DNA of 64,000 bases from Streptomyces ardesiacus (lineage in GTDB: Bacteria; Actinomycetota; Actinomycetes; Streptomycetales; Streptomycetaceae), in contig NZ_BEWC01000001.1 in the NCBI RefSeq assembly GCF_003112575.1, positions 310,001 through 374,000 on the forward strand, written 5' to 3'. Under the pieces are notes generated by a model, which ran no database searches, was not told the origin of the DNA, and worked only from the letters and a program-made list of their open reading frames with translations. The translations under genes and the position numbers were made by a program. Positions 1 through 64,000 of this stretch are shown in pieces (position 1 is the first letter of the stretch; every line of letters starts with the position of its first letter).

Positions 1-1186
<1,186 letters not shown>

Positions 1187-1253
1187 CGGCGCCGGGGGCC
1201 CACGGCGCCGGAACCGCTACCGGTGGTGTCCGGCGCTGTGGGATCGTGACCGG

Positions 1254-1772
1254 ATGACGACGCTGGAGGACCTGGCCCGGCTGCGCAGGGCCCGCGACCT
1301 GATGGACCGCGAGTACGCCGAGCCGCTCGACGTGCCCGCGCTGGCGCGCGTCGCCGTCATGTCGGCGGGCCACTTCTCCCGCAGCTTCCGCGCCGCCTAC
1401 GGGGAGACGCCGTACAGCTACCTGATGACGCGCCGCATCGAGCGCGCCATGGCGCTGCTGCGGCGCGGCGACATGAGCGTCACCGAGGTCTGCTTCGCGG
1501 TCGGCTGTACCTCGCTCGGGTCCTTCAGCTCGCGCTTCACCGAACTGGTCGGCGAGAGCCCGAGCGCCTACCGGGACCGGGACCACTCCGCCGGCGCCGC
1601 CATCCCGGCCTGCGTCGCCAAGGTCTGGACCCGGCCGGTCCGCAACGGGGATCCGGGCCGCAACGGGGAACCGGGCCGCAACGGGGAACCGGGCCGCGGC
1701 GGCGAGGCGGTCACGCGTGGCGAGCCGGTCAGGAACGGAGAAGCGCCGCCCGCGCCGCCGCCCGTAGCGTGA
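1254..1772 (+). CDS. AraC-family transcriptional regulator
   Basis: A 172-residue regulator. Residues about 8-108 form the double helix-turn-helix of AraC proteins (DVPALARVAVMSAGHFSRSF, then VTEVCFAVGCTSLGSFSSRF). There is no N-terminal sugar-binding domain, so it is the DNA-binding module plus a roughly 60-residue C-terminal tail. The tail carries a hexapeptide repeat (RNGDPG, RNGEPG, RNGEPG) encoded by 18-bp tandem repeats. Its last codons overlap the GTG start of the following VOC gene, so the two are probably co-transcribed and translationally coupled; such AraC-VOC pairs are common in actinobacteria. The VOC protein, or a ligand it handles, may be the regulatory partner; that is inference. 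The tail looks disordered and probably does not contact DNA. Confidence 0.93.
   Translation: MTTLEDLARLRRARDLMDREYAEPLDVPALARVAVMSAGHFSRSFRAAYGETPYSYLMTRRIERAMALLRRGDMSVTEVCFAVGCTSLGSFSSRFTELVGESPSAYRDRDHSAGAAIPACVAKVWTRPVRNGDPGRNGEPGRNGEPGRGGEAVTRGEPVRNGEAPPAPPPVA
1641..1712 (+). repeat. 18-bp in-frame tandem repeat inside the AraC gene
   Basis: Three near-identical copies of CGCAACGGGGAACCGGGC (1641-1658 with one base change, 1659-1676, 1677-1694) and a degenerate fourth (1695-1712). The period is a multiple of three and encodes R-N-G-E/D-P-G repeats. It probably arose by replication slippage and may vary in copy number between strains. Confidence 0.9.
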
Positions 1773-2197
1773 CGCGCATGGACATCACTCTCGCGCAGTG
1801 CTTCATAGCCGTCGACGACCCCGACAAGGCGCTCGCCTTCTACCGGGACGTGCTCGGCCTGGAGGTCCGCAACGACGTCGCCTTCGAAGGGATGCGCTGG
1901 GTGACGATGGGCTCCCCGGCCCAGCCCGGCGTGGGCATCGTCCTCGAACCCCCGCTCGCCGACCCCAACGCGTCGGCCGCCGACCGGGAGGCCATGGCCG
2001 GGCTCCTGGCCAAGGGCCATCTGCGCGGCGTCGTCTTCACCACCGACGACGTCGACGCCACCTTCGAGCACATCCGCGCCGCGGGCGCCGAAGTCCTCCA
2101 GGAACCCCTCGACCAGCCCTACGGAGTCCGCGACTGCGCCTTCCGCGACCCGGCCGGCAACATGCTCCGCTTCGGCCGGCCGCGTCAGAAGGGCTGA
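1769..2197 (+). CDS. VOC (glyoxalase/bleomycin-resistance) family protein
   Basis: A 142-residue single-domain protein of the vicinal oxygen chelate superfamily, with paired beta-alpha-beta-beta-beta modules. Recognisable stretches are FIAVDDPDKALAFYRDVLGL near the N-terminus and GVRDCAFRDPAGNMLRF near the C-terminus, which carries the usual metal-ligand or substrate-contacting glutamate/aspartate region. Members are glyoxalases, extradiol dioxygenases, or antibiotic- or thiol-binding proteins; the sequence does not show which this is. The GTG start overlaps the end of the AraC gene. An in-frame ATG nine bases downstream (1778) is the alternative start. The AraC neighbour suggests co-regulation with its own controller. 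Confidence 0.93.
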   Translation: MTRMDITLAQCFIAVDDPDKALAFYRDVLGLEVRNDVAFEGMRWVTMGSPAQPGVGIVLEPPLADPNASAADREAMAGLLAKGHLRGVVFTTDDVDATFEHIRAAGAEVLQEPLDQPYGVRDCAFRDPAGNMLRFGRPRQKG

Positions 2198-2489
2198 GAA
2201 TTCGGGTGTTTGCCGCGGGGAACAGGGGGCAGGTGCAAGTCCAGTGCTTCGGACAGGAGGCACGTCCGTGGGAGCGGCGCGATGGTCGCCCCGGACGCGT
2301 CCGGGGCGGAGCCGGACGTCCTCCCGCGGTGACCGCCCCGACCCCAGGGCCGCGTCGTCGTACCGGTGCCGCCCGCGTCACGTGCCGGAGGCCGTCCGCA
2401 TCCCGGGCGCCTCCCGTGCCGACCACACCGACCGGACCGTCGTCCGGTGCGACGGCGGGACCCCGCGCTCCGAGGAGTTGCGACGCACC

Positions 2490-3290
2490 ATGCCGATCCA
2501 CGCCAGTGTGAAGCACCCGCACGACGACGCCCCCGACACGGCCGACGCCTTCCGCCGGCTCGCCAGTCTCCCCGACGGTCCCGAGCGCGACGCGGTCCGC
2601 GACCGGATCGTCGAGGCCTGGCTGCCCATGGCCGAACGACTGGCGGGACGGTTCCGCAGCCGCGGCGAGAGCTACGAGGACCTGCGCCAGGTCGCCGCCC
2701 TCGGCCTGGTCAAGGCCGTGGACCGCTACGACCCCGAACTCGGCAACGCCTTCGAGAGCTACGCCGTGCCGACCGTCACCGGTGAGATCAAGCGCCACTT
2801 CCGCGACCACATGTGGACGCTGCACGTACCGCGCCGGGTCCAGGAACTGCGCAACCGCGTGCGCTTCGCCCGCCAGGAGCTGTCCCAGACCGTCTCCGGG
2901 CGCGCGCCCACCGTCGCCGAGATCGCCGAGCACGCCGAACTCAGCGAGGAGGACGTACGGACCGGCCTGGAGGCGCTGGAGAGCTTCACCGCGCTGTCCC
3001 TGGACGCCGAACTGCCCGGCAGCGAGGACGGCTACTCGCTGGGCGACGCGCTCGGCGGCCCCGACCCGGCCCTCGACACGGTCGTGGACCGCGAGTCCGT
3101 CAAGGGCCGGCTGGCCGCCCTGCCGCCGCGCGAACGCGCCATCCTCTACATGCGCTTCTTCGACGACATGACGCAGAGCCGCATCGCCGAACAGCTCGGC
3201 ATCTCCCAGATGCACGTCTCCCGGCTGATCAGCCGCTGCTGCGACCGGGTGCGGGAGCAGGTCCTGCGGGACCCGGACCCGGGGGCGTGA
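2490..3290 (+). CDS. SigF/SigB-type RNA polymerase sigma factor
   Basis: A 266-residue group 3 sigma factor of the sporulation/stress SigB-SigF-SigG type. Region 2 is ESYEDLRQVAALGLVKAVDRYDP plus FESYAVPTVTGEIKRHFRDH, region 3 surrounds APTVAEIAEHAELSEEDV, and region 4 has the HTH MTQSRIAEQLGISQMHVSRL. The ATG at 2490 was chosen because GAGGAG lies just upstream and the protein then has the family length; the open frame extends further upstream without conserved sequence. No anti-sigma factor or anti-anti-sigma gene is adjacent, unlike rsbW/rsbV-linked paralogues, so control must come from elsewhere or from transcription. Its position relative to narGHJI and the cellulases resembles what I recall for S. 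coelicolor sigK, a repressor of differentiation, but orthology was not tested. Confidence 0.95.
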   Translation: MPIHASVKHPHDDAPDTADAFRRLASLPDGPERDAVRDRIVEAWLPMAERLAGRFRSRGESYEDLRQVAALGLVKAVDRYDPELGNAFESYAVPTVTGEIKRHFRDHMWTLHVPRRVQELRNRVRFARQELSQTVSGRAPTVAEIAEHAELSEEDVRTGLEALESFTALSLDAELPGSEDGYSLGDALGGPDPALDTVVDRESVKGRLAALPPRERAILYMRFFDDMTQSRIAEQLGISQMHVSRLISRCCDRVREQVLRDPDPGA

Positions 3291-3429
3291 AACCCCGGGC
3301 TCACCCGCCCGGACGCCCCGTTCGCGCGAACGGCGCACGGTGACGGGCGGCCCCGGGCCGGGCGGGCTGTGATGGCCGAGGGGCGCGAGTGCAGTGCCCC
3401 GCAAGCCGTCGCTCGAAGGAGCCCGTCCC

Positions 3430-4368
3430 ATGCGCCGCACCGCCCGCGCCCTGTCCGTCGCCGTCCTGGCCAGTGCCGCCCTCGGTGTCTGCGCGGGGAC
3501 CGGCGCGGCCGACCCGGGCGTCCCACCGCCGCCCGCCGACGCCGGGCAGCCCGTGGCGCCGTCGGCCGGCGACGACGCGGGCGCCGTACCACCGCCGTCC
3601 GCCGGGGAGGCCGTCCCGCCGTCCGCCGGACAGGCCGCCGCCCGGGTCAGTCCGGCGGACGCGGCCCCGGGCGACACCGTCACCGTCTCGGTCTCGTGCG
3701 GCCCGACCGGCGGGTCCGCGCCGGCCAGTCTCGACGCCACCTCGGCGGCCTTCGAGGAGGGCACCGTCACGCTGCGCAAGGTGGCGGACGACGGGGGGAC
3801 CGCGTCCGGGCCGACCTACCGCGGTACGGCGCGCGTGGCCACCGCCGGGGACTTCGCGGCCGAGCCGGGCGACCCGGGCGCCGCGGACCCGGAGGGCGCC
3901 GTCGGCACCGAGGACTGGGCGGAGCCGGAGGAGTCCGCCGGGGCCGCCGACGACTGGACCGTCGACGGAGCCTGCCCGGACGCCTCGGGCGGCGAGGGCG
4001 GCGCCCCCTGGAGCACGACGATGAAGGTGCCGGAGGAGAGCGGCGCCGGTGCCGGCGCCGGGACCGGGAAGCCGGCGTGCCGGGAAACGACCGCTCCCCG
4101 CGCGGGGGGCGACACGCACGCCACGCCCTGCGCCCCCACCAAGCCCGCCTGCCCCGAACCCACGGCGGCTCCGCACGACGGATCCGCCTCCCGGGGCACG
4201 CCCTGCGGCGGCGGGACGGCGGAGCACGGGGTGCGGGCCGGTACGGGCGGGACCTTCGGCGACTCGGTCCCCGCCCTGGTCGCCGGCGGTCTCCTGATCG
4301 CGGGCGCGTGCGGCGCGGCCGCGCACCGGCTGCGGCTGCACCTGCGCGGGGAGACCGGGAAGCACTGA
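3430..4368 (+). CDS. Secreted, C-terminally membrane-anchored Pro/Ala/Cys-rich protein of unknown function
   Basis: A 312-residue exported protein. It has a cleavable signal peptide (MRRTARALSVAVLASAALG, cleavage near residue 28) and then a Pro/Ala/Gly-rich spacer. A short Ig-like segment follows (ARVSPADAAPGDTVTVSVSC), then an acidic low-complexity stretch and a cysteine-rich region with six or so Cys in C-x-n-C spacing. The C-terminal transmembrane helix (LVAGGLLIAGACGAAA) precedes a basic tail (HRLRLHLRGETGKH). No LPXTG sortase signal is seen, so anchoring is by the helix itself. The ATG at 3430 has GAAGGAG eight bases upstream. Proteins of this layout are frequent near developmental sigma factors in Streptomyces. 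I do not recognise a family or a biochemical function. Confidence 0.8.
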   Translation: MRRTARALSVAVLASAALGVCAGTGAADPGVPPPPADAGQPVAPSAGDDAGAVPPPSAGEAVPPSAGQAAARVSPADAAPGDTVTVSVSCGPTGGSAPASLDATSAAFEEGTVTLRKVADDGGTASGPTYRGTARVATAGDFAAEPGDPGAADPEGAVGTEDWAEPEESAGAADDWTVDGACPDASGGEGGAPWSTTMKVPEESGAGAGAGTGKPACRETTAPRAGGDTHATPCAPTKPACPEPTAAPHDGSASRGTPCGGGTAEHGVRAGTGGTFGDSVPALVAGGLLIAGACGAAAHRLRLHLRGETGKH

Positions 4369-4541
4369 CCCCGCACGGGGGCCGGCCCCGCCTGTGACAC
4401 GCACAACCCGAGCCGGAGCCATGACGGGGCGGCCCGGTGGGTACGGGGATCAACGACGCGAGCGGGCACCAGCGCCCGACGGGACAGGACCGGAGACCGC
4501 CCACGGCAAGGACAGCCGGCACGAACCGCGCGGAGGCACGC

Positions 4542-6020
4542 ATGCGGCACACGGACCCCGACGGCCCGGTCCCGGGCACGCACGGCCGGGGCGAGGGGTC
4601 CGGCGGCGCGGAGAGGGCCGCCGACGGCCGCACCGCGGGTGCCGGGGGGCCGGGCGGCCCCGGCCCGGGTTCCCGCCACCGGGGCGGGGAGCCCGGCGGC
4701 CCGGCCACGGCTCACGACGGCGCGGCCCCGGTCCCCGGGGCCCCGGGTGCCGAACCCGGCGGTCCTTCCGGGGCGGGCCGTCCCGACGCCGTGGGGCACG
4801 GTCCCGTGCGGTTCGGGCCGGACTTTCCCGGCGACGGGCTGCCGGTGCTGCCCGAGGTGGCGGCCGTGCTCGCCGCCGCGGGCGGCCGGGCGCACGGAGA
4901 GCCGGCCGGGGGCGGCGCCGCCCTCCTGGAGGCCGCCGGCGGCTACTGGGAGCGGCGGGGGCTGGCCACCGGCCCCGGTCACCTCGCCGCGGCACCCGGC
5001 GCGGGGGTCCTGCTGCTCGCGCTGACCGCCGCCCTGGGCGGCGACGTCCTGGTGCCGCGCCCCTGCGCCGCCTGGTGGGCGCCGTACGCACGACTGCTGG
5101 GCCGGCCCGTCTTCCACGTACCGACGCCGGCCGAGTCCGGCGGGGTGCCCGACCCGTACGCCCTCCTGGAGACCGTCCGCCGGGTCCGCGCCGAGGGCGG
5201 CGATCCCCGCCTGCTCGTGCTGTCCGTCGCCGACGACCCCACCGGCACCGTCGCCCCGCCCGACCTGCTGCACGAGACCGTCGAGGCCGCCGCCGCCGAG
5301 GGACTGCACCTGATCAGCGACGAGACCTGGCGCGACACCCTGCACGACCCGCACGCCACCGTGATCCTCAGCCCCGCCGAGATGCTGCCCGAGCGGGTCA
5401 CCGTCGTCACCGACCTGGCCGGTGCGCTGCTTCCGCCCGCCTGGCCGGCCGCCGTCGCCCGCTTCCCCGCCGGCGCCGCCGGCCACGGCCTGCACGCGCG
5501 CGTGCTCGACGTGCTCACCGCGCTCGGCGCCCGCGTCGCGGCCCCCGTCGCCGCCGCGGCCGGGTACGCGCTCGACGAACCCGAGCCGGTCACCGCCCGC
5601 CGCGCGGCCGCCGTACGCCTGCACGCGCGCCTGGCCGCCGCCGTGCACGCGACCGTCGTCGCCGCCGGTGCCACCGCCCGGCCCCCGCAGGCCGGCCGCC
5701 ACCTGTACGCCGACCTGGGCCCGCTGCGCGACGCGCTCGGCGCCGAGGGGGTCGGCGACGCCCAGGAACTGGAGGACTTCCTCACCGCCCGGCTCGGCAT
5801 GCCCGCCCCGGGCGGCCACCGCTTCGGCGACGACCTGCCCGCCCTGCGCGTCCGGCTCGCCACCGGCCCCCTGCTCGGCACGGGCGCCGACGAGCGGCGG
5901 GCGGAGGACCTCCTGGCCCCGGACCCGTTGGAACTGCCACACGTGCAACGCGCGTTGACCGCTCTGAAGTCGGTCTTCGACGGTCTCCGCGACGCTCAGC
6001 GATGGGAGCCCCCTCGATGA
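4542..6020 (+). CDS. Class I/II aminotransferase-like protein lacking the PLP lysine
   Basis: A 492-residue protein with an 85-residue Gly/Pro-rich N-terminal extension, then a fold-type I aminotransferase-like domain. Typical landmarks are present: LAAAPGAGVLLLALTAALGGDVLVPRPC (helix and cofactor loop, given here only as landmarks), VADDPTGTV in place of the usual NPTG motif, SDETWRD (the Asp that faces the cofactor) and RVRLATGPLLG near the C-terminus. The family's SLSK...WRxG block is replaced by TDLAGALLPPAWPAA, so the Schiff-base lysine aligns with glycine and the phosphate-binding arginine with proline. It is therefore unlikely to be a working transaminase. The ATG start follows GGAGG. 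The stop overlaps the start of the next hydrolase gene (ATGA), pointing to coupled expression. Confidence 0.85.
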   Translation: MRHTDPDGPVPGTHGRGEGSGGAERAADGRTAGAGGPGGPGPGSRHRGGEPGGPATAHDGAAPVPGAPGAEPGGPSGAGRPDAVGHGPVRFGPDFPGDGLPVLPEVAAVLAAAGGRAHGEPAGGGAALLEAAGGYWERRGLATGPGHLAAAPGAGVLLLALTAALGGDVLVPRPCAAWWAPYARLLGRPVFHVPTPAESGGVPDPYALLETVRRVRAEGGDPRLLVLSVADDPTGTVAPPDLLHETVEAAAAEGLHLISDETWRDTLHDPHATVILSPAEMLPERVTVVTDLAGALLPPAWPAAVARFPAGAAGHGLHARVLDVLTALGARVAAPVAAAAGYALDEPEPVTARRAAAVRLHARLAAAVHATVVAAGATARPPQAGRHLYADLGPLRDALGAEGVGDAQELEDFLTARLGMPAPGGHRFGDDLPALRVRLATGPLLGTGADERRAEDLLAPDPLELPHVQRALTALKSVFDGLRDAQRWEPPR

Positions 6021-7057
6021 CGCAGCAGCCCCGGTCGACCACGGGCACCCCCCCGTCCGCCGAGAACACCGGCACGGCCCCCGCCCACCCGCCGCTCGCC
6101 GCGCCCCGGCCGCCCGCCGAGCACCGGGTGTGGCCGCGGACCTTCCACGACCGGCTGACCGCGCCGCTGCCCGGCCTCAAGGCCTTCGCCAGATTCGCCC
6201 GCGAGGGAGCGGTCAGACCCGGCCCCGCCGGACTCGCCGACATCCCGAGGCTGCCCCACGCCCCCGGCCCGCTGCCCCGCGTGGACGCGCGCACCGTCGC
6301 CGTCACCTGGGCCGGACACGCGAGCTGGGTGCTACGGATCGGCGGCCTCACCGTGCTCACCGACCCGGTCTGGTCCCGCCGGATCCTCGGCACCCCGGCC
6401 CGGATCACACCCGTCGGCGTCCCGTGGGGCGACCTGCCCCGCGTCGACGCCGTCGTCATCAGCCACAACCACTACGACCACCTGGACGCCCCCACCCTGC
6501 GCCGGCTCCCGCGCGACACCCCCGTGCTCGTGCCCGCCGGTCTCGGCCGCTGGTTCCACCGCCGCCGCTTCACCCGGGTCACCGAGCTGGACTGGTGGGA
6601 GGCGACCGAGCTGGACGGGGTCCGGTTCGACTTCGTCCCGGCCCACCACTGGTCCAAGCGCAGCCTCACCGACACGTGCCGCACCCTGTGGGGCGGCTGG
6701 GTGCTCACCGACCCCGACGGCCGACGCGTCTACTTCGCCGGCGACACCGGGTACGGCCACTGGTTCACCCGCATCGGCCGCCGCTACCCCGGCATCGACC
6801 TCGCCCTGCTCCCCATCGGCGCCTACGACCCCCGCTGGTGGCTCCGCGACGTGCACTGCGACCCGGAGGAGGCGGTACGGGCCGCCCAGGACGTCGGCGC
6901 GCGCCACATGGCGCCGATGCACTGGGGCACCTTCGTCCTGTCCGCGGAACCGGTCCTGGAACCCCTCACCCGGGTACGCGCCGCCTGGCAGCGGGCGGGT
7001 CTGCCCCGCGAACGCCTGTGGGACCTGCCCGTCGGCGGCTCCCGGGTACTGGAATGA
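6017..7057 (+). CDS. Metallo-beta-lactamase-fold hydrolase (NAPE-PLD/UlaG-like)
   Basis: A 346-residue MBL-fold enzyme of the Lactamase_B_2 group. The zinc motif is SHNHYDHLD (H-x-H-x-D-H), preceded by the typical TWAGHASWVLR strand. Later ligands fall in PAHHWSKRS, YFAGDTGYG and the C-terminal APMHWGTF. This architecture matches N-acyl-phosphatidylethanolamine phospholipase D and L-ascorbate-6-phosphate lactonase relatives; the substrate cannot be read from sequence. The first 50 residues are Pro/Ala-rich and probably disordered. It overlaps the preceding aminotransferase-like gene by four bases, so the two products may act together. An in-frame ATG at 6002 is an alternative start. Confidence 0.93.
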   Translation: MTQQPRSTTGTPPSAENTGTAPAHPPLAAPRPPAEHRVWPRTFHDRLTAPLPGLKAFARFAREGAVRPGPAGLADIPRLPHAPGPLPRVDARTVAVTWAGHASWVLRIGGLTVLTDPVWSRRILGTPARITPVGVPWGDLPRVDAVVISHNHYDHLDAPTLRRLPRDTPVLVPAGLGRWFHRRRFTRVTELDWWEATELDGVRFDFVPAHHWSKRSLTDTCRTLWGGWVLTDPDGRRVYFAGDTGYGHWFTRIGRRYPGIDLALLPIGAYDPRWWLRDVHCDPEEAVRAAQDVGARHMAPMHWGTFVLSAEPVLEPLTRVRAAWQRAGLPRERLWDLPVGGSRVLE

Positions 7058-7081
7058 CGCCCCCGGCCGGTCCGCGCCGGC

Positions 7082-7708
7082 CTACGCCTTCGCCGGCCTC
7101 CGCAAGCGCCGCCACAGCCCCGGTGCCGCGCCGACCAGCACCGTGAGGACGATCGCCGCGGCCACGCCCTCCCACGGCTCGCTGAACAGCGCGCCGCTGA
7201 GGATCCCGATGAGCTGGTACGTCACCGCCCAGGCCAGGCAGGCCGGCAGGTTGCCCCGGGCGAAGCGGCGCAGCGGCCACTTCGCCAGCAGACAGGCCAG
7301 CATCACCGGAATCCGGCCGGCCGGCACCAGCCGGGACAGCACCAGCACCGCCACGTCGTGCTCGGCGAGTTTCTCCTGCGCCTGCTCCAGCCGGTCCTGC
7401 GGCGCCCGCGACCGGATCGCCTCCAGCCAGCGCGAGCCGTTCTTCGAACCGACCCCGCGCCGGCCCAGCCAGTACAGCGCCATGTCCCCGCAGAACGCGG
7501 CCAGCGACGCCGTCACGAACACCATCAGCAGGGCGAACGGCAGCGTCTGGTGCATCGCCACCACCGCCGCCGAACTGACCAGCGCGCCCGTCGGCACCAC
7601 GGGCACCAGCGCCCCGATCAGCACGAGCAGGAACAGCGACGGATAGCCGAGTGCCTGCTGCGTCGGCTCCGTGGGTATGTCCAGCGTCGCGGCCGCCAGC
7701 CAGCTCAC
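7082..7708 (-). CDS. DedA/SNARE-associated family membrane protein
   Basis: A 208-residue integral membrane protein of the DedA superfamily (undecaprenyl-phosphate or lipid transport/flippase-related proteins). It has hydrophobic helices at about 25-60 and 65-90 with the re-entrant motif LAAFCGDMALYWLGRRGV, the conserved R-x-[IV]-P-type motif LSRLVPAGRIPVMLACLLAK, and C-terminal helices near 145-195. The basic tail (RRLRRPAKA) is probably cytoplasmic. The GTG start overlaps the stop of the upstream MBL hydrolase (GTGA), so the pair is an operon on the minus strand. Its role is probably in envelope lipid homeostasis; specificity is unknown. Confidence 0.92.
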   Translation of the reverse strand: MSWLAAATLDIPTEPTQQALGYPSLFLLVLIGALVPVVPTGALVSSAAVVAMHQTLPFALLMVFVTASLAAFCGDMALYWLGRRGVGSKNGSRWLEAIRSRAPQDRLEQAQEKLAEHDVAVLVLSRLVPAGRIPVMLACLLAKWPLRRFARGNLPACLAWAVTYQLIGILSGALFSEPWEGVAAAIVLTVLVGAAPGLWRRLRRPAKA

Positions 7709-8478
7709 CGCGCGACCTCCACCCGCACGCTCTCGCCGTGCCCCAGCCGGTGCACCGCCACTCCCGGCGCGCGCAGCGCAGACAGGCGCACGAACTCCTC
7801 GCCCGGCGTGTGGAACTCGTGGGGGCGCACGGCGTCCATCCCGATCGGCCAGTACGTGCCGTAGTGCACCGGCACCGCCGTGCGCGGCGCCAGCCGGGCC
7901 AGCGCCTCGGCCGCCCGTCCCGCGTCCAGGTGCTCCGGGCCCAGGTAAGGGCCCCAGCCGCCCACCGGCAGCAGCGCCGCGTCGACCGGCCCGACCTCCT
8001 TCTCCATGGCGTCGAACAGACCGGTGTCCCCCGCGAAGTACGTCCGGGCCTCGCCCTCGACGACGTACCCGAGCGCGGGGGCGCGGTGCCGTCCGACCGG
8101 CAGCCGCCGCCCGTCGTGCCGCGCGGGCACCGCCCGTACCCGCAGGTCGCCGACGGTCGTCTCGTCACCCGGCGCCACCTCGGTCAGCTCCAGGTGCCCG
8201 AGCCGGCGCAGCCCCGGCACCGCACGGCGTGCGCCCCGGGGCACGAGCAGGCGCGTGCCCGGCGCGAGCCGCGCGAGCGACGGCACATGGAGGTGGTCGG
8301 CGTGCAGGTGGGACACGAGCGCCACGTCCGCGCGCCAGGCCTCCGGCGGCGGCACCGCCCCCCGCCTGCGGCGCAGGTGGGCGAGCCGGCGTACGAACAG
8401 GGGATCGGTCAGCACGCGGACGTCCGAGTCCTCGACCGTGCAGGTGGCGTGACCCCACCACGTGAGCTCCACCGGCAC
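7705..8478 (-). CDS. Metallo-beta-lactamase-fold hydrolase
   Basis: A 257-residue MBL-fold protein starting VPVELTWWGHATC. The zinc motif is SHLHADHLH, with further ligands in RAVPARHDGRR, YFAGDTGLFD and VPVHYGTYW. It belongs to the same UlaG/NAPE-PLD-like branch as the hydrolase at 6017-7057 but is shorter, with no N-terminal extension. The GTG at 8478 was chosen because AAGGAGG lies seven bases upstream. Open frame continues further upstream but shows nothing conserved. It is followed by the overlapping DedA gene. Having two related hydrolases converging on a DedA gene suggests a locus for lipid-linked substrates; this is inference. Confidence 0.92.
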   Translation of the reverse strand: MPVELTWWGHATCTVEDSDVRVLTDPLFVRRLAHLRRRRGAVPPPEAWRADVALVSHLHADHLHVPSLARLAPGTRLLVPRGARRAVPGLRRLGHLELTEVAPGDETTVGDLRVRAVPARHDGRRLPVGRHRAPALGYVVEGEARTYFAGDTGLFDAMEKEVGPVDAALLPVGGWGPYLGPEHLDAGRAAEALARLAPRTAVPVHYGTYWPIGMDAVRPHEFHTPGEEFVRLSALRAPGVAVHRLGHGESVRVEVAR

Positions 8479-8572
8479 CTCTTTGCCTCCTTCGCGCGAC
8501 TCCCCGCAGCCTACGTCCAGGAGTAGGGTCGGCGGCGAAAACGGGAGGTGACGGGAGGTGAGGGGGGACCCC

Positions 8573-8974
8573 ATGGGGCCGGTGCGGGTGACGGCGATCG
8601 CGAGTCTGACGCCACTGGAACAACTGGACGACGATCCCTTCCTGGTCGACTCCCGCAGCCAGCACGCCATGTGCGCCCGCTGGGCGGCGGAGCACGGCTA
8701 CGTCGTCGCCCGGCAGCTCCTGGTGCGCCGGCTGCGGCACGACCACGACGCCCTGTGGGACGGGGTGAGCCCCGGGCAGGACCTGTTCGTGGCGCCCAGC
8801 CGCCGGGTGCTGGAGAGCGCGCTGTCCTCCGTCGAGGACTTCACCGCGGAGTGCGCGCGGCGCGGCGTCCGCGTCGAGACCGTGGGCCGGGCGGAGCCGT
8901 CGTACGACGCCCGGATGAAGGCGTGCGTGCACCGCAGGCTCTCGATGCCGACGGCCGGCTACGACGGCCGCTGA
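8573..8974 (+). CDS. Small serine-recombinase-like orphan domain protein
   Basis: A 133-residue protein with no membrane segment and no helix-turn-helix. Its order of elements follows the N-terminal catalytic domain of serine recombinases. A first strand ends in Ser (VTAIAS, where resolvases have YxRVS). Next come DSRSQHAMCARWAAEHGYVV (like the SLxxQ...c..yaxxxGy segment), GQDLFVAPSRRVLE (like ADVLVVxKLDRLSR) and VEDFTAECARRGVRVETVG (like VRDFxxLxxxxxxxGVxLxxL). The arginine of RVS is replaced and no DNA-binding domain follows, so recombinase activity is doubtful. The ATG at 8573 was preferred over GTG 8558 for spacing to the G-rich leader. It lies alone, with no mobile-element sequence around it. 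This is a weak-similarity call; hypothetical protein is the fallback. Confidence 0.6.
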   Translation: MGPVRVTAIASLTPLEQLDDDPFLVDSRSQHAMCARWAAEHGYVVARQLLVRRLRHDHDALWDGVSPGQDLFVAPSRRVLESALSSVEDFTAECARRGVRVETVGRAEPSYDARMKACVHRRLSMPTAGYDGR

Positions 8975-9080
8975 CCACGGCCCGGGGGGTGAACCGGACC
9001 CGGGGGGACAAACGGGCACTCCTGAGCGTTGTGGCAGGGTGGGGAGGGCCCGCACGGACGACGGGCCGGGGACGTGAGGT

Positions 9081-11249
9081 GTGCGGGACGTGAGCGGAGG
9101 CCGTTGGCGCCGGGTCGCCAGTCAGATCGGGCGGAGTGTCGCGGTGTGGGCCGTGTCCACCCTCACCATGCTCGTGCTCGCCGGGATCCTGCCGGACTTC
9201 CGGCTCCAGTCGCCCGACGGCGACAGCGCCACCGACATCGCCATCACCGCCGCGGTCGGCGCCGGCGCCTTCGGTCTGCTCTCCGCGCTGGTCTGGCCGC
9301 TCATGGTCCGCCTGCTGCTCCTGGTGCCGGCCCTCGTCCTCGGCCTGCTGGTCTTCTTCCTCAACGGCGGGCTGCTGCTCCTCGCGATCGACGTCAACCC
9401 GGCCGGACGCGGCGGTGTCGCCCCCGAGACGGCGGTCGTGGTGGCCGCCGTCATGTCCGCCGTCGCCTCCGCCACCGGCGGCGCCCTGGCCGTGCGCGAC
9501 GACGACGCCTACCGGCGCCGCCTCTACCGCCTCGCCGACCGCCGCCGCAGATCCGGGCCGCCCTGCCCGGCGGCCCCCGGCACCGTCTTCCTGCAACTGG
9601 ACGGCGTCGGCCACGACGTCCTGCGGGACGCCGTCGACCGCGGCGTCATGCCCACCGTCGCCCGCTGGCTCGGCCGCGACGGCGCGTCCGCCACCCACCG
9701 GCTCGACCCGTGGCGCACCGACTGGTCCAGCCAGACCGGCGCCAGCCAGCTCGGCATCCTGCACGGCAGCAACCACGACGTCCCCGCCTTCCGCTGGTAC
9801 GAGAAGGACACCGGCGAGGTCATGGTCAGCAACCGCCCGACCAGCGCCGCCGAACTCCAGTACCGCGCCGTGCGGCGCACCGGCGACGGCGGGCTCCTCA
9901 GCCTCGACGGCGCCAGCCGCGGCAACCTGTTCGGCGGCGGCGCCGACGAGCAGGCCCTCGTGCTGTCCATAGCCGCCCGCCGCCGCAGCCGCGAGACCCG
10001 CTCCCGGGCCGGCTACTTCGCCTACTTCTCCGACCCGGCCAACGCCGTGCGCACCGCGATGTCCTTCGTCGCCGAGGTGTGCCGGGAGATCGGCCAGTCC
10101 ACCCGCGCCCGCCTGCACAAGGTGCGCCCGCGCGTCTCCCGCGGCGGCCTCTACCCCTTCGTCCGCGCCTTCGCGACCGTCGTCGAGCGCGACGTCGTCG
10201 TCGCCGCGGTGATGGGCGACATGCTCGCGGGCCGCACCGCCGTCTACGCCGACCTGGTGGCCTACGACGAGGTCGCCCACCACTCCGGTCCGGGCAGCCG
10301 CGACGCCGCCAAGGTCCTCGGGCGGCTCGACCGGGCCCTCGCCCTGATCGAGAAGGTCGCCGAGCACGCCCCCCGCCCGTACCGGATCGTGGTCCTGTCC
10401 GACCACGGCCAGAGCCCCGGCGAGACCTTCCGCTCCCGCTACGGCCTGACCCTCGCCGATCTGGTGCGGGCCGGCTGCGGACTGCCGGTGCCGCGCAGCG
10501 CCCGGCGCACCCGCAGCGGCGCCGAGGCGCGCAACACCGTACGCGCGGCGCTGCACCGCCCCGTCGAGGAGGGAGCCGAGCAGCAGCGGCCCGCCGACAC
10601 CCCCACCGGCCGCCGCTCCGAGCCGATCGTGCTGGCCTCCGGCAACCTGGGCCTGGTCTCCTTCCCGGACGTGCCGCACCGGATGACCCGGGAGGAGATC
10701 GACGCCCGCCACCCCGCCCTGCTGCCGACCCTCGCCAACCACCCCGGCATCGGCTTCCTGCTGGTGCGCAGCGCCGAACACGGCGGTGTCGTGCTCGGCG
10801 CGCACGGCGCCGAGGTGCCCCTGGACCGGCTCGACGAGGACCCCGGGCCGCTCGCCCCCTTCGGCCCCGGCGCCGCCGACGCCGTGCGCCGCACCCACAC
10901 CTTCCCGCACACCGCGGACATCATGGTCAACTCCTTCCACGACCCGTCCGACGGCGAGGTCCTCGCCTTCGAGGAGCAGATCGGCTCCCACGGCGGACTC
11001 GGCGGCGCCCAGTCGCACGCCTTCCTGCTGTCCCCGACCGTGCTGTCCGCACCGGCCGGCCGGGGCGAGGAGATCGTCGGCGCCGAGCAGGTCCACCGGG
11101 TGCTCCGCCACTGGCTGCGCGAGTCGAACGGCCCCCAGGTGCCGGTGGGGGCCGAGGCGGGGGTGGAGGCGGAGGATCCACGGCCGAACGTCGTCAAGGG
11201 CGCACCATTTCCCGTCGCCGACGGCTTCGTACAGGACAAAAGCGCCTGA
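9081..11249 (+). CDS. Membrane-anchored alkaline-phosphatase-superfamily phosphodiesterase
   Basis: A 722-residue two-part protein. The first about 140 residues hold four hydrophobic helices resembling the small phage-holin/mycobacterial 4-TM family. From residue about 165 a type I phosphodiesterase/nucleotide pyrophosphatase domain follows. Its metal and nucleophile sites are visible: FLQLDGVGHDVL, WSSQTGASQLGILHG (probable nucleophile Ser/Thr), YDEVAHHSGPGS and VVLSDHGQSPG. The last 100 residues include the ligand-bearing SHGGLGGAQSHAF. It probably hydrolyses a phosphodiester at the membrane face, possibly a teichoic-acid, lipid or nucleotide substrate; which one is not evident. GTG 9090 is an alternative start nine bases in. 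It appears monocistronic, with a hairpin after it. Confidence 0.88.
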   Translation: MRDVSGGRWRRVASQIGRSVAVWAVSTLTMLVLAGILPDFRLQSPDGDSATDIAITAAVGAGAFGLLSALVWPLMVRLLLLVPALVLGLLVFFLNGGLLLLAIDVNPAGRGGVAPETAVVVAAVMSAVASATGGALAVRDDDAYRRRLYRLADRRRRSGPPCPAAPGTVFLQLDGVGHDVLRDAVDRGVMPTVARWLGRDGASATHRLDPWRTDWSSQTGASQLGILHGSNHDVPAFRWYEKDTGEVMVSNRPTSAAELQYRAVRRTGDGGLLSLDGASRGNLFGGGADEQALVLSIAARRRSRETRSRAGYFAYFSDPANAVRTAMSFVAEVCREIGQSTRARLHKVRPRVSRGGLYPFVRAFATVVERDVVVAAVMGDMLAGRTAVYADLVAYDEVAHHSGPGSRDAAKVLGRLDRALALIEKVAEHAPRPYRIVVLSDHGQSPGETFRSRYGLTLADLVRAGCGLPVPRSARRTRSGAEARNTVRAALHRPVEEGAEQQRPADTPTGRRSEPIVLASGNLGLVSFPDVPHRMTREEIDARHPALLPTLANHPGIGFLLVRSAEHGGVVLGAHGAEVPLDRLDEDPGPLAPFGPGAADAVRRTHTFPHTADIMVNSFHDPSDGEVLAFEEQIGSHGGLGGAQSHAFLLSPTVLSAPAGRGEEIVGAEQVHRVLRHWLRESNGPQVPVGAEAGVEAEDPRPNVVKGAPFPVADGFVQDKSA

Positions 11250-11284
11250 TTTGGAGGGGTGCGGGACCGTGCCCGACCATGGGC

Positions 11285-11305
11285 GGGTCCGGCGATCCCG
11301 GACCC
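11285..11305 (+). terminator. Hairpin after the phosphodiesterase gene
   Basis: Inverted repeat GGGTCCGG - 5 nt - CCGGACCC, 36 bases after the stop and just before the permease start. It has no U-tract, as usual for Streptomyces terminators. It could alternatively be a leader structure of the permease mRNA. Confidence 0.5.
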
Positions 11306-11329
11306 GTTCCATGAGAGGCGCACCACCCC

Positions 11330-12730
11330 ATGCACGTCACCGGGACCGTCCCCCCACCGGCTCCGGAACCGCGGGAGACCCCTGCGGCCCCCGCATCCGG
11401 CAGCACCCGGCACGCCCGCCGCTTCGGGCTCCCCGTCGCCACCGCCCTGGTCATGGGCAACATCATCGGCGGCGGCATCTTCCTGCTCCCGGCCTCCGTC
11501 GCCCCCTTCGGCACCGTCAGCCTGCTCGCCTTCGGCGTCCTGACCGTCGGCGCCGTCGCGCTCGCCCTGGTCTTCGGCCGGCTCGCCGCCCGCGACCCGC
11601 GCACCGGCGGCCCCTACGTCTACGCCCGCGGGGCCTTCGGCGACTTCGCCGGGTTCCTCGCCGCCTGGGCGTACTGGATCACCACCTGGGTGTCCAACGC
11701 GGCGCTGGCCGTCGCCGCCGTCGGCTACCTCGACGTCCTGATCCCGGTCGGCGACCACCGCTGGACGGCGTGCCTGGCCGCGCTCGTCATCCAGTGGCTG
11801 CCCGCGCTCGCCAACTTCGCCGGCACCCGCTACGTGGGCGCCGTGCAGCTCGTCTCCACCGTGCTGAAGTTCGCGCCGCTGCTGCTCGTCGCGGTCGGCG
11901 GGCTGTTCTTCTTCGACAGCGGCAACCTCGGCCCGTTCAACGCCACCGGCGGCAGCGGCATCGGCGCCGTCTCCGCCGCCGCCGCGATCCTCCTCTTCTC
12001 CTACCTGGGCGTGGAGTCCGCCGCCGTCAGCGCCGGCGAGGTCAAGGACCCCCGCCGCACCGTGGGCCGGGCCACGGTCATCGGCACCGCGGGCGCCGCC
12101 CTCGTCTACCTCCTCGGCACCCTCTCCGTCTTCGGCACCGTCGCCCACGACCGCCTGGTCACCTCCTCGGCGCCCTTCTCGGACGCCGTGAACGCCATGT
12201 TCGGCGGTGCCTGGGGCGGCTGGGCCGTCGCGCTGGCCGCCCTGGTGTCGATGACCGGCTGCCTCAACGGCTGGACCCTGCTCAGCGCCCAGACCCCGTA
12301 CGCGGCGGCCAAGGACGGCCTCTTCCCGGTCGTGTTCGCCCGCAAGCGGCGCGGTGTCCCCACCGTCGGCGTCGGCGTCACCGTCGTCCTCGCCTCGCTG
12401 CTCACCGTCTACAACTACACGTCCGGCTCGGCGAAGGTCTTCGAGGTCCTCGTCCTCGTCACCACCTTCACCGCCACCGTGCCCTACCTGCTGGCCACGG
12501 CCGCCCAGCTCTTCCACCTGCTGTCCGGACAGGGCGAGCGGGTCGACCGCGCGCGGCTGGTGCGGGACGGCGTGATCGCCTCGGTCGCGGCGGCCTTCTC
12601 CCTGTGGCTCGTCGCGGGCGCCGGCTACGCGGCGGTCTACCAGGGCGTGCTGTTCCTCTTCGCGGGTGTGCTCGTGTACGCGGTGATGGCGGCCCGCAGG
12701 CGCCGCGCGCAGACGCCCACCGCGCCGTGA
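11330..12730 (+). CDS. APC-superfamily amino acid permease/antiporter
   Basis: A 466-residue permease with about 12 transmembrane helices, the first starting at residue about 35. The APC hallmark in helix 1 is visible (MGNIIGGGIFLLPAS), as is the helix 6 region SAAAAILLFSYLGVESAAV, giving unwound Gly-rich substrate-binding segments. The cytoplasmic N-terminus is Pro/Ala-rich. It is closest in feel to the basic amino acid/polyamine antiporter (APA) group, but the substrate is not assignable. No decarboxylase or deiminase partner is nearby, so a coupled antiport pathway is not supported by context. The start is the ATG after CACCACCCC; the ribosome-binding site is weak (GAGAGG 15 bases upstream). 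Confidence 0.93.
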   Translation: MHVTGTVPPPAPEPRETPAAPASGSTRHARRFGLPVATALVMGNIIGGGIFLLPASVAPFGTVSLLAFGVLTVGAVALALVFGRLAARDPRTGGPYVYARGAFGDFAGFLAAWAYWITTWVSNAALAVAAVGYLDVLIPVGDHRWTACLAALVIQWLPALANFAGTRYVGAVQLVSTVLKFAPLLLVAVGGLFFFDSGNLGPFNATGGSGIGAVSAAAAILLFSYLGVESAAVSAGEVKDPRRTVGRATVIGTAGAALVYLLGTLSVFGTVAHDRLVTSSAPFSDAVNAMFGGAWGGWAVALAALVSMTGCLNGWTLLSAQTPYAAAKDGLFPVVFARKRRGVPTVGVGVTVVLASLLTVYNYTSGSAKVFEVLVLVTTFTATVPYLLATAAQLFHLLSGQGERVDRARLVRDGVIASVAAAFSLWLVAGAGYAAVYQGVLFLFAGVLVYAVMAARRRRAQTPTAP

Positions 12731-12864
12731 CGCGGCTGCGCGGGGAGACGAGGGGCGCGCACCCCTGGCCGGTCACCTCCCGTCCCCCGAGGAGCCCCCG
12801 CGCGCAGGCCGCCGTCGCCCGGGGGCCGGTCTTCCGGGTGGGCCGGGCCGGAGTGTGATCGGAT

Positions 12865-12900
12865 GGGGGGTGGGAACCCGGCCGCGGGCTCCCACCCCCC
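12865..12900 (+). other. Long GC-rich hairpin upstream of osmC
   Basis: Perfect 11-bp inverted repeat GGGGGGTGGGA / TCCCACCCCCC whose 14-nt loop contains a second CCCG/CGGG pairing. It ends 33 bases before the osmC start. It may terminate permease read-through or, if the osmC promoter is upstream, form a 5'-UTR structure. Confidence 0.6.
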
Positions 12901-12933
12901 CAGTACAGCAAGAGAATTCGAGAGGAACCCGCC

Positions 12934-13359
12934 GTGGCAACCACGCGCTCCGCACACACCGTCTGGGAAGGCAACCTGCTCGAGGGCAACGGTGTCGTCA
13001 CCTTCGACTCGTCCGGCATCGGCGAGCAGCCGGTGTCGTGGCCGTCGCGCGCCGAGCAGGCGAACGGCAGGACCAGCCCCGAAGAGCTGATCGCCGCCGC
13101 CCACTCGAGCTGCTTCTCCATGGCCCTGTCGAACGGCCTGGCCGGTGCCGGCACCCCGCCCACCAAGCTCACCACCTCCGCCGACGTCACCTTCCAGCCC
13201 GGCGAGGGCATCACGGGCATCCACCTCACCGTGGAGGGCACCGTCCCCGGCCTCGACAACGACGCGTTCGTCGCCGCCGCCGAGGACGCCAAGAAGAACT
13301 GCCCGGTCAGCCAGGCCCTGACCGGCACGACCATCACCCTGTCGGCCAAGCTGGCCTGA
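12934..13359 (+). CDS. osmC: OsmC-family peroxiredoxin
   Basis: A 141-residue OsmC/Ohr-family thiol peroxidase that reduces organic hydroperoxides in the cytoplasm. Both redox cysteines are in place: the first in AAHSSCFSMALSNGL (residue about 54) and the second in KKNCPVSQALTGT (residue about 129). The length and the sequence around them fit the OsmC rather than the Ohr subgroup. The GTG start has GAGAGGAA about seven bases upstream. It appears monocistronic, bounded by a hairpin upstream and a strong convergent terminator downstream. No OhrR-type regulator is adjacent, so induction is probably by a stress sigma factor, which fits OsmC proteins elsewhere. Confidence 0.95.
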   Translation: MATTRSAHTVWEGNLLEGNGVVTFDSSGIGEQPVSWPSRAEQANGRTSPEELIAAAHSSCFSMALSNGLAGAGTPPTKLTTSADVTFQPGEGITGIHLTVEGTVPGLDNDAFVAAAEDAKKNCPVSQALTGTTITLSAKLA

Positions 13360-13384
13360 CCCCGGCGGTCCGTCCGCCGGCGTC

Positions 13385-13425
13385 CCCGTGCCCTCCCGCA
13401 CGCAACGTGTGCGGGAGGGCACGGG
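13385..13425. terminator. Bidirectional terminator between osmC and the propeller gene
   Basis: Perfect 17-bp inverted repeat (CCCGTGCCCTCCCGCAC and its complement) around a 7-nt loop, lying between two convergent stop codons. Confidence 0.85.
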
Positions 13426-13437
13426 CGTCCCGTCAGG

Positions 13438-14616
13438 TCAGCGCCCGCCGGTCAGCAGCACCGGCGTGGGCAGGCTGCCGCCCGCCTCCTCGTACCCCAC
13501 GGCCGTGACGCCCCCCGGGGTCCAGGCCACCCCGGTCAGGTACCGGCCGCTGTCCGTACCGCCCGACGGCACGGACAGCTCCGACCACCGGCCGTGGCGC
13601 AGCCGCATCACGTACGGTGTGCCGTCCGGCCGCTCCCCGGCCACCACCACGCCGGCGGGCGCGAGCGTCAGGTCGTTCACGCGCCCGGCGCCGGCGGGCG
13701 TCCGCACCTGCCTCCAGGAACGGCCGTCCCAGTGCGCGAGCAGGGCGTGCCCCGGGTCCTCGTCGTCCGCCAGCTTCCGGCCCGCCGCCCAGACGTCGTC
13801 GGCCCCGCGGGCCTCCAGGTCGACGAGTTCGCCGTTGACCCCGTCGTAGGGAACCGGCACGCGGGACCAGGAGACGCCGTCGTAGTGCAGCATCGCCGGC
13901 CGGTCCTCGGAGGTGTAGCCGGACACCCACACGTCGTCCTCGGCGACGGCGGTGACGGAGTAGGTCCACAGCGAGGCGGCGTCCGGCACGGGCACGAGGT
14001 GCCACGCCTCGCCGTCCCAGTGCTCCACCACGGCCTCCGCGTGCGTCTCCTGGGTCGTCCCCCCGGGCTTGCCCGGAGTGGGCACCTCGCTGTCGACGAC
14101 GATGAGCCAGCCGACCGCCCACACGTCGTCCAAGGCCCGTGCCGACACGTCCAGCAGTCCGGCGCCGGCGAACCTCTTGCCCTCCGGCGCCGGTGCGTCG
14201 ACCACCCGCCACTCGGTGCCGTCCCAGTGCTGGGTGAGGAAGGCCCCCCGCGACTCCTCGTACTGGCCGACCATCCAGGCGTCGTCCTGGGACACGGCGC
14301 TGATCTGGCCGATCTGGCCGGAGCGGTCGGCGAAGGCCGGCATCGGCAACCTGCGCCAGGACCGCTCACCGTCGTCGCGGGTCAGCAGCAGCGGCGTCCT
14401 GGGCCGGGTCCTGCCCTCCTCGCCGACCCCCACTCCGTAGGCCCAGGTGGTGTCGCCGTCCACCCGGGTGACGCCGGTGAGCGCGGCGTCGCCCACCCCC
14501 GTCAGGTCCGCGGCCAGCCACCGTGCGTCGGCGTGTGCCGTGGCGGCCGAGACGGTGACCACGGCCAGGGCCAGGGCCGCGACGGCGGTCGTCGTGCGTG
14601 CGCGTGCTCCACTCAT
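13438..14616 (-). CDS. Secreted beta-propeller-like repeat protein
   Basis: A 392-residue exported protein with signal peptide MSGARARTTTAVAALALAVV and cleavage near TAHADA. The mature part is built of about six repeats, each containing a D-D/A-x-W-x-x-G strand (for example AVSQDDAWMVGQY, ALDDVWAVGW, AEDDVWVSGY, GADDVWAAGR) and a W-D-G-x-x-W strand (HWDGTEWRVV, HWDGEAWHLV, HWDGRSWRQV). The repeats imply a bladed propeller. No catalytic motif is visible, so ligand or surface binding is more likely than catalysis. The ATG at 14616 has GGGAGAA eight bases upstream. The gene diverges from the ECF sigma factor across 195 bp, making it a candidate member of that sigma factor's regulon. Confidence 0.85.
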   Translation of the reverse strand: MSGARARTTTAVAALALAVVTVSAATAHADARWLAADLTGVGDAALTGVTRVDGDTTWAYGVGVGEEGRTRPRTPLLLTRDDGERSWRRLPMPAFADRSGQIGQISAVSQDDAWMVGQYEESRGAFLTQHWDGTEWRVVDAPAPEGKRFAGAGLLDVSARALDDVWAVGWLIVVDSEVPTPGKPGGTTQETHAEAVVEHWDGEAWHLVPVPDAASLWTYSVTAVAEDDVWVSGYTSEDRPAMLHYDGVSWSRVPVPYDGVNGELVDLEARGADDVWAAGRKLADDEDPGHALLAHWDGRSWRQVRTPAGAGRVNDLTLAPAGVVVAGERPDGTPYVMRLRHGRWSELSVPSGGTDSGRYLTGVAWTPGGVTAVGYEEAGGSLPTPVLLTGGR

Positions 14617-14811
14617 GCTGGGTTCTCCCGCTGCGTTCTCGGTGTTCGACGTCTGCACTCCTTCTCAATGAGGTGGTGGGGGCGGGACGTTGCGGCGTCC
14701 GGCGACTTCCGCCGCCCGATCCGCCGGTCCGGGCCGCAACCGGGAGGGCGTGCCGGCGCACTTGAAGGGTGAGACCGTCCGCGCGCGCGGACGGGGAAAG
14801 GGGGGGGCGGG

Positions 14812-15297
14812 GTGGAGCGCGGTGAGGACGCGTTGCACGACTTCGTCCGCGACAGACGCCTGGCGCTCTTCCGGAGCGCCTTCCTGATGTGCGGCAACCG
14901 CGACGAGGCGGAGGACCTCGTGCAGACGACCCTCGTCAAGGTGGTTCTCGGCTGGCGGCGGCTGCGGAGGCTGGACAACGTCGAGGCCTACGCCCGCAAG
15001 ACGCTGTTCAACACGTTCATCGAGGGCAGGCGCCGGTTCTGGCGGCGTGAGCACGCCTACGGGGAGATGCCCGACCGGGCCGCCCCCGAGTCCGACTCGG
15101 AGACCGGGATGGTGGTGCGCGCGGCGCTGGCCCGCCTCACACCGCGGCAGCGGGCGGTGCTGGTGCTGCGCTACTGGGAGGACCAGAGCGTCGAGGCGAC
15201 GGCCGCGGTGCTCGGCATGCGGGAGAACACGGTGAAGAGCCACACGGCCCGCGGGCTGGCGGCCCTGCGCGCCCAGGTGGGGAAGGAGCTGGTATGA
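14812..15297 (+). CDS. SigE-family ECF RNA polymerase sigma factor
   Basis: A 161-residue extracytoplasmic-function sigma factor of the actinobacterial SigE-family type. Region 2 is FLMCGNRDEAEDLVQTTLVKVV with NVEAYARKTLFNTFIEGRRR. Region 4 is LARLTPRQRAVLVLRYWEDQ followed by the HTH VEATAAVLGMRENTVKSHTARG. The GTG start at 14812 follows an AAAGGGGGGG ribosome-binding stretch. Its stop overlaps the next gene's ATG, the usual arrangement for an ECF factor and its membrane-bound regulator. Autoregulation is likely by analogy, but no promoter could be assigned with confidence in the 195-bp divergent region. Confidence 0.95.
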   Translation: MERGEDALHDFVRDRRLALFRSAFLMCGNRDEAEDLVQTTLVKVVLGWRRLRRLDNVEAYARKTLFNTFIEGRRRFWRREHAYGEMPDRAAPESDSETGMVVRAALARLTPRQRAVLVLRYWEDQSVEATAAVLGMRENTVKSHTARGLAALRAQVGKELV

Positions 15298-16103
15298 GCG
15301 ACGCCGGACACGACGAGGTGCGCGACCTGCTCGCCCGGGCCGCCGAGGGGGCCGGCCCTCCCTCGTTCGGCGCGGCGGCGGTGTTCGCCGAGGCGTCCCG
15401 AGTGCGCCGAAGGCGCCGGGCGGTGGTGGCCGGCGGGGTGCTGGCCCTCGTGGCCGGGGCGCTGACCACCGTGTCCGCCCTGCCCCCGGGCGAGGCGGAC
15501 CGGCCCTCCGCCCTGTCCTCCCCTTCCGCCCCTCCGGAGCACACCGGGCTGACCGGCGGTTCCGGGCGGGAGGAGAGGCTCGCGGGGCTGCTGCCCGCCG
15601 GCGCCGGGGAGGTCGAGGAGGTCTCCTGGGCCGTGCTGCTGAAGGGCGCGGACCTGGCGGGCGCCACGAGCGGGGAGTCGCGGGGCGCCCTGGACGGCGA
15701 GTACGCCGTCCACCGGCCCGACGGCGTCGGCTACCTCGGGGTCGCCCTGCGCGACCAGAGGTACGCCGGGGCCAAGTTCCCGGACGAGAAGGACCCCGCG
15801 GCCGACCTCTGCGCGCGCACCGGGTCCGGGGCCCCGCGCGCGGACTGCGTGCGCGAGGAACTGGCCGGCGGCCGGGTGCTGACCGTGTGGCGGCCGTCGC
15901 GGGAGCACGAGGAGGGAGGCGTGGAGTGGGGCGAGGAACTGACCGGCCGGCTCGCGCTCCCCGACGGCCGGGTCCTGGTCGTCCGCGACAGCGCCGGCTA
16001 CCGCGGCCCCGGGCAGCTCGGCCCGCCGCTGCGGACCCCGCCCCTGACCCGGGAGCAGTTGCGCGCCCTGATGCTGCGGCCGGAACTGGTGGCGGGGCGG
16101 TAG
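15294..16103 (+). CDS. Single-pass membrane protein, candidate anti-sigma factor
   Basis: A 269-residue protein. Its roughly 42-residue cytoplasmic N-terminus (DEVRDLLARAAEGAG ... EASRVRRRRR) is followed by one transmembrane helix (AVVAGGVLALVAGALTTVSA) and a roughly 205-residue extracytoplasmic domain with two conserved-looking cysteines (DLCARTG, RADCVREEL). Topology and coupling (ATGA overlap with the ECF gene) fit an anti-sigma factor, but no zinc-binding HxxxCxxC motif is present, so it is not a ZAS-type anti-sigma. The outer domain may sense an envelope signal. The family was not recognised; the anti-sigma role is inferred from context. It converges on narI with only nine bases between stops and no visible terminator. 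Confidence 0.8.
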   Translation: MSDAGHDEVRDLLARAAEGAGPPSFGAAAVFAEASRVRRRRRAVVAGGVLALVAGALTTVSALPPGEADRPSALSSPSAPPEHTGLTGGSGREERLAGLLPAGAGEVEEVSWAVLLKGADLAGATSGESRGALDGEYAVHRPDGVGYLGVALRDQRYAGAKFPDEKDPAADLCARTGSGAPRADCVREELAGGRVLTVWRPSREHEEGGVEWGEELTGRLALPDGRVLVVRDSAGYRGPGQLGPPLRTPPLTREQLRALMLRPELVAGR

Positions 16104-16112
16104 CCGCGCGGG

Positions 16113-16835
16113 TCAGGAGCCCGCGCGCTCCCAGCCCCGCCGGTCCGGGCGCGGCCCCAGCTGCCGGGGGTCGCGCGACCGGTAGACCACGTACGGGCGG
16201 GTCAGGTACTGCAGGGGCGCGCTGAACATGTGCACCAGCCGGGTGTAGGGCACCAGGGCGATCAGCACCATCCCGACCACCGCGTGCACGTGGTACAGCA
16301 CCGGCACGCCCTCCATCAGGTCCGTCCGCGGGTTCAGCGTGAACAGGCTGCGCGCCCAGGGGGCGATGGTGCTGCGGTAGTCGTAGCCGTTGCCGGAGGT
16401 GTCGGAGAGCTTGGCGATCATGCCCAGCAGCAGGGCGCCGAGGAGGAAGACGTACATGAGCTTGTCGTTGGCCGTGGTGGCGCGGAAGACCGGTGCGTTG
16501 GTGCGGCGCCGGTAGACCAGGACGGCGATCCCGGCGACCGCGAGGACCCCGGCGAGGGTGCCGCCGTAGAGCGAGAACAGGTGGTAGGCGTGCTCGTCGA
16601 TGCCGATCGACCGCGTCCAGGACGCCGGGACGAACAGGCCGATCAGGTGGCCGGCGAGCACGAAGAGGATGCCGTAGTGGAAGACCGGCGAGGCGATGTT
16701 GAGCAGCTTGGACTCGTAGACCTGCGAGGAGCGGGTCGTCCAGCCGAAGCGGTCGTAGCGGTGCCGCCAGACCAGGCCCGCGATCAGCAGCGCGAAGGCG
16801 GCGTAGGGCAGGACGCCCCACAGGAAGACGTTCAT
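16113..16835 (-). CDS. narI: Respiratory nitrate reductase gamma subunit (cytochrome b)
   Basis: A 240-residue membrane subunit that oxidises menaquinol and passes electrons via two b hemes to NarH. It has five transmembrane helices, beginning FLWGVLPYAAFALLIAGLVW. Heme-ligand histidines are visible in SPVFHYGILFVLAGHLIG and in YHVHAVVGMVLIALVPYTRLVH. The end of the protein (YVVYRSRDPRQLGPRP) is cytoplasmic, as usual. Its ATG overlaps the narJ stop by four bases; it is the last gene of narGHJI. No separate promoter is expected. Confidence 0.97.
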   Translation of the reverse strand: MNVFLWGVLPYAAFALLIAGLVWRHRYDRFGWTTRSSQVYESKLLNIASPVFHYGILFVLAGHLIGLFVPASWTRSIGIDEHAYHLFSLYGGTLAGVLAVAGIAVLVYRRRTNAPVFRATTANDKLMYVFLLGALLLGMIAKLSDTSGNGYDYRSTIAPWARSLFTLNPRTDLMEGVPVLYHVHAVVGMVLIALVPYTRLVHMFSAPLQYLTRPYVVYRSRDPRQLGPRPDRRGWERAGS

Positions 16836-17326
16836 CGGCGGGCTCCGGTCGGTGCGGGCGGCAGGGTGGCGCACACGGCGTCCAGGACGCACGCGTAGGG
16901 CGTGCCGAAGGCGGTGAGGCGGGAGCGGAGCTGGTCCAGGGCGTCGCGGTGCTCGGTGAGCATGGTCAGGTCCCCGGTGCGGGAGGCGAACTCCAGGACG
17001 GCCGGCAGGAAGTCCGGCAGCTCCTCCCCGGTGAACTCCAGGCCGTGCCGCCGGTACAGCTCCTTGAAGCGGACCAGGGACATTCCCCGGTTGCGGGTGT
17101 CGCCGTCGGTCCACCAGCTCAGGTACAGGCTGTGCCGGTTCCTGAAGTCGAAGACCTCCACGTAGTGCGCCTGGAGCGCGTCCTGTCCGGTCACCGCCGC
17201 GTGGTCGGTGAAACCGCGCAGTTGCGGGGCCGCCTCGCGCAGCAGGGGCAGTCGGGCACGGAAGTCGTCGTCGGGATACGTCAGACAGAGCGCCGCCGCC
17301 TGGTGGAGCACCTCGAAGCCGGGCAT
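16832..17326 (-). CDS. narJ: Nitrate reductase molybdenum cofactor assembly chaperone
   Basis: A 164-residue TorD/NarJ-type chaperone needed to insert the molybdenum cofactor and FeS clusters into NarG before membrane docking; it is not part of the final enzyme. Characteristic segments are LHQAAALCLTYPDDDF and the NarJ signature HYVEVFDFRNRHSLYLSWW. GMSLVRFKELYRRHG and the ELPDFLPAVLEF helix follow. At 164 residues it is near the short end for the family. The ATG at 17326 lies four bases beyond the narH stop, and its stop overlaps the narI start. Confidence 0.97.
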   Translation of the reverse strand: MPGFEVLHQAAALCLTYPDDDFRARLPLLREAAPQLRGFTDHAAVTGQDALQAHYVEVFDFRNRHSLYLSWWTDGDTRNRGMSLVRFKELYRRHGLEFTGEELPDFLPAVLEFASRTGDLTMLTEHRDALDQLRSRLTAFGTPYACVLDAVCATLPPAPTGARR

Positions 17327-17330
17327 CGGA

Positions 17331-18926
17331 TCAGACCTCCCTCTCGTCGTCCGCGGTCTGCCGCCTGCGCAGGATGTGGAAGTTCTCCACCGGCACCAGG
17401 GGCAGCCGCCTGCGTCCCGAGTCCCCGCCGAACGGCCCGTCGCCCCCCATGCCGGGCCCGCCCTCGGTGTCCAGGCTGCACGTGTCCGGCAGTGCCGAGG
17501 CCTCCAGCCGGTGCGCGTCACCGACGGCCGCCGTCGGGATCACGTACCGCTCCTCGTACTTGGCGAGGGCCAGCAGCCGGTACATCTCCTCGACCTCGGC
17601 CGCCCGCATGCCGACGCCCTCGCACACGGCCGGGTCGGGCTCCTCGCCGAGGTTGACCGACCGCATGTGGGCGCGCATCGCCGCCAGCTTCTCCAGCGAC
17701 GCCCGCACCGGGCCGGTGTCCCCGGCCGTGAACAGCTCGGCCAGGTACTCCAGCGGGATGCGCAGCGTGTCGATGGCGCCGAACAGGTTGTCCGCGTCCT
17801 CGCCGTCGTGCCCGGTCTCCGTCAGCGCGTCCACGACCGGGGACAGCGGCGGGATGTACCAGACCATCGGCATCGTGCGGTACTCCGGGTGCAGCGGCAG
17901 GGCGACCCTGTACCTGCTGACCAGCGCGTGCACGGGGGAGCGCCGGGCCGCCTCGATCCAGTCGTACGGGATCCCCGCCTCCTCGGCCGCCCGCCGCACC
18001 CCGGGGTCCTCGGGGTCCAGGAAGACGCCCAACTGCGCCTCGTACAGATCGCGTTCGTCCGGCGTCTGGGCGGCCTCCGTCACCCGGTCGGCGTCGTAGA
18101 GGACGACTCCCAGGTACCGGAGCCGGCCCACGCAGGTCTCCGAGCACACGGTGGGCTGGCCCACCTCGATGCGCGGATAGCAGAAGGTGCACTTCTCCGC
18201 CTTGCCGGTGCGGTGGTTGAAGTACACCTTCTTGTACGGGCAGCCGGTCACGCACATCCGCCAGCCCCGGCAGCGGTCCTGGTCGACCAGGACGATCCCG
18301 TCCTCCGAGCGCTTGTACAGCGCCCCGGACGGGCACGACGCCACGCACGACGGGTTGAGGCAGTGCTCGCAGATGCGCGGCAGGTAGAACATGAACGTCT
18401 CTTCGTAGGCGAACCGCACCTTCTCCGCGGCCTGTTGGCGGGTGCGCTCCACCATGGGGTCCAGGTCGCCGTAGGCGGGGGCGCCGCCCAGGCTGTCGTC
18501 CCAGTTCGAGGACCAGCCGATCTTCATCGGTTTGCCGTCCAGCTGCGAGACGGGCCGCGCGACCGGGTAGTCGGTGCCGAGCGGGGCGTCGGTGAGGTTC
18601 TTGTAGTCGTACGTCCAGGGCTCGTAGTAGTCCTTGATCTCCGGGAGCCGCGGGTTGGAGAAGATCCCGGCGAGCTTCTTGAACCGGCCGCCCGCCTTCA
18701 GCCTCAGCGCGCCCCGCCGGTTCAGCTCCCAGCCGCCCTGCCACCTCTCCTGGTCCTCGTAGCGGCGCGGGTAGCCCTGCCCGGGGCGGGTCTCGACGTT
18801 GTTGAACCAGACGTACTCCATGCCCCGCCGGTTGGTCCACGCCTGCTTGCAGGTGACCGAACAGGTGTGGCAGCCGATGCACTTGTCGAGGTTCATGACC
18901 ATCGCGACCTGGGCCATCGGGCGCAT
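17331..18926 (-). CDS. narH: Respiratory nitrate reductase beta subunit (FeS)
   Basis: A 531-residue electron-transfer subunit linking NarI hemes to the NarG active site. It has four cysteine clusters: CIGCHTCSVTCKQAW near the N-terminus, CEHCLNPSCVASCPSGA, CRGWRMCVTGCPYKK (with tryptophan replacing one Cys, as in the 3Fe-4S cluster of all NarH), and CTFCYPRIEVGQPTVCSETC. MAQVAMVMNLDKCIGC is the standard start. The C-terminal about 40 residues after position 490 are Gly-rich and end in a basic stretch. Its ATG overlaps the last base of the narG stop (TGATG), so translation is coupled. Confidence 0.98.
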   Translation of the reverse strand: MRPMAQVAMVMNLDKCIGCHTCSVTCKQAWTNRRGMEYVWFNNVETRPGQGYPRRYEDQERWQGGWELNRRGALRLKAGGRFKKLAGIFSNPRLPEIKDYYEPWTYDYKNLTDAPLGTDYPVARPVSQLDGKPMKIGWSSNWDDSLGGAPAYGDLDPMVERTRQQAAEKVRFAYEETFMFYLPRICEHCLNPSCVASCPSGALYKRSEDGIVLVDQDRCRGWRMCVTGCPYKKVYFNHRTGKAEKCTFCYPRIEVGQPTVCSETCVGRLRYLGVVLYDADRVTEAAQTPDERDLYEAQLGVFLDPEDPGVRRAAEEAGIPYDWIEAARRSPVHALVSRYRVALPLHPEYRTMPMVWYIPPLSPVVDALTETGHDGEDADNLFGAIDTLRIPLEYLAELFTAGDTGPVRASLEKLAAMRAHMRSVNLGEEPDPAVCEGVGMRAAEVEEMYRLLALAKYEERYVIPTAAVGDAHRLEASALPDTCSLDTEGGPGMGGDGPFGGDSGRRRLPLVPVENFHILRRRQTADDEREV

Positions 18927-21900
18927 CAGTACTCGACCTCCTGGGAGCGGCGCCGGATCACCGTCACCTCGTCGCGCTGGTTGCCCGTGGGGCCCAGATA
19001 GTTGAAGGCCCAGGACAACTGGGCGTAGCCGCCGATGAGATGGGTCGGCTTGAGGAGCAGGCGGGTGAGCGAGTTGTGGACGCCGCCGCGCTTGCCGGTG
19101 GCCTCCGTCAGCGGGACGTTGACCGTGCGTTCCTGGGCGTGGTGCATGAAGACCGTGCCCGGCGGCATGCGGTGGGAGACGATCGCGCGGGCCACCACCA
19201 CGCCGTTGCGGTTGACCGCCTCGATCCAGTCGTCGTCCGCGACCCCGATCGCCGCCGCGTCCTCGGCCGACATCCAGATGGTCTGGCCGCCCCGGGACAG
19301 GGCCAGCATGAACAGGTTGTCCTGGTACTCGGAGTGGATGGACCACTTGTTGTGCGGGGTGAGGTAGCGGACCGTCACCTCACGGTGCCCGTCGGGACCG
19401 AGGCGCGGTTCGCCGAACAGCCGGTGCATGTCCAGCGGCGGCCGGTACACCGGCAGCGCCTCGCCCAGCTCGTGCATCCAGTCGTGGTCGACGAAGAAGT
19501 GCTGCCGCCCGGTGAGGGTGTGCCAGGGCTTGAGGTGCTCGGTGTTGAGCGTGAACGCCGTGTAGCGCCGCCCGCCGGCCTCGCTGCCCGACCACTCCGG
19601 CGAGGTGATCACCGGCACGGGCGCCGCCTGGGTGTCGGCATAGGTGATCCGCCTGCCCTCGTGCTCGGCGGCCAGGTGGGCCATCTCCTGCCCGGTCTTC
19701 GCCTCCAGGGTGTGGAAGCCCTGCGTGGCCAGGCGCCCGTTGGTGGTGCCGGACAGGGCCAGGACGGTGTTGGCCGCCTTCACCGCCGTGTCCAGCGCCG
19801 GACGCCCGTCGGCCGGGCCGCCGCGCACCGTGCCGTTCAGGTCCCGCAGCCGGGCCACCTCCTCGTCCGGCTTCAGGGTGATGCCCTTGGCGGGCAGGCC
19901 CTTGGCCTCCACCAGCGGTCCCAGCGCCGCGAACCTGGCCCCGACCGCCGTGTAGTCGCGCTCCACGACGACGAGGTTCGGCATGGTCCTCCCGGGCTCC
20001 GGGGCGCACTCCCCGCGCCGCCAGTCCCGCACGACGCCGCCCGGCTGGGCGATCTCGCCGGGGGTGTCGTGCTGGAGAGGAGCCGCCACCAGGTCCTTGC
20101 GCACCCCGAGATGGTCCTCCGCCAGTTCGCTCAGCTTCTCCGCGAGCACCTTGAACGTGTCGAAGTCGGTGCGCGCCTGCCACGGCGGGTCCACCGCCGG
20201 GGAGAAGGCGTGCACGTAGGGGTGCATGTCCGTGCTGGACAGGTCGTGCTTCTCGTACCAGGTCGCGGCCGGCAGCACCACGTCGGAGAGCAGCGTCGAG
20301 GAGGTGTGCCGGAAGTCGAGGGACAGCAGCAGGTCCACCTTCCCCTCGGGCGCCTCCTCGTGCCAGACCACGTCCCGGGGCCGCTCGCCGGGCGCCGCCT
20401 CCTGGGCCCGCAGCGAGGACTGGGTGCCCAGCAGGTGCTTGGTGAAGTACTCGGCCCCCTTGCCCGAGGAACCGAGGAGATTGGCCCGCCACAGGGTCAC
20501 GATCCGCGGCCAGTTCTCCGGCGCGTCCGGGTCCTCGCCCGCGAACTTGAGCGTTCCCGCCTCCAGTTCGGCCACCGCGTTCGCCACCGGGTCGCCGAAG
20601 GACTCGCCCAGCTCCAGCGGGTTGCGGTCGAAGGTCGGGTACGAGGGCATCCAGCCCGTGCGCGCCGACAGGGCGAGACAGTCCGCGCCCGCCATCCCCG
20701 CGAGCCGCCCCTCGCCCAGCGGCGAGGCGAGCACGTCGGCGCGGAAGCGGTCGTAGCGCCACTGGTCGGTGTGCAGGTACCAGTACCCGGTGCCGATGGC
20801 CTGGCGCGGCGGGCGCGACCAGTCCGACGCGGCGGCCAGCGACGCCCAGCCGGTCAGCGGACGGCACTTCTCCTGGCCGACGTAGTGCGCCCACCCGCCG
20901 CCGTTGCGGCCCTGGCAGCCGGTGAGCTGGAGCAGGGCCAGGAAGGCCCGGTAGATCGTCTCGGAGTGGAACCAGTGGTTGGTGCCCGCGCCCATGAGGA
21001 TCATGCAGCGGCCCTTGGAACGCTCCGCCGTCCGCGCGAACTCCCGGGCGATGCGCACGCACGCCGACGCCGGGACCGAGGTGTGCGTCTCCTGCCAGGC
21101 CGGGGTGGCGGGCGCCTCCGCGTCCTCGTACGACGCCGGCCACCGGCCCGGCAGGTCCGGCCGGGCCACGCCGTACTGGGCGAGCAGCAGGTCGAAGACC
21201 GTCGTCACCAGCGGTCCGGTCGCCCCGCCCAGCCGCGTCGCCGGCACCCCCCGGCGCAGGACGTCGCCGCGCCCCTGCCCGTGCGGGCCGCCCTCGGTGT
21301 CGAAGCGGGGGAGCAGCACCTGGACGCCGGACGCCATCGCGTGGCCGTGCAGGCTCAGCCGGGGGCGCACGTCACCCAGGTCCAGGTTCCACCTCCCCCG
21401 GTCGGCCTCGTTCCAGCGGAAGCCCAGCGAGCCGTTCGGGACGACCGCGCGGCCCGTCTCCTCGTCCAGCACGACCGTCTTCCAGCCGGCGTCCTCGCCG
21501 CCCTGGCCCAGGTCGGCGGCGCGCAGGAACTTGCCCGGGACGTACCCGCCGTCCCGCTCGGTCAGCGTCACCAGGAACGGCAGGTCGGTGAAGCGCCGTA
21601 CGTAGTCGTCGAAGAACGGCGTGACGCGGTCGACGAAGAACTCCTTGAGCACCACGTGCCCCATCGCCATCGCCAGTGCGGCGTCCGTGCCCGGGTGCGG
21701 GTGCAGCCACTGGTCGGCGAACTTGGTGTTGTCCGCGTAGTCGGGCGAGACCACGACCACCTTCTGGCCCCGGTAGCGGGCCTCCGCCATCCAGTGCGCA
21801 TCCGGCGTGCGGGTCACCGGCACGTTCGTGCCCCACATGATCAGGTACGCCGCGTCCCACCAGTCGCCCGACTCCGGCACGTCCGTCTGGTCGCCGAAGA

Positions 21901-22621
21901 CCTGCGGGGACGCCACGGGCAGGTCGGCGTACCAGTCGTAGAACGACAGCATCGGCGCGCCGATCAGCGAGTGGAAGCGGGCGCCCGCCGCGTGCGACAC
22001 CATCGACATGGCGGGGATGGGGGAGAAGCCCGCGATGCGGTCCGGGCCGTGGGTGCGGATGGTGTGCACGTGGGCCGCGGCGACCATCTCCACCGCCTCG
22101 TCCCAGCTCGCCCGCACCAGGCCGCCCTTGCCGCGGGCCCGCTGGTAGCGCGTGCGCCGCTCCGGGTCGCCCTGGAGGTCGGCCCAGGCCAGCACCGGGT
22201 CCTTCAGCCGGGCCTTCGCCTCGCGGTACATCGTCAGCAGCACGCCCCGCACGTACGGGTAGCGCACCCGGGTCGGCGAGTACGTGTACCAGGAGAACGC
22301 CGCACCCCGGGGGCAGCCGCGCGGCTCGTACTCGGGGCGGTCCGGGCCGACCGAGGGGTAGTCCGTGGCCTGGGTCTCCCAGGTGATGATGCCGTCCTTG
22401 ACGTACACGTTCCACCGGCACGAACCCGTGCAGTTCACGCCGTGCGTCGACGTCACGACCTTGTCGTGGCTCCAGCGGTCGCGGTAGAAGGCGTCCGACT
22501 CCCGCCCGCCGACCAGTCCGATGCTGTGCAGGTCGGGAGCCGGGGTGCCCGGCCGGAAGAACCGGCCCGCGCGCAGCAGCGCAGCGCCCGGCTCGGTGGG
22601 CGGTGTCCGCGTGTCGGTCAC
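18926..22621 (-). CDS. narG: Respiratory nitrate reductase alpha subunit (molybdenum catalytic)
   Basis: A 1231-residue bis-MGD catalytic subunit reducing nitrate to nitrite on the cytoplasmic side. The N-terminal FS0 ligand motif is HGVNCTGSCRWNVYVKDG (His plus three Cys, the fourth in PRGCPRG). The active-site region includes YADLPVASPQVFGDQTDVPE, carrying the Asp that coordinates Mo. Length and motif order are those of full-size NarG, with no twin-arginine signal. The GTG at 22621 was chosen over GTG 22639 because AAGGGAG lies five bases upstream. It is the first gene of narGHJI; the promoter must lie in the 129 bp up to the methyltransferase gene. No nitrate/nitrite transporter is adjacent. 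The arrangement resembles the spore-associated Nar1 locus I recall for S. coelicolor; orthology is inferred. Confidence 0.98.
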   Translation of the reverse strand: MTDTRTPPTEPGAALLRAGRFFRPGTPAPDLHSIGLVGGRESDAFYRDRWSHDKVVTSTHGVNCTGSCRWNVYVKDGIITWETQATDYPSVGPDRPEYEPRGCPRGAAFSWYTYSPTRVRYPYVRGVLLTMYREAKARLKDPVLAWADLQGDPERRTRYQRARGKGGLVRASWDEAVEMVAAAHVHTIRTHGPDRIAGFSPIPAMSMVSHAAGARFHSLIGAPMLSFYDWYADLPVASPQVFGDQTDVPESGDWWDAAYLIMWGTNVPVTRTPDAHWMAEARYRGQKVVVVSPDYADNTKFADQWLHPHPGTDAALAMAMGHVVLKEFFVDRVTPFFDDYVRRFTDLPFLVTLTERDGGYVPGKFLRAADLGQGGEDAGWKTVVLDEETGRAVVPNGSLGFRWNEADRGRWNLDLGDVRPRLSLHGHAMASGVQVLLPRFDTEGGPHGQGRGDVLRRGVPATRLGGATGPLVTTVFDLLLAQYGVARPDLPGRWPASYEDAEAPATPAWQETHTSVPASACVRIAREFARTAERSKGRCMILMGAGTNHWFHSETIYRAFLALLQLTGCQGRNGGGWAHYVGQEKCRPLTGWASLAAASDWSRPPRQAIGTGYWYLHTDQWRYDRFRADVLASPLGEGRLAGMAGADCLALSARTGWMPSYPTFDRNPLELGESFGDPVANAVAELEAGTLKFAGEDPDAPENWPRIVTLWRANLLGSSGKGAEYFTKHLLGTQSSLRAQEAAPGERPRDVVWHEEAPEGKVDLLLSLDFRHTSSTLLSDVVLPAATWYEKHDLSSTDMHPYVHAFSPAVDPPWQARTDFDTFKVLAEKLSELAEDHLGVRKDLVAAPLQHDTPGEIAQPGGVVRDWRRGECAPEPGRTMPNLVVVERDYTAVGARFAALGPLVEAKGLPAKGITLKPDEEVARLRDLNGTVRGGPADGRPALDTAVKAANTVLALSGTTNGRLATQGFHTLEAKTGQEMAHLAAEHEGRRITYADTQAAPVPVITSPEWSGSEAGGRRYTAFTLNTEHLKPWHTLTGRQHFFVDHDWMHELGEALPVYRPPLDMHRLFGEPRLGPDGHREVTVRYLTPHNKWSIHSEYQDNLFMLALSRGGQTIWMSAEDAAAIGVADDDWIEAVNRNGVVVARAIVSHRMPPGTVFMHHAQERTVNVPLTEATGKRGGVHNSLTRLLLKPTHLIGGYAQLSWAFNYLGPTGNQRDEVTVIRRRSQEVEY

Positions 22622-22750
22622 GTGCGCTCCCTTGCTCACCCGGTCCCGGGTGCTCGCCAGGCCCTGGTTCCCGAACCTAGGGCCGGGCGCGGGAGCGCAC
22701 CTGTTCGCGGCGCCCGTACGGGTCAGGGCACGGGCCGCCGGACGCCCGGA

Positions 22751-23566
22751 TCAGGGCTTGCGGGCCACCCCCGCGTACACCGGCACGATGCCCTCCGACT
22801 GGGCCGCCACGTCCTCGGGGTCCGGCCGCCAGCCGGTGACCGGGATGACGCCGGGACCCAGCAGCTCCAGGCCGTCGAAGAAGCGGGCGAACTCGGTGAG
22901 GGAGCGCGGGAAGAACGGCGTGCCGCCGCGGGCGAACAGCTCCGCGGCCTTGCCCACCGCCTCCGGGTTCAGGTCGGGGGTGACCTGCGAGAGGACCAGG
23001 AAGCTGCCCGGTGCGAGCGCGTCGGCGTACCGCTCGAGCAGGCCGTACACGTCGTCGCCGTCGGCCGCGTCGCCCAGGTAGTGGGTCAGGGCCACCAGCG
23101 ACAGGGCGACGGGCCGGCCGAAGTCCAGGGACTCGCCCGCCAGCCGCAGGATCCTCTCCGGCTCCCGGACGTCCGCGTGGACGTAGTCGGTGGCGCCCTG
23201 CGCCGAGCCGTGCAGCAGCGCCTCGGCGTGCCGGAGGACGATCGGGTCGTTGTCGGCGTAGACCACCCGCGACTCGGGCGCCACCGCCTGGGCCACCTGG
23301 TGCAGGTTCGGCTCGGTGGGGATGCCGGTGCCGATGTCCAGGAACTGGCGGATCCCGGCCTCGGCGAGGGTGCGGACCGCCCGGTGCATGAACCGGCGGT
23401 TGGCACGCGCCCCGCGCACCGCCGTGTTGTCCGCCGCGAGGATCTTCCGCGCCAGTTCCTCGTCCACCGGGTAGTTGTCCTTGCCGCCCAGCCACCAGTC
23501 GTAGACCCGGGCCGGGTGCGGTCGGCTGGTGTCGACGGGGGCGGGCGCGGGCTCGGTACCGGTCAT
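22751..23566 (-). CDS. S-adenosyl methyltransferase (Methyltransf_19/DUF574 family)
   Basis: A 271-residue actinobacteria-specific SAM-dependent methyltransferase-like protein. Family signatures are RPHPARVYDWWLGGKDNYPV near the N-terminus, the SAM loop FLDIGTGIPTEPNLH, and VVYADNDPIVL at strand 2. FLVLSQVTPDL and the FFDGLELLGPGVIPVTGWRP segment come near the C-terminus. This family is heavily expanded in Streptomyces, mostly next to HTH regulators; substrates are unknown. Here the upstream gene on the same strand is such a regulator, 66 bp away. The ATG start has GAGGAGA upstream. Confidence 0.93.
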   Translation of the reverse strand: MTGTEPAPAPVDTSRPHPARVYDWWLGGKDNYPVDEELARKILAADNTAVRGARANRRFMHRAVRTLAEAGIRQFLDIGTGIPTEPNLHQVAQAVAPESRVVYADNDPIVLRHAEALLHGSAQGATDYVHADVREPERILRLAGESLDFGRPVALSLVALTHYLGDAADGDDVYGLLERYADALAPGSFLVLSQVTPDLNPEAVGKAAELFARGGTPFFPRSLTEFARFFDGLELLGPGVIPVTGWRPDPEDVAAQSEGIVPVYAGVARKP

Positions 23567-23582
23567 GCGGTGTCGTCTCCTC

Positions 23583-23606
23583 GTGGCTGCGTGGCTGCGT
23601 GGCTGC
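23583..23606. repeat. Three tandem copies of GTGGCTGC
   Basis: An 8-bp unit repeated three times plus a partial fourth, in the 66-bp gap between the HTH regulator stop and the methyltransferase start. It is a likely slippage-prone microsatellite; a regulatory effect on spacing is possible but unproven. Confidence 0.85.
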
Positions 23607-23632
23607 GTGGGCCGTGTCCGGGTCGTCGCCGG

Positions 23633-24496
23633 TCAGAAGGTCTCGCGGTAGGCGCGCAGGATCTTCTCGGTGCGCTGGGTCGAGGCGGCGCGCGCCGTCA
23701 TGTGGTCGAGGACCTCCAGGTGCGCCGAGACCTCCGCGCGGGAGTCCAGGTACAGGGCGCCCGTGAGGTACTCGGTGAAGACCATGTCGGGCAGCTCCGG
23801 CTCCGCGAACCGGAACAGGGTGAACGGCGCGTACGTCCCCGGGTGCGGCCCGTCCTCGAACTCCGCCACCTGGAGCGTCACCCGGTCCCGGGCGGCGAAC
23901 TCCAGCAGCTTGTCGAGCTGCTCGCGCATCACCCGGCCGTGGATGCTCACCGGCCGCTTCAGCACCGTCTCGTCCATCACCACCCACAGGTGGGGCGGGT
24001 CCGGCCGCTCCAGCAGCCGCTGGCGCTCCATGCGCAGCGACACGTGCCGCTCCACCGCGTCCCCGCCCACGTTGCCGATCGTCCCGGACTCCATGACCGA
24101 GCGCGCGTACTCCTCGGTCTGCAGCAGGCCCGGCACGAAGTGCGGCTCGTAGGACCGGATGATCCGCGCGGCGCCCTCCAGGCTCACGTACAGGCTGAAC
24201 CAGTCCGGCAGCACGTCGTGGTACCGCTGCCACCAGCCCGGCTGGTTGGCCTCCTCGGCGAGCGCGACGAACGCCGCGACCTCGTCGGCGGCGACTCCGT
24301 ACGCCGTCAGCAGTATCTGGACGTACGGTATTTTCAGCGCGACCTCGGCCGTCTCCATGCGCCGTACGGTCGCCGGGGCCACGCGGAGCACCTTGGCGGC
24401 CTCCTCGCGCTTGAGGCCCGCCGTCTCCCGCAGTTCCTGAAGCCGTCGGCCGAGGACCACCTGGCCCACGGTGGGTGCGGCCCGCCGCTCACTCAC
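23633..24496 (-). CDS. Scr1-type HTH regulator (XRE N-terminus, DUF5753 C-terminus)
   Basis: A 287-residue regulator. The N-terminal XRE helix-turn-helix is LGRRLQELRETAGLKREEAA with RVAPATVRRMETAEV. The remainder is the DUF5753/Scr1 effector-like domain (SLEGAARIIRSYEPHFVPGL, YARSVMESGTI, ETVLKRPVSIHGRVM, VFTEYLTGALYLDS). In Streptomyces such regulators usually sit beside a small DUF397 protein. None is present here; instead a Methyltransf_19 gene follows. The GTG at 24496 was chosen because GGGGAGG lies six bases upstream; a TTG further upstream lacks a site. Confidence 0.93.
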   Translation of the reverse strand: MSERRAAPTVGQVVLGRRLQELRETAGLKREEAAKVLRVAPATVRRMETAEVALKIPYVQILLTAYGVAADEVAAFVALAEEANQPGWWQRYHDVLPDWFSLYVSLEGAARIIRSYEPHFVPGLLQTEEYARSVMESGTIGNVGGDAVERHVSLRMERQRLLERPDPPHLWVVMDETVLKRPVSIHGRVMREQLDKLLEFAARDRVTLQVAEFEDGPHPGTYAPFTLFRFAEPELPDMVFTEYLTGALYLDSRAEVSAHLEVLDHMTARAASTQRTEKILRAYRETF

Positions 24497-24597
24497 GCCA
24501 CGCCTCCCCAACGTGCCCAAGTCTCACCGCAGTCTGCCATGTTCCTCCACCGGTCTCACAGGGGTGTTCGTGGATCATTCGCGGACCGGACGCACGA

Positions 24598-24618
24598 CCG
24601 GCCCGGCGGCGGGGCCGG
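24598..24618 (-). terminator. Hairpin after the MmyB-like regulator gene
   Basis: Inverted repeat CCGGCCC - 7 nt - GGGCCGG immediately downstream of the minus-strand stop at 24621. It is a modest stem with no U-tract. Confidence 0.45.
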
Positions 24619-24620
24619 CT

Positions 24621-25439
24621 TCAGGACGTCAGCGTGTGGAGGTACTTGACCGTCGCCGGGTCGGCCGGGAGCAGCGTCTCGATGGCCAGCTCGGCGACCG
24701 TCACGTCCATCGGGGTGTTGAAGGTGGAGATGGACGAGATGAACGACAGGACGTGTCCCTCGTGCTCGATCTGCATCGGCAGCGCGAAGTAGGGCACCGG
24801 CTCCTGGGGCTCGCCGCCCGGCGCGCTCTCCGGCACCGGGTACGCCGCCACCTCGTCGTACAGCTCCCGCAGCGGCTGCGAGCGGTGCAGGGCGATCTGC
24901 CGGCCCATCTGCTCCAGCAGGTGCCCGCGCCACTCGCGCAGGTTGCGGATGCGCGGCGCCAGCCCCTCCGGGTGCAGCGTCAGCCGGATCGCGTTCATCG
25001 GGGGTGCGAGCAGGTGCTCCGCGACACCGTCCATCAGCATCGTGATCCCCCGGTTGGCCGCCAGCACCCGGTACGTCCCGTCGACGACCAGCGCCGGATA
25101 CGGCTCGTATCCCCGGATCAGCCGTTCCATGCCCTCGCGCAGGGCGCCGAGCGCGGGGTCCTCCAGCGGGGTCTCCGGGTAGCGCGGGGCGTAACCGGCC
25201 GCGAGCAGCAGCGCGTTGCGCTCGCGCACGGGGACGTCCAGGTGCTCGGCCAGGCGCAGCACCATCTCCTCGCTCGGCCGGGAGCGGCCCGTCTCGACGA
25301 AGCTGATGTGGCGGGCGGAGGAGTCGGCGCGCAGCGCCAGCTCGAGCTGGCTGACCCGTCGCCGCTCCCGCCAGGCCCGCAGCAGCGGGCCCACGCCCCG
25401 GTCGGCGGTGGGTGCGGTACCGGACATGAGTGCGGTCAT
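24621..25439 (-). CDS. HTH regulator with MmyB-like ligand-binding domain
   Basis: A 272-residue regulator. XRE HTH: LLRAWRERRRVSQLELALRA, followed by SARHISFVETGRSRPSEEMV. From residue about 105 comes the MmyB-like ligand-binding domain (PALVVDGTYRVLAANRGITM, LMDGVAEHLLAPPMNAIRLT, LHPEGLAPRIRNLREWRGHL), a PAS-like fold that binds fatty acids or similar hydrophobic ligands in studied members. Its usual target is a neighbouring divergent gene. Here the divergent neighbour is the pterin dehydratase, about 100 bp away, which makes that gene the first candidate target. The ATG at 25439 fits the family start; a second ATG lies four codons in. Confidence 0.92.
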   Translation of the reverse strand: MTALMSGTAPTADRGVGPLLRAWRERRRVSQLELALRADSSARHISFVETGRSRPSEEMVLRLAEHLDVPVRERNALLLAAGYAPRYPETPLEDPALGALREGMERLIRGYEPYPALVVDGTYRVLAANRGITMLMDGVAEHLLAPPMNAIRLTLHPEGLAPRIRNLREWRGHLLEQMGRQIALHRSQPLRELYDEVAAYPVPESAPGGEPQEPVPYFALPMQIEHEGHVLSFISSISTFNTPMDVTVAELAIETLLPADPATVKYLHTLTS

Positions 25440-25541
25440 GCACGAAACCGTAGTGGACGGCGGGACGCGCCGGAGCGGCCGCGCTGTGGCACGCTGAAGC
25501 CGACCCGACCGTCGAGCACCACCAGCGAAGGAGCGCAGCAC

Positions 25542-25847
25542 ATGCCCGTCGAACCGCTGTCGTCGCAGGAGATCGAGGAGCACCTGGCCGCCCTGCCCGG
25601 CTGGTCCCTCGACGCCGGCCGCCTCACCCGCTCCTACCGGCTCGGCTCCCACTTCGCGGCCACCGCGATGGTCGTCCACATCGCGCAGGTGCAGGAGGAA
25701 CTGGACCACCACTCCGACCTGACCCTCGGCTACGACACGGTCGCCCTCGCCGTGCACACCCACAGCGCGGGCGGCGCCGTCACCGCGAAGGACATCGAGC
25801 TCGCCCGCAGGGTGGAGGACCTGGCCGCCGGTCACGGGGCACACTGA
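25542..25847 (+). CDS. Pterin-4a-carbinolamine dehydratase
   Basis: A 101-residue enzyme that dehydrates 4a-hydroxytetrahydrobiopterin to quinonoid dihydropterin, recycling the cofactor of aromatic amino acid hydroxylases. The active-site signature is intact: EELDHHSDLTLGYDTVALAV followed by HTHSAGG and VTAKDIELA (paired His, downstream His and Asp). The family's usual small size is matched. The ATG start follows GAAGGAG by eight bases. It is followed five bases later by a methyltransferase gene, suggesting an operon. No phenylalanine hydroxylase is in the window, so a moonlighting role cannot be excluded. Confidence 0.96.
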   Translation: MPVEPLSSQEIEEHLAALPGWSLDAGRLTRSYRLGSHFAATAMVVHIAQVQEELDHHSDLTLGYDTVALAVHTHSAGGAVTAKDIELARRVEDLAAGHGAH

Positions 25848-25851
25848 CGGT

Positions 25852-26631
25852 GTGCTCGACTACGACAAGGAAGCGGAGCGGTACGACGAGTCCCGCGGCG
25901 GCGAGCCCCGGGCCGCGGCGGCCGCGCACGCCGTACTGAGCCTGGTGCCGCCACGGGCCCGCCGCCTGCTCGACGTGGGCTGCGGCACCGGCATCGTCAC
26001 CCGGCGGATCGCGGCCGGGCGCGAGGGCCTGCGGGTGACCGGGGTCGACCTCGTCCCCGCCATGGCCCGCCGCGCCACCGCCCGGCTGCCCGGAGCCGTC
26101 GCGCTCGCCGACAGCCGCCGACTGCCCTTCGCGGACGGCGAGTTCGACGCCGTCACCAGCGTGTGGCTGCTGCACCTCGCGGGCGGCGCCGAGAACACGC
26201 GGGCGATCGTCGGCGAGTGCGCCCGCGTGCTGCGGCCCGGCGGGGTGTACGTGACCACGGTGGACAAGGGCGCCTCGCACAACGTGGGCAGCGACATCGA
26301 CGCCGTCCTCGCCGCCCGCCCGCCCAGCACCGCGCACGACGCCGCCCGCCTGGTCGAGGCCCACGCCCGGGAGCACGGCCTGCTTCCCGCGGGCGGGGCC
26401 CGCTTCACCGGCCACGGCCAGGGCCGCAGCCCCCGCCGCACCGTCGCCGACCTGCGGCGCGGCTGGTTCGTCACGCTGCCGCCGGGCGAGCCGCTCGCCG
26501 AGGAGTTCGCGGCGCGGCTGGCCGCCCTCCCGGACCAGGACCGGCCGCGGCCCGACCCCGTCTTCACCCTCGCGGCGTTCCGGAAGCCGTGGGGGAGGGG
26601 CGGCAACCCGGCCGCCCCGGGCGGCGACTGA
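25852..26631 (+). CDS. Class I SAM-dependent methyltransferase
   Basis: A 259-residue soluble methyltransferase of the Methyltransf_11 type. The SAM motif I is RRLLDVGCGTGIVTRRIA, motif II is VTGVDLVPAM, and the post-motif is GEFDAVTSVWLLHL. It begins with the frequent MLDYDKEAERYDESRGGEPR stretch of small-molecule methyltransferases. The GTG start is five bases beyond the dehydratase stop with no separate ribosome-binding site beyond GGTGGAGG within that gene, so expression is probably coupled. The substrate is unknown; no biosynthetic cluster surrounds it. Confidence 0.93.
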   Translation: MLDYDKEAERYDESRGGEPRAAAAAHAVLSLVPPRARRLLDVGCGTGIVTRRIAAGREGLRVTGVDLVPAMARRATARLPGAVALADSRRLPFADGEFDAVTSVWLLHLAGGAENTRAIVGECARVLRPGGVYVTTVDKGASHNVGSDIDAVLAARPPSTAHDAARLVEAHAREHGLLPAGGARFTGHGQGRSPRRTVADLRRGWFVTLPPGEPLAEEFAARLAALPDQDRPRPDPVFTLAAFRKPWGRGGNPAAPGGD

Positions 26632-26668
26632 GAGACGGAATCCATCCGTCCTCCAGGAGGTTCGTCCC

Positions 26669-28555
26669 GTGAGGCACCCCCACACCCGCCCCCGTCCCCA
26701 CCGCAGACGCCCCCTCGCCCCGGCCGCGGCCCTCGCCGCCGCCGGACTCCTCGGCGCGGGCCTGACCACGCTGTCCCCGGACACCGCCGAGGCCGCCACC
26801 GCGCGCCAGGTCGAGGCCCTGGATCGGGGTGTCGTCAGCGTCCACACCGACGCCGGGAACCTGGTGAGCTGGCGCTGGCTGGGCACCGACCCGGACAACG
26901 TCGCGTTCAACGTCTACCGGGCCGGCACGAAGGTCAACTCCGGCCCGGTCACCGGTTCCACCACCTTCTTCCACTCCGGCGCCCCCGCCCAGGCCGACTA
27001 CACGGTCCGCGCGGTCGTCAACGGCACGGAGCAGGGTGACTCGGTCCACGCCGTCCAGTTCCGCGCCGGCTACAAGGACGTGCCGGTCGGCCCGCCCTCC
27101 GGCGGCACCACCCCCGACGGCGTCTCCTACACCTACGAGGCCAACGACGCCTCCGTCGGCGACCTCGACGGCGACGGCGCCCTCGACATCGTCCTCAAGT
27201 GGCAGCCGACCAACGCCAAGGACAACTCCCAGTCCGGCTACACCGGCAACACGATCGTCGACGGCATACGCCTGGACGGCACCCGCCTGTGGCGCGTCGA
27301 CCTGGGCCGCAACATCCGCTCCGGCGCCCACTACACCCAGTTCCAGGTGTACGACTACGACGGCGACGGCCGGGCCGAGGTCGCCATGAAGACGGCCGAC
27401 GGCACCAAGGACGGCACCGGCGCGGTCATCGGCAGTTCCTCGGCCGACCATCGCAACTCCAGCGGCTACGTCCTGTCGGGCCCCGAGTACCTCAGCATGT
27501 TCGACGGCCGCACCGGCAAGGCCCTGGGCACCGTCGACTACGTCCCCGCCCGCGGCACGGTCTCCTCCTGGGGCGACTCCTACGGCAACCGCGTCGACCG
27601 CTTCCTGGCCGGCACGGCCTACCTGGACGGCTCCCGCCCCTCCGTGATCATGGCGCGCGGCTACTACACGCGCACCGTGATCGCCGCCTGGGACTGGCGC
27701 GACGGCCGGTTCACCCGCCGCTGGACCTTCGACACCAACTCCTCCACCAACAGCGGCAAGGGCTACGACGGCCAGGGCAACCACCAGCTCTCCGTCGCCG
27801 ACGTCGACGGCGACGGCAAGGATGAGATCGTGTACGGCGCGATGGCCGTCGACGACAACGGCTACGCCCTGTGGACCACCAAGAACGGCCACGGCGACGC
27901 CATGCACGTCGGCGACCTCGACCCGTCCCGTGCGGGCCTGGAGGAGTTCAAGGTCGACGAGGACGGCTCGAAGCCCTCGTCGTACATGGCGGACGCGCGC
28001 ACCGGCCAGGTCCTGTGGTCCACCGGTGCGAGCGGCGACAACGGCCGCGGTGTCTCGGGCGACATCTGGTCGGGCAGCGCGGGCGCCGAGTCCTGGTCGT
28101 CCGCCGAGAGCGGCATCCGCGACCCCAAGGGCACCGTCGTGAGCAGCCGCAAGCCCTCCAGCACCAACTTCCTGTCCTGGTGGGACGGCGACACCGTCCG
28201 CGAACTCCTCGACGGCACCCACATCGACAAGTACGGCACCTCCGGCGACACCCGTCTGCTCACCGGTTCCGGCGTCGCCTCCAACAACGGCACCAAGGCC
28301 ACCCCGGTCCTCTCCGGGGACCTCCTCGGCGACTGGCGCGAGGAGGTCGTCTGGCGGACGTCGGACAACAAGGCCCTGCGCATCTACTCCAGCCCCCACG
28401 ACACGGACACCCGCATCACTACCCTCCTCCACGACACCCAGTACCGCACCGCCCTGGCCTGGCAGAACACCGCATACAACCAGCCCCCGCACCCGAGCTT
28501 CTTCCTCGGCGCGGGCATGTCCACGGCCCCGCGGCCGTCGGTCTACACGCCCTGA
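26669..28555 (+). CDS. Secreted rhamnogalacturonan lyase (PL11)
   Basis: A 628-residue extracellular polysaccharide lyase that cleaves the rhamnogalacturonan I backbone of pectin by beta-elimination. The signal peptide covers the first about 43 residues (basic start, LAPAAALAAAGLLGAGL, cleavage near AEAAT). An FN3-like N-terminal region (residues 45-120) precedes an eight-bladed propeller with repeated calcium-binding loops such as DLDGDGALDIVLKWQP, DYDGDGRAEVAMKTADG and DVDGDGKDEIVYGAM. LSGDLLGDWREEVVWRTSD near the C-terminus is typical of YesW/YesX. No carbohydrate-binding module is attached. GTG start with AGGAGG eight bases upstream. No CebR-type box is visible before it, so it is probably regulated apart from the cellulases. 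Confidence 0.96.
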   Translation: MRHPHTRPRPHRRRPLAPAAALAAAGLLGAGLTTLSPDTAEAATARQVEALDRGVVSVHTDAGNLVSWRWLGTDPDNVAFNVYRAGTKVNSGPVTGSTTFFHSGAPAQADYTVRAVVNGTEQGDSVHAVQFRAGYKDVPVGPPSGGTTPDGVSYTYEANDASVGDLDGDGALDIVLKWQPTNAKDNSQSGYTGNTIVDGIRLDGTRLWRVDLGRNIRSGAHYTQFQVYDYDGDGRAEVAMKTADGTKDGTGAVIGSSSADHRNSSGYVLSGPEYLSMFDGRTGKALGTVDYVPARGTVSSWGDSYGNRVDRFLAGTAYLDGSRPSVIMARGYYTRTVIAAWDWRDGRFTRRWTFDTNSSTNSGKGYDGQGNHQLSVADVDGDGKDEIVYGAMAVDDNGYALWTTKNGHGDAMHVGDLDPSRAGLEEFKVDEDGSKPSSYMADARTGQVLWSTGASGDNGRGVSGDIWSGSAGAESWSSAESGIRDPKGTVVSSRKPSSTNFLSWWDGDTVRELLDGTHIDKYGTSGDTRLLTGSGVASNNGTKATPVLSGDLLGDWREEVVWRTSDNKALRIYSSPHDTDTRITTLLHDTQYRTALAWQNTAYNQPPHPSFFLGAGMSTAPRPSVYTP

Positions 28556-28560
28556 ACACG

Positions 28561-28606
28561 GGGCGGGTCGGGCACGGCCGGTCTCCCGGCGATTCCCGAC
28601 CCGCCC
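28561..28606. terminator. Bidirectional terminator between PL11 and GH74 genes
   Basis: Perfect 12-bp inverted repeat GGGCGGGTCGGG / CCCGACCCGCCC with a 22-nt loop that itself contains a short CCGG pairing, between convergent stop codons. Confidence 0.8.
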
Positions 28607-28613
28607 TCCGCGC

Positions 28614-31274
28614 TCAGCCGGCCCCGCAGCTCCGCCCGCCCAGCGAGAACGCGGCCGGTTCCGCGTTGGTCCCCGACCAGCTCCCCGTGAACCCGAAGCT
28701 CACCGAGGCGCCGGGCGCGACCCCCGCGTTCCAGCCCACGTTGCGCGCCGTCACCGCGGCGCCGGACTGGGTGTGCTCGGCGTTCCACATCTGGGTCACC
28801 TGCTGGCCGCCGGGGAACGACCAGCCCAGGGACCAGCCGTTCCAGGCCGAGGCGCCGGTGTTGGTGAGCCGGACGTCCGCCTGGAAGCCGCCCGACCACT
28901 GGTTCGTGACCGTGTACGTCACCTCGCAGGCGCCGGTGGGCTCCGGATCGGGGCCGGGGCCCGGACCGGGGCCGCCGGTGTCCGAGGTGTCGCCGTAGAC
29001 GACGCCCCGCCCGTTGGTCGCCACGTACACGCGGCCGTAGACCCGCGGATCGCCGGTGATGGCGGCGCCGGTCCACCCCCACTGGTGGGCGTCGTCGTTG
29101 ACACGGGTCCAGCTCGCGCCCTCGTCCGTGGAGCGGAAGATGCCGCGGACGCCGCCGATCTCGGCGCTCGTGAACAGCGTCTGGTAGGAGGCGCCCGGGG
29201 CCGCCTTGCCGAAGCCGACGGTGTCCGCCGCGTCGACGTTCGCCAGCTTGGTGAAGCGCGCGCCGCCGTCCGTCGAGTGCCACAGCCCGTACGGGCCGTC
29301 CGCCGCACCGCCCGCCAGCCAGACGTCGCCCTCCCCGCCCGGCAGCGCCTTGAAGCGGACGCCGTCACCGGTGGGCAGGCCGGTCGCCGCCGACGCGGTG
29401 AAGGTCGCGCCGCCGTCCGTACTGACGTAGAACGTGCCGGACTTGAAGCCGTAGAACGTCGCGGGGTCCACCCGGTCGGACTCGACGACGGCGCCCGCCG
29501 GGATACCCGTCGACGCCTGCCAGGACGTGCCGAAACCCGTCGTGTACTGGACGCCCGCGCCCTGCGGGCTCCACACGAAGCGGTCGCCGTCCGCGCCCGC
29601 CGCGACCGTGCCGCCGCCGCTGACGCCCGAGGGGTCGGTGCCGGCGAACCAGTTGGCGCCGTTGTCCGTGGAGAACGCGATGTGCGGACCGGAGTCGAGA
29701 TCGCCCGCCCGGACGACGACATCGGGCTTCTTCTCCGCGAAGTCCAGGCTCGTCGTGGAGGTGAAGTTCGGCGAGGTGTACATCATCGACGGGACCTCGG
29801 TCAGGCTGGTGTGCCGGAAACCGCCGATGTCGCCGAGCGCGCTGAGCAGCGGGGCGCCGGACGGGGGCGAGGCGAGGTCGTTGACCGCCGTCTCCTCCAG
29901 GCCGCGCACCATCGGCGCGACGGCGAAGGTGCCGCCCTCCTCGTCCCAGTCGGTCAGGTTCTCCGTGCCGTAGACCGTGGCGCCCGTCCCGTACATCATC
30001 CGGTCCGAGTCGAACGGGTCGATCTCCAGCGCCTCCGTCATCCAGCCCAGCTTCGGCGTCTGCTCGGGCGGCGTCGGGTTCGCGCCCCAGGTGAGCCACG
30101 GGGACGACGACACGTCCATCGTGTAGCGGTTCTCGCGGTTCGGGTACGACGTGTAGCTCCAGGCCTGGGTCCACGTGGCGCCGCTGTCCGTCGAGCGGAA
30201 GATCTGCGTGTCCGGCCACCACGAGCTGTACGCCGTCGCCATCACCGTCCCCGGGTGCTGCCGGTCGACGGTCAGGCCGCCGAAGCCGAAGTACGTGTCC
30301 GCCTCCGCGACCGGGCTGATGTCCGTCCAGGTGCCGGTCGCGGTCGCGTACCGGTACAGCCGGCCCTTGCCGCCGTCGTACGGGCCGCCCGTGTCGCTGT
30401 AGGCGAGGTACAGGTAGCCGTTCTCCGCGTCCAGCACGCCCTTGTGGGCCAGGTACCCCGTGGGCTGCCCGGCGAGCCGCTCCCACGTCGCGCCCGCGTC
30501 CGTCGAGCGGTAGACCGCGTTCTCCTTGTCGGCGACCCCGACGTAGACCGTCCCCGTGGCCTGACCCGCGCCGCCCGTCGACTCGTCGAAGGTGACCCAG
30601 GTGATGCCCTGGTTGTCGGAGGCGTAGCCGGACGTGTCGCCCGGGTCCTGCGCGTAATTGCCCGGGTTCGGGAACGCCTTCACCTCGGACCAGGTGACCC
30701 CCGCGTCGGTGGACCGCCACAGGCCGTGGCCGCTGGGCGCGCCGAGGTAGAGCACGTCGTTGTCGTGCGGGTCGACGGCCAGGCGCTCGCCCATCCCGCG
30801 GCCCGGCATGTTGCCGCCCAGCTTGAACGGCAGGTCCGTCTTCGCCCAGGTCGCACCCCGGTCGGCCGAGCGCAGCACCGCGCCGTTGCCGGGGTCCCAG
30901 TCGTTGGTGTAGGTGCCGACCGCCGCGTACACCCGGTCGGGATCGACGGAGTCGGAGGCGATGCCGACCACGCCGGTGTGGCCCCAGTCGTCCCAGCCGA
31001 CGTGGTCGAGCAGCGGCGTCCAGGTGTGGGACGCCTCCTGCCAGCGGTAGGCGCCGCCGATGTCGGTGCGGGCGTAGGCCAGGTCCTTCTCGGTCCGGTT
31101 GAAGACGATGCCGGGGACGAAGCCGCCGCCGTCGATGCGGGCGTTCTTCCAGGTGTAACTGTCGGCGGTGAGGGCCGGCTTCGGGGCGTCGGCGGCCAGC
31201 GCCGTGGGCGGGCCGCCCACGAGCAGCCCGGCCGCGAGGGCCAGCAATGCGGTGAGGATCCGGGTTCTTCGCAC
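28614..31274 (-). CDS. Secreted GH74 xyloglucanase with C-terminal CBM2
   Basis: An 886-residue extracellular glycoside hydrolase acting on xyloglucan. The signal peptide is ILTALLALAAGLLVGGPPTA with cleavage near residue 28. The GH74 double seven-bladed propeller spans about 30-760, with BNR-type strands such as RSADRGATWAKTD and STDGGATFT. The two catalytic aspartates are in YARTDIGGAYRW and SALGDIGGFRH. A Gly-Pro linker (GGPGPGPGPDPEPTG) leads to a cellulose-binding CBM2 (CEVTYTVTNQWSGGFQADV ... GRSCGAG), which has the two terminal cysteines. It lies downstream of the GH48 gene on the same strand, 130 bp away with a hairpin between, so partial read-through is possible. No CebR box precedes it directly. 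Confidence 0.96.
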   Translation of the reverse strand: MRRTRILTALLALAAGLLVGGPPTALAADAPKPALTADSYTWKNARIDGGGFVPGIVFNRTEKDLAYARTDIGGAYRWQEASHTWTPLLDHVGWDDWGHTGVVGIASDSVDPDRVYAAVGTYTNDWDPGNGAVLRSADRGATWAKTDLPFKLGGNMPGRGMGERLAVDPHDNDVLYLGAPSGHGLWRSTDAGVTWSEVKAFPNPGNYAQDPGDTSGYASDNQGITWVTFDESTGGAGQATGTVYVGVADKENAVYRSTDAGATWERLAGQPTGYLAHKGVLDAENGYLYLAYSDTGGPYDGGKGRLYRYATATGTWTDISPVAEADTYFGFGGLTVDRQHPGTVMATAYSSWWPDTQIFRSTDSGATWTQAWSYTSYPNRENRYTMDVSSSPWLTWGANPTPPEQTPKLGWMTEALEIDPFDSDRMMYGTGATVYGTENLTDWDEEGGTFAVAPMVRGLEETAVNDLASPPSGAPLLSALGDIGGFRHTSLTEVPSMMYTSPNFTSTTSLDFAEKKPDVVVRAGDLDSGPHIAFSTDNGANWFAGTDPSGVSGGGTVAAGADGDRFVWSPQGAGVQYTTGFGTSWQASTGIPAGAVVESDRVDPATFYGFKSGTFYVSTDGGATFTASAATGLPTGDGVRFKALPGGEGDVWLAGGAADGPYGLWHSTDGGARFTKLANVDAADTVGFGKAAPGASYQTLFTSAEIGGVRGIFRSTDEGASWTRVNDDAHQWGWTGAAITGDPRVYGRVYVATNGRGVVYGDTSDTGGPGPGPGPDPEPTGACEVTYTVTNQWSGGFQADVRLTNTGASAWNGWSLGWSFPGGQQVTQMWNAEHTQSGAAVTARNVGWNAGVAPGASVSFGFTGSWSGTNAEPAAFSLGGRSCGAG

Positions 31275-31355
31275 GGTGGGGAACCGTCCTTCCGTCAGGA
31301 ACAGAACATGCGAGGACCGGGCGGCTCCGGTGTGGCCGGTGCCGCCCGGTCGGTT

Positions 31356-31380
31356 GGTCCCGTCGTCCGGTGACGGGACC
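31356..31380 (-). terminator. Hairpin between GH48 and GH74 genes
   Basis: Perfect 9-bp inverted repeat GGTCCCGTC - 7 nt - GACGGGACC, 25 bases after the GH48 stop on the minus strand. It may terminate or only attenuate transcription toward the GH74 gene. Confidence 0.65.
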
Positions 31381-31404
31381 GTGCACGCGGAACGTCCGGC
31401 GGGG

Positions 31405-34326
31405 CTATTCCAGGAGTTCCGCGTACGAACCCATGGCGAGGGCTATGTCCGCCTGGGCCCAGAACCGGTGGTACGTGAACGTGGGCGCGGCACCGCCCTG
31501 GAGATAGCTCTCGATCTTCGACCAGGCCGGGTCGTCCTGGTAGAAGGACCGGATCGAGGCGAAGGTCGACGACGCGTCGACCGTGTCGCCGTTCGGCATG
31601 GTGCCGCTCCAGCCGCTCGGGACGTAGATCCCGTCGTCGAAGCGGTTGTAGTCGGCGCGGGTCTCCGGGACGGCGATGCCGAGCGCGTCCTGGTTGTTCT
31701 CCCACATGCCGTCGAGCAGCGCCTTGGCGGTCGAGGCCGCCTCGGTGTCGCCCGAGCGGTCGGCGTAGTACGTCAGGGTCTTGGCGTACGCCGCCGCCAC
31801 ACCGACGTCGTCGGTGTAGTCCGCGACCGTGACGTGCAGGCCGGCGTTGTCCCCCGGGGACGACGCGTTCCAGGTGTCGGGCTGTCCGGACCACTGGAGC
31901 GTCGAGGGGATCCGGAAGGTGCCGTCCGGGTTGACGGTCGTCTCGGACAGCGCCCAGCCGACCCACTTGTCCAGGACCGCCTTGGCGTCCGCGTCACCGC
32001 TCTGCTGGTAGTACTCGGCGACCCGCTCCATGGACCACGCCTGGAAGCCGAACCACTGGTTGGACGGCGGGTCGTGGTACACCGGCTTCTCGTCGTAGTA
32101 CATGCCGTAGAAGGTCGGCGTACCGGCCGGCGGAGTCGCGTAGCGGCCCGCCCAGCTGTTGGTCGCGCCGCCCGCGATGGCGCCCTCGTCGGACTGCAGC
32201 CAGCGGTAGAACTCCAGCTGCCGGTCGAGGGACTTGGCCCAGTCGGACGCGCCGGTCGCCGACTTGGGCTTCAGGTCGGCGTCGGTACTCAGCGCGTAGG
32301 CCGCCAGCGGGTTCTGGTAGCCGCCGTGGGTGTGGCTGGAGCCGATGCGCCAGGCCCAGCCCGCCGAGGTGTCGACCGCGCCGCCCCAGGCGTAGTACCA
32401 GGACAGCAGGTAGTGCGAGGAGTCCTTGCCGGTGCCGGCCGGGCAGTTCGCCGGCCCCACGCAGTCGCCGACCTTCTTGAAGTACTTGTCGAACATGGCG
32501 TAGCGCAGGTAGTCGCCCATCTTCGCGGCCTTGCCGAGGGTCGCGGAGATCTCGTCGCTCCTGCCCTGCTCGCCGGCCCAGATGTCCGCCCAGTACGCGG
32601 CCTGCACGGCGCGCGCGTCGGCGTCCGGGGCGTTGGTGAACTTCCACTGCTTGGCGTAGGAGGCGTCACCGGTGAACAGGTCCAGGTAGCCGTTCTTCCC
32701 GCCGTACTTGAACGCGTCGCAGGTCGGCTGCGGCACCGTCTCCCACACCGACTCCTGCGCGCCGCGCTGGAAGGTGTTGATGTACGACGGGCCGGTGTCG
32801 GAGGGCCCCGCCTCGCACTTGCCGGGCGAGTTGCCGTAGCCGTAGGTGTTGTCGACGTCCTGGAGCCAGTGCATGCCGTACACGTCGTCCGTGCCGTACG
32901 CCGACTTCAGTTCGCCCGCGATCGGGTCCGCGCCCACGGGCACGGTGCCGTCCAGCGGTGCCGGGTACGCGCTCGGCGTGTCCAGCTCGGGCGCGTAGGT
33001 CGCCGGCTTGGAGGCGTTGTACGAGGAGTTGGTCGGCTGGTCGGCGTGGGTGGGGATCATGTACTTCTCCATGATCTCCCAGGCGTTGTTGAACTTCTCC
33101 CAGTCGCCGGTCACCTTGCCGTACATGGCCTGGAGCCACAGCAGGTAGCTGTACGCCTCGGACGTGGTCTCGTGGCCGTGGTCCGGTGCCTCGACGATCA
33201 GCGTCTCGACCGAGTGGTACGGGATGCCCTCGGGGGAGAAGTAGCCGTTCGCCGGATCGGTGATCTTGCCGTACAGCTCCAGGAAGCGGGCGTCGTAGTC
33301 CTTCGCCGCCGCCAGCTGCGTGACGGTGACCGCGGCCTTGCCGTGGCCGGGTGCCGTCGACTCGAAGACCGCCGAGCCGCTGCCGGAGGCGTCCGCCGAG
33401 ACGGTCACCCGCTGGGCAGTGTCCCAGTTCGACGGGGTGAAGGTGAGGCTGGCGCCGCCGGTGAGCGTGAGGCCCGTGTTGCCGCTCGCCCGGGTGGTCG
33501 TGACGGTCACGTTCGCCGTCGGCTGCTGTGAGAGCTTGACGTCGTAGGTCGCCGACTTGCCCTGCTGGACGCCCAGTTGACCGGGGGAGGCGACCACGGT
33601 CGGTCCCGAGGCGACGGTGATGCCGACCGGCGTGGAGCTCGCGGAGGCGCCCGTGCTGTCGTAGGCCTTCGCCACCAGGGAATGACTGCCCACGGCCAAG
33701 CCCGTGGCCGCGTGCGTGTAGGGCGCGCTCGTGTCGGTGCCGAGCAGGGTGGTGTCGTCGTAGAACTCCACCTTGCTGATCGTGGCGCCGTCGGCCGCCG
33801 CCGACGTGGCCGCCAGCGGAACCGCTTCGCCCTGCGAGTAGACCGCGCCGGCCTCCGGGCTGGTCAGGACCGTGATCGGCGGCTGGTGGGCGCCGGCGCA
33901 GGAGGTGCCGTTGACCGCGAAGTCGGTCGGCGCGGCGTTGCTGCCGCTGTACGTGAACTGACCGCCGGTGGAGACGGCGGCCCCGGCGGCGATCCGCGCG
34001 TTGTACGACGCGTTGCGCACGGTGACGTTCCGGCCGGACTGCGACCAGGTGCCGCTCCAGCCGTTGGTCAGCTTCTGGTCGCCCGTGTAGGAGTACGTCA
34101 GGGTCCAGCCGTCGATGGCGTCGGGGCCCCGGTTGGTCAGCGTCAGCTCGGCGGTGAAGCCGGAGCCCCAGTCGTTGGTCCTGTAGTCCACGCTGCACTG
34201 GAGCGCGGCCGCCTGGGCGGGGGCCGCGCTGGTGCCCAGCATCGTGAGGGGAAGTGCGAGGGCCGCCAGGGCGGCGGTCCACCAGCGCCGCGCGGTGCGG
34301 CGTCTGTGGCGGTGTCCGGGATGCAT
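31405..34326 (-). CDS. Secreted GH48 reducing-end cellobiohydrolase with N-terminal CBM2
   Basis: A 973-residue multidomain cellulase acting processively from cellulose reducing ends. In order: signal peptide (to about residue 40, [17 protein letters not shown]), CBM2 (about 41-146, [20 protein letters not shown] ... TSCAG), and a bacterial Ig-like module (about 150-240, [20 protein letters not shown]). A second beta-sandwich (about 243-338, [19 protein letters not shown]) precedes the GH48 catalytic domain (about 345-973). The likely acid Glu lies in [20 protein letters not shown]. The ATG start has AGGAGG upstream. It is divergent from the GH6 gene, with a CebR-type box 62 bp before its start. 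GH48 and GH6 enzymes act from opposite chain ends, so the pair is an exo-exo synergy set. Confidence 0.97.
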
Positions 34327-34387
34327 GGTGCTGGTTCCTCCTTGCGGCTCGGGGAGGGGGGAGGAGGAGCAACAAGCCTTGAACCAG

Positions 34388-34401
34388 TGGGAGCGCTCCC
34401 A
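34388..34401. promoter_or_regulatory. CebR/CelR-type operator, GH48 side
   Basis: Perfect 14-bp palindrome TGGGAGCGCTCCCA, identical to the LacI-family CebR/CelR box used in actinobacteria to repress cellulase and cellobiose-transport genes until cellobiose or cellotriose binds the repressor. It is 62 bp upstream of the GH48 start, in a 515-bp intergenic region (34327-34841). The repressor gene is not in the window. Confidence 0.9.
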
Positions 34402-34529
34402 TAGTGGAGAGGGCGCCAGGAGGGGTCAAGATGTGTGAACAGTCGAAAAGATTCGACAGGTCCTGGCGGCAGAAAGTCGGTAACTCCTCTGTTCTTTGCC
34501 GTCACTTGGCGCTACGTTCACTGCACCAG

Positions 34530-34543
34530 TGGGAGCGGTTCCA
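34530..34543. promoter_or_regulatory. CebR/CelR-type operator, GH6 side
   Basis: TGGGAGCGGTTCCA, a variant of the CebR/CelR box with an intact left half and a degenerate right half, 299 bp upstream of the GH6 start. It is preceded by ACCAG, as is the perfect copy at 34388, so about 19 bases are conserved between the two sites. Confidence 0.85.
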
Positions 34544-34591
34544 CCAGTCGACGCGTCCGTCACGGCGCGCCCGAACTGCAAGGAGTCGCTC

Positions 34592-34738
34592 ATGCGCCAC
34601 CCCCCGTTCCACCTTCCGCGTTCAGGACTTTTAGCCGTTGCCGCAGCCGTGGCCGCTACGTGTCCGACGCCTCGCCGGCCCGTGGGCCGGATCGCTCACC
34701 CCGCGGGCAGTACCCCCGTGCCCGCGGGTCGTTCCTGA
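34592..34738 (+). CDS. Possible 48-codon leader ORF with a TTA codon
   Basis: A short frame between the operator and the GH6 gene. It starts with ATG preceded by AAGGAG at good spacing and encodes a basic start and a hydrophobic segment (SGLLAVAAAVAAT), like a truncated signal peptide, then a Pro/Arg-rich tail. Codon 14 is TTA (34631-34633), the rare leucine codon read by the bldA tRNA in Streptomyces. Codon choice is otherwise poor (CTT, TCA, TGT), so it may simply be transcribed leader. It ends 103 bases before the GH6 start. Confidence 0.3.
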   Translation: MRHPPFHLPRSGLLAVAAAVAATCPTPRRPVGRIAHPAGSTPVPAGRS

Positions 34739-34841
34739 CCTCCGATCAGACGGCACCCCCAGGCCGATCGGCAGTGGGCCGCGCCGCGCAGGTGCGGCCC
34801 GGACGACAGCAGCTCCCCCACGAAAGAAGGAACCCGCACTC

Positions 34842-36575
34842 ATGATCCGTACCAGAACCGCGATGCTCGCCGCCCTGACCCTGGTCGCCGGCGCCTCCGG
34901 CACGGCACTGGCCGCCCATTCCGCGAGCGCCGGAGCCGCGGCCGCCGCCTGCACCGTCGACTACCAGGTGCAGAACGACTGGGGAAGCGGATTCACCGCT
35001 GCCGTGACCGTCACCAACAACGGTGCCGCCACGTCCAGTTGGTCCCTGGGGTGGACGTACGCCGGCAGTCAGAAGGTCACCAACGGCTGGAACGCGAAGA
35101 TCAGTCAGAGCGGCGCCGCCGTCACCGTGACCAACGAGTCCTACAACGGCACCCTGTCCACGGGCGGCTCGGCGAGCTTCGGTTTCCAGGGGACCTACAG
35201 CGGCAGCAACGCGATCCCGGCCACCTTCACCCTCAACGGCGTGACCTGCAACACCGACGGCGGAACCGACCCCACGGACCCCACCGACCCGACGGACCCG
35301 ACCGACCCCACCGGCCCGTCCGCCCGGGTGGACAACCCCTATGACGGCGCCAAGGTCTACGTGAACCCCGAGTGGTCCGCCAACGCCGCCGCCGAGCCCG
35401 GCGGGAACCGCATCGCGAACGAGCCGACCGGTGTGTGGCTCGACCGGACCGCCGCCATCGAGGGCGTCAACGGCGGCATGAGCCTGCGCGACCACCTGGA
35501 CGCGGCGCTGGAGCAGAAGGGCTCCGGCGAGATGGTCGTCCAACTCGTCATCTACAACCTGCCGGGACGCGACTGCTCCGCGCTCGCCTCCAACGGTGAG
35601 CTGGGCCCGACCGAGATCGACCGGTACAAGACCGAGTACATCGACCCGATCAAGGAGATCCTCGGCGACTCCAAGTACGCCTCGCTGCGGATCGTCACCA
35701 CCGTCGAGATCGACTCGCTGCCCAACCTCGTGACCAACACCGGCAGCCGTCCCACGGCCGTGCCCGCGTGCGACACCATGAAGGCCAACGGCAACTACGT
35801 GAAGGGCGTCGGCTACGCCCTGGCCCAACTGGGCGACGTGCCCAACGTCTACAACTACATCGACGCCGGCCACCACGGCTGGATCGGCTGGGACGACAAC
35901 TTCGGCGCCAGCGCCGACGTGATCAAGCAGGCCGCCACCGCCGAGGGCGCCACCGTCGGCGACGTGCACGGCTTCATCACCAACACCGCCAACTACAGCG
36001 CGCTGAAGGAGGAGAACTTCGGCATCGACGACAGCGTCAACGGGACCTCCGTGCGCCAGTCGAAGTGGGTCGACTGGAACCGGTACGTGGACGAGCTGTC
36101 CTTCGCCCAGGCCTTCCGCAACGAGCTGGTCTCCAAGGGCTTCGACTCCGGCATCGGCATGCTGATCGACACCTCCCGCAACGGCTGGGGCGGTTCGGCC
36201 CGGCCCGCCGGACCCGGTCCGCAGACCAGCGTCGACGCCTACGTGGACGGCGGCCGCTTCGACCGGCGCATCCACCCCGGCAACTGGTGCAACCAGTCCG
36301 GAGCCGGCCTCGGCGAGCGTCCGCAGGCCAGTCCCGCCGCCGGGATCGACGCGTACGTCTGGATGAAGCCCCCGGGCGAGTCCGACGGCGCCAGCAAGGC
36401 GATCGACAACGACGAGGGCAAGGGCTTCGACCGGATGTGCGACCCCACCTATGAGGGCAACGCGCGCAACGGGAACAGCCCCTCGGGCGCGCTGCCGGAC
36501 GCCCCGATCTCCGGGAAGTGGTTCTCCGCCCAGTTCCAGGAGCTGATGAAGAACGCCTACCCGCCCCTGTCGTGA
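34842..36575 (+). CDS. Secreted GH6 cellobiohydrolase with N-terminal CBM2
   Basis: A 577-residue extracellular exoglucanase acting from cellulose non-reducing ends. Signal peptide: MIRTRTAMLAALTLVAGASG, cleavage near residue 35. CBM2: about 36-132 ([19 protein letters not shown] ... LNGVTC, with the paired terminal cysteines). Linker of DPT repeats: about 135-165. GH6 catalytic barrel: about 168-577. Diagnostic blocks are VVQLVIYNLPGRDCSALASN, RIVTTVEIDSLPNLV and VYNYIDAGHHGWIGW. HPGNWCNQSGAGLGERPQ and AYVWMKPPGESDG are the tunnel-forming loops of exo-acting members. ATG start with GAAAGAAGG upstream. It is regulated from the region shared with the GH48 gene. Confidence 0.97.
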   Translation: MIRTRTAMLAALTLVAGASGTALAAHSASAGAAAAACTVDYQVQNDWGSGFTAAVTVTNNGAATSSWSLGWTYAGSQKVTNGWNAKISQSGAAVTVTNESYNGTLSTGGSASFGFQGTYSGSNAIPATFTLNGVTCNTDGGTDPTDPTDPTDPTDPTGPSARVDNPYDGAKVYVNPEWSANAAAEPGGNRIANEPTGVWLDRTAAIEGVNGGMSLRDHLDAALEQKGSGEMVVQLVIYNLPGRDCSALASNGELGPTEIDRYKTEYIDPIKEILGDSKYASLRIVTTVEIDSLPNLVTNTGSRPTAVPACDTMKANGNYVKGVGYALAQLGDVPNVYNYIDAGHHGWIGWDDNFGASADVIKQAATAEGATVGDVHGFITNTANYSALKEENFGIDDSVNGTSVRQSKWVDWNRYVDELSFAQAFRNELVSKGFDSGIGMLIDTSRNGWGGSARPAGPGPQTSVDAYVDGGRFDRRIHPGNWCNQSGAGLGERPQASPAAGIDAYVWMKPPGESDGASKAIDNDEGKGFDRMCDPTYEGNARNGNSPSGALPDAPISGKWFSAQFQELMKNAYPPLS

Positions 36576-36607
36576 GCGCACGCCCGCGCACCTCGCGCGG
36601 GTGAGCC

Positions 36608-36638
36608 CCGGGGCCCGGACCTGCGCGCCGGGCCCCGG
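36608..36638 (+). terminator. Terminator after the GH6 gene
   Basis: Perfect 11-bp inverted repeat CCGGGGCCCGG - 9 nt - CCGGGCCCCGG, 32 bases after the stop. A GTTTTTG run follows about 12 bases later, unusual at this GC content. Confidence 0.8.
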
Positions 36639-36735
36639 TGGTCCGCCCCCGTTTTTGCGGGACCGGCAACACCGGTTGCCCCCGGGCGGCGGGTCGTCGC
36701 ACCCTGACGGCACCGCGAACGGGAGGCTGACCGGC

Positions 36736-37593
36736 ATGACACACGACCACGGTGAGATCGACTGGGCCGAGATGGCCCCGCACCTGGAGGCGCAGGCGGA
36801 GCTGTACGCGCCGCTGTACCGGCAGGCCCTGGCATGGCTGGCCCGGGAGGTGACCGAACCCGGCCTGGTCGTGGACGTCGGCAGCGGCCCCGGCGTCGTC
36901 AGCAGCCTGTTCGCCGAGACCTTCCCCGGCGCCCGTGTCGTCGCCGCCGACGGCGCCGCCCCGCTGCTGGAGCGGGCCCGCGCCCGCGCCGAGCGGCTCG
37001 GGTTCGCCGACCGCTTCGGCACCCTCGCCGGCGACCTGCCCGGCGCGCTGGCCGACCTCGACTACCCCGCCGACCTGATGTGGGCCGCCCAGAGCGTGCA
37101 CCACCTGCCCGACCAGCGCGCGGCCCTCGCCGCCCTCGGCGGGCACCTGGCACCCGGCGGCACGCTGGCGGTCCTGGAGGGCGGACTGACCGCCCGCTTC
37201 CTGCCCCGCGACATCGGCATCGGACGTCCCGGGTTCCAGGCCAGGCTCCGCGCCGTGGAGGAGGACGCCTTCACCGCGATGCGCGCGGACCTGCCGGGCT
37301 CCGTCGCCGAGACCGAGGACTGGCCCGCGATGCTGTCCGCCGCCGGACTCGAGCACACCGGCACCCGCAGCTTCCTGCTCGACCTGCCCGCGCCCGTCAC
37401 CGCCGCGACCCGCGACTACGTCGCCACGTCCCTGTCCCGGCTGCGCGAGCGCCTCGGCGAGAGCCTCGACGGCGACGACCGCACCACCCTGGACCGGCTG
37501 CTCGACCCCGCCGACGAGGCGGGCGTGCACCGCCGCCCGGACGTGTTCGTGCTGGTGGCGCACACCGTGTACACGGCGGTGCGACCGGTCTGA
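36736..37593 (+). CDS. Class I SAM-dependent methyltransferase
   Basis: A 285-residue methyltransferase. Motif I is GLVVDVGSGPGVVSSLFAE, motif II is RVVAADGAAPLLERARARAE, and the post-I region is PADLMWAAQSVHHLPDQRAA, the layout of Methyltransf_12/UbiE-like enzymes. The C-terminal part (TAATRDYVATSLSRLRERLG) is helical and may form a substrate lid. The ATG follows GGGAGG by nine bases. It lies alone between the cellulase terminator and the SDR gene. The substrate is unknown, and no neighbouring pathway points to one. Confidence 0.93.
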   Translation: MTHDHGEIDWAEMAPHLEAQAELYAPLYRQALAWLAREVTEPGLVVDVGSGPGVVSSLFAETFPGARVVAADGAAPLLERARARAERLGFADRFGTLAGDLPGALADLDYPADLMWAAQSVHHLPDQRAALAALGGHLAPGGTLAVLEGGLTARFLPRDIGIGRPGFQARLRAVEEDAFTAMRADLPGSVAETEDWPAMLSAAGLEHTGTRSFLLDLPAPVTAATRDYVATSLSRLRERLGESLDGDDRTTLDRLLDPADEAGVHRRPDVFVLVAHTVYTAVRPV

Positions 37594-37602
37594 GGGCGGC
37601 GC

Positions 37603-37633
37603 TTGACTTCGAGAGCGCTCCACGTGATGGACT
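37603..37633 (+). promoter_or_regulatory. Promoter with MerR-type 19-bp spacer before the SDR gene
   Basis: -35 candidate TTGACT (37603-37608), a 19-bp spacer and -10 candidate TGGACT (37628-37633). The spacer contains GAGCGCTC (37613-37620), a perfect palindrome at the position where MerR-family activators bind over-long spacers. SDR and aldo/keto reductase genes in actinobacteria are often under MerR regulators. No MerR gene is in the window. Confidence 0.5.
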
Positions 37634-37673
37634 GCCGCCGTCCGTGAGAGACACGTACAGACAGGGGGGAATC

Positions 37674-38375
37674 ATGAGCGACACAGCGGTCACGCTCATC
37701 ACCGGCGGCGGCAGCGGCATCGGGGCGGCCGTCGCCCGGCGGCTGCTGGAATCGGGGCAGCGGGTGGCCGTCACGGGACGCGGGCAGGAGCGACTGCGGG
37801 CGTTCGGCGCGGAACTCGGTGACCCGGAGGGCCTCCTGACGATCCGCGGCAACGCCGCCGACCACGGAGACGTGGCCGCCGCGGTCGAGGCCACGCTGAA
37901 GCGGTTCGGCCGGCTCGACACGGTCGTCGCCAACGCCGGCTTCGCCACCCACGACTCGGTCGCCGAGGGCGACCCGGCGGGCTGGACCGAGATGGTGCTG
38001 ACCAACGTGCTGGGCCCGGCCCTGCTGATCAGGGCGTCCATCGACGCGCTCCGGGAGAGCCGGGGGCGGATCGTGCTGGTGGGCAGCGTCGCGGGCTTCG
38101 TGAACACGCCGGGCAACATCTACGGCGCCACCAAGTGGGCGGTGACCGGTCTCGCCGAGAACACCCGGCGGGAGGTGACGCAGTGGGGCGTGGGCGTCAC
38201 CCTGATCGCGCCCGGCCGGGTGGAGACCCCGTTCTGGGACGGCAACGGCGCTCTGCCGCCCGGGGACCTGCTCACCGCCGACCAGATCGCCGACTCGGTC
38301 GTCTGGGCCATGGGACAGCCCGCCGGGGTCGACGTCAACACCGTGGTGGTACGGCCGCTGGGGCAGCCCAACTGA
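37674..38375 (+). CDS. Short-chain dehydrogenase/reductase
   Basis: A 233-residue classical SDR. The NAD(P) loop is TLITGGGSGIGAAVARRLLE, followed by VVANAGFAT (NAG motif). A serine in LVGSVAG and the YGATK active-site motif (YxxxK, in NIYGATKWAVTGLAENTRRE) are present, and PGRVETPF follows, as expected for the family. The arginine after strand 2 (VTGRGQERL) suggests NADPH preference. It is probably a detoxifying or general carbonyl reductase. ATG with a G-rich ribosome-binding stretch. It is monocistronic, ending in a strong hairpin shared with the aldo/keto reductase gene. Confidence 0.95.
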   Translation: MSDTAVTLITGGGSGIGAAVARRLLESGQRVAVTGRGQERLRAFGAELGDPEGLLTIRGNAADHGDVAAAVEATLKRFGRLDTVVANAGFATHDSVAEGDPAGWTEMVLTNVLGPALLIRASIDALRESRGRIVLVGSVAGFVNTPGNIYGATKWAVTGLAENTRREVTQWGVGVTLIAPGRVETPFWDGNGALPPGDLLTADQIADSVVWAMGQPAGVDVNTVVVRPLGQPN

Positions 38376-38381
38376 CACCGT

Positions 38382-38421
38382 GCGTAGGGGCCCGGCCGTC
38401 CGTACGGCCGGGCCCCTACGC
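38382..38421. terminator. Strong bidirectional terminator, 18-bp stem
   Basis: Perfect inverted repeat GCGTAGGGGCCCGGCCGT / ACGGCCGGGCCCCTACGC with a 4-nt CCGT loop, seven bases after the SDR stop and 12 before the convergent aldo/keto reductase stop. Confidence 0.9.
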
Positions 38422-38432
38422 GGGTGGCATGC

Positions 38433-39266
38433 TCAGGCGTTGAACTCCGCCGGGTCGGGACCGAGCCGCCGGTCCTCGTTCAGCGCGCTGATCGCCGCGA
38501 GGTCCTCGGTGTCCAGGGAGAAGCCGAACACGTCGATGTTCTCCTTGATCCGGGACGGCGTCACGGACTTGGGGATCACCACGTTGCCGAGCTGGAGGTG
38601 CCAGCGCAGCACGACCTGGGCCGGGGTGCGCCCGTGCTTCTGGGCGATCGCGACGATCGCGGGGATGTCCAGGATGCCCTTGCCGGAACCGAGCGGGGAC
38701 CAGGCCTCGGTGGCGATGCCCTTCTCCGCGTGCACCTCGCGGGCGGCGTGCTGCTGGAGGTGGGGGTGCAGCTCGATCTGGTTGACGGCCGGGATCACCG
38801 ACGTCTCGGCGGTCAGCCGCTCCAGGTGCTCCGGCAGGAAGTTGGACACGCCGATGGCCCGGACCCGGCCGTCGGCGAGCAGCTTCTCGAACGCCTTGTA
38901 GGTGTCGACGTAGGTGTCCTTGGCCGGCGTGGGCCAGTGGATCAGGTAGAGGTCCAGGTACTCCAGGCCCAGCTTCGCCAGCGAGGTGTCGAAGGCACGG
39001 AGCGTGGAGTCGTACCCCTGGTCGCTGTTCCAGAGCTTGGTGGTGACGAAGAGGTCCTCGCGGGCCACGCCGGAGGCGGCGATCGCCCTGCCGGTGCCCT
39101 CTTCATTGCCGTAGATCGCCGCTGTGTCGATGCTGCGGTACCCGGCCTCCAGCGCCTGGGCGACGGCGGTCTCCGCCTCGTCGTCCGGCACCTGCCAGAC
39201 GCCGAAGCCAAGCTGCGGCATCTCGACGCCGTTGTTCAGGATGATCGGGGGGACCTTGCTGCTCAC
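38433..39266 (-). CDS. Aldo/keto reductase (2,5-diketo-D-gluconate reductase-like)
   Basis: A 277-residue NADPH-dependent aldehyde/ketone reductase with a TIM barrel. The catalytic tetrad positions are visible: Asp and Tyr in [20 protein letters not shown], Lys in [13 protein letters not shown], and His in [14 protein letters not shown]. Cofactor binding lies in [20 protein letters not shown]. It belongs to the AKR5-like bacterial group, active on small aldehydes and keto sugars. GTG start with AAGGATC upstream. Two tandem near-identical 23-bp elements lie in its upstream region and may be its operators. Confidence 0.96.
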
Positions 39267-39327
39267 GAGCTCTTGATCCTTCGGTTGTGGTCAGGTGCTA
39301 CTCCCATCGTCAACGATCACGAGCCCC

Positions 39328-39372
39328 CGCGCATTCCTGACCGTGGAACTCGCGCATTCCCGACCGTGGGAA
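39328..39372. repeat. Two tandem 22-23-bp elements upstream of the aldo/keto reductase gene
   Basis: CGCGCATTCCTGACCGTGGAACT (39328-39350) is followed directly by a second copy beginning CGCGCATTCCCGACCGTGGGAA (39351-39372). Each has an internal dyad of the form TTCC-n6-GGAA, perfect in the second copy (TTCCC-n6-GGGAA as arms). The array lies between the ligase stop and the reductase start. It is a candidate pair of operators spaced two helical turns apart. Confidence 0.75.
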
Positions 39373-41199
39373 TCACGCTCGGTAAAGTGCCTCGACCTCG
39401 GTGCCGTAGGCGTTCTCGATGGCCTTGCGCTTGAGCTTCAGCGAGGGCGTCAGCAGCCCGTGCTCCTCGGTGAACGGCTGGGCGAGGATGCGGAAGGTGC
39501 GGATCGACTCGGCCTGGGAGACCAGCGTGTTGGCCGCGACGACCGCGCGCCGCACCTCCGTCTCCAGGTCGGCGTCGTGCACCAGCTCGGCCGGGGACAT
39601 CCGCGGTTTGTTGCGCATCGTCAGCCAGTGCTCGACCGCCTCGTGGTCGAGGGTGATCAGGGCGGCGACGTAGGGGCGGTCGTTGCCGACCACGATGCAC
39701 TGGTTGACCAGCGGATGATCGCGCACCCGCTCCTCCAGCAGCCCCGGGGAGACGCTCTTGCCGCCGGAGGTCACCAGGATCTCCTTCTTGCGGCCGGTGA
39801 TGGTGAGGTAGCCGTCCTCGTCCAGGGAGCCCAGGTCGCCGGTGGCCAGCCAGCCGTCGTGCAGGGTCTCGTCGGTGGCCTTCGGGTTGTTCAGGTAGCC
39901 CTCGAAGACGTTGTCGCCGTTCAGCCAGATCTCGCCGTCGTCCGCGATGTGCACGGTGACGCCCGGCACGGGCTGCCCCACGGTGCCGTAGCGGGTGCGC
40001 TCGGGCGGGTTGGCGGTGGCGGCCGCCGTGGACTCGGTCAGGCCGTAGCCCTCGTAGATCTGCACACCCGCGCCCGCGAAGAACAGCCCGAGGCGCCGGT
40101 CCATCGCCGAGCCGCCCGACATGGCGTTGCGGATGCGCCCGCCCATCGCCGCCCGCACCTTGGAGTAGACGAGCTTGTCGAAGAGCTGGTGCTGCATCCG
40201 CAGCCCCGCCGAGGGGCCCGGGCCGGTTCCCCAGGCCCTCGCCTCCACCGCCTCGGCGTACTTCACGGCCACGTCGACGGCCTTCTCGAAGGGACCCGCC
40301 TTCCCCTCCTTCTCGGCCTTGCGCCGCGCCGCGTTGAACACCTTCTCGAAGATGTAGGGCACGGCCAGGATGAAGGTCGGCCGGAAGGCCGCCAGGTCGG
40401 GCAGCAGGGCCGCGGCGTTGAGCTGCGGCTGGTGGCCGAAGCGGACCCGGCCGCGGATCGCGGCGACCTCCACCATCCGCCCGAAGACGTGCGCGAGCGG
40501 CAGGAACAGCAGCGTCGCCACCTCCTCGCCCCGCCTGGAGTGGAACACCGGCTCCCAGCGCTCGATGACGGTGTCCGCCTCCCACATGAAGTTGCCGTGG
40601 GTCAGGACGCAGCCCTTGGGCCGGCCGGTGGTGCCCGAGGTGTAGATGACGGTGGCGACCGACTCCGGCGTCACCGCCTTGCGGTGCCGGTGGACCACCT
40701 CGTCGTTGAGGTGCGCGCCCGCGTCGTACAGCTCCTGGACGGCACCGGCGTCGAGCTGCCACAGCCCGCGCAGGTGCGGCAGCCGGTCGATGACCGTGGC
40801 GATCGTCATCGCGTGGTCCTCGTGCTCCACGACCGCCGCCGTGACCTCGGCGTCGTACAGCATCCACATGCACTGCTCGGCCGACGAGGTCGGGTAGACG
40901 GGCACCACCTGGGCACCGATCGTCCACAGGGCGAAGTCGAAGAGGGTCCACTCGTACCGCGTGCGGGACATGATGGCGACCCGGTCGCCGAAGCGGACGC
41001 CCTGCGCGAGCAGCCCCTTGGCGAGGGCCAGCACCTCGTCGCGGAAGGCGCCCGCGGTGACGTCCCGCCACTGCCCGGCGTCGTCCTTGCGGCCGAGGGC
41101 GATGTGCCGGGGATCCTCCTCGGCGTGCTGGAAGACGACGTCGGCCAGACCGCCCACCGGTGGTGCCAACGTCGACGGAGGACTGGTGAACTCGCGCAA
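39373..41199 (-). CDS. Long-chain fatty acid-CoA ligase (FadD-type AMP-forming)
   Basis: A 608-residue ANL-superfamily enzyme that activates fatty acids to acyl-CoA via acyl-adenylate. Motifs: P-loop TVIYTSGTTGRPKGCVLTHG, YEGYGLTESTAA, DGWLATGDLGSLDEDGYLTI, GRKKEILVTSGGKSVSP and the C-terminal lysine in LTPSLKLKRKAIENAYG. It resembles the FadD15/FACL6 group of actinobacteria. TTG 41199 (start LREFTSPPS) was chosen because GGGGAG lies five bases upstream and relatives begin MREF; GTG 41205 would overlap the ribosome-binding site. No beta-oxidation genes flank it. It is a single gene on the minus strand, tail-to-head with the aldo/keto reductase gene. Confidence 0.95.
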   Translation of the reverse strand: MREFTSPPSTLAPPVGGLADVVFQHAEEDPRHIALGRKDDAGQWRDVTAGAFRDEVLALAKGLLAQGVRFGDRVAIMSRTRYEWTLFDFALWTIGAQVVPVYPTSSAEQCMWMLYDAEVTAAVVEHEDHAMTIATVIDRLPHLRGLWQLDAGAVQELYDAGAHLNDEVVHRHRKAVTPESVATVIYTSGTTGRPKGCVLTHGNFMWEADTVIERWEPVFHSRRGEEVATLLFLPLAHVFGRMVEVAAIRGRVRFGHQPQLNAAALLPDLAAFRPTFILAVPYIFEKVFNAARRKAEKEGKAGPFEKAVDVAVKYAEAVEARAWGTGPGPSAGLRMQHQLFDKLVYSKVRAAMGGRIRNAMSGGSAMDRRLGLFFAGAGVQIYEGYGLTESTAAATANPPERTRYGTVGQPVPGVTVHIADDGEIWLNGDNVFEGYLNNPKATDETLHDGWLATGDLGSLDEDGYLTITGRKKEILVTSGGKSVSPGLLEERVRDHPLVNQCIVVGNDRPYVAALITLDHEAVEHWLTMRNKPRMSPAELVHDADLETEVRRAVVAANTLVSQAESIRTFRILAQPFTEEHGLLTPSLKLKRKAIENAYGTEVEALYRA

Positions 41200-41409
41200 A
41201 CCCACTCCCCGCTTTCCGACGACGCCCCCGCACGGCGGTGAAAGCTACCCCACCCGACGCGGGGGCGGGAGGGGCGGCAAAGGGGAACAGGGCCCATGTC
41301 CGCGCTGGTCAGCGAGAGGAAATGCGCTCACATGGGGAAGGGTCGGACACTTTCCTGACGGTTGAGTAAGGTTCGGTGCCGTAATCTCCACCGAATCTGT
41401 ACGACCCGC

Positions 41410-42924
41410 CTACCGCCGGTACGAGGCGGCCGGAGCGGCCTCCTCGCCCTTCGGCACGGGCACCGCGGACGGTGTCGCACCGGTGCCCCGGCCGTCGCCC
41501 CCGGCCCGGACCAGGACGAGTACCAGGACCCCGGCGACCGCCGCGACCGCGCCCGCGGTCGCCGCCGCCGCGTTCAGCCCGGAGGCGAACGCGGCCCGCA
41601 GCGCGTGCTCCCCGAACACGCCCCGCAGGGCGCCCGCCGCGCCGCCCGCCAGACCGTGCGCCGCGTCGTGCGGCAGCGTGCCCTCCATCCGCGAGGTCAG
41701 CACCGTGCCGAACACGGCGATGCCGAGCGCGTACCCGAGCTGCCGGAAGGTGTTGACCGCGCCCCCGGCCATCCCGGCCCGCTCCGCCGGGACCGCCGAC
41801 AGCGCCGCACCCGCGATCCCGGGCGAGACCAGACCCGTCCCGACCCCCACCAGCAGCAGCCCCGGCACCAGGGCCGACGCGGTCGAGCCCGCGTCCAGGA
41901 ACGCCATGCAGAACTGCCCGGCCGCGATCAGCAGCAGCCCGCCCCCGATGGTCAGCCGCGCCGGCACCCCGTGCAGCAGCCGCCCGCCCGCCGCGGCCAC
42001 CACGAACGACGCCAGCGACAGCCACACGAACACCAGGCCGCCCCGCACCGGGCTCATCCCGAGCAGCGTCTGCAGCCACAGGGAGGTGTACGCCATCACC
42101 CCGAACGCCGCCGCGTTGAAGGCCAGCGCGCCCAGCATCACGCCCGAGAACGCGGGCCGCAGGAACAACCGCGGATCGAGCAGCGGATCCGCGACCCGGC
42201 ACTCCACCACGACGAACGCGCCCAGCGCCACCACCGCGAGCACGAAGGCGGCCGACGTGCCGCGCTCCGTCCAGCCGTGCGACCCGGCCCGCACCGCCCC
42301 GTACGTCAGCGCTGCGGCGAACGCCGCGAAGGCCGCCGTACCCGCCCGGTCCACGCGGCGACCGGCCGCCCCGCGCGACTCCGGCACCACGCGCAGCGTC
42401 AGCCAGATCGCCACCACGCTCACCGGCAGGTTCACCCAGAAGATCCACCGCCAGCCCGGCCCGTCGGTCAGCAGCCCGCCCAGCACCGGCCCCACGGCCG
42501 CCGCCGCACCGCTGACCGCGCCCCACACGCCGAGCGCCATCGACCTCTGGCGGCCCCGGTAGACCGAGCCGAGCAGCGGCAGGGTGGTCGCGAACATCGC
42601 CGCGGCGCCCACCCCCTGCAGTCCGCGCGCCGCGACCAGCATCCCCGGCCCCGTGGCCAGCCCGCACAGCAGCGACGCCACCGCGAACAGCACCACGCCC
42701 GCCACGTGCACCCGGCGCCGCCCCAGGGCGTCGGCCGCGGCCCCCAGCCCCAGCAGCAGCGCGGCCAGCGCCAGCGCGTAGCCGTCCATCACCCACTGCA
42801 GGTCGCTCAGCGACGCGTGCAGCCCCCTGGCCATGTCCGGAAGCGCGACGACCGCGATCGTCACGTCCAGCAGCAGCATGAACGTCCCCAGGCACACCGC
42901 CGTGAGCGGTCCCCATGTACGCAT
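41410..42924 (-). CDS. MFS multidrug exporter (DHA2, 14-TM type)
   Basis: A 504-residue transporter starting MRTWGPLTAVCLGTFMLLLD, with the DHA2 helix 1 motif LDVTIAVVALPDMARGL. Motif A is LLLGLGAAADALGRRRVHVA and motif C is GVWGAVSGAAAAVGPVLGGL in helix 5. Length and hydrophobic pattern give 14 helices, as in EmrB/QacA proton-driven drug exporters. The C-terminus is a Pro/Ala-rich cytoplasmic tail. ATG with GGGAGAAG upstream. It is divergent from an Lrp-type regulator across 115 bp, the likely controller. The substrate is unknown. Confidence 0.94.
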   Translation of the reverse strand: MRTWGPLTAVCLGTFMLLLDVTIAVVALPDMARGLHASLSDLQWVMDGYALALAALLLGLGAAADALGRRRVHVAGVVLFAVASLLCGLATGPGMLVAARGLQGVGAAAMFATTLPLLGSVYRGRQRSMALGVWGAVSGAAAAVGPVLGGLLTDGPGWRWIFWVNLPVSVVAIWLTLRVVPESRGAAGRRVDRAGTAAFAAFAAALTYGAVRAGSHGWTERGTSAAFVLAVVALGAFVVVECRVADPLLDPRLFLRPAFSGVMLGALAFNAAAFGVMAYTSLWLQTLLGMSPVRGGLVFVWLSLASFVVAAAGGRLLHGVPARLTIGGGLLLIAAGQFCMAFLDAGSTASALVPGLLLVGVGTGLVSPGIAGAALSAVPAERAGMAGGAVNTFRQLGYALGIAVFGTVLTSRMEGTLPHDAAHGLAGGAAGALRGVFGEHALRAAFASGLNAAAATAGAVAAVAGVLVLVLVRAGGDGRGTGATPSAVPVPKGEEAAPAASYRR

Positions 42925-43039
42925 GTTCCGTCTTCTCCCGTGTCCTGCGTCGTTGTGTCCCTCCGTACGATGGGGACCGCCCGGCCGATCGCACCGGTTC
43001 ACGGCGGTGCGGCGGCGGAATCCGAGGGAAGTGGCCGGC

Positions 43040-44023
43040 ATGCGGATGGAATCCGACACCTTCGACGAACTCGACCTGCGGCTGCTGGACGCCCTGGAGG
43101 TGAACGGCCGCGCCTCCTTCAGCCGCATCGGCGCGGTGCTCGGCGTCTCCGACCAGACCGTCGCCCGCCGCTACCGCAGGCTGTGCGCCGAGGGCGGGCT
43201 GCGCGTGGTCGCGGTCCGGGACGCCGGGGTCCTCGGCCAGGACCACTGGACGATGCGGCTGCGCTGCGTCCCCGACAGCGCCCTGGCCGTCGCGGACGCC
43301 CTCGCCAAACGGCCCGACACGAGCTGGGTCGGGCTGGCGGCCGGCGGCACCGAGATCATCTTCGGCACCCGGCCGCGCACCGCCGGCGACCGGGACGACC
43401 TGCTCCTGGGCAAACTGCCGCGCACTCCGCGGGTCCTGGAGATCCACGCCCACCAGATCCTGCACCGCTTCTACGGCGGACCCACCGGCTGGCTCCGCAA
43501 GTTCGGCGTGCTCACCGACGAACAGGTCGCGGCCCTGCGCCCCCGCACCGGCCCCGTGCCGCCCGGACCGGCCCGCATCGACCCCGAGGACGAGCCGCTG
43601 CTCGCCGTCCTGGAACGCGACGGGCGGGCCGGCCACCCCGAGCTGCAACGCGCGACCGGGCGCTCCGAGTCCGCGGTCAAACGCCGGCTGTCCGCGCTGC
43701 TCGGCTCCGGTGCCGTGTACATCGACGTGGAGTACCACTCGGAGATCCTCGGTTACCCGACCGCCGCCGTCCTGTGGCTCACCACCAGCCCGGCCGCCCT
43801 CCACCGGGTCGGCGAGGCCCTCGCCGCCCACGACGAGATCGCCCACGCCGCCGCCACCGCGGGCCCGTCCAACATCGTCGCCACCGCGGTCGCCCGCAAC
43901 ACCGCCGGCCTGTACGCCTACCTCAGCGGTCCGCTCGGCCGCCTGGAGGGCGTCCACCACGTGGAGGCGTCGCTGTTCCTGCGCCGGGTCAAGCAGCTCA
44001 CCTACCCGAGGCCCGTGCGCTGA
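43040..44023 (+). CDS. Lrp/AsnC-family regulator with two HTH domains
   Basis: A 327-residue protein made of two Lrp-like halves. The N-terminal HTH is FDELDLRLLDALEVNGRASF ... SRIGAVLGVSDQTVARRYRR, and a second HTH follows at about 185-225 (EDEPLLAVLERDGRAGHPEL, ATGRSESAVKRRL). A RAM/effector-like domain ends the protein (AAATAGPSNIVATAVARNT). Doubled AsnC proteins are common in Streptomyces and often sit divergent from an exporter, as here. The ATG at 43040 has GAGGGAA upstream; ATG 43046 is possible. The 3' end overlaps the convergent LysR gene by 22 bases. Confidence 0.93.
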   Translation: MRMESDTFDELDLRLLDALEVNGRASFSRIGAVLGVSDQTVARRYRRLCAEGGLRVVAVRDAGVLGQDHWTMRLRCVPDSALAVADALAKRPDTSWVGLAAGGTEIIFGTRPRTAGDRDDLLLGKLPRTPRVLEIHAHQILHRFYGGPTGWLRKFGVLTDEQVAALRPRTGPVPPGPARIDPEDEPLLAVLERDGRAGHPELQRATGRSESAVKRRLSALLGSGAVYIDVEYHSEILGYPTAAVLWLTTSPAALHRVGEALAAHDEIAHAAATAGPSNIVATAVARNTAGLYAYLSGPLGRLEGVHHVEASLFLRRVKQLTYPRPVR

Positions 44024-44883
44024 GGCCGGTGCAGCCGGTCCCCGCCCGCCAGGACCGCCGCCGCCAGCGCGTTGGCGGCGCCCTGCGCCGAAGGGCGGTG
44101 CCTGCCGTGCACCAGCACGAAGTCGACGCCGCCCAGCTCCGGCAGCCCGGCCCGCTCCGGCACCCGCACGAGACCGGGCGGAACGAGGCCGCGCGAGTGC
44201 GCCATCACGCCCAGGCCCGCACGGGCGGCCGCGATCAGGCCGTTGAGGCTGCCGCTGGTGCACGCGACGCGCCACGCGCGGCCCTCCCGCTGCAGGGCCT
44301 CCAGCGCGAGCGCGCGGGTGATGCCCGGCGGGGGATAGACGATGAGCGGCACCGGGCGGTCCGGTTCGAGACGCAGCCGCTCCGCGCCGATCCACACCAG
44401 CCGGTCGCTCCACACCGGCTCGCCCCGCGGGTCCTCGGGCCGCCGCTTGGCGAGCACCAGGTCCAGCTTCCCGGCCGCGAGCCGCTCGTGCAGCGTCCCC
44501 GACAGCTCCACCGTCAGTTCCAGGTCCACCTCGGGGTGGTCGTGCCGGAAGCCCTCCAGGATCTCCGGCAGCCGGGTCAGCACGAAGTCCTCGGACGCCC
44601 CGAACCGCAGCCGTCCGCGCAGCCGGGTGCCCGTGAAGAAGGCCGTCGCCTGCTCGTGCACCTCCAGGATCCGGCGCGCGAACCCGAGCATCGCCTCCCC
44701 GTCCTCCGTCAGCTCCACGGAGTGCGTGTCCCGGCTGAACAGCTGCCGTCCGGTGGCGTCCTCCAGCCGCCGCACGTGCTGGCTCACCGTCGACTGACGC
44801 AGGCCGAGCCGCCGGGCGGCCTGCGTGAAGCTCAGCGTCTGCGCCACCGACAGGAACGTGCGCAGATGGGAGGGGTCGTACAT
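44002..44883 (-). CDS. LysR-family transcriptional regulator
   Basis: A 293-residue LysR regulator. HTH: HLRTFLSVAQTLSFTQAARR with LRQSTVSQHVRRLEDATGRQ. The substrate-binding domain starts LRGRLRFGASEDFVLTRLPE and includes KLDLVLAKRRPEDPRGEPVW. It is divergent from the BASS-type transporter gene with 152 bp between; LysR proteins usually activate such a divergent partner. A perfect CGGTATACCG palindrome lies at 44928-44937 in that gap, possibly part of the operator or the -10 region. It overlaps the Lrp gene tail in convergent orientation. Confidence 0.96.
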   Translation of the reverse strand: MYDPSHLRTFLSVAQTLSFTQAARRLGLRQSTVSQHVRRLEDATGRQLFSRDTHSVELTEDGEAMLGFARRILEVHEQATAFFTGTRLRGRLRFGASEDFVLTRLPEILEGFRHDHPEVDLELTVELSGTLHERLAAGKLDLVLAKRRPEDPRGEPVWSDRLVWIGAERLRLEPDRPVPLIVYPPPGITRALALEALQREGRAWRVACTSGSLNGLIAAARAGLGVMAHSRGLVPPGLVRVPERAGLPELGGVDFVLVHGRHRPSAQGAANALAAAVLAGGDRLHRPQRTGLG

Positions 44884-45035
44884 GGCGCCAGACTAGCGGT
44901 GATCGGAGATCGTGATGACAGTCAGAGCGGTATACCGGATTCCCGATCGCCGGACGGGGGAGCACGATGGGGCGGGGACCCGTGACCCCACGGGAACCGA
45001 GCGAGAACGAGTGAGCAGCGAGCAAGTGGAGCACC

Positions 45036-46073
45036 GTGAGACGCCTGAGCCGGCCGCGTTGGATGCCGATCGACCCGTACGTCCTGCTGCTGCTCGGCAC
45101 GGTGGGCCTCGCCGCGCTGCTGCCGGCCCGCGGCACGGGCGCCGACGTCGCCTCCGGCGCCTCCACCGGAGCGATCGCCTTCCTCTTCTTCCTCTACGGC
45201 GCCCGGCTCTCCACCCGTGAGGCGATGGACGGCGTACGGCACTGGCGGCTCCACGTCACGGTGCTGGCCTGCACCTTCGTCGTCTTCCCGCTGCTCGGCC
45301 TCGCGTCGCGCGGTCTGGTCCCGGTGTTCCTGACCGACCCCCTGTACCAGGGCCTGCTCTTCCTCACCCTGGTCCCCTCGACCATCCAGTCGTCGATCGC
45401 CTTCACCTCCATGGCCCGCGGAAACGTGCCCGCCGCCATCTGTGCGGGCTCCTTCTCCTCGCTGGCCGGCATCGTCGTCACACCGCTGCTGGCCGCCGCC
45501 CTGCTGGGCGGGGGCGCAGGCGGGTTCTCCGCCGACTCGCTGGTGGAGATCGTGCTGCAACTGCTGGTGCCGTTCGCGGCCGGGCAACTGCTGCGCCGGT
45601 GGATCGGCGGCTTCGTCGCCCGGCACAAGAAGGTGCTCGGGCTCGTCGACCGCGGCTCGATCCTCCTGGTCGTCTACACCGCGTTCAGCGAGGGCATGGT
45701 CCAGGGCATCTGGCACCAGGTGAGCCCGGTGCGCCTCGCCGGGCTGCTGGCCGTCGAGGCGGTGCTGCTGGCCGTGATGCTGCTCCTGACCTGGTACGGC
45801 GCGAAGGGGCTCGGCTTCGGGCGGGAGGACCGCATCGCGATCCAGTTCGCCGGGTCCAAGAAGTCGCTCGCCGCCGGGCTGCCCATGGCGAGCGTCCTGT
45901 TCGGCGCCCAGGCCTCGCTCGCGGTACTGCCGCTGATGCTCTTCCACCAGATGCAGCTGATGGTCTGCGCGGTGATCGCCAAGCGGCGCTCGCACGACCC
46001 CGAGGCGGTCCGGCCCGAGGAGCAGCGCCTCCCGGAGCGGGCGGCGGCCACCACCGGGAGCCGGTCCGGTTGA
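45036..46073 (+). CDS. Bile acid:sodium symporter (BASS/SBF-like) family transporter
   Basis: A 345-residue integral membrane protein with about 9-10 helices. SBF_like features: MPIDPYVLLLLGTVGLAALL at the start, GAIAFLFFLYGARLSTREAM in helix 2, LVPSTIQSSIAFTSMARGN (the crossed-helix region) and AGSKKSLAAGLPMASVLFG in the second half. Members carry organic anions with sodium or act as exporters. The LysR regulator lies divergently and is the probable controller. GTG start with TGGAG upstream. The hydrophilic tail (RRSHDPEAVRPEEQRLPE) is cytoplasmic. Confidence 0.94.
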   Translation: MRRLSRPRWMPIDPYVLLLLGTVGLAALLPARGTGADVASGASTGAIAFLFFLYGARLSTREAMDGVRHWRLHVTVLACTFVVFPLLGLASRGLVPVFLTDPLYQGLLFLTLVPSTIQSSIAFTSMARGNVPAAICAGSFSSLAGIVVTPLLAAALLGGGAGGFSADSLVEIVLQLLVPFAAGQLLRRWIGGFVARHKKVLGLVDRGSILLVVYTAFSEGMVQGIWHQVSPVRLAGLLAVEAVLLAVMLLLTWYGAKGLGFGREDRIAIQFAGSKKSLAAGLPMASVLFGAQASLAVLPLMLFHQMQLMVCAVIAKRRSHDPEAVRPEEQRLPERAAATTGSRSG

Positions 46074-46078
46074 GCGCC

Positions 46079-46117
46079 CCGGGCGTTCCGGGTGCCCCGG
46101 GCACCGCGGACGCCCGG
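46079..46117. terminator. Bidirectional terminator between transporter and fdhD
   Basis: Nested stem CCGGGCG-T-TCCG-GGTGCC, 3-nt loop, GGCACC-G-CGGA-CGCCCGG: 17 paired bases with two bulges, directly after the transporter stop and before the convergent fdhD stop at 46203. Nothing else is recognisable in 46118-46202. Confidence 0.75.
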
Positions 46118-46202
46118 CGCGGTCGAGGCGGGGCCCCTCGGGCGCAGGGGGCGCTCCCCGCCCGGCAGGGGCCCCGCCGCCGTGTCGCGGGCAGGGACGG
46201 GA

Positions 46203-47051
46203 TCAGCCCCGGACGGCCGCGGCCCGCAGGGCGACGCGGTCCTCTCCCGCGTACACGTTCATGGAGCTGCCGCGCAGGAAGCCCACCAGGGTCAGTCCCG
46301 TCTCTGCGGCGAGGTCCACCGCCAGCGAGGACGGCGCGGACACGGCGGCCAGCACCGGGATGCCCGCCATCACGGCCTTCTGCGCCAGCTCGAAGGAGGC
46401 CCGGCCGGACACCAGCAGGACGGAACGGGACAACGGCAGGCCGCCGTTCTGCAGGGCGCGCCCGACCAGCTTGTCGACCGCGTTGTGCCGGCCCACGTCC
46501 TCCCGTACGTCCACCAGCTCGCCGTCCTCGGTGAACAGCGCCGCCGCGTGCAGCCCGCCGGTCCGGTCGAAGACCCGCTGGGAGGCGCGCAGCCGGTCGG
46601 GCAGCTCGGCCAGCAGTTCCGGGGCGACGCGGAGCGGGGGAGTGTCGGCGATGGGCCAGCGGGCCGTCGTGCGCACCGCGTCCAGGCTCGCCTTGCCGCA
46701 CAGCCCGCAGGACGAGGTGGTGTAGACGTTCCGCTCCAGGGCGATGTCCGGGACGCGCACGCCGGGGGCCGTCCGCACGTCGACCACGTTGTAGGTGTTG
46801 GATCCGTCGACGGTGGCGCCCGCGCAGTACACGATGTTCTGCAGGTCGCCCTGTTCGGCGAGGACGCCCTCGCTGACCAGGAAACCGGCCGCGAGCGCGA
46901 AGTCGTCGCCCGGGGTGCGCATCGTGATCGCGAGGGGCTTGCCGTTCAGCCGGATCTCCAGCGGTTCCTCGGCGACGAGCGTGTCCGGCCGGGTGGACAC
47001 CGCACCGTCCCGTACGCGGATCACCTTGCGTCGTTCCGTGACTCGTCCCAT
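46203..47051 (-). CDS. fdhD: Formate dehydrogenase accessory sulfurtransferase
   Basis: A 282-residue FdhD protein, which passes sulfur from a cysteine desulfurase to the bis-MGD cofactor of formate dehydrogenase. The catalytic cysteine loop is [18 protein letters not shown] (C-x-x-C). Family blocks [54 protein letters not shown] and [20 protein letters not shown] are intact. The ATG at 47051 follows AAGGGG by seven bases. It is the last gene of the formate dehydrogenase operon, 32 bp after the FeS subunit gene, which supports assigning that enzyme as formate dehydrogenase rather than another molybdoenzyme. Confidence 0.97.
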
Positions 47052-47083
47052 GTTCGTGCCCCTTGCGCCGGTCGGTGTGCCGG

Positions 47084-47944
47084 TCAGTACCGGTTCTGTA
47101 CGTGCTGGTAGCCGAAGCGGCCCTTGATGCACAGGTTGCCGTGGGTCACCGGATTGTCGTGCGGAGAGGTGACCTTCACGATGTCATTGTCCTGCACGTG
47201 GAGCGTGAGGTTGCAGCCCACACCGCAGTAGGCGCACACGGTCGTCGTCCGTGTCTGCCGCTCCTCGTCCCAGGTGCCCGCCGCCCGCATGTCGTACTCC
47301 GACTTGAAGGACAGGGCGCCCGTGGGACACACCTCGATGCAGTTGCCGCAGTACACGCACGCCGAGTCGGGCAGCGGGCCGTCGTGCTCGACCGAGATCC
47401 GGGCGTCGAAGCCGCGGCCGGACACCGAGATGGCGAAGCTGTTCTGCCACTGCTCGCCGCAGGCGTCCACGCACTTGTAGCACAGAATGCATTTGCCGTA
47501 GTCGCGCACGTAGAGGTCGTTGTCGACGCGGGGCTCCTCCTCGACGCGGGCCGCGTCCGGGCCGAAGCGGTCGGGCTTCGCCTCGTACTCCTTGATCCAC
47601 CCGGCCACGGCGGGGGTGGTGGAGAGGTCGACGGAGGAGGCGAGGAGTTCGAGGACGACCTTGCGGCTGTGCCGGGCGCGCTCGGTGTCCGTGCGCACCA
47701 CCATGCCCGGCTCGGCCCGCCGCGAGCAGGCGGGCGCGAGGGTCCTGGCGCCCTCGACGTCCACGACGCAGACCCGGCAGGCGTTCTTCGGGGTGAGCGT
47801 GTCGCCCTCGCACAGCGTCGGGACGTCCTTGCCGGCGGCCCGGCAGGCGTCGAGGATCGTGGACCCCTCGGGGACCCTGGCCTCCTGCCCGTCCAGGGTG
47901 AACTCCACCAGGCGGCGCGGCACTCCGAGCGGTATCGCGGTCAT
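47084..47944 (-). CDS. Formate dehydrogenase FeS subunit (NuoG-N-like)
   Basis: A 286-residue electron-transfer subunit corresponding to the N-terminal third of NAD-dependent formate dehydrogenase alpha chains. The [2Fe-2S] ferredoxin domain ([30 protein letters not shown]) is followed by the His-Cys3 cluster segment ([15 protein letters not shown]) and a dicluster ferredoxin ([29 protein letters not shown]). The C-terminus is the Mo/W-enzyme 4Fe-4S ligand motif [14 protein letters not shown] with [13 protein letters not shown]. The protein ends exactly where the catalytic domain would begin. That domain is encoded separately at 49880-51808. Its ATG overlaps the stop of the NuoE-NuoF fusion gene by four bases. 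Confidence 0.95.
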
Positions 47945-49899
47945 TCGTAGGCCCCCAGACGGTCGATGGCGGATTCCACGGCGTTCCAGGCGGTCTGCCC
48001 CAGACCGCAGATCGAGGCGTCCCGCATCGCGCGGCCGACCTCGCGCAGGAGGGTGATGTCGTCGGCGGCGTCGGCGCCGGTGCGGCCGACGAGCCGGTGG
48101 AGGGCCTCCTCCTGGCGTACGGTCCCGACCCGGCACGGCACGCACTGGCCGCACGACTCGTCGCGGAAGAACTCCGCGATGCGCAGGAGCAGGCGGGGGA
48201 GCGGCACCGTGTCGTCGAAGGCCATGACGACACCGGAGCCGAGCGTCGTGCCCGCCTCGCGGGTGCCCTCGAAGGTGAGCGGAATGTCCAGCTCGTCGGG
48301 GCGGACGAAACCGCCCGCGGCGCCGCCGAGCAGGACCGCGCGGAGGTGGTCGCGGACCCCGGCGAGGGCGAGCAGCTCGCCGAGCGTGGCGCCGAAGGGG
48401 AGTTCGTAGACGCCGGGGCGGGCCACGCTGCCGGACACGCAGAACAGCTTCGGGCCGGTGGACGTCGGCGTGCCGATCGCGGCGTACGCCGGGGCGCCCC
48501 TGGTCAGGATGGGGAGGACGTTGACCAGGGTCTCCACGTTGTTCTCGACCGTGGGCCTGCCGAACAGGCCCTTCTCGACGGGGAACGGCGGTTTGGAGCG
48601 GGGCTCGCCGCGGTGGCCCTCGATGGAGTTGAACAGGGCCGTCTCCTCGCCGCAGACGTACGCGCCGGCGCCGCGCCGGATCTCGATGTCGAAGGCGTAG
48701 CCCTGGCCGAGGACGTCGTCGCCGAGGAGGCCGCGGGTGCGGGCCTGCGCGACGGCGTGGGTGAGGCGGGCGAGGGCGCGGGGGTACTCGCCGCGGAGGT
48801 AGAGGTAGCCCCGGTGGGCGCCGGTCGCGTAGCCCGCGATCGTCATCGCCTCGATCAGGGCGTACGGGTCGCCCTCCATGAGGACGCGGTCCTTGAAGGT
48901 GCCGGGTTCGGATTCGTCGGCGTTGCAGACGAGGTAGTGCGGGTGGTCGGGCTGGGCGGCCGTCGCCTGCCACTTGCGGCCGGTGGGGAAGGCGGCGCCG
49001 CCGCGGCCGACCAGGCCGGCGTCGGTGACCTCGCGGATGACGGCGGCGGGGCCGAGGTCGAAGGCGCGGCGGAGGGCGGTGTAGCCGCCGTGGGCGCGGT
49101 AGTCGTCGAGGGAGGCGGGGTCGGTGGTGCCGATGCGTTCGAGGAGGACGAGGGCGGGGTCGCCGGCCTGGGGGACCGCCAGGGCGGGGGCGGGCTCGGT
49201 GGGGGCCGATTCGGGGGCGGTGGCGGTCTGGACTGCCGTGTCCGGGGTCGCGGGGGCGCATACGGCCGTCGCGTGGAGGGTGTTCCGCCCCCGCGGCCCC
49301 TTCCCGGTCCCGTCCCCGGGGGCTGCCGCCCCCGGACTCCCGCTGCCGGCCTGGACGGCCTCGTCCTCGGACGCCGGACGGGCTGGGAGGTCTTCCTGCG
49401 CCGGACCGGCCGGGGCGCCCGCCCGGACAACCAAGGCCGCCGGGGCCCGTTCGCACAGGCCCAGGCACGGCGACCGTTCGACCTTCACGCCGCTCTCCGG
49501 ACCCAGGCGTGACTCCACCGCCGCGCACAGGCGGCTCGCGCCCGCCGTCGTGCACGCCAGGTCCGTGCAGACGTGGAGGACGGTCGCCGGGCGGGGGCGG
49601 ACGGAGAACATGGCGTAGAAGGTGGCCACCCCGTACGCCTCGGCCGGAGGGACGGTCAGGCGGCGGCACACGTAGTCCAGGGCGCCCTCGCTGATCCAGC
49701 CGACGCGGTCGTTGAGCGCGTGCAGGGCCGGGAGGAGCTGGTCGCGGCGGTCCCGGGCCTCCCGGCCGCCCCGGGCCCACCGCAGGTCGGCGTCGGAGCG
49801 GTCGGCGCCCTCCCAGGAGGACTCGGGCGGGCCGAGCAGGGCGTCGACGGCCGCGCGTTCCTCGTCCGTGGGTTTGCCGTCACCGAAGCGCAGGTCCAC
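47941..49899 (-). CDS. NuoE-NuoF fusion, NADH-binding subunit of formate dehydrogenase
   Basis: A 652-residue diaphorase subunit, transferring electrons to NAD+. Residues about 40-165 are NuoE-like, with thioredoxin-fold [2Fe-2S] cysteines in HVCTDLACTTAG and SPCLGLCERAP. Residues about 165-245 are a Pro/Ala/Glu-rich linker. From about 250 comes NuoF: FMN loop GLVGRGGAAFPTGRKW, NAD region CNADESEPGTFKDR, AGAYVCGEETALFNSIEG, and the [4Fe-4S] motif ESCGQCVPCRVGT with the fourth Cys in SICGLG. Such fusions occur in soluble NAD-linked formate dehydrogenases. GTG start within the tail of the catalytic subunit gene (20-bp overlap). Confidence 0.95.
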   Translation of the reverse strand: MDLRFGDGKPTDEERAAVDALLGPPESSWEGADRSDADLRWARGGREARDRRDQLLPALHALNDRVGWISEGALDYVCRRLTVPPAEAYGVATFYAMFSVRPRPATVLHVCTDLACTTAGASRLCAAVESRLGPESGVKVERSPCLGLCERAPAALVVRAGAPAGPAQEDLPARPASEDEAVQAGSGSPGAAAPGDGTGKGPRGRNTLHATAVCAPATPDTAVQTATAPESAPTEPAPALAVPQAGDPALVLLERIGTTDPASLDDYRAHGGYTALRRAFDLGPAAVIREVTDAGLVGRGGAAFPTGRKWQATAAQPDHPHYLVCNADESEPGTFKDRVLMEGDPYALIEAMTIAGYATGAHRGYLYLRGEYPRALARLTHAVAQARTRGLLGDDVLGQGYAFDIEIRRGAGAYVCGEETALFNSIEGHRGEPRSKPPFPVEKGLFGRPTVENNVETLVNVLPILTRGAPAYAAIGTPTSTGPKLFCVSGSVARPGVYELPFGATLGELLALAGVRDHLRAVLLGGAAGGFVRPDELDIPLTFEGTREAGTTLGSGVVMAFDDTVPLPRLLLRIAEFFRDESCGQCVPCRVGTVRQEEALHRLVGRTGADAADDITLLREVGRAMRDASICGLGQTAWNAVESAIDRLGAYE

Positions 49900-51808
49900 C
49901 GGTGCTCACCTTCTCGATCCGGATCGCCGAGGCCTTGAACTCCGCCGTCCCGGCGATCGGACAGTTGGCCTCGATGGTCAGCTTGTTGGTGTCCACCTCG
50001 TCCGGGAAGTGGAAGCTCATGAACGCCAGGCCGGGGCGCAGGGCCGTGTCGACCCAGACGGGGGCGAGCAACGAGCCGCGCCGCGAGACGACCCGGACCT
50101 CCTCGCCGACCCGCACGCCGTAGCGTTCGGCGTCCTCCGGGCAGAGTTCCACGGACTCGCCGCGACGCAGGGGGGAGGAGTAACCGCCGCTCTGCACGCC
50201 CGTGTTGTAGGAGTCGAGACGGCGCCCCGTGGTCAGGCGGATGGGGTAGCGCTCGTCGGTGAGGTCCACGGGCGGGTCGTGCCGGACGATGCCGAAGGGG
50301 GCCCGGCGGCCGCGGTGGGCCGGGTCCGGGGACCACAGCCTGCCGTGCAGGTACGGCGGTTCCAGCCCGTCCGTGCTCGGGCACGGCCACTGGATGCCCT
50401 GGTGCTCCTCCAGACGGGCGTACGTCATGCCGTGGTGGTCGGGGGAGAGGGAGCGCAGTTCGTTCCAGACGGCCTCCGCGTCGGCGTACTTCCAGTCGTG
50501 GCCGAGGCGGGCCGCGAGGTCGCAGAGGATGTCGATGTCCTCCCGGGCCTCCCCCGGCGGGGTCACGGCCCGCCGCACGCGCTGGACGCGCCGTTCGCTG
50601 TTGGTCGTGGTGCCCTCGGTCTCCGCCCAGCCGGCGGTCGCCGGGAGGACCACGTCGGCCAGTTCGGCGGTCCTGGTGAGGAAGATGTCCTGGACCACCA
50701 GGAAGTCCAGGGCGCGCAGGCGGCGCACCGCCTGGTCGGCGTCCGCCTCCGACTGGGCCGGGTTCTCGCCGATGCAGTAGACGGCGCGGAGCGTGCCGTC
50801 GTCCATCGCCTCGAACATCTCCGTCAGGGTGAGGCCGTGGCGCGGCTCGACCACCGTGTCCCAGGCCGTCTCGAACTTCCGGCGCACCTCCGGGTCGAGG
50901 ACGTCCTGGAAGCCGGGGAGCCGGTTGGGGATGGCGCCCATGTCGCCGCCGCCCTGCACGTTGTTCTGGCCGCGCAGGGGCTGCAGTCCGGAGCCGTAGC
51001 GGCCGACGTGGCCGGTGAGCAGGGAGAGGTTGATCAGCGCACGCACGTTGTCCGTGCCGTTGTGGTGCTCGGTGATGCCGAGGGTCCAGCACAACTGGGC
51101 GCGCTCGGCGCGGGCGTAGGCGTGCGCCAGGTCGCGGACGGCGGCGGCCGGTACGCCCGTCACCTTCTCGGCGAGGGAGAGGGTCCAGGGTTCCACCAGG
51201 GCCCGGTAGTCGTCGTAGCCCGTCGTCGCACGGGCGATGAACGCCTCGTTGGCCAGCCCCGCGTGGATGATCTCGCGGCCCACCGCGTGCGCCAGCGGGA
51301 TGTCCGTGCCGACGTTCGGACCGAGCCAGCTCTCCGCCCACTCGGCGGTGGAGGTGCGGCGCGGGTCGACCACGTACATGCGGGCGCCGTTGCGCAGGCC
51401 CTTCAGTACGTGCTGGAAGAAGATCGGGTGCGCGAAGCGGGCGTTGGAGCCCCACATCACGATGACGTCGGTGTGCTCGATCTCCTCGTAGGAGGAGGTG
51501 CCGCCGCCCGACCCGAAGGCCGCCGACAGGCCCGCCACGCTCGGTGCGTGGCAGGTGCGGTTGCAGGAGTCCACGTTGTGGGTGCCCATGACCACCCGGG
51601 CGAACTTCTGCGCCACGTAGTTCATCTCGTTGGTCGCCCGGGCGCAGGAGAACATCCCGAACGCGCCGCGCGCCGCCGCCAGCCCCCGGGCCGTGCGGTC
51701 CAGGGCCTCCTCCCAGGTCGCCCGGCGGAAGGGTTCGTCGCGCGAGTCCCGGACCAGGGGGTGGGTGAGACGGGTGTAGGTCTTGGGGGTTCGGTCGCGT
51801 TTCCTCAT
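49880..51808 (-). CDS. Formate dehydrogenase catalytic subunit (Cys type), lacking its own FeS motif
   Basis: A 642-residue bis-MGD molybdenum/tungsten subunit that oxidises formate to CO2. The active-site block is NVDSCNRTCHAPSVAGL: the metal ligand is cysteine (TGC), followed by the essential His. Cofactor-binding stretches include VMWGSNARFAHPIFFQHVLK, YVVDPRRTSTAEWA, LRGQNNVQGGGDMGAIPNRL and GENPAQSEADADQ. The C-terminal molydopterin-dinucleotide barrel starts YPIRLTTGRRLDSYNTG. The usual N-terminal C-x2-C-x3-C cluster is absent, since the protein starts at the region after it; that motif is on the 286-residue partner. The ATG overlaps the upstream reductase-like gene by four bases. No Sec insertion is needed. 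Confidence 0.95.
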   Translation of the reverse strand: MRKRDRTPKTYTRLTHPLVRDSRDEPFRRATWEEALDRTARGLAAARGAFGMFSCARATNEMNYVAQKFARVVMGTHNVDSCNRTCHAPSVAGLSAAFGSGGGTSSYEEIEHTDVIVMWGSNARFAHPIFFQHVLKGLRNGARMYVVDPRRTSTAEWAESWLGPNVGTDIPLAHAVGREIIHAGLANEAFIARATTGYDDYRALVEPWTLSLAEKVTGVPAAAVRDLAHAYARAERAQLCWTLGITEHHNGTDNVRALINLSLLTGHVGRYGSGLQPLRGQNNVQGGGDMGAIPNRLPGFQDVLDPEVRRKFETAWDTVVEPRHGLTLTEMFEAMDDGTLRAVYCIGENPAQSEADADQAVRRLRALDFLVVQDIFLTRTAELADVVLPATAGWAETEGTTTNSERRVQRVRRAVTPPGEAREDIDILCDLAARLGHDWKYADAEAVWNELRSLSPDHHGMTYARLEEHQGIQWPCPSTDGLEPPYLHGRLWSPDPAHRGRRAPFGIVRHDPPVDLTDERYPIRLTTGRRLDSYNTGVQSGGYSSPLRRGESVELCPEDAERYGVRVGEEVRVVSRRGSLLAPVWVDTALRPGLAFMSFHFPDEVDTNKLTIEANCPIAGTAEFKASAIRIEKVSTGGPALR

Positions 51809-52776
51809 GCGGCGCTCCTCAGCGCGAGCAGGTCCGACAGGGCGTGCACGGTGCGCAGCGTGGGCACCGGGACGCCGGTGATCGCCGCCAGCTCGACGAC
51901 GGCCGCGAGCAGCACGTCGAGTTCGAGCGGCTTGCCGCGCTCCAGGTCCTGGAGCGTGGAGGTGCGGTGGTCGCCGACCTTCTCGGCGCCCGCGAGCCGG
52001 CGTTCGACGGAGACGCCGACCTCGCAGCCGAGAGCGGCGGCGACCGCCAGCGTCTCGGTCATCATCGTCTCGATGACCTCCCTGGTGCCGCCGTGCAGGC
52101 ACATCTGCCGCATGGTGGCGCGCGCCAGGGCGCTGATGGGGTTGAAGGAGATGTTGCCCAGCAGCTTCAGCCAGATGTCGCCGCGCAGGTCGGGCTCGAC
52201 CGGGCACTTCAGTCCGCCCGCCCGCATCGCCTCGCTGAACGCCAGACAGCGCGCCGAGACCTCCCGGCCGGGCTCGCCGATCGAGAACCGGGTGCCTTCC
52301 ACGTGCCGTACGACGCCCGGCTGTTCCAGTTCGGTGGCCGCGTACACCACGCAGCCGACGGCCCGTTCGGGCGCGAGCACCGCACTGACCGCGCCGGCCG
52401 GGTCCACGCTTTCGAGGCGACGCCCGTCGTAGGGGCCGCCGTGCCGGTGGAAGTACCACCAGGGGATGCCGTTCTGGGCGGCCACGACCGCCGTCGAGTC
52501 GTGCAGGAGCGGCTCGATCAGCGGCCCGCACGCCGCGTACGAGTGGGCCTTCAGGCCCAGGAACACGTAGTCCGCCGGGCCGACTTCGGCCGGGTCGTCG
52601 GTGGCGTGCGGGCGCGCGGTGAAGTCGCCGCGCGGGCTGCGCACCCGTACTCCGTACTGCCTCATGGCCGCCAGATGCGGTCCACGGGCGATGAGGTGCA
52701 CGTCGGCGCCCGCACGGTGGAGCGCGGCGCCGACGTAGGCGCCGATCGCCCCGGCGCCGAGGACTGCGACTTTCAT
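51805..52776 (-). CDS. Ketopantoate reductase-like (ApbA/PanE) oxidoreductase
   Basis: A 323-residue NADPH-dependent 2-oxoacid reductase of the ApbA/PanE family. The N-terminal Rossmann loop is VAVLGAGAIGAYVGAALHRA with VHLIARGPHL, and the mid-protein strand is DYVFLGLKAHSY. The catalytic helix IWLKLLGNISFNPISALARA holds the conserved Lys and Asn. The true PanE substrate is ketopantoate. As first gene of the formate dehydrogenase operon (ATGA overlap with the catalytic subunit), this paralogue more likely acts on another 2-oxoacid or supports cofactor metabolism; that is inference. It lies divergent from the OFA transporter, with the candidate GntR operator between. Confidence 0.92.
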   Translation of the reverse strand: MKVAVLGAGAIGAYVGAALHRAGADVHLIARGPHLAAMRQYGVRVRSPRGDFTARPHATDDPAEVGPADYVFLGLKAHSYAACGPLIEPLLHDSTAVVAAQNGIPWWYFHRHGGPYDGRRLESVDPAGAVSAVLAPERAVGCVVYAATELEQPGVVRHVEGTRFSIGEPGREVSARCLAFSEAMRAGGLKCPVEPDLRGDIWLKLLGNISFNPISALARATMRQMCLHGGTREVIETMMTETLAVAAALGCEVGVSVERRLAGAEKVGDHRTSTLQDLERGKPLELDVLLAAVVELAAITGVPVPTLRTVHALSDLLALRSAA

Positions 52777-52857
52777 GGCGGGGGAGCTCCGTCCGGTCGA
52801 GGGATACCGAGGAACTGGGGGAGGGGATCAACGAAGTGCCGATGATGTCGACGAAAT

Positions 52858-52871
52858 ATTGTCTACAGTAT
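52858..52871. promoter_or_regulatory. Candidate FadR/GntR operator between transporter and formate dehydrogenase operon
   Basis: ATTGTCTACAGTAT, an AT-rich island. It contains GTC-TAC, fitting the FadR-subfamily GntR consensus GTM-N0-1-KAC, and the 9-mer GTCTACAGT. The reverse complement ACTGTAGAC occurs again at 55630-55638 upstream of the local GntR gene. The site is central between the ApbA-like start (52776) and the transporter start. Confidence 0.6.
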
Positions 52872-52986
52872 GGAGGTTGGGGCGGCAAGACTTTGTGCAG
52901 CAGGAGTGGTGGCAGTAGTGGTGGTCTGTAGTTGTGTGCTCAACAGTCTTCTCAAGCGCTTTCCCGATGCCTACGGTTGGGGACCC

Positions 52987-54330
52987 ATGAGTCCCCCCGT
53001 CGCACCGCCGGGCTGGAGCCGCTGGCTCGTTCCCCCGGCCGCTCTCTCGGTCCACCTCTCCATCGGGCAGGCCTACGCCTGGTCCGTGTTCAAACCGCCC
53101 CTGGAATCCGCGCTCGGCCTCAGCGGGACGCAGAGCGCGCTGCCCTTCCAGCTCGGCATCGTCATGCTCGGTCTCTCGGCCGCGTTCGGCGGCACGCTCG
53201 TGGAACGGCACGGGCCGCGCTGGGCGATGACCGTCGCCCTGGTCTGCTTCTCGTCCGGCTTCCTGCTCTCCGCGCTCGGCGCGGCCGTGGGGCAGTACTG
53301 GCTGATCGTCCTGGGCTACGGCTTCGTCGGCGGGATCGGCCTCGGCATCGGCTACATCTCGCCGGTCTCGACGCTGATCAAGTGGTTCCCGGACCGGCCC
53401 GGCATGGCCACCGGCATCGCCATCATGGGCTTCGGCGGCGGCGCGCTCATCGCCTCGCCCTGGTCGGCGCAGATGCTCAAGTCCTTCGGCTCCGACAACT
53501 CCGGTATCGCTCTCGCCTTCCTCGTCCACGGACTGACGTACGCCGTCTTCATGCTGCTCGGCGTGCTGCTGGTGCGGGTGCCGCGGCCCAAGGAGCGGGC
53601 GGACGGGCGGCCCGCGCCGCTCGAAGGCGTCCAGGTCTCGGCGCGCTCGGCCCTGCGCACCCCGCAGTTCTGGCTGCTGTGGCTCGTGCTCTGCATGAAC
53701 GTCACGGCCGGCATCGGCATCCTGGAGAAGGCCGCGCCGATGATCCGCGACTTCTTCGCCGACACCTCCACGCCGGTGTCGGCCACCGCCGCGGCCGGCT
53801 TCGTGGCGCTGCTGTCGGCGGCCAACATGGCGGGCCGCCTGGGCTGGTCCTCCGCCTCCGACCTGATCGGACGCAAGAACATCTACCGCGTGTACCTGGG
53901 CGTGGGCGCCCTCATGTACGCCCTGATCGCGCTGTTCGGCGACTCCTCCAAGCCGCTGTTCGTCCTGTGCGCCCTGGTCGTCCTGTCCTTCTACGGCGGC
54001 GGCTTCTCCACCGCCCCCGCCTATCTCAAGGACCTCTTCGGCACCTATCAGGTCGGCGCGATCCACGGACGGCTGCTCACCGCCTGGTCGCTGGCCGGCG
54101 TCCTCGGGCCGCTCATCGTGAACTGGATCGCCGACCACCAGGAGGAGGCCGGCCGGCACGGCTCGGCGCTGTACGGGACGTCCTTCCTCATCATGATCGG
54201 ACTGCTGGTCGTCGGCTTCGTCGCCAACGAACTGATCCGGCCCGTGCACGCCCGGCACCACGAACCCGCAGCCACCCCCGCGCCGAAGGAGGGCAACGAT
54301 GTCGTCCGACCTCAGCCAGAGTCCGCCTGA
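52987..54330 (+). CDS. OFA-family MFS transporter (oxalate/formate antiporter-like)
   Basis: A 447-residue 12-helix MFS protein. The start region PPAALSVHLSIGQAYAWSVF and the following KPPLESALGLSGTQSALPFQ are typical of OxlT-like carriers. Motif A-like loops are GGTLVERHGPRWAM and MAGRLGWSSASDLIGRKNIY. IGLGIGYISPVSTLIKWFPD and FYGGGFSTAPAYLKDLFGTY are hallmark OFA blocks. It probably exchanges oxalate, formate or another small carboxylate. The ATG at 52987 was taken because similarity begins there; the open frame extends 39 codons further, through the operator. It is divergent from the formate dehydrogenase operon, which fits substrate supply. The 3' end overlaps a mini-protein gene. Confidence 0.93.
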   Translation: MSPPVAPPGWSRWLVPPAALSVHLSIGQAYAWSVFKPPLESALGLSGTQSALPFQLGIVMLGLSAAFGGTLVERHGPRWAMTVALVCFSSGFLLSALGAAVGQYWLIVLGYGFVGGIGLGIGYISPVSTLIKWFPDRPGMATGIAIMGFGGGALIASPWSAQMLKSFGSDNSGIALAFLVHGLTYAVFMLLGVLLVRVPRPKERADGRPAPLEGVQVSARSALRTPQFWLLWLVLCMNVTAGIGILEKAAPMIRDFFADTSTPVSATAAAGFVALLSAANMAGRLGWSSASDLIGRKNIYRVYLGVGALMYALIALFGDSSKPLFVLCALVVLSFYGGGFSTAPAYLKDLFGTYQVGAIHGRLLTAWSLAGVLGPLIVNWIADHQEEAGRHGSALYGTSFLIMIGLLVVGFVANELIRPVHARHHEPAATPAPKEGNDVVRPQPESA

Positions 54331-54451
54331 GGCGGCCGGCCCGCCCGACCGGCGGCCGCTGATCGCCTTCACCTGGCTCTGGGTGGGCGCGCCGCTCGCC
54401 TACGGGCTGTACGAACTCGTGCGGAAGGCGACCCAGCTCTTCACCGGGTGA
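54299..54451 (+). CDS. MFS transporter small subunit-like membrane mini-protein
   Basis: A 50-residue frame starting ATG with AAGGAGG six bases upstream, overlapping the last 32 bases of the OFA transporter gene in another frame. It encodes a polar, Pro-rich N-terminus (MSSDLSQSPPEAAG), then one hydrophobic helix (PLIAFTWLWVGAPLAYGLYE) and a short basic tail (LVRKATQLFTG). Small single-helix partners follow OFA-type MFS genes in many actinobacteria and proteobacteria, and I recall them annotated as MFS transporter small subunits. Length, coupling and topology fit. Function is probably transporter stability or regulation; this is inference. Confidence 0.8.
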   Translation: MSSDLSQSPPEAAGPPDRRPLIAFTWLWVGAPLAYGLYELVRKATQLFTG

Positions 54452-54612
54452 GGGCGCGGGGCAGGGGACCGGGACCGCCCGGGCGGCGGAGGATGCTGAC
54501 CGAAGCCGACAAGCAGGGCGCCCGTTTCCTGTCGTATCACCTGCCGTCGTACCCGTCGGTCACTCATCACACTGGTGGATCCCGTACCCCCGAGGCAGCG
54601 AGGACTCCACCC

Positions 54613-55563
54613 ATGCATCACGGCTCCCGCATCACCGCCGTCGGCCACTACCAGCCCGCCCAGGTTCTCACCAACGAGGACCTGGCGGGCATGGTCGACA
54701 CCAGCGACGAGTGGATCAGGAGCCGGGTGGGCATTCGTACGCGCCGGATCGCCGGACCCGACGAACCGGTCGACGAGCTGGCCGCCCACGCCGCCGCGAA
54801 GGCGCTGGCCTCGGCCGGGCTGACCCCCGCCGACGTGGACCTGATCGTGGTCGCCACCTCCACCGCGATCGACCGCTCGCCGAACACCGCCGCCCGCGTC
54901 GCGGCCCGCCTCGGCGTCCCCGGCCCCGCCGCCCTGGACCTCAACGTCGTGTGCGCGGGCTTCACCCACGCCCTGGCCACCGCCGACCACGCCGTGCGCG
55001 CCGAGTCCGCGAGCCGGGCGCTGGTCGTCGGCGCCGACAAGATGTCCGAGGTCGTCGACTGGACCGACCGCACCACCTGTGTGCTGGTCGGCGACGGGGC
55101 GGGGGCCGCCGTCGTCGAGGCCTGCGCGCCGGACGAGGAGGCGGGGATCGGGCCCGTGCTGTGGGGTTCGGTGCCCGAGATGGGCAACGCGGTCCGCATC
55201 GAGGGGACGCCGCCGCGGTTCGCGCAGGAGGGGCAGAGCGTGTACCGCTGGGCGACCACGCGGCTGCCCGCCATCGCGCGCAGGGCCTGCGAGCGGTCCG
55301 GGCTCGCGCCGGCCGACCTCGCCGCGGTCGTCCTGCACCAGGCCAACCTGCGCATCATCGAACCCCTCGCCGCGAGGATCGGCGCCGTCAACGCCGTGGT
55401 CGCCCGCGACGTCGTCGAGTCCGGCAACACCTCGGCGGCGAGCATCCCGCTCGCCCTGTCCAAGCTGGCGGAGCGGGGCGAGATCACCAGCGGCGACCCG
55501 GTGCTGCTCTTCGGCTTCGGCGGCAACCTCTCCTACGCGGGTCAGGTCGTCCGCTGCCCCTGA
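54613..55563 (+). CDS. 3-oxoacyl-ACP synthase III (FabH-like)
   Basis: A 316-residue KASIII that condenses an acyl-CoA with malonyl-ACP. The catalytic triad is complete: Cys in DLNVVCAGFTHALATADH, His in VVLHQANLRII and Asn in ESGNTSAASIPLALSKLAE. The N-terminal TSDEWIRSRVGIRTRRIAGP is standard FabH. No other fatty acid synthase gene (fabD, acpP, fabF) is nearby, so it is an accessory KASIII, perhaps for unusual starter units or a small secondary pathway. The ATG at 54613 has a modest GAGGACT site upstream. The GntR regulator gene follows 161 bp later on the same strand. Confidence 0.95.
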   Translation: MHHGSRITAVGHYQPAQVLTNEDLAGMVDTSDEWIRSRVGIRTRRIAGPDEPVDELAAHAAAKALASAGLTPADVDLIVVATSTAIDRSPNTAARVAARLGVPGPAALDLNVVCAGFTHALATADHAVRAESASRALVVGADKMSEVVDWTDRTTCVLVGDGAGAAVVEACAPDEEAGIGPVLWGSVPEMGNAVRIEGTPPRFAQEGQSVYRWATTRLPAIARRACERSGLAPADLAAVVLHQANLRIIEPLAARIGAVNAVVARDVVESGNTSAASIPLALSKLAERGEITSGDPVLLFGFGGNLSYAGQVVRCP

Positions 55564-55625
55564 ACGCCGCCCCGCCCCCCGGTGTGACGTGCCCTACACA
55601 CCCGGCCCCGCGTCGCCGGTGCGCC

Positions 55626-55638
55626 GTAGACTGTAGAC
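55626..55638. promoter_or_regulatory. Tandem GTAGAC half-sites upstream of the GntR gene
   Basis: GTAGACTGTAGAC contains two copies of GTAGAC seven bases apart, the second within ACTGTAGAC, the complement of the site at 52861-52869. They overlap a plausible promoter with -35 TAGACT (55627-55632), 17-bp spacer and -10 GATACT (55650-55655), so binding would block polymerase; autoregulation is inferred. Confidence 0.55.
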
Positions 55639-55655
55639 GAAAGACAATCGATACT

Positions 55656-55689
55656 GCGCTTACCGGTGTTGCGCTGACCGGTGTTGCGC
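55656..55689. repeat. 15-bp tandem direct repeat in the GntR leader
   Basis: GCGCTTACCGGTGTT (55656-55670) and GCGCTGACCGGTGTT (55671-55685) differ in one base and are followed by GCGCG. They lie immediately after the candidate -10 element and 36 bases before the GntR start. Either slippage or a second binding element. Confidence 0.8.
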
Positions 55690-55724
55690 GTGGCGATTGT
55701 GTGCCGGCCGTCGAGGGGGGACCG

Positions 55725-56402
55725 ATGTTGTCCGCAGGACTGCCGCAGGGCGCGGTGCCCAAGCTGGAACGGCCCGGCCCGTTGCGGGACCGGGTCTACG
55801 AGGCGCTGCTCGAACTCATCACCACGCGGGCCCTCCAGCCGGGCCAGCACCTCGTCGAGAGCGAACTCGCCGGTCACCTCGGGGTGTCGCGGCAGCCGGT
55901 GCGCGAGGCGCTGCAGCGGCTCAACACCGAGGGCTGGGTCGATCTGCGGCCCGCGCAGGGCGCCTTCGTGCACGAGCCGACCGAGGAGGAGGCCGACCAG
56001 CTCCTGACGGTGCGCACACTCCTGGAGGCCGAGGCGGCACGGCTCGCCGCGGCCAACGCCTCCCGTGCCGGCGTCGCCGCGCTGGAGGAGCTGTGCGCGG
56101 AGGGGGAGCGGGCCGTCGCCGCCGAGGACGTGGACGCCGCCGTCGCCTTCAACGCCCGCTTCCACCGCAAGGTCATGGAGCTGGCGGGCAACGCCGTCCT
56201 CGCCGAACTCGCGGCGCAGGTCGACCGCCGGGTCCGCTGGTACTACACGCCGGTCGCCCGGCAGCGCGGCCGGCAGTCCTGGATCGAGCACCGCAAGCTG
56301 ATCGCCGCGATCACGGAGCGGGACGAGCAGTCGGCGACCCGGCTGATGCGCGAACACACCGAACACACCCGGCGCTCGTACCACGCGCGCGAGAAAGCGT
56401 GA
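55725..56402 (+). CDS. GntR-family (FadR/FCD subfamily) transcriptional regulator
   Basis: A 225-residue regulator. The winged HTH is LRDRVYEALLELITTRALQP with VSRQPVREALQRLNTEGWVD. The all-helical FCD ligand domain starts EADQLLTVRTLLEAEAARLA and carries metal-ligand residues of the D...H...H type, visible in FNARFHRKVMELAGN and REHTEHTRRSYH. Such regulators sense small organic acids. Given the shared 9-mer, candidate targets are its own promoter and the oxalate/formate transporter-dehydrogenase region about 3 kb away. The ATG at 55725 follows GAGGGGGG. A perfect hairpin terminates the gene. Confidence 0.93.
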   Translation: MLSAGLPQGAVPKLERPGPLRDRVYEALLELITTRALQPGQHLVESELAGHLGVSRQPVREALQRLNTEGWVDLRPAQGAFVHEPTEEEADQLLTVRTLLEAEAARLAAANASRAGVAALEELCAEGERAVAAEDVDAAVAFNARFHRKVMELAGNAVLAELAAQVDRRVRWYYTPVARQRGRQSWIEHRKLIAAITERDEQSATRLMREHTEHTRRSYHAREKA

Positions 56403-56430
56403 GGTCACAGCCCCTTCGGAGCACGTCCCC

Positions 56431-56460
56431 AGGCCGCCCGGCGGATCGACCGGGCGGCCT
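56431..56460 (+). terminator. Terminator after the GntR gene
   Basis: Perfect 11-bp inverted repeat AGGCCGCCCGG - 8 nt - CCGGGCGGCCT, 28 bases after the stop. Confidence 0.85.
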
Positions 56461-56494
56461 CGTCGTGTCCGGGGCGGTCCTGGGCCGGACTCTT

Positions 56495-56517
56495 CTTTGT
56501 CCACTCAGTGGAGAAAG
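56495..56517. promoter_or_regulatory. Palindromic operator candidate upstream of the ROK regulator
   Basis: The site is 23 bp long. Its core TCCAC-TCA-GTGGA (56500-56512) is a perfect 5-bp dyad, and the flanks CTTTG and GAAAG extend it with near-symmetry (CTTT/AAAG). It lies 129 bp before the ROK start in an AT-richer stretch. Most likely an autoregulatory ROK site. Confidence 0.6.
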
Positions 56518-56645
56518 TTCGCAGCAATTCATGCGTGACTTCTTCCCACACCCGGCGCCCACTGCTACGTTCCCTCCGAAAGCAAGCCACTGGACGAGGC
56601 CGGAAGTCCGGCACATTCACAGCCGATTGAGGCGGGGAGGGGCTC

Positions 56646-57836
56646 GTGAGACGCATGACCGCACGACCCGCGAACGCCCACCAAGCGCGACTGCTCCAGC
56701 TCCTGCGCGACGGCGGGCCCAACTCCCGTGCCCAGCTCGGTGACCAGGTCGACCTCTCCCGGTCGAAGCTGGCCGTCGAGGTGGACCGGCTGCTCGAGAC
56801 CGGTCTCGTCGTGGCCGACGGACTCGCCGCCTCCCGCGGCGGGCGCCGCAGCCACAACGTCCGCCTCAACCCGGAACTGCGTTTCCTCGGCGTCGACATC
56901 GGCGCGACCTCGGTCGACGTCGCCGTCACCAACGCCGAGCTGGAGATCCTCGGGCACATCAACCAGCCGCTGGACGTCCGCGAGGGGCCGGTCGCGGTCT
57001 TCGAGCAGGTGCTGTCGATGGCCGCCAAGCTGCGGGCCTCCGGGCTCGCGGAGGGCTTCGACGGCGCCGGCATCGGCGTCCCGGGACCGGTCCGCTTCCC
57101 CGAGGGCGTGCCGGTGGCCCCGCCGATCATGCCGGGCTGGGACGGCTTCCCCGTGCGGGAGGCACTCAGCCAGGAGCTCGGCTGCCCCGTCATGGTCGAC
57201 AACGACGTGAACCTGATGGCGCTGGGGGAGCAGCACGCGGGCGTCGCCCGCACCCAGCACGACTTCCTCGTCGTCAAGATCGGTACCGGCATCGGCTGCG
57301 GCATCGTGGTCGGCGGGGAGGTCTACCGGGGGACCACGGGCAGCGCGGGCGACATCGGGCACATCCAGGCCGTGCCCGACGGACGCCAGTGCGCCTGCGG
57401 CAACCGGGGCTGCCTGGAGGCCCACTTCAGCGGCGCGGCCCTGGCCCGCGACGCCACGGAGGCCGCCCAGCAGGGCCGGTCGGCCGAGCTCGCGAACCGG
57501 CTGGCGGCGAGCGGGGGCCTCAGCGCCGCCGACGTCGCCGCCGCGGCCGCGGCGGGCGACACCACGGCGCTCGACCTGATCAGGGAGGGCGGCCGCAGCA
57601 CCGGCCAGGTCATCGCCGGCCTGGTCAGCTTCTTCAACCCGGGCCTGGTGGTGATCGGCGGCGGGGTGACCGGCCTCGGCCACAACCTGCTCGCCGCCAT
57701 CCGTACCCAGGTCTACCGCCAGTCGCTGCCCCTGGCGACCGGCAACCTGCCCATCGTCCTGGGGGAGCTGGGCCCCACCGCCGGAGTCATCGGCGCGGCC
57801 CGGCTGATCAGCGACCACCTGTTCTCACCCGCGTAG
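56646..57836 (+). CDS. ROK-family transcriptional regulator
   Basis: A 396-residue XylR/NagC-type repressor. The N-terminal winged HTH is HQARLLQLLRDGGPNSRAQL with VDLSRSKLAVEVDRL, and is followed by the ROK sugar-kinase-like fold. The phosphate loop is FLGVDIGATSVDVAVT, the sugar-binding Asn-Asp is in PVMVDNDVNLMALGEQHAG, and the zinc motif is CACGNRGCLEAHFSG (C-x-C-G-x2-G-C). It probably controls the ABC transporter and dehydrogenase genes downstream in response to their sugar. GTG start at 56646; an ATG at 56655 is a fair alternative with better spacing from GGGGAGG. A gap of 174 bp without recognisable elements separates it from the transporter genes. Confidence 0.95.
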   Translation: MRRMTARPANAHQARLLQLLRDGGPNSRAQLGDQVDLSRSKLAVEVDRLLETGLVVADGLAASRGGRRSHNVRLNPELRFLGVDIGATSVDVAVTNAELEILGHINQPLDVREGPVAVFEQVLSMAAKLRASGLAEGFDGAGIGVPGPVRFPEGVPVAPPIMPGWDGFPVREALSQELGCPVMVDNDVNLMALGEQHAGVARTQHDFLVVKIGTGIGCGIVVGGEVYRGTTGSAGDIGHIQAVPDGRQCACGNRGCLEAHFSGAALARDATEAAQQGRSAELANRLAASGGLSAADVAAAAAAGDTTALDLIREGGRSTGQVIAGLVSFFNPGLVVIGGGVTGLGHNLLAAIRTQVYRQSLPLATGNLPIVLGELGPTAGVIGAARLISDHLFSPA

Positions 57837-58010
57837 ACACCGTTTCGCATCCCCGGACTCCACGGCTCCACAGGTCCGTCCAGCACAGCGCTCCACCCCG
57901 CTATGCCCCGTACCGCCCGATCCTGCTCCGTGTTCCGCCCACCCCGCTCCGCACCGCCCTGCTCTGCTCTGCCCTGACACCGGCCCGCACGCCCGCCGAG
58001 GGGACCTCAC

Positions 58011-59528
58011 ATGGCACCAGAACCACCGCTGCTCAGCATGTCCGGCATCACCAAGTCGTTCCCCGGAGTCCGGGCCCTCGACGGCGTCGACCTCGAGGTC
58101 CAGGCCGGTGAGGTGCACTGCCTCCTCGGCCAGAACGGCGCCGGGAAGTCCACCCTCATCAAGGTGCTGGCCGGCGCCCATCAGCCCGACACCGGCACCA
58201 TCCGCTGGCGCGGGGAGGACGTCACCCTGCGCTCGCCCATCGCCGCCATGCGCCTGGGCATCGCCACCATCTACCAGGAACTCGACCTGGTGGAGCACCT
58301 GTCGGTCGCCGAGAACGTCCACCTCGGCCACGAACCGACGGCCGCCGGCTTCGTCGTACGGGGACGGGCGGCCAAGGCGTCGACGGCCGCGCTGCTCAAG
58401 CGGCTCGGCCATCCCGAGGTCGACCCCGGGCGGCTGGTCGGGGACCTGTCGGCGGCGCAGCAGCAGATCGTGTCCATGGCGCGGGCGCTCTCGCACGACG
58501 TACGGCTGATCGTGATGGACGAGCCGTCCGCCGCGCTCGACCCGGACGAGGTCGACAACCTCTTCCGCATCGTCGCCGACCTCACCGCCGACGGTGTCGC
58601 CGTCGTCTACATCTCGCACCGCCTGGAGGAGATCCGCCGCATCGGCGACCGGGTCACCGTCCTCAAGGACGGCCGGGCCGTCGCGGGCGGGCTCCCCGCC
58701 GAGTCGACGCCGACCCGCGAGGTGGTGGCGCTGATGACGGGCCGCAACGTCGAGTACGTCTTCCCCGAGAGGCCGCCCGGGCCGCCCGCGGCCGAACCCG
58801 TGCTGAAGGTCGAAGGGCTCTCCCGCCAGGGCGAGTTCGCACCCCTCGACCTCGAGGTGCGGCCCGGCGAGATCGTCGGCCTCGCGGGGCTCGTCGGCTC
58901 CGGCCGCTCGGAGATCCTGGAGACGGTCTACGGCGCCCGCAAGGCGCACTCCGGCCGGGTCCTCGTCGGCGGACAGCCGCTGAGGTCCGGCAGTGTGCGC
59001 GCGGCCGTCCGCGCCGGGCTCGGGCTCGCCCCCGAGGAACGCAAGGCCCAGGCCCTGCTGATGCTGGAGTCCGTCACCCGCAACGTGTCCGTCTCCGCCA
59101 TGTCCCGTTTCTCGCGCGGCGGCTGGATCGACCGCGGCGCCGAACTCGGCGCGGCCCGCACGGCCACCCGAGAGCTGTCGCTGCGGCCCGACAACCCCGC
59201 CGTGCCCGTGCGCACCCTCTCCGGCGGCAACCAGCAGAAGGCGGTGCTCGCCCGCTGGCTGCTGCGCGGCTGCCGGGTCCTGCTGCTCGACGAACCCACC
59301 CGCGGCGTCGACGTGGGCGCCCGTGCCGAGCTGTACGCCGTCATCCGGCGCCTGGCCGACGAGGGCCTGGCCGTGCTGCTGGTCTCCAGCGAGGTGCCCG
59401 AGGTGCTGGGCCTGGCCGACCGCGTGCTGGTGCTGCGCGAGGGCCGGGTCGTGCACGAGGCCCCCGCCCGCGAACTCGACGAACACCGCGTACTCGACCT
59501 CGTGATGGAAGGAAGCCCGGCGTCATGA
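58011..59528 (+). CDS. Sugar ABC transporter ATP-binding protein (RbsA/MglA-like)
   Basis: A 505-residue double-ATPase subunit. First domain: Walker A LLGQNGAGKSTLIKVLAGAH, signature DLSAAQQQIVSMARALS and Walker B LIVMDEPSAAL. Second domain: a degenerate Walker A, GLVGSGRSEILETVYGA (as usual for this family), with signature TLSGGNQQKAVLARWLLRG and Walker B VLLLDEPTRGVDVG. Only one subunit is needed per transporter because both ATPase domains are fused. The ATG start follows GAGGGGACC. Its stop overlaps the permease start (ATGA). Confidence 0.97.
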   Translation: MAPEPPLLSMSGITKSFPGVRALDGVDLEVQAGEVHCLLGQNGAGKSTLIKVLAGAHQPDTGTIRWRGEDVTLRSPIAAMRLGIATIYQELDLVEHLSVAENVHLGHEPTAAGFVVRGRAAKASTAALLKRLGHPEVDPGRLVGDLSAAQQQIVSMARALSHDVRLIVMDEPSAALDPDEVDNLFRIVADLTADGVAVVYISHRLEEIRRIGDRVTVLKDGRAVAGGLPAESTPTREVVALMTGRNVEYVFPERPPGPPAAEPVLKVEGLSRQGEFAPLDLEVRPGEIVGLAGLVGSGRSEILETVYGARKAHSGRVLVGGQPLRSGSVRAAVRAGLGLAPEERKAQALLMLESVTRNVSVSAMSRFSRGGWIDRGAELGAARTATRELSLRPDNPAVPVRTLSGGNQQKAVLARWLLRGCRVLLLDEPTRGVDVGARAELYAVIRRLADEGLAVLLVSSEVPEVLGLADRVLVLREGRVVHEAPARELDEHRVLDLVMEGSPAS

Positions 59529-60544
59529 CGCAGCACGTGTCCCCGCCACGGGGCGGCACCGACAAAGCGGCAGCGGTGGAAGGGCCGCCCGCCTGGCGGG
59601 TCCGGCTGGGCCGCGCCGACGTCCGCACCCTCACCCTGCTCGGCGTGCTCGCCGCCCTGGTCCTCATCGGCGGCATCACCCAGCCCGACGCGTTCCTCGA
59701 CACCCGCAACCTCCAACTGGTGCTCACCCAGGCGTCCGTGATCGGCGTCGTCACCGTCGGAGTGACCTTCGTCATCATCTCCGGCGGCATCGACCTGTCC
59801 GTCGGCGCCATCGTCGCCCTCGCCTCCGTGTGGGCGACCACGGTCGCCACCCAGGAGTTCGGGTTCGCCGGCATCCTCTTCACTGCGATCGTGGTGGGAG
59901 TGGGCTGCGGACTGGTCAACGGGGTGCTGATCGCCTTCGGGCAGATGGTCCCGTTCATCGCCACCCTCGCCATGCTGGCCTCGGCGCGCGGCCTCGCCCT
60001 CCAGATCACCGACGGCCGCACCCAGGTCGTCACGGTCCCGAGTGTCCTCGACCTCGCCGAGCGGGACTCGTACGTGCTCGGCATACCGCCGCTGGTCCTG
60101 GTCTTCGCGGCCGTCACGGTCATCGGCTGGCTGGTGCTCAACCGGACCACCTTCGGCCGCCGCACCGTCGCCGTCGGCGGCAACGCCGAGGCCGCCCGGC
60201 TGGCCGGCATCGACGTCCGCCGCCAGCGCCTCTACCTCTACCTGCTGTCCGGGCTGTGCTGCGGCATCGCCGCCTTCCTGCTGGTGGCCCTCGCCGGCTC
60301 CGGCCAGAACACCAACGGCAACCTCTACGAACTCGACGCCATCGCCGCCGCGATCATCGGCGGAACGCTGCTGACCGGCGGACGGGGCCACATCCTCGGC
60401 TCCGTGCTCGGCGTCCTGATCTTCACCACGATCACCAACATCTTCGCCCTGAACAACCTGCAGAGCGACGTCCAGCAGATCGCCAAGGGCGCGATCATCG
60501 TCGCCGCCGTGCTGGTCCAGCGCCGTACCGCAAGCACGCATTGA
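59525..60544 (+). CDS. Sugar ABC transporter permease (RbsC-like)
   Basis: A 339-residue permease of the BPD_transp_2 type with about 8-10 helices. Recognisable blocks are VTFVIISGGIDLSVGAIVAL, TLAMLASARGLALQITDGRT and GLCCGIAAFLLVALAGSGQN. The C-terminal GGTLLTGGRGHILGSVLGVL with NIFALNNLQSDVQQIAKGAI is typical of ribose/galactose/inositol-class permeases. The roughly 35-residue N-terminus is cytoplasmic. It is coupled to the ATPase gene by a 4-base overlap and followed 17 bases later by the binding protein gene. Confidence 0.97.
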   Translation: MTQHVSPPRGGTDKAAAVEGPPAWRVRLGRADVRTLTLLGVLAALVLIGGITQPDAFLDTRNLQLVLTQASVIGVVTVGVTFVIISGGIDLSVGAIVALASVWATTVATQEFGFAGILFTAIVVGVGCGLVNGVLIAFGQMVPFIATLAMLASARGLALQITDGRTQVVTVPSVLDLAERDSYVLGIPPLVLVFAAVTVIGWLVLNRTTFGRRTVAVGGNAEAARLAGIDVRRQRLYLYLLSGLCCGIAAFLLVALAGSGQNTNGNLYELDAIAAAIIGGTLLTGGRGHILGSVLGVLIFTTITNIFALNNLQSDVQQIAKGAIIVAAVLVQRRTASTH

Positions 60545-60561
60545 GGAAAGGGTTCACCGTC

Positions 60562-61608
60562 ATGACGAAGCTCACGAGTCGCAGAGGGCTGCTCTTCGGA
60601 GCCGCCGCCGTGTCCGCCGGTGCCGTCCTCACGGGGTGCACCAGCAACGACCCCGACGGCGGCGACGACAAGCCCGCCGCGGACACGCAGCCGGCCGCCG
60701 ACGACAAGCCCGGCAAGCCGGTCACCATCGGCTACGCCGGCCCGCAGGCCGACCACGGCTGGCTCAACGCCGTCAACGAACAGGCCAAGAAGCGCGCCGA
60801 GAAGTACTCCGAGATCACCATGGAGATCACCGAGGGCTCCAACGACACCGCGCAGCAGATCGGCCAGATCGAGACCCTCATCAACAAGAAGGTCGACGTC
60901 CTGGTCATCCTGCCGGCCGACGGCAAGGCCCTCACCCAGATCGGCCTGAAGGCGATGCGGGCGGGCATCCCCGTCATCAACCTTGACCGGATCTTCAACA
61001 GCCCCCAGGCCTACCGCTGCTGGGTCGGCGGCGACAACTACGGCATGGGTCTCAACGCCGCCCACTACATCGGCGAGAAGCTCAAGGACAAGCCGAACGC
61101 CAAGGTCATCGAGCTGGCCGGCATCGACAACCTGGAACTGACCCAGCAGCGCACCCAGGGCTTCGACGACGGTCTGAAGAACTACCCCAACATCAAGAAG
61201 GTGGCCCGCCAGGCCGCCGAGTTCACCGTCGAGTCCGGCCAGGCCAAGATGGCCCAACTGCTCCAGGCCCAGTCGGACTTCGACGCCCTGTGGAACCACG
61301 ACGACGACCAGGGCGTCGGCGCCCTGCGCGCCATCGAGCAGGCCGGACGCGACGACTTCCTGATGGTCGGCGGCGCGGGCGCGCTGTCCGCGTTCGAGGC
61401 GATCAAGGCCGACCGCGGCGTCCTGAAGGCGACGGTGCTCTACCCGCCGACCATGGCCGCCTCCGCGATCGACCTGGCCCGTGCCCTCGGGCAGGGCAAG
61501 GGCATCGGCGGCCTCGCCGAGTTCGAGATCCCCTCGACCGTCACGTGCTACTCGGCCGTCGTCGACAAGGACAACGTCGACCAGTACATGTCCACGGGCT
61601 TCAAGTGA
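60562..61608 (+). CDS. Sugar ABC transporter substrate-binding lipoprotein
   Basis: A 348-residue periplasmic-binding-protein-type lipoprotein (RbsB class). The signal ends in the lipobox VLTGC (cysteine near residue 26), preceded by a basic SRRGLLFGAAAVSAGA stretch. An Asp/Ala/Pro-rich tether (about 27-50) separates the anchor from the type I binding fold. The fold has VTIGYAGPQADHGWLNAVNE, LVILPADGKALTQIGLKAM, GIPVINLDRIFN and WNHDDDQGVGALRAIEQ at the hinge and ligand pocket. Residues such as these fit pentoses, hexoses or cyclitols; the ligand cannot be named. RBS GAGGAAAGGG. Confidence 0.96.
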   Translation: MTKLTSRRGLLFGAAAVSAGAVLTGCTSNDPDGGDDKPAADTQPAADDKPGKPVTIGYAGPQADHGWLNAVNEQAKKRAEKYSEITMEITEGSNDTAQQIGQIETLINKKVDVLVILPADGKALTQIGLKAMRAGIPVINLDRIFNSPQAYRCWVGGDNYGMGLNAAHYIGEKLKDKPNAKVIELAGIDNLELTQQRTQGFDDGLKNYPNIKKVARQAAEFTVESGQAKMAQLLQAQSDFDALWNHDDDQGVGALRAIEQAGRDDFLMVGGAGALSAFEAIKADRGVLKATVLYPPTMAASAIDLARALGQGKGIGGLAEFEIPSTVTCYSAVVDKDNVDQYMSTGFK

Positions 61609-61615
61609 GGGGCGC

Positions 61616-61652
61616 CGCCCCGGGGACGGCCCGACCAGCCGCCGCCGGGGCG
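61616..61652 (+). other. Intercistronic hairpin after the binding-protein gene
   Basis: CGCCCCGG / CCGGGGCG with a 21-nt loop, eight bases after the stop. Such structures often stabilise the 3' end of binding-protein mRNA or cause partial termination before downstream genes. Confidence 0.45.
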
Positions 61653-61696
61653 GGGCCCACCCCCCACCGCGCCACCACGACGAGGAGGACATCCGC

Positions 61697-62998
61697 ATGG
61701 GACAGCCGCAGCAGCCCGAGGGGGCCGGCGCCGAGGAGGCAGCCGCCGGATCCGACAGCGGGACCGGCACCGGGACCGCCGCCGGGACCGGGGCCGCGAC
61801 GGGGGCGTCCGCGACCAGACCACCCCTGCGCGTCGGGATGGTCGGCTACGCCTTCATGGGTGCCGCCCACTCCCAGGGCTGGCGCACCGCGGGCCGCGTC
61901 TTCGACCTGCCGCTGAACCCCGTCCTGGCCGCGATCTGCGGGCGGGACGCCGACGCCGTCCGTCTCGCGGCCGACCGGTACGGCTGGGCGAGCACCGAAA
62001 CCGACTGGCGGACCCTGGTCGAACGGGACGACATCGACCTCGTCGACATCTGCACCCCCGGCGACAGCCACGCCGAGATCGCGCTGGCCGCGCTCGCCGC
62101 AGGCAAACACGTCCTGTGCGAGAAGCCGCTGGCCAACACCGTCGAGGAGGCGCAGGCGATGACCCGCGCCGCCGAGCAGGCCGGGGCGCGCGGACAGCTC
62201 GCGATGGTCGGGTTCAACTACCGCCGCGTCCCGGCCACCGCGCTGGCCCGGCGGATGGTCGCCGAAGGCCGCGTGGGCAGGCTGCGGCACCTGCGGGTGA
62301 CCTACCTCCAGGACTGGCTGGTGGACCCGAAGGCTCCGCTCACCTGGCGGCTGCGCAAGGAACTGGCCGGATCGGGTGCGCTCGGCGACCTCGGCGCCCA
62401 CATCGTCGACCTCGCGCAGTACCTGTCGGGGGAGCGGATCGCGGGCGTCTCCGCGCTCACCGAGACCTTCGTACGGGAACGCCCGCTGCCCGACGGCGCC
62501 CCCCGGGGCCTGTCGGCCGGCTCGAAGGACGGCGTGACCGGGCAGGTGACGGTGGACGACGCCGCCGTGTTCACCGGGCGCCTCACCTCCGGCGCACTGG
62601 TCTCCTTCGAGGCCACCCGGTACGCCACCGGCCGCAAGAACGCCCTGCGCATCGAACTCAACGGGGAGCGCGGCTCGCTCGCCTTCGACCTGGAACGGCT
62701 CAACGAGCTGGAGTACCACGACGGCACCGAGCCGGGGGAGCACGCGGGCTTCCGCCGCATCCTCGTCACGGAACCCGAGCACCCCTACCTGGACGCCTGG
62801 TGGCCGCCGGGCCACGGACTCGGCTACGAGCACACCTTCGTGCACCAGGCGCGCGACCTCGTCCACGCGGTCGCCGAGGGGCACGGCCCCGAACCCTCCT
62901 TCGCCGACGGGCTGCAGGTGCAGCGCGTGCTCGCGGCCGTGGAGGAGAGCGCCGAGAAGAACAGCGTCTACACCCCGATCGCCCCCATCGCACTCTGA
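61697..62998 (+). CDS. Gfo/Idh/MocA-family oxidoreductase
   Basis: A 433-residue NAD(P)-dependent sugar or cyclitol dehydrogenase. After a roughly 45-residue Gly/Ala/Thr-rich N-terminal extension, the Rossmann domain begins [40 protein letters not shown] and the signature [15 protein letters not shown] follow; the Lys of EKP is the usual catalytic/cofactor residue. The C-terminal domain has [19 protein letters not shown], carrying the conserved Asp-x-x-x-His. ATG start with GAGGAGG upstream. It lies in the ABC transporter operon, so it probably oxidises the imported substrate as in inositol or scyllo-inositol catabolism; that pathway is a suggestion only. Confidence 0.96.
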
Positions 62999-63014
62999 GG
63001 AGGCCGGCAGCGAC

Positions 63015-64000
63015 ATGCCACGCAACTTCACGCTCTTCACCGGACAGTGGGCGGACCTGCCGCTGGAGGAGGTCTGCCGCCTCGCCCGCGACTTCGGCTA
63101 CGACGGGCTGGAACTCGCCTGCTGGGGCGACCACTTCGAGGTCGACAAGGCCCTGGCCGACCCCTCCTACGTGGACTCCCGCCACCAGCTGCTCGACAAG
63201 TACGGCCTGAAGTGCTGGGCCGTCTCCAACCACCTGGTCGGTCAGGCCGTCTGCGACGCCATCATCGACGAGCGGCACGAGGCCATCCTGCCGGCCCGCA
63301 TCTGGGGCGACGGCGACGCGGAGGGCGTGCGCCGGCGCGCCGCCGCCGAGATGAAGGACACCGCACGGGCCGCCGCCCGTCTCGGCGTCGACACCGTCAT
63401 CGGCTTCACCGGGTCGGCGATCTGGCACCTGGTCGCCATGTTCCCGCCCGCCCCCGAGTCCATGATCGAGCGCGGCTACCAGGACTTCGCGGACCGCTGG
63501 AACCCGATCCTCGACGTCTTCGACGCCGAGGGCGTCCGGTTCGCGCACGAGGTGCACCCCAGCGAGATCGCCTACGACTACTGGACCACCCAGCGCGCCC
63601 TGGAGGCGGTCGGGCACCGCGAGGCCTTCGGCCTCAACTTCGACCCCTCGCACTTCGTGTGGCAGGACCTCGACCCCGTCGGCTTCCTGTGGGACTTCCG
63701 CGACCGCATCTACCACGTCGACTGCAAGGAGGCCCGCAAGCGCCTCGACGGCCGCAACGGACGGCTCGGCTCCCACCTGCCGTGGGGCGACCCGCGGCGC
63801 GGCTGGGACTTCGTGTCGGCCGGGCACGGCGACGTCCCGTGGGAGGACGTGTTCCGCATGCTGCGCTCCATCGGCTACCAGGGACCCGTCTCCGTCGAGT
63901 GGGAGGACGCCGGCATGGACCGGCTGCAGGGCGCCCCGGAGGCGCTCACCCGGCTGAAGTCCTTCGACTTCGAGCCGCCCAGCGCGTCCTTCGACGCGGC
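63015..64000 (+). CDS. Sugar phosphate isomerase/epimerase (AP endonuclease 2 fold), 3' end outside window
   Basis: The frame is open to the window end (at least 328 residues). It is a xylose-isomerase-like TIM barrel: [20 protein letters not shown] at the start, [20 protein letters not shown] on strand 2, and [52 protein letters not shown] and [12 protein letters not shown] contain the metal-binding Glu/Asp/His residues. Relatives are inosose isomerases/dehydratases (IolE/IolI-like) and 3-keto-sugar epimerases. It starts 16 bases after the dehydrogenase gene with a GAGGAGG site spanning that stop. This pairing with a Gfo/Idh/MocA enzyme fits 3-keto-sugar or inositol-type catabolism. Confidence 0.95.

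Follow-up and report, generated by a model that had tools for sequence, protein, structure and literature searches.

Comparison of related genomes supports, at the level of sequence, a real and conserved local circuit of two sites, through which a GntR regulator of FCD type (FadR subfamily) most probably represses a formate dehydrogenase (fdh) operon and its own gene. A sequence-only reading of the window (the whole 64-kb stretch of DNA analysed here) had proposed that gntR and an NAD-linked fdh operon share an operator, that the regulator controls this operon and that it controls its own gene, and all three are supported by the comparison; judged by its distribution among genomes, the site belongs to the divergent ApbA-fdh operon rather than to the transporter gene on its other side. 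The circuit appears ordinary in kind and, so far as searched, new in its details; no description of it was found among the literature matches listed in the searched library.

Leftward from position 52776, the locus encodes an ApbA-like protein, the catalytic part of a formate dehydrogenase alpha subunit, a NuoEF-like fusion, a ferredoxin-like subunit, and FdhD; rightward from position 52987 follow an OFA-type transporter, a small MFS subunit, a KAS III gene, gntR, and a ROK regulator (Table 1). The "oxalate/formate" label of the earlier reading is not supported for the transporter, which scores far below the cut-offs of the oxalate/formate antiporter models (TIGR00890, 181 vs 375 bits; TIGR04259, 153 vs 335 bits); among curated models, the one for an L-lactate MFS transporter matches it best, just under its cut-off. 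Identification of the ROK neighbour gene as rok7B7 of S. coelicolor was considered and dropped; papers naming SCO6004-SCO6007, among the matches listed, suggest an uptake system there.

Table 1. Features of the gntR-fdh locus (positions within the window)
Feature	Position	Strand	Basis and remarks
FdhD, formate dehydrogenase accessory sulfurtransferase	46203..47132	-	NF001943, 405 bits (cut-off 269)
Ferredoxin-like subunit, also bearing the FDH alpha N-terminal segment	47084..47944	-	NuoG/HoxU models (under cut-off) and TIGR01591 positions 1-50
NuoE-NuoF-like fusion (diaphorase part)	47941..49899	-	Pfam Complex1_51K, 2Fe-2S_thioredx
Formate dehydrogenase alpha, catalytic part, 642 aa	49880..51808	-	TIGR01591 positions 52-672, 615 bits (cut-off 666)
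ApbA/PanE-like 2-dehydropantoate 2-reductase family protein, heading the fdh operon	51805..52776	-	Pfam ApbA, ApbA_C; NF005089, 467 bits (cut-off 223)
fdh-side operator, putative	52847..52873	.	GTCGAC (52847-52852), 8 bp, GTCTACAGTATGG; contains the 9-mer at 52861-52869
Putative promoter towards ApbA-fdh	52860..52888	-	-35 TTGCCG (52888-52883), 17 bp, -10 TAGACA (52865-52860); -10 within the operator
OFA-type MFS transporter, 447 aa, no more than a secondary target	52987..54330	+	NF049980 L-lactate MFS transporter, 313 bits (cut-off 320); site mostly absent where it lies apart from fdh
gntR operator, putative	55624..55648	+	CCGTAGACTGTAGACGAAAGACAAT; heptads GTAGACT, GTAGACG, AAAGACA; contains the inverted 9-mer at 55630-55638
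gntR, 225-aa regulator, GntR DNA-binding domain and FCD effector domain	55725..56402	+	Pfam GntR (4.4e-19), FCD (1.3e-26)

The 9-mer GTCTACAGT lies on the forward strand in the gap between ApbA and OFA and, inverted, on the reverse strand upstream of gntR beside a second GTAGAC (55626-55631), exactly as first read from the sequence. It had also been called rare, which holds locally (two copies in the 64-kb window against 0.13 expected; two copies reached in 3 of 100 shuffles) but not in the whole genome, where there are seven copies against six of a reversed control pattern; for seven random sites, about 0.015 pairs spaced by 2769 bp or less are expected. The bare 9-mer by itself thus shows no genome-wide enrichment and proves nothing. 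A genome scan had been suggested; the longer fdh-side 16-mer ATTGTCTACAGTATGG matches the genome exactly just once, and its two matches at 3 mismatches equal the control (2). A widespread regulon was rejected on these grounds, and in this genome the regulon probably comprises just the fdh-side and the gntR-side sites. A site upstream of the KAS III gene was likewise rejected (9-mer in 0 of 79 relatives), and a literature search by the letters of the 9-mer gave nothing related among the matches listed, as judged by title and start of abstract.

The sequence-only reading had proposed an alignment of orthologous intergenic regions, and in such alignments the blocks around the 9-mer are nearly unchanged while the surroundings drift. 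Among 80 loci, chosen by GntR similarity as the best 80 of 542 GntR relatives, the full searched gene order was found in 55, the rest showing parts of it, in some cases since contigs or stretches end. The exact 9-mer is present upstream of gntR in 79 of the 80 loci, the sole exception (L043) having one change in it; on the OFA side, 62 of 77 relatives have it no farther than about 230 bp upstream of the gene. In five of the 15 misses on the OFA side (L020, L050, L060, L071 and L073) the site is present beside ApbA, farther from OFA; at the other ten, neither a site nor an ApbA with intact start was seen beside OFA. A second set comprised 40 hand-picked stretches (25 from genomes with gntR and without ApbA, and 15 others); some genomes occur in more than one set, L021 and G022 being seemingly the same genome.

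On the fdh side, the 80 loci include 65 ApbA genes with intact start, and each of these has CTGTAGAC within 300 bp upstream, with GTCGAC 14 bp away in 65 of 65 and with CATA before and AATATT behind the core in 64 of 65; in the second set it lies within 300 bp of ApbA in 13 of 14 cases. L229 has an ApbA match without a site. When ApbA upstream regions were aligned on CTGTAGAC (78 of 79 regions; L083, in which the ApbA start is missing, had been dropped before counting), the flanks CATA and AATATT were found in 75 of 78, and GTCGAC at 14 bp in 75 of 78; the core columns are invariant by construction in this motif-anchored alignment, and the evidence is in the flanks and the match rates. The -35 stretch of the putative promoter has TTG in 78 of 78 regions (TTGACC in several divergent members), and its spacing to the -10 is 17-18 bp in the regions read by eye; a generic sigma-70 scan found a promoter neither in the ApbA/OFA gap nor in the gap upstream of gntR.

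On the gntR side, CTGTAGAC is no more than 320 bp from gntR in 79 of 80 loci and in 33 of 39 in the second set, and the block CCGTAGACTGTAGACGAAAGACAAT is kept in the 80 loci while its surroundings drift. This alignment (109 of 119 regions) was again anchored on the motif, so that its core columns are not independent evidence; in the wider set heptads 1 and 2 are conserved and heptad 3 is variable, the rows having been chosen by a pattern inside heptads 1 and 2. At up to 3 mismatches, the gntR-side 25-mer gave 41 matches in 39 of 101 Streptomyces genomes, all upstream of gntR. The two operators match each other closely over about 9-13 bp only. Of a -35/-10 pair proposed at 55627-55655 (TAGACT-17-GATACT), near relatives retain a part (the ATACT columns in the 80 loci), and the wider set does not retain it; the TAGACT upstream of gntR may itself be the -10.

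In three loci (L251, L252 and L255) the gntR operator is changed to CTGTATTC and the fdh site retains GTCTACAG. In three others (L217, L225 and L232) the gntR operator is gone or is a degenerate trace, ApbA is absent at the threshold used, and fdhD and gntR are retained; the loss or decay of the gntR operator where ApbA is absent counts for the circuit, and the persistence of fdhD and gntR without either site counts against it.

Of the 101 Streptomyces genomes, 62 have gntR (E up to 1e-40), 37 have ApbA and 51 have OFA (E up to 1e-60 for both); second fragments of ApbA in G067, of gntR in G027 and of OFA in G036, as well as seven gntR-like matches of 57-59% identity, were dropped from the counts. 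The 19-mer AATATTGTCTACAGTATGG, at up to 2 mismatches, gave 44 matches in 42 of the genomes, and its reversed control none. The site is present upstream of 36 of 38 ApbA genes, at 59-165 bp, and the two ApbA genes without it are paralogues of about 70% identity. Eight matches are not upstream of an ApbA match; seven of these face fdhD or another fdh remnant, and the eighth, in G022, faces none in the stretch read. Conversely, 20 of the 62 gntR genomes are without the fdh-side site and 25 are without ApbA at the threshold used, which means that gntR persists after its supposed target is lost, or that it has a different target.

The site extends beyond the genus. Among 150 genomes of the family, an 18-mer (up to 2 mismatches) was found in 19 and its control in none, and 19 of 19 matches face a gene or remnant of the fdh operon; four of these 19 genomes (G000, G067, G087 and G095, one of them the window's own) are also in the 101-genome set. 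The six matches in another genus all precede ApbA. At two of these six loci, gntR and ApbA are immediate divergent neighbours, and the gap between them also contains the gntR operator; neither OFA nor KAS III is present at these two within the 3 kb examined. This compact divergent arrangement of gntR and ApbA is probably ancestral.

The regulator carries a GntR winged-helix domain (PF00392, 68.3 bits; cut-off 27) and a C-terminal FCD domain (PF07729, 93.9 bits; cut-off 24.3), and has solved structural relatives within the GntR family. Its helix-turn-helix residues are nearly invariant in 122 aligned sequences (from two locus sets that overlap in part), His 147, 189 and 211 are present in 122 of 122, and 121 of 122 have Asn 143 at a position that is usually Asp in the family; these four, aligned with the solved relatives, are putative metal positions of the FCD domain. 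Judged by the family, the inducer is likely a metal-held small acid. The protein matches none of the named regulators (LldR, NanR, GlcC, PdhR, PhnR) at cut-off, 24 of 24 listed models scoring below (top TIGR03338, 110 vs 271.5 bits). The operator consensus of the FadR subfamily, GTM-N0-1-KAC, had been quoted correctly (PMC4494728), and GTC-TAC, GTA-GAC and GTC-GAC of the two operators all match it. TTGT-CT-ACAG resembles TKGT/ACMA with a less usual gap of 2 nt; the operators described here differ in that the second box is CTGT, not TKGT, and in that the conserved blocks are longer than one palindrome.

In the proposed mechanism, the FCD-type GntR protein would bind, in two places, a site built on ACTGTAGACRAWA / TATTGTCTACAGT. 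On the ApbA-fdh side a putative TTGNCN-17/18-TAGACA promoter has its -10 within the site, and a bound protein should therefore block transcription, presumably of ApbA-FdhA-NuoEF-ferredoxin-FdhD as one unit; on the gntR side it would cover the likely promoter, and GntR would limit its own synthesis. A small carboxylate or a related metabolite in the FCD domain would then release both sites. A precedent for a FadR-type autorepressor in Streptomyces is HypR of Streptomyces coelicolor, which is likewise a 225-aa FadR-type protein that represses a catabolic operon and covers its own -10 (PMC6608401); it differs in its operator, CTNTGC(A/C)ATGTCAC, in its pathway (L-hydroxyproline), and in having several scattered targets, against two here. 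Escherichia coli NanR is a GntR-type repressor with an operator of tandem direct repeats (PMC8012715), and the three heptads GTAGACT/GTAGACG/AAAGACA are reminiscent of it; the NanR repeats are however GGTATA, and NanR cooperativity needs an N-terminal extension of 32 residues, whereas here about 20 residues precede the GntR domain and the fdh operator has no triple repeat. That several GntR dimers occupy an array with a period of 7 bp, as a NanR-like cooperative switch without the N-terminal extension in which the forms of the array set the promoter strengths, is a rather doubtful idea, drawn from the consensus hexamers 7 bp apart and the third heptad of the gntR operator, and from the 14-bp distance of GTCGAC and GTCTAC on the fdh side (75/78).

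The sequence-only reading had one GntR controlling import and oxidation jointly through the site between the transporter and the fdh operon; that the site mainly serves the transporter is not supported. The site is 123 bp upstream of OFA, all 24 OFA genes adjacent to ApbA in the 101 genomes share it, a copy is kept at OFA after separation in G079 (0 mismatches) and G091 (2 mismatches), and in G055 and G096 the gntR-side site lies between the divergent genes OFA and gntR, with FDH alpha farther on the same strand. Once ApbA and OFA are apart, however, the site tracks ApbA (12 of 14) rather than OFA (6 of 29; Fisher p 1.3e-4, not corrected for kinship), and five of these six OFA genes face an fdh gene or remnant, the exception being G022; a second count found the site in 3 of 13 separated OFA genes, two of the three facing an fdh gene or remnant. 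Where inserts separate the two genes, the site remains beside ApbA, which in L073 puts it 3.1 kb from OFA, and it is kept in L043 without an adjacent OFA orthologue. OFA is absent within 1.5 kb on either side at all six loci of the other genus, and some positions near its start are conserved in OFA independently of the site (by an alignment from which six OFA rows that begin after residue 1 were left out). Joint control of import and oxidation is thus a possible but distinctly less probable reading; OFA may be co-controlled in some species, this one included.

Chance, or merely inherited synteny, is an extremely improbable source of the 9-mer pair: the near-control number of genome-wide copies would allow it, but in both the fdh-side and the gntR-side alignments the columns of the conserved blocks are near-invariant while the outer flanks drift, and the site survives rearrangements and is kept in the other genus at 74-78% ApbA identity. 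A different regulator could bind the sites, with gntR as merely one of its targets, and the GTCTAC core names no binder: GTCTACA-like palindromes are present elsewhere in the genome, for example at L007, the one copy examined of the five other genomic copies of the 9-mer, upstream of an ORF with a BlaI-like N-terminus, which looks like a different, BlaI-type operator (part of L007 matches 6 of 20 other genomes, and in the best two, G003 and G011, the match covers part or all of the palindromic element). We consider such a regulator unlikely, given that gntR is present in 42 of 42 genomes with the 19-mer, that the 19-mer is absent from all four of the 101 genomes with OFA but without gntR, and that the sites fit the FadR consensus. 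Moreover, gntR stands directly beside the site at the two compact loci of the other genus and in G079 and G091; the gntR copy concerned (an additional one in G079, the only close one in G091) is at a distance from the OFA locus and directly divergent from ApbA, with the site between. Members of the FadR subfamily can repress or activate, and GntR might be an activator at fdh; this is improbable, as the fdh-side site overlaps the putative -10 in a blocking position and HypR is an autorepressor with a site over the -10 of its own promoter (PMC6608401). The positions of both sites would suit repression by GntR, which is the reading preferred here.

The many natural rearrangements of the locus reveal which gene the site serves, and they leave a well-supported candidate operator and target for a local formate dehydrogenase regulator in Streptomyces and in one other genus of the family.

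Two of the 101 Streptomyces genomes compared, G079 and G091, carry the ApbA gene and gntR directly divergent from each other and away from the locus of the OFA-type transporter (G079:C1:1449767-1451643 and G091:C1:1449363-1451239); gntR is here an extra copy in G079 and the only close copy in G091. In both genomes, a copy of the fdh-side site is kept at the ApbA place and at the OFA place alike.

Among the best 80 of 542 GntR relatives, 79 loci contain a match to the KAS III gene, which lies between the transporter gene and gntR in most relatives; none of these 79 loci has, upstream of KAS III, a 9-mer of its own for this gene.

Genes adjoining the OFA transporter gene and gntR
Gene	Coordinates	Location	Profile match
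MFS transporter small subunit (50 aa)	54299-54451	directly 3' of OFA	NF047966, 63 bits (cut-off 24)
KAS III	54613-55563	between transporter and gntR	

Upstream of OFA, the motif TACGGT ends about 11 nt 5' of the ATG (52987) and is preceded, farther upstream, by a partly conserved TTCYCAA; together, these sequence motifs suggest that OFA has its own, perhaps leaderless, promoter. A different element, ATACCGTTCAYCGCATACGGTCGAC, precedes OFA in several relatives (e.g. L050, L060 and L073), and is possibly a site for another regulator; neither the window nor the related loci L008, L009, L010 and L014 showed it within the stretch compared.

Another palindromic GTCTACA element (L007:1480-1545), partially conserved in relatives, is located at a further genomic copy of the 9-mer, and the ORF downstream of it encodes a presumably BlaI-like N-terminus.

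In the profile comparison, TIGR01591 positions 1-50 were matched at the end of a ferredoxin-like ORF (47084-47944), and positions 52-672 in a separate ORF (49880-51808) encoded upstream of it; the formate dehydrogenase alpha subunit, judged from these ORFs, thus looks split and reordered.
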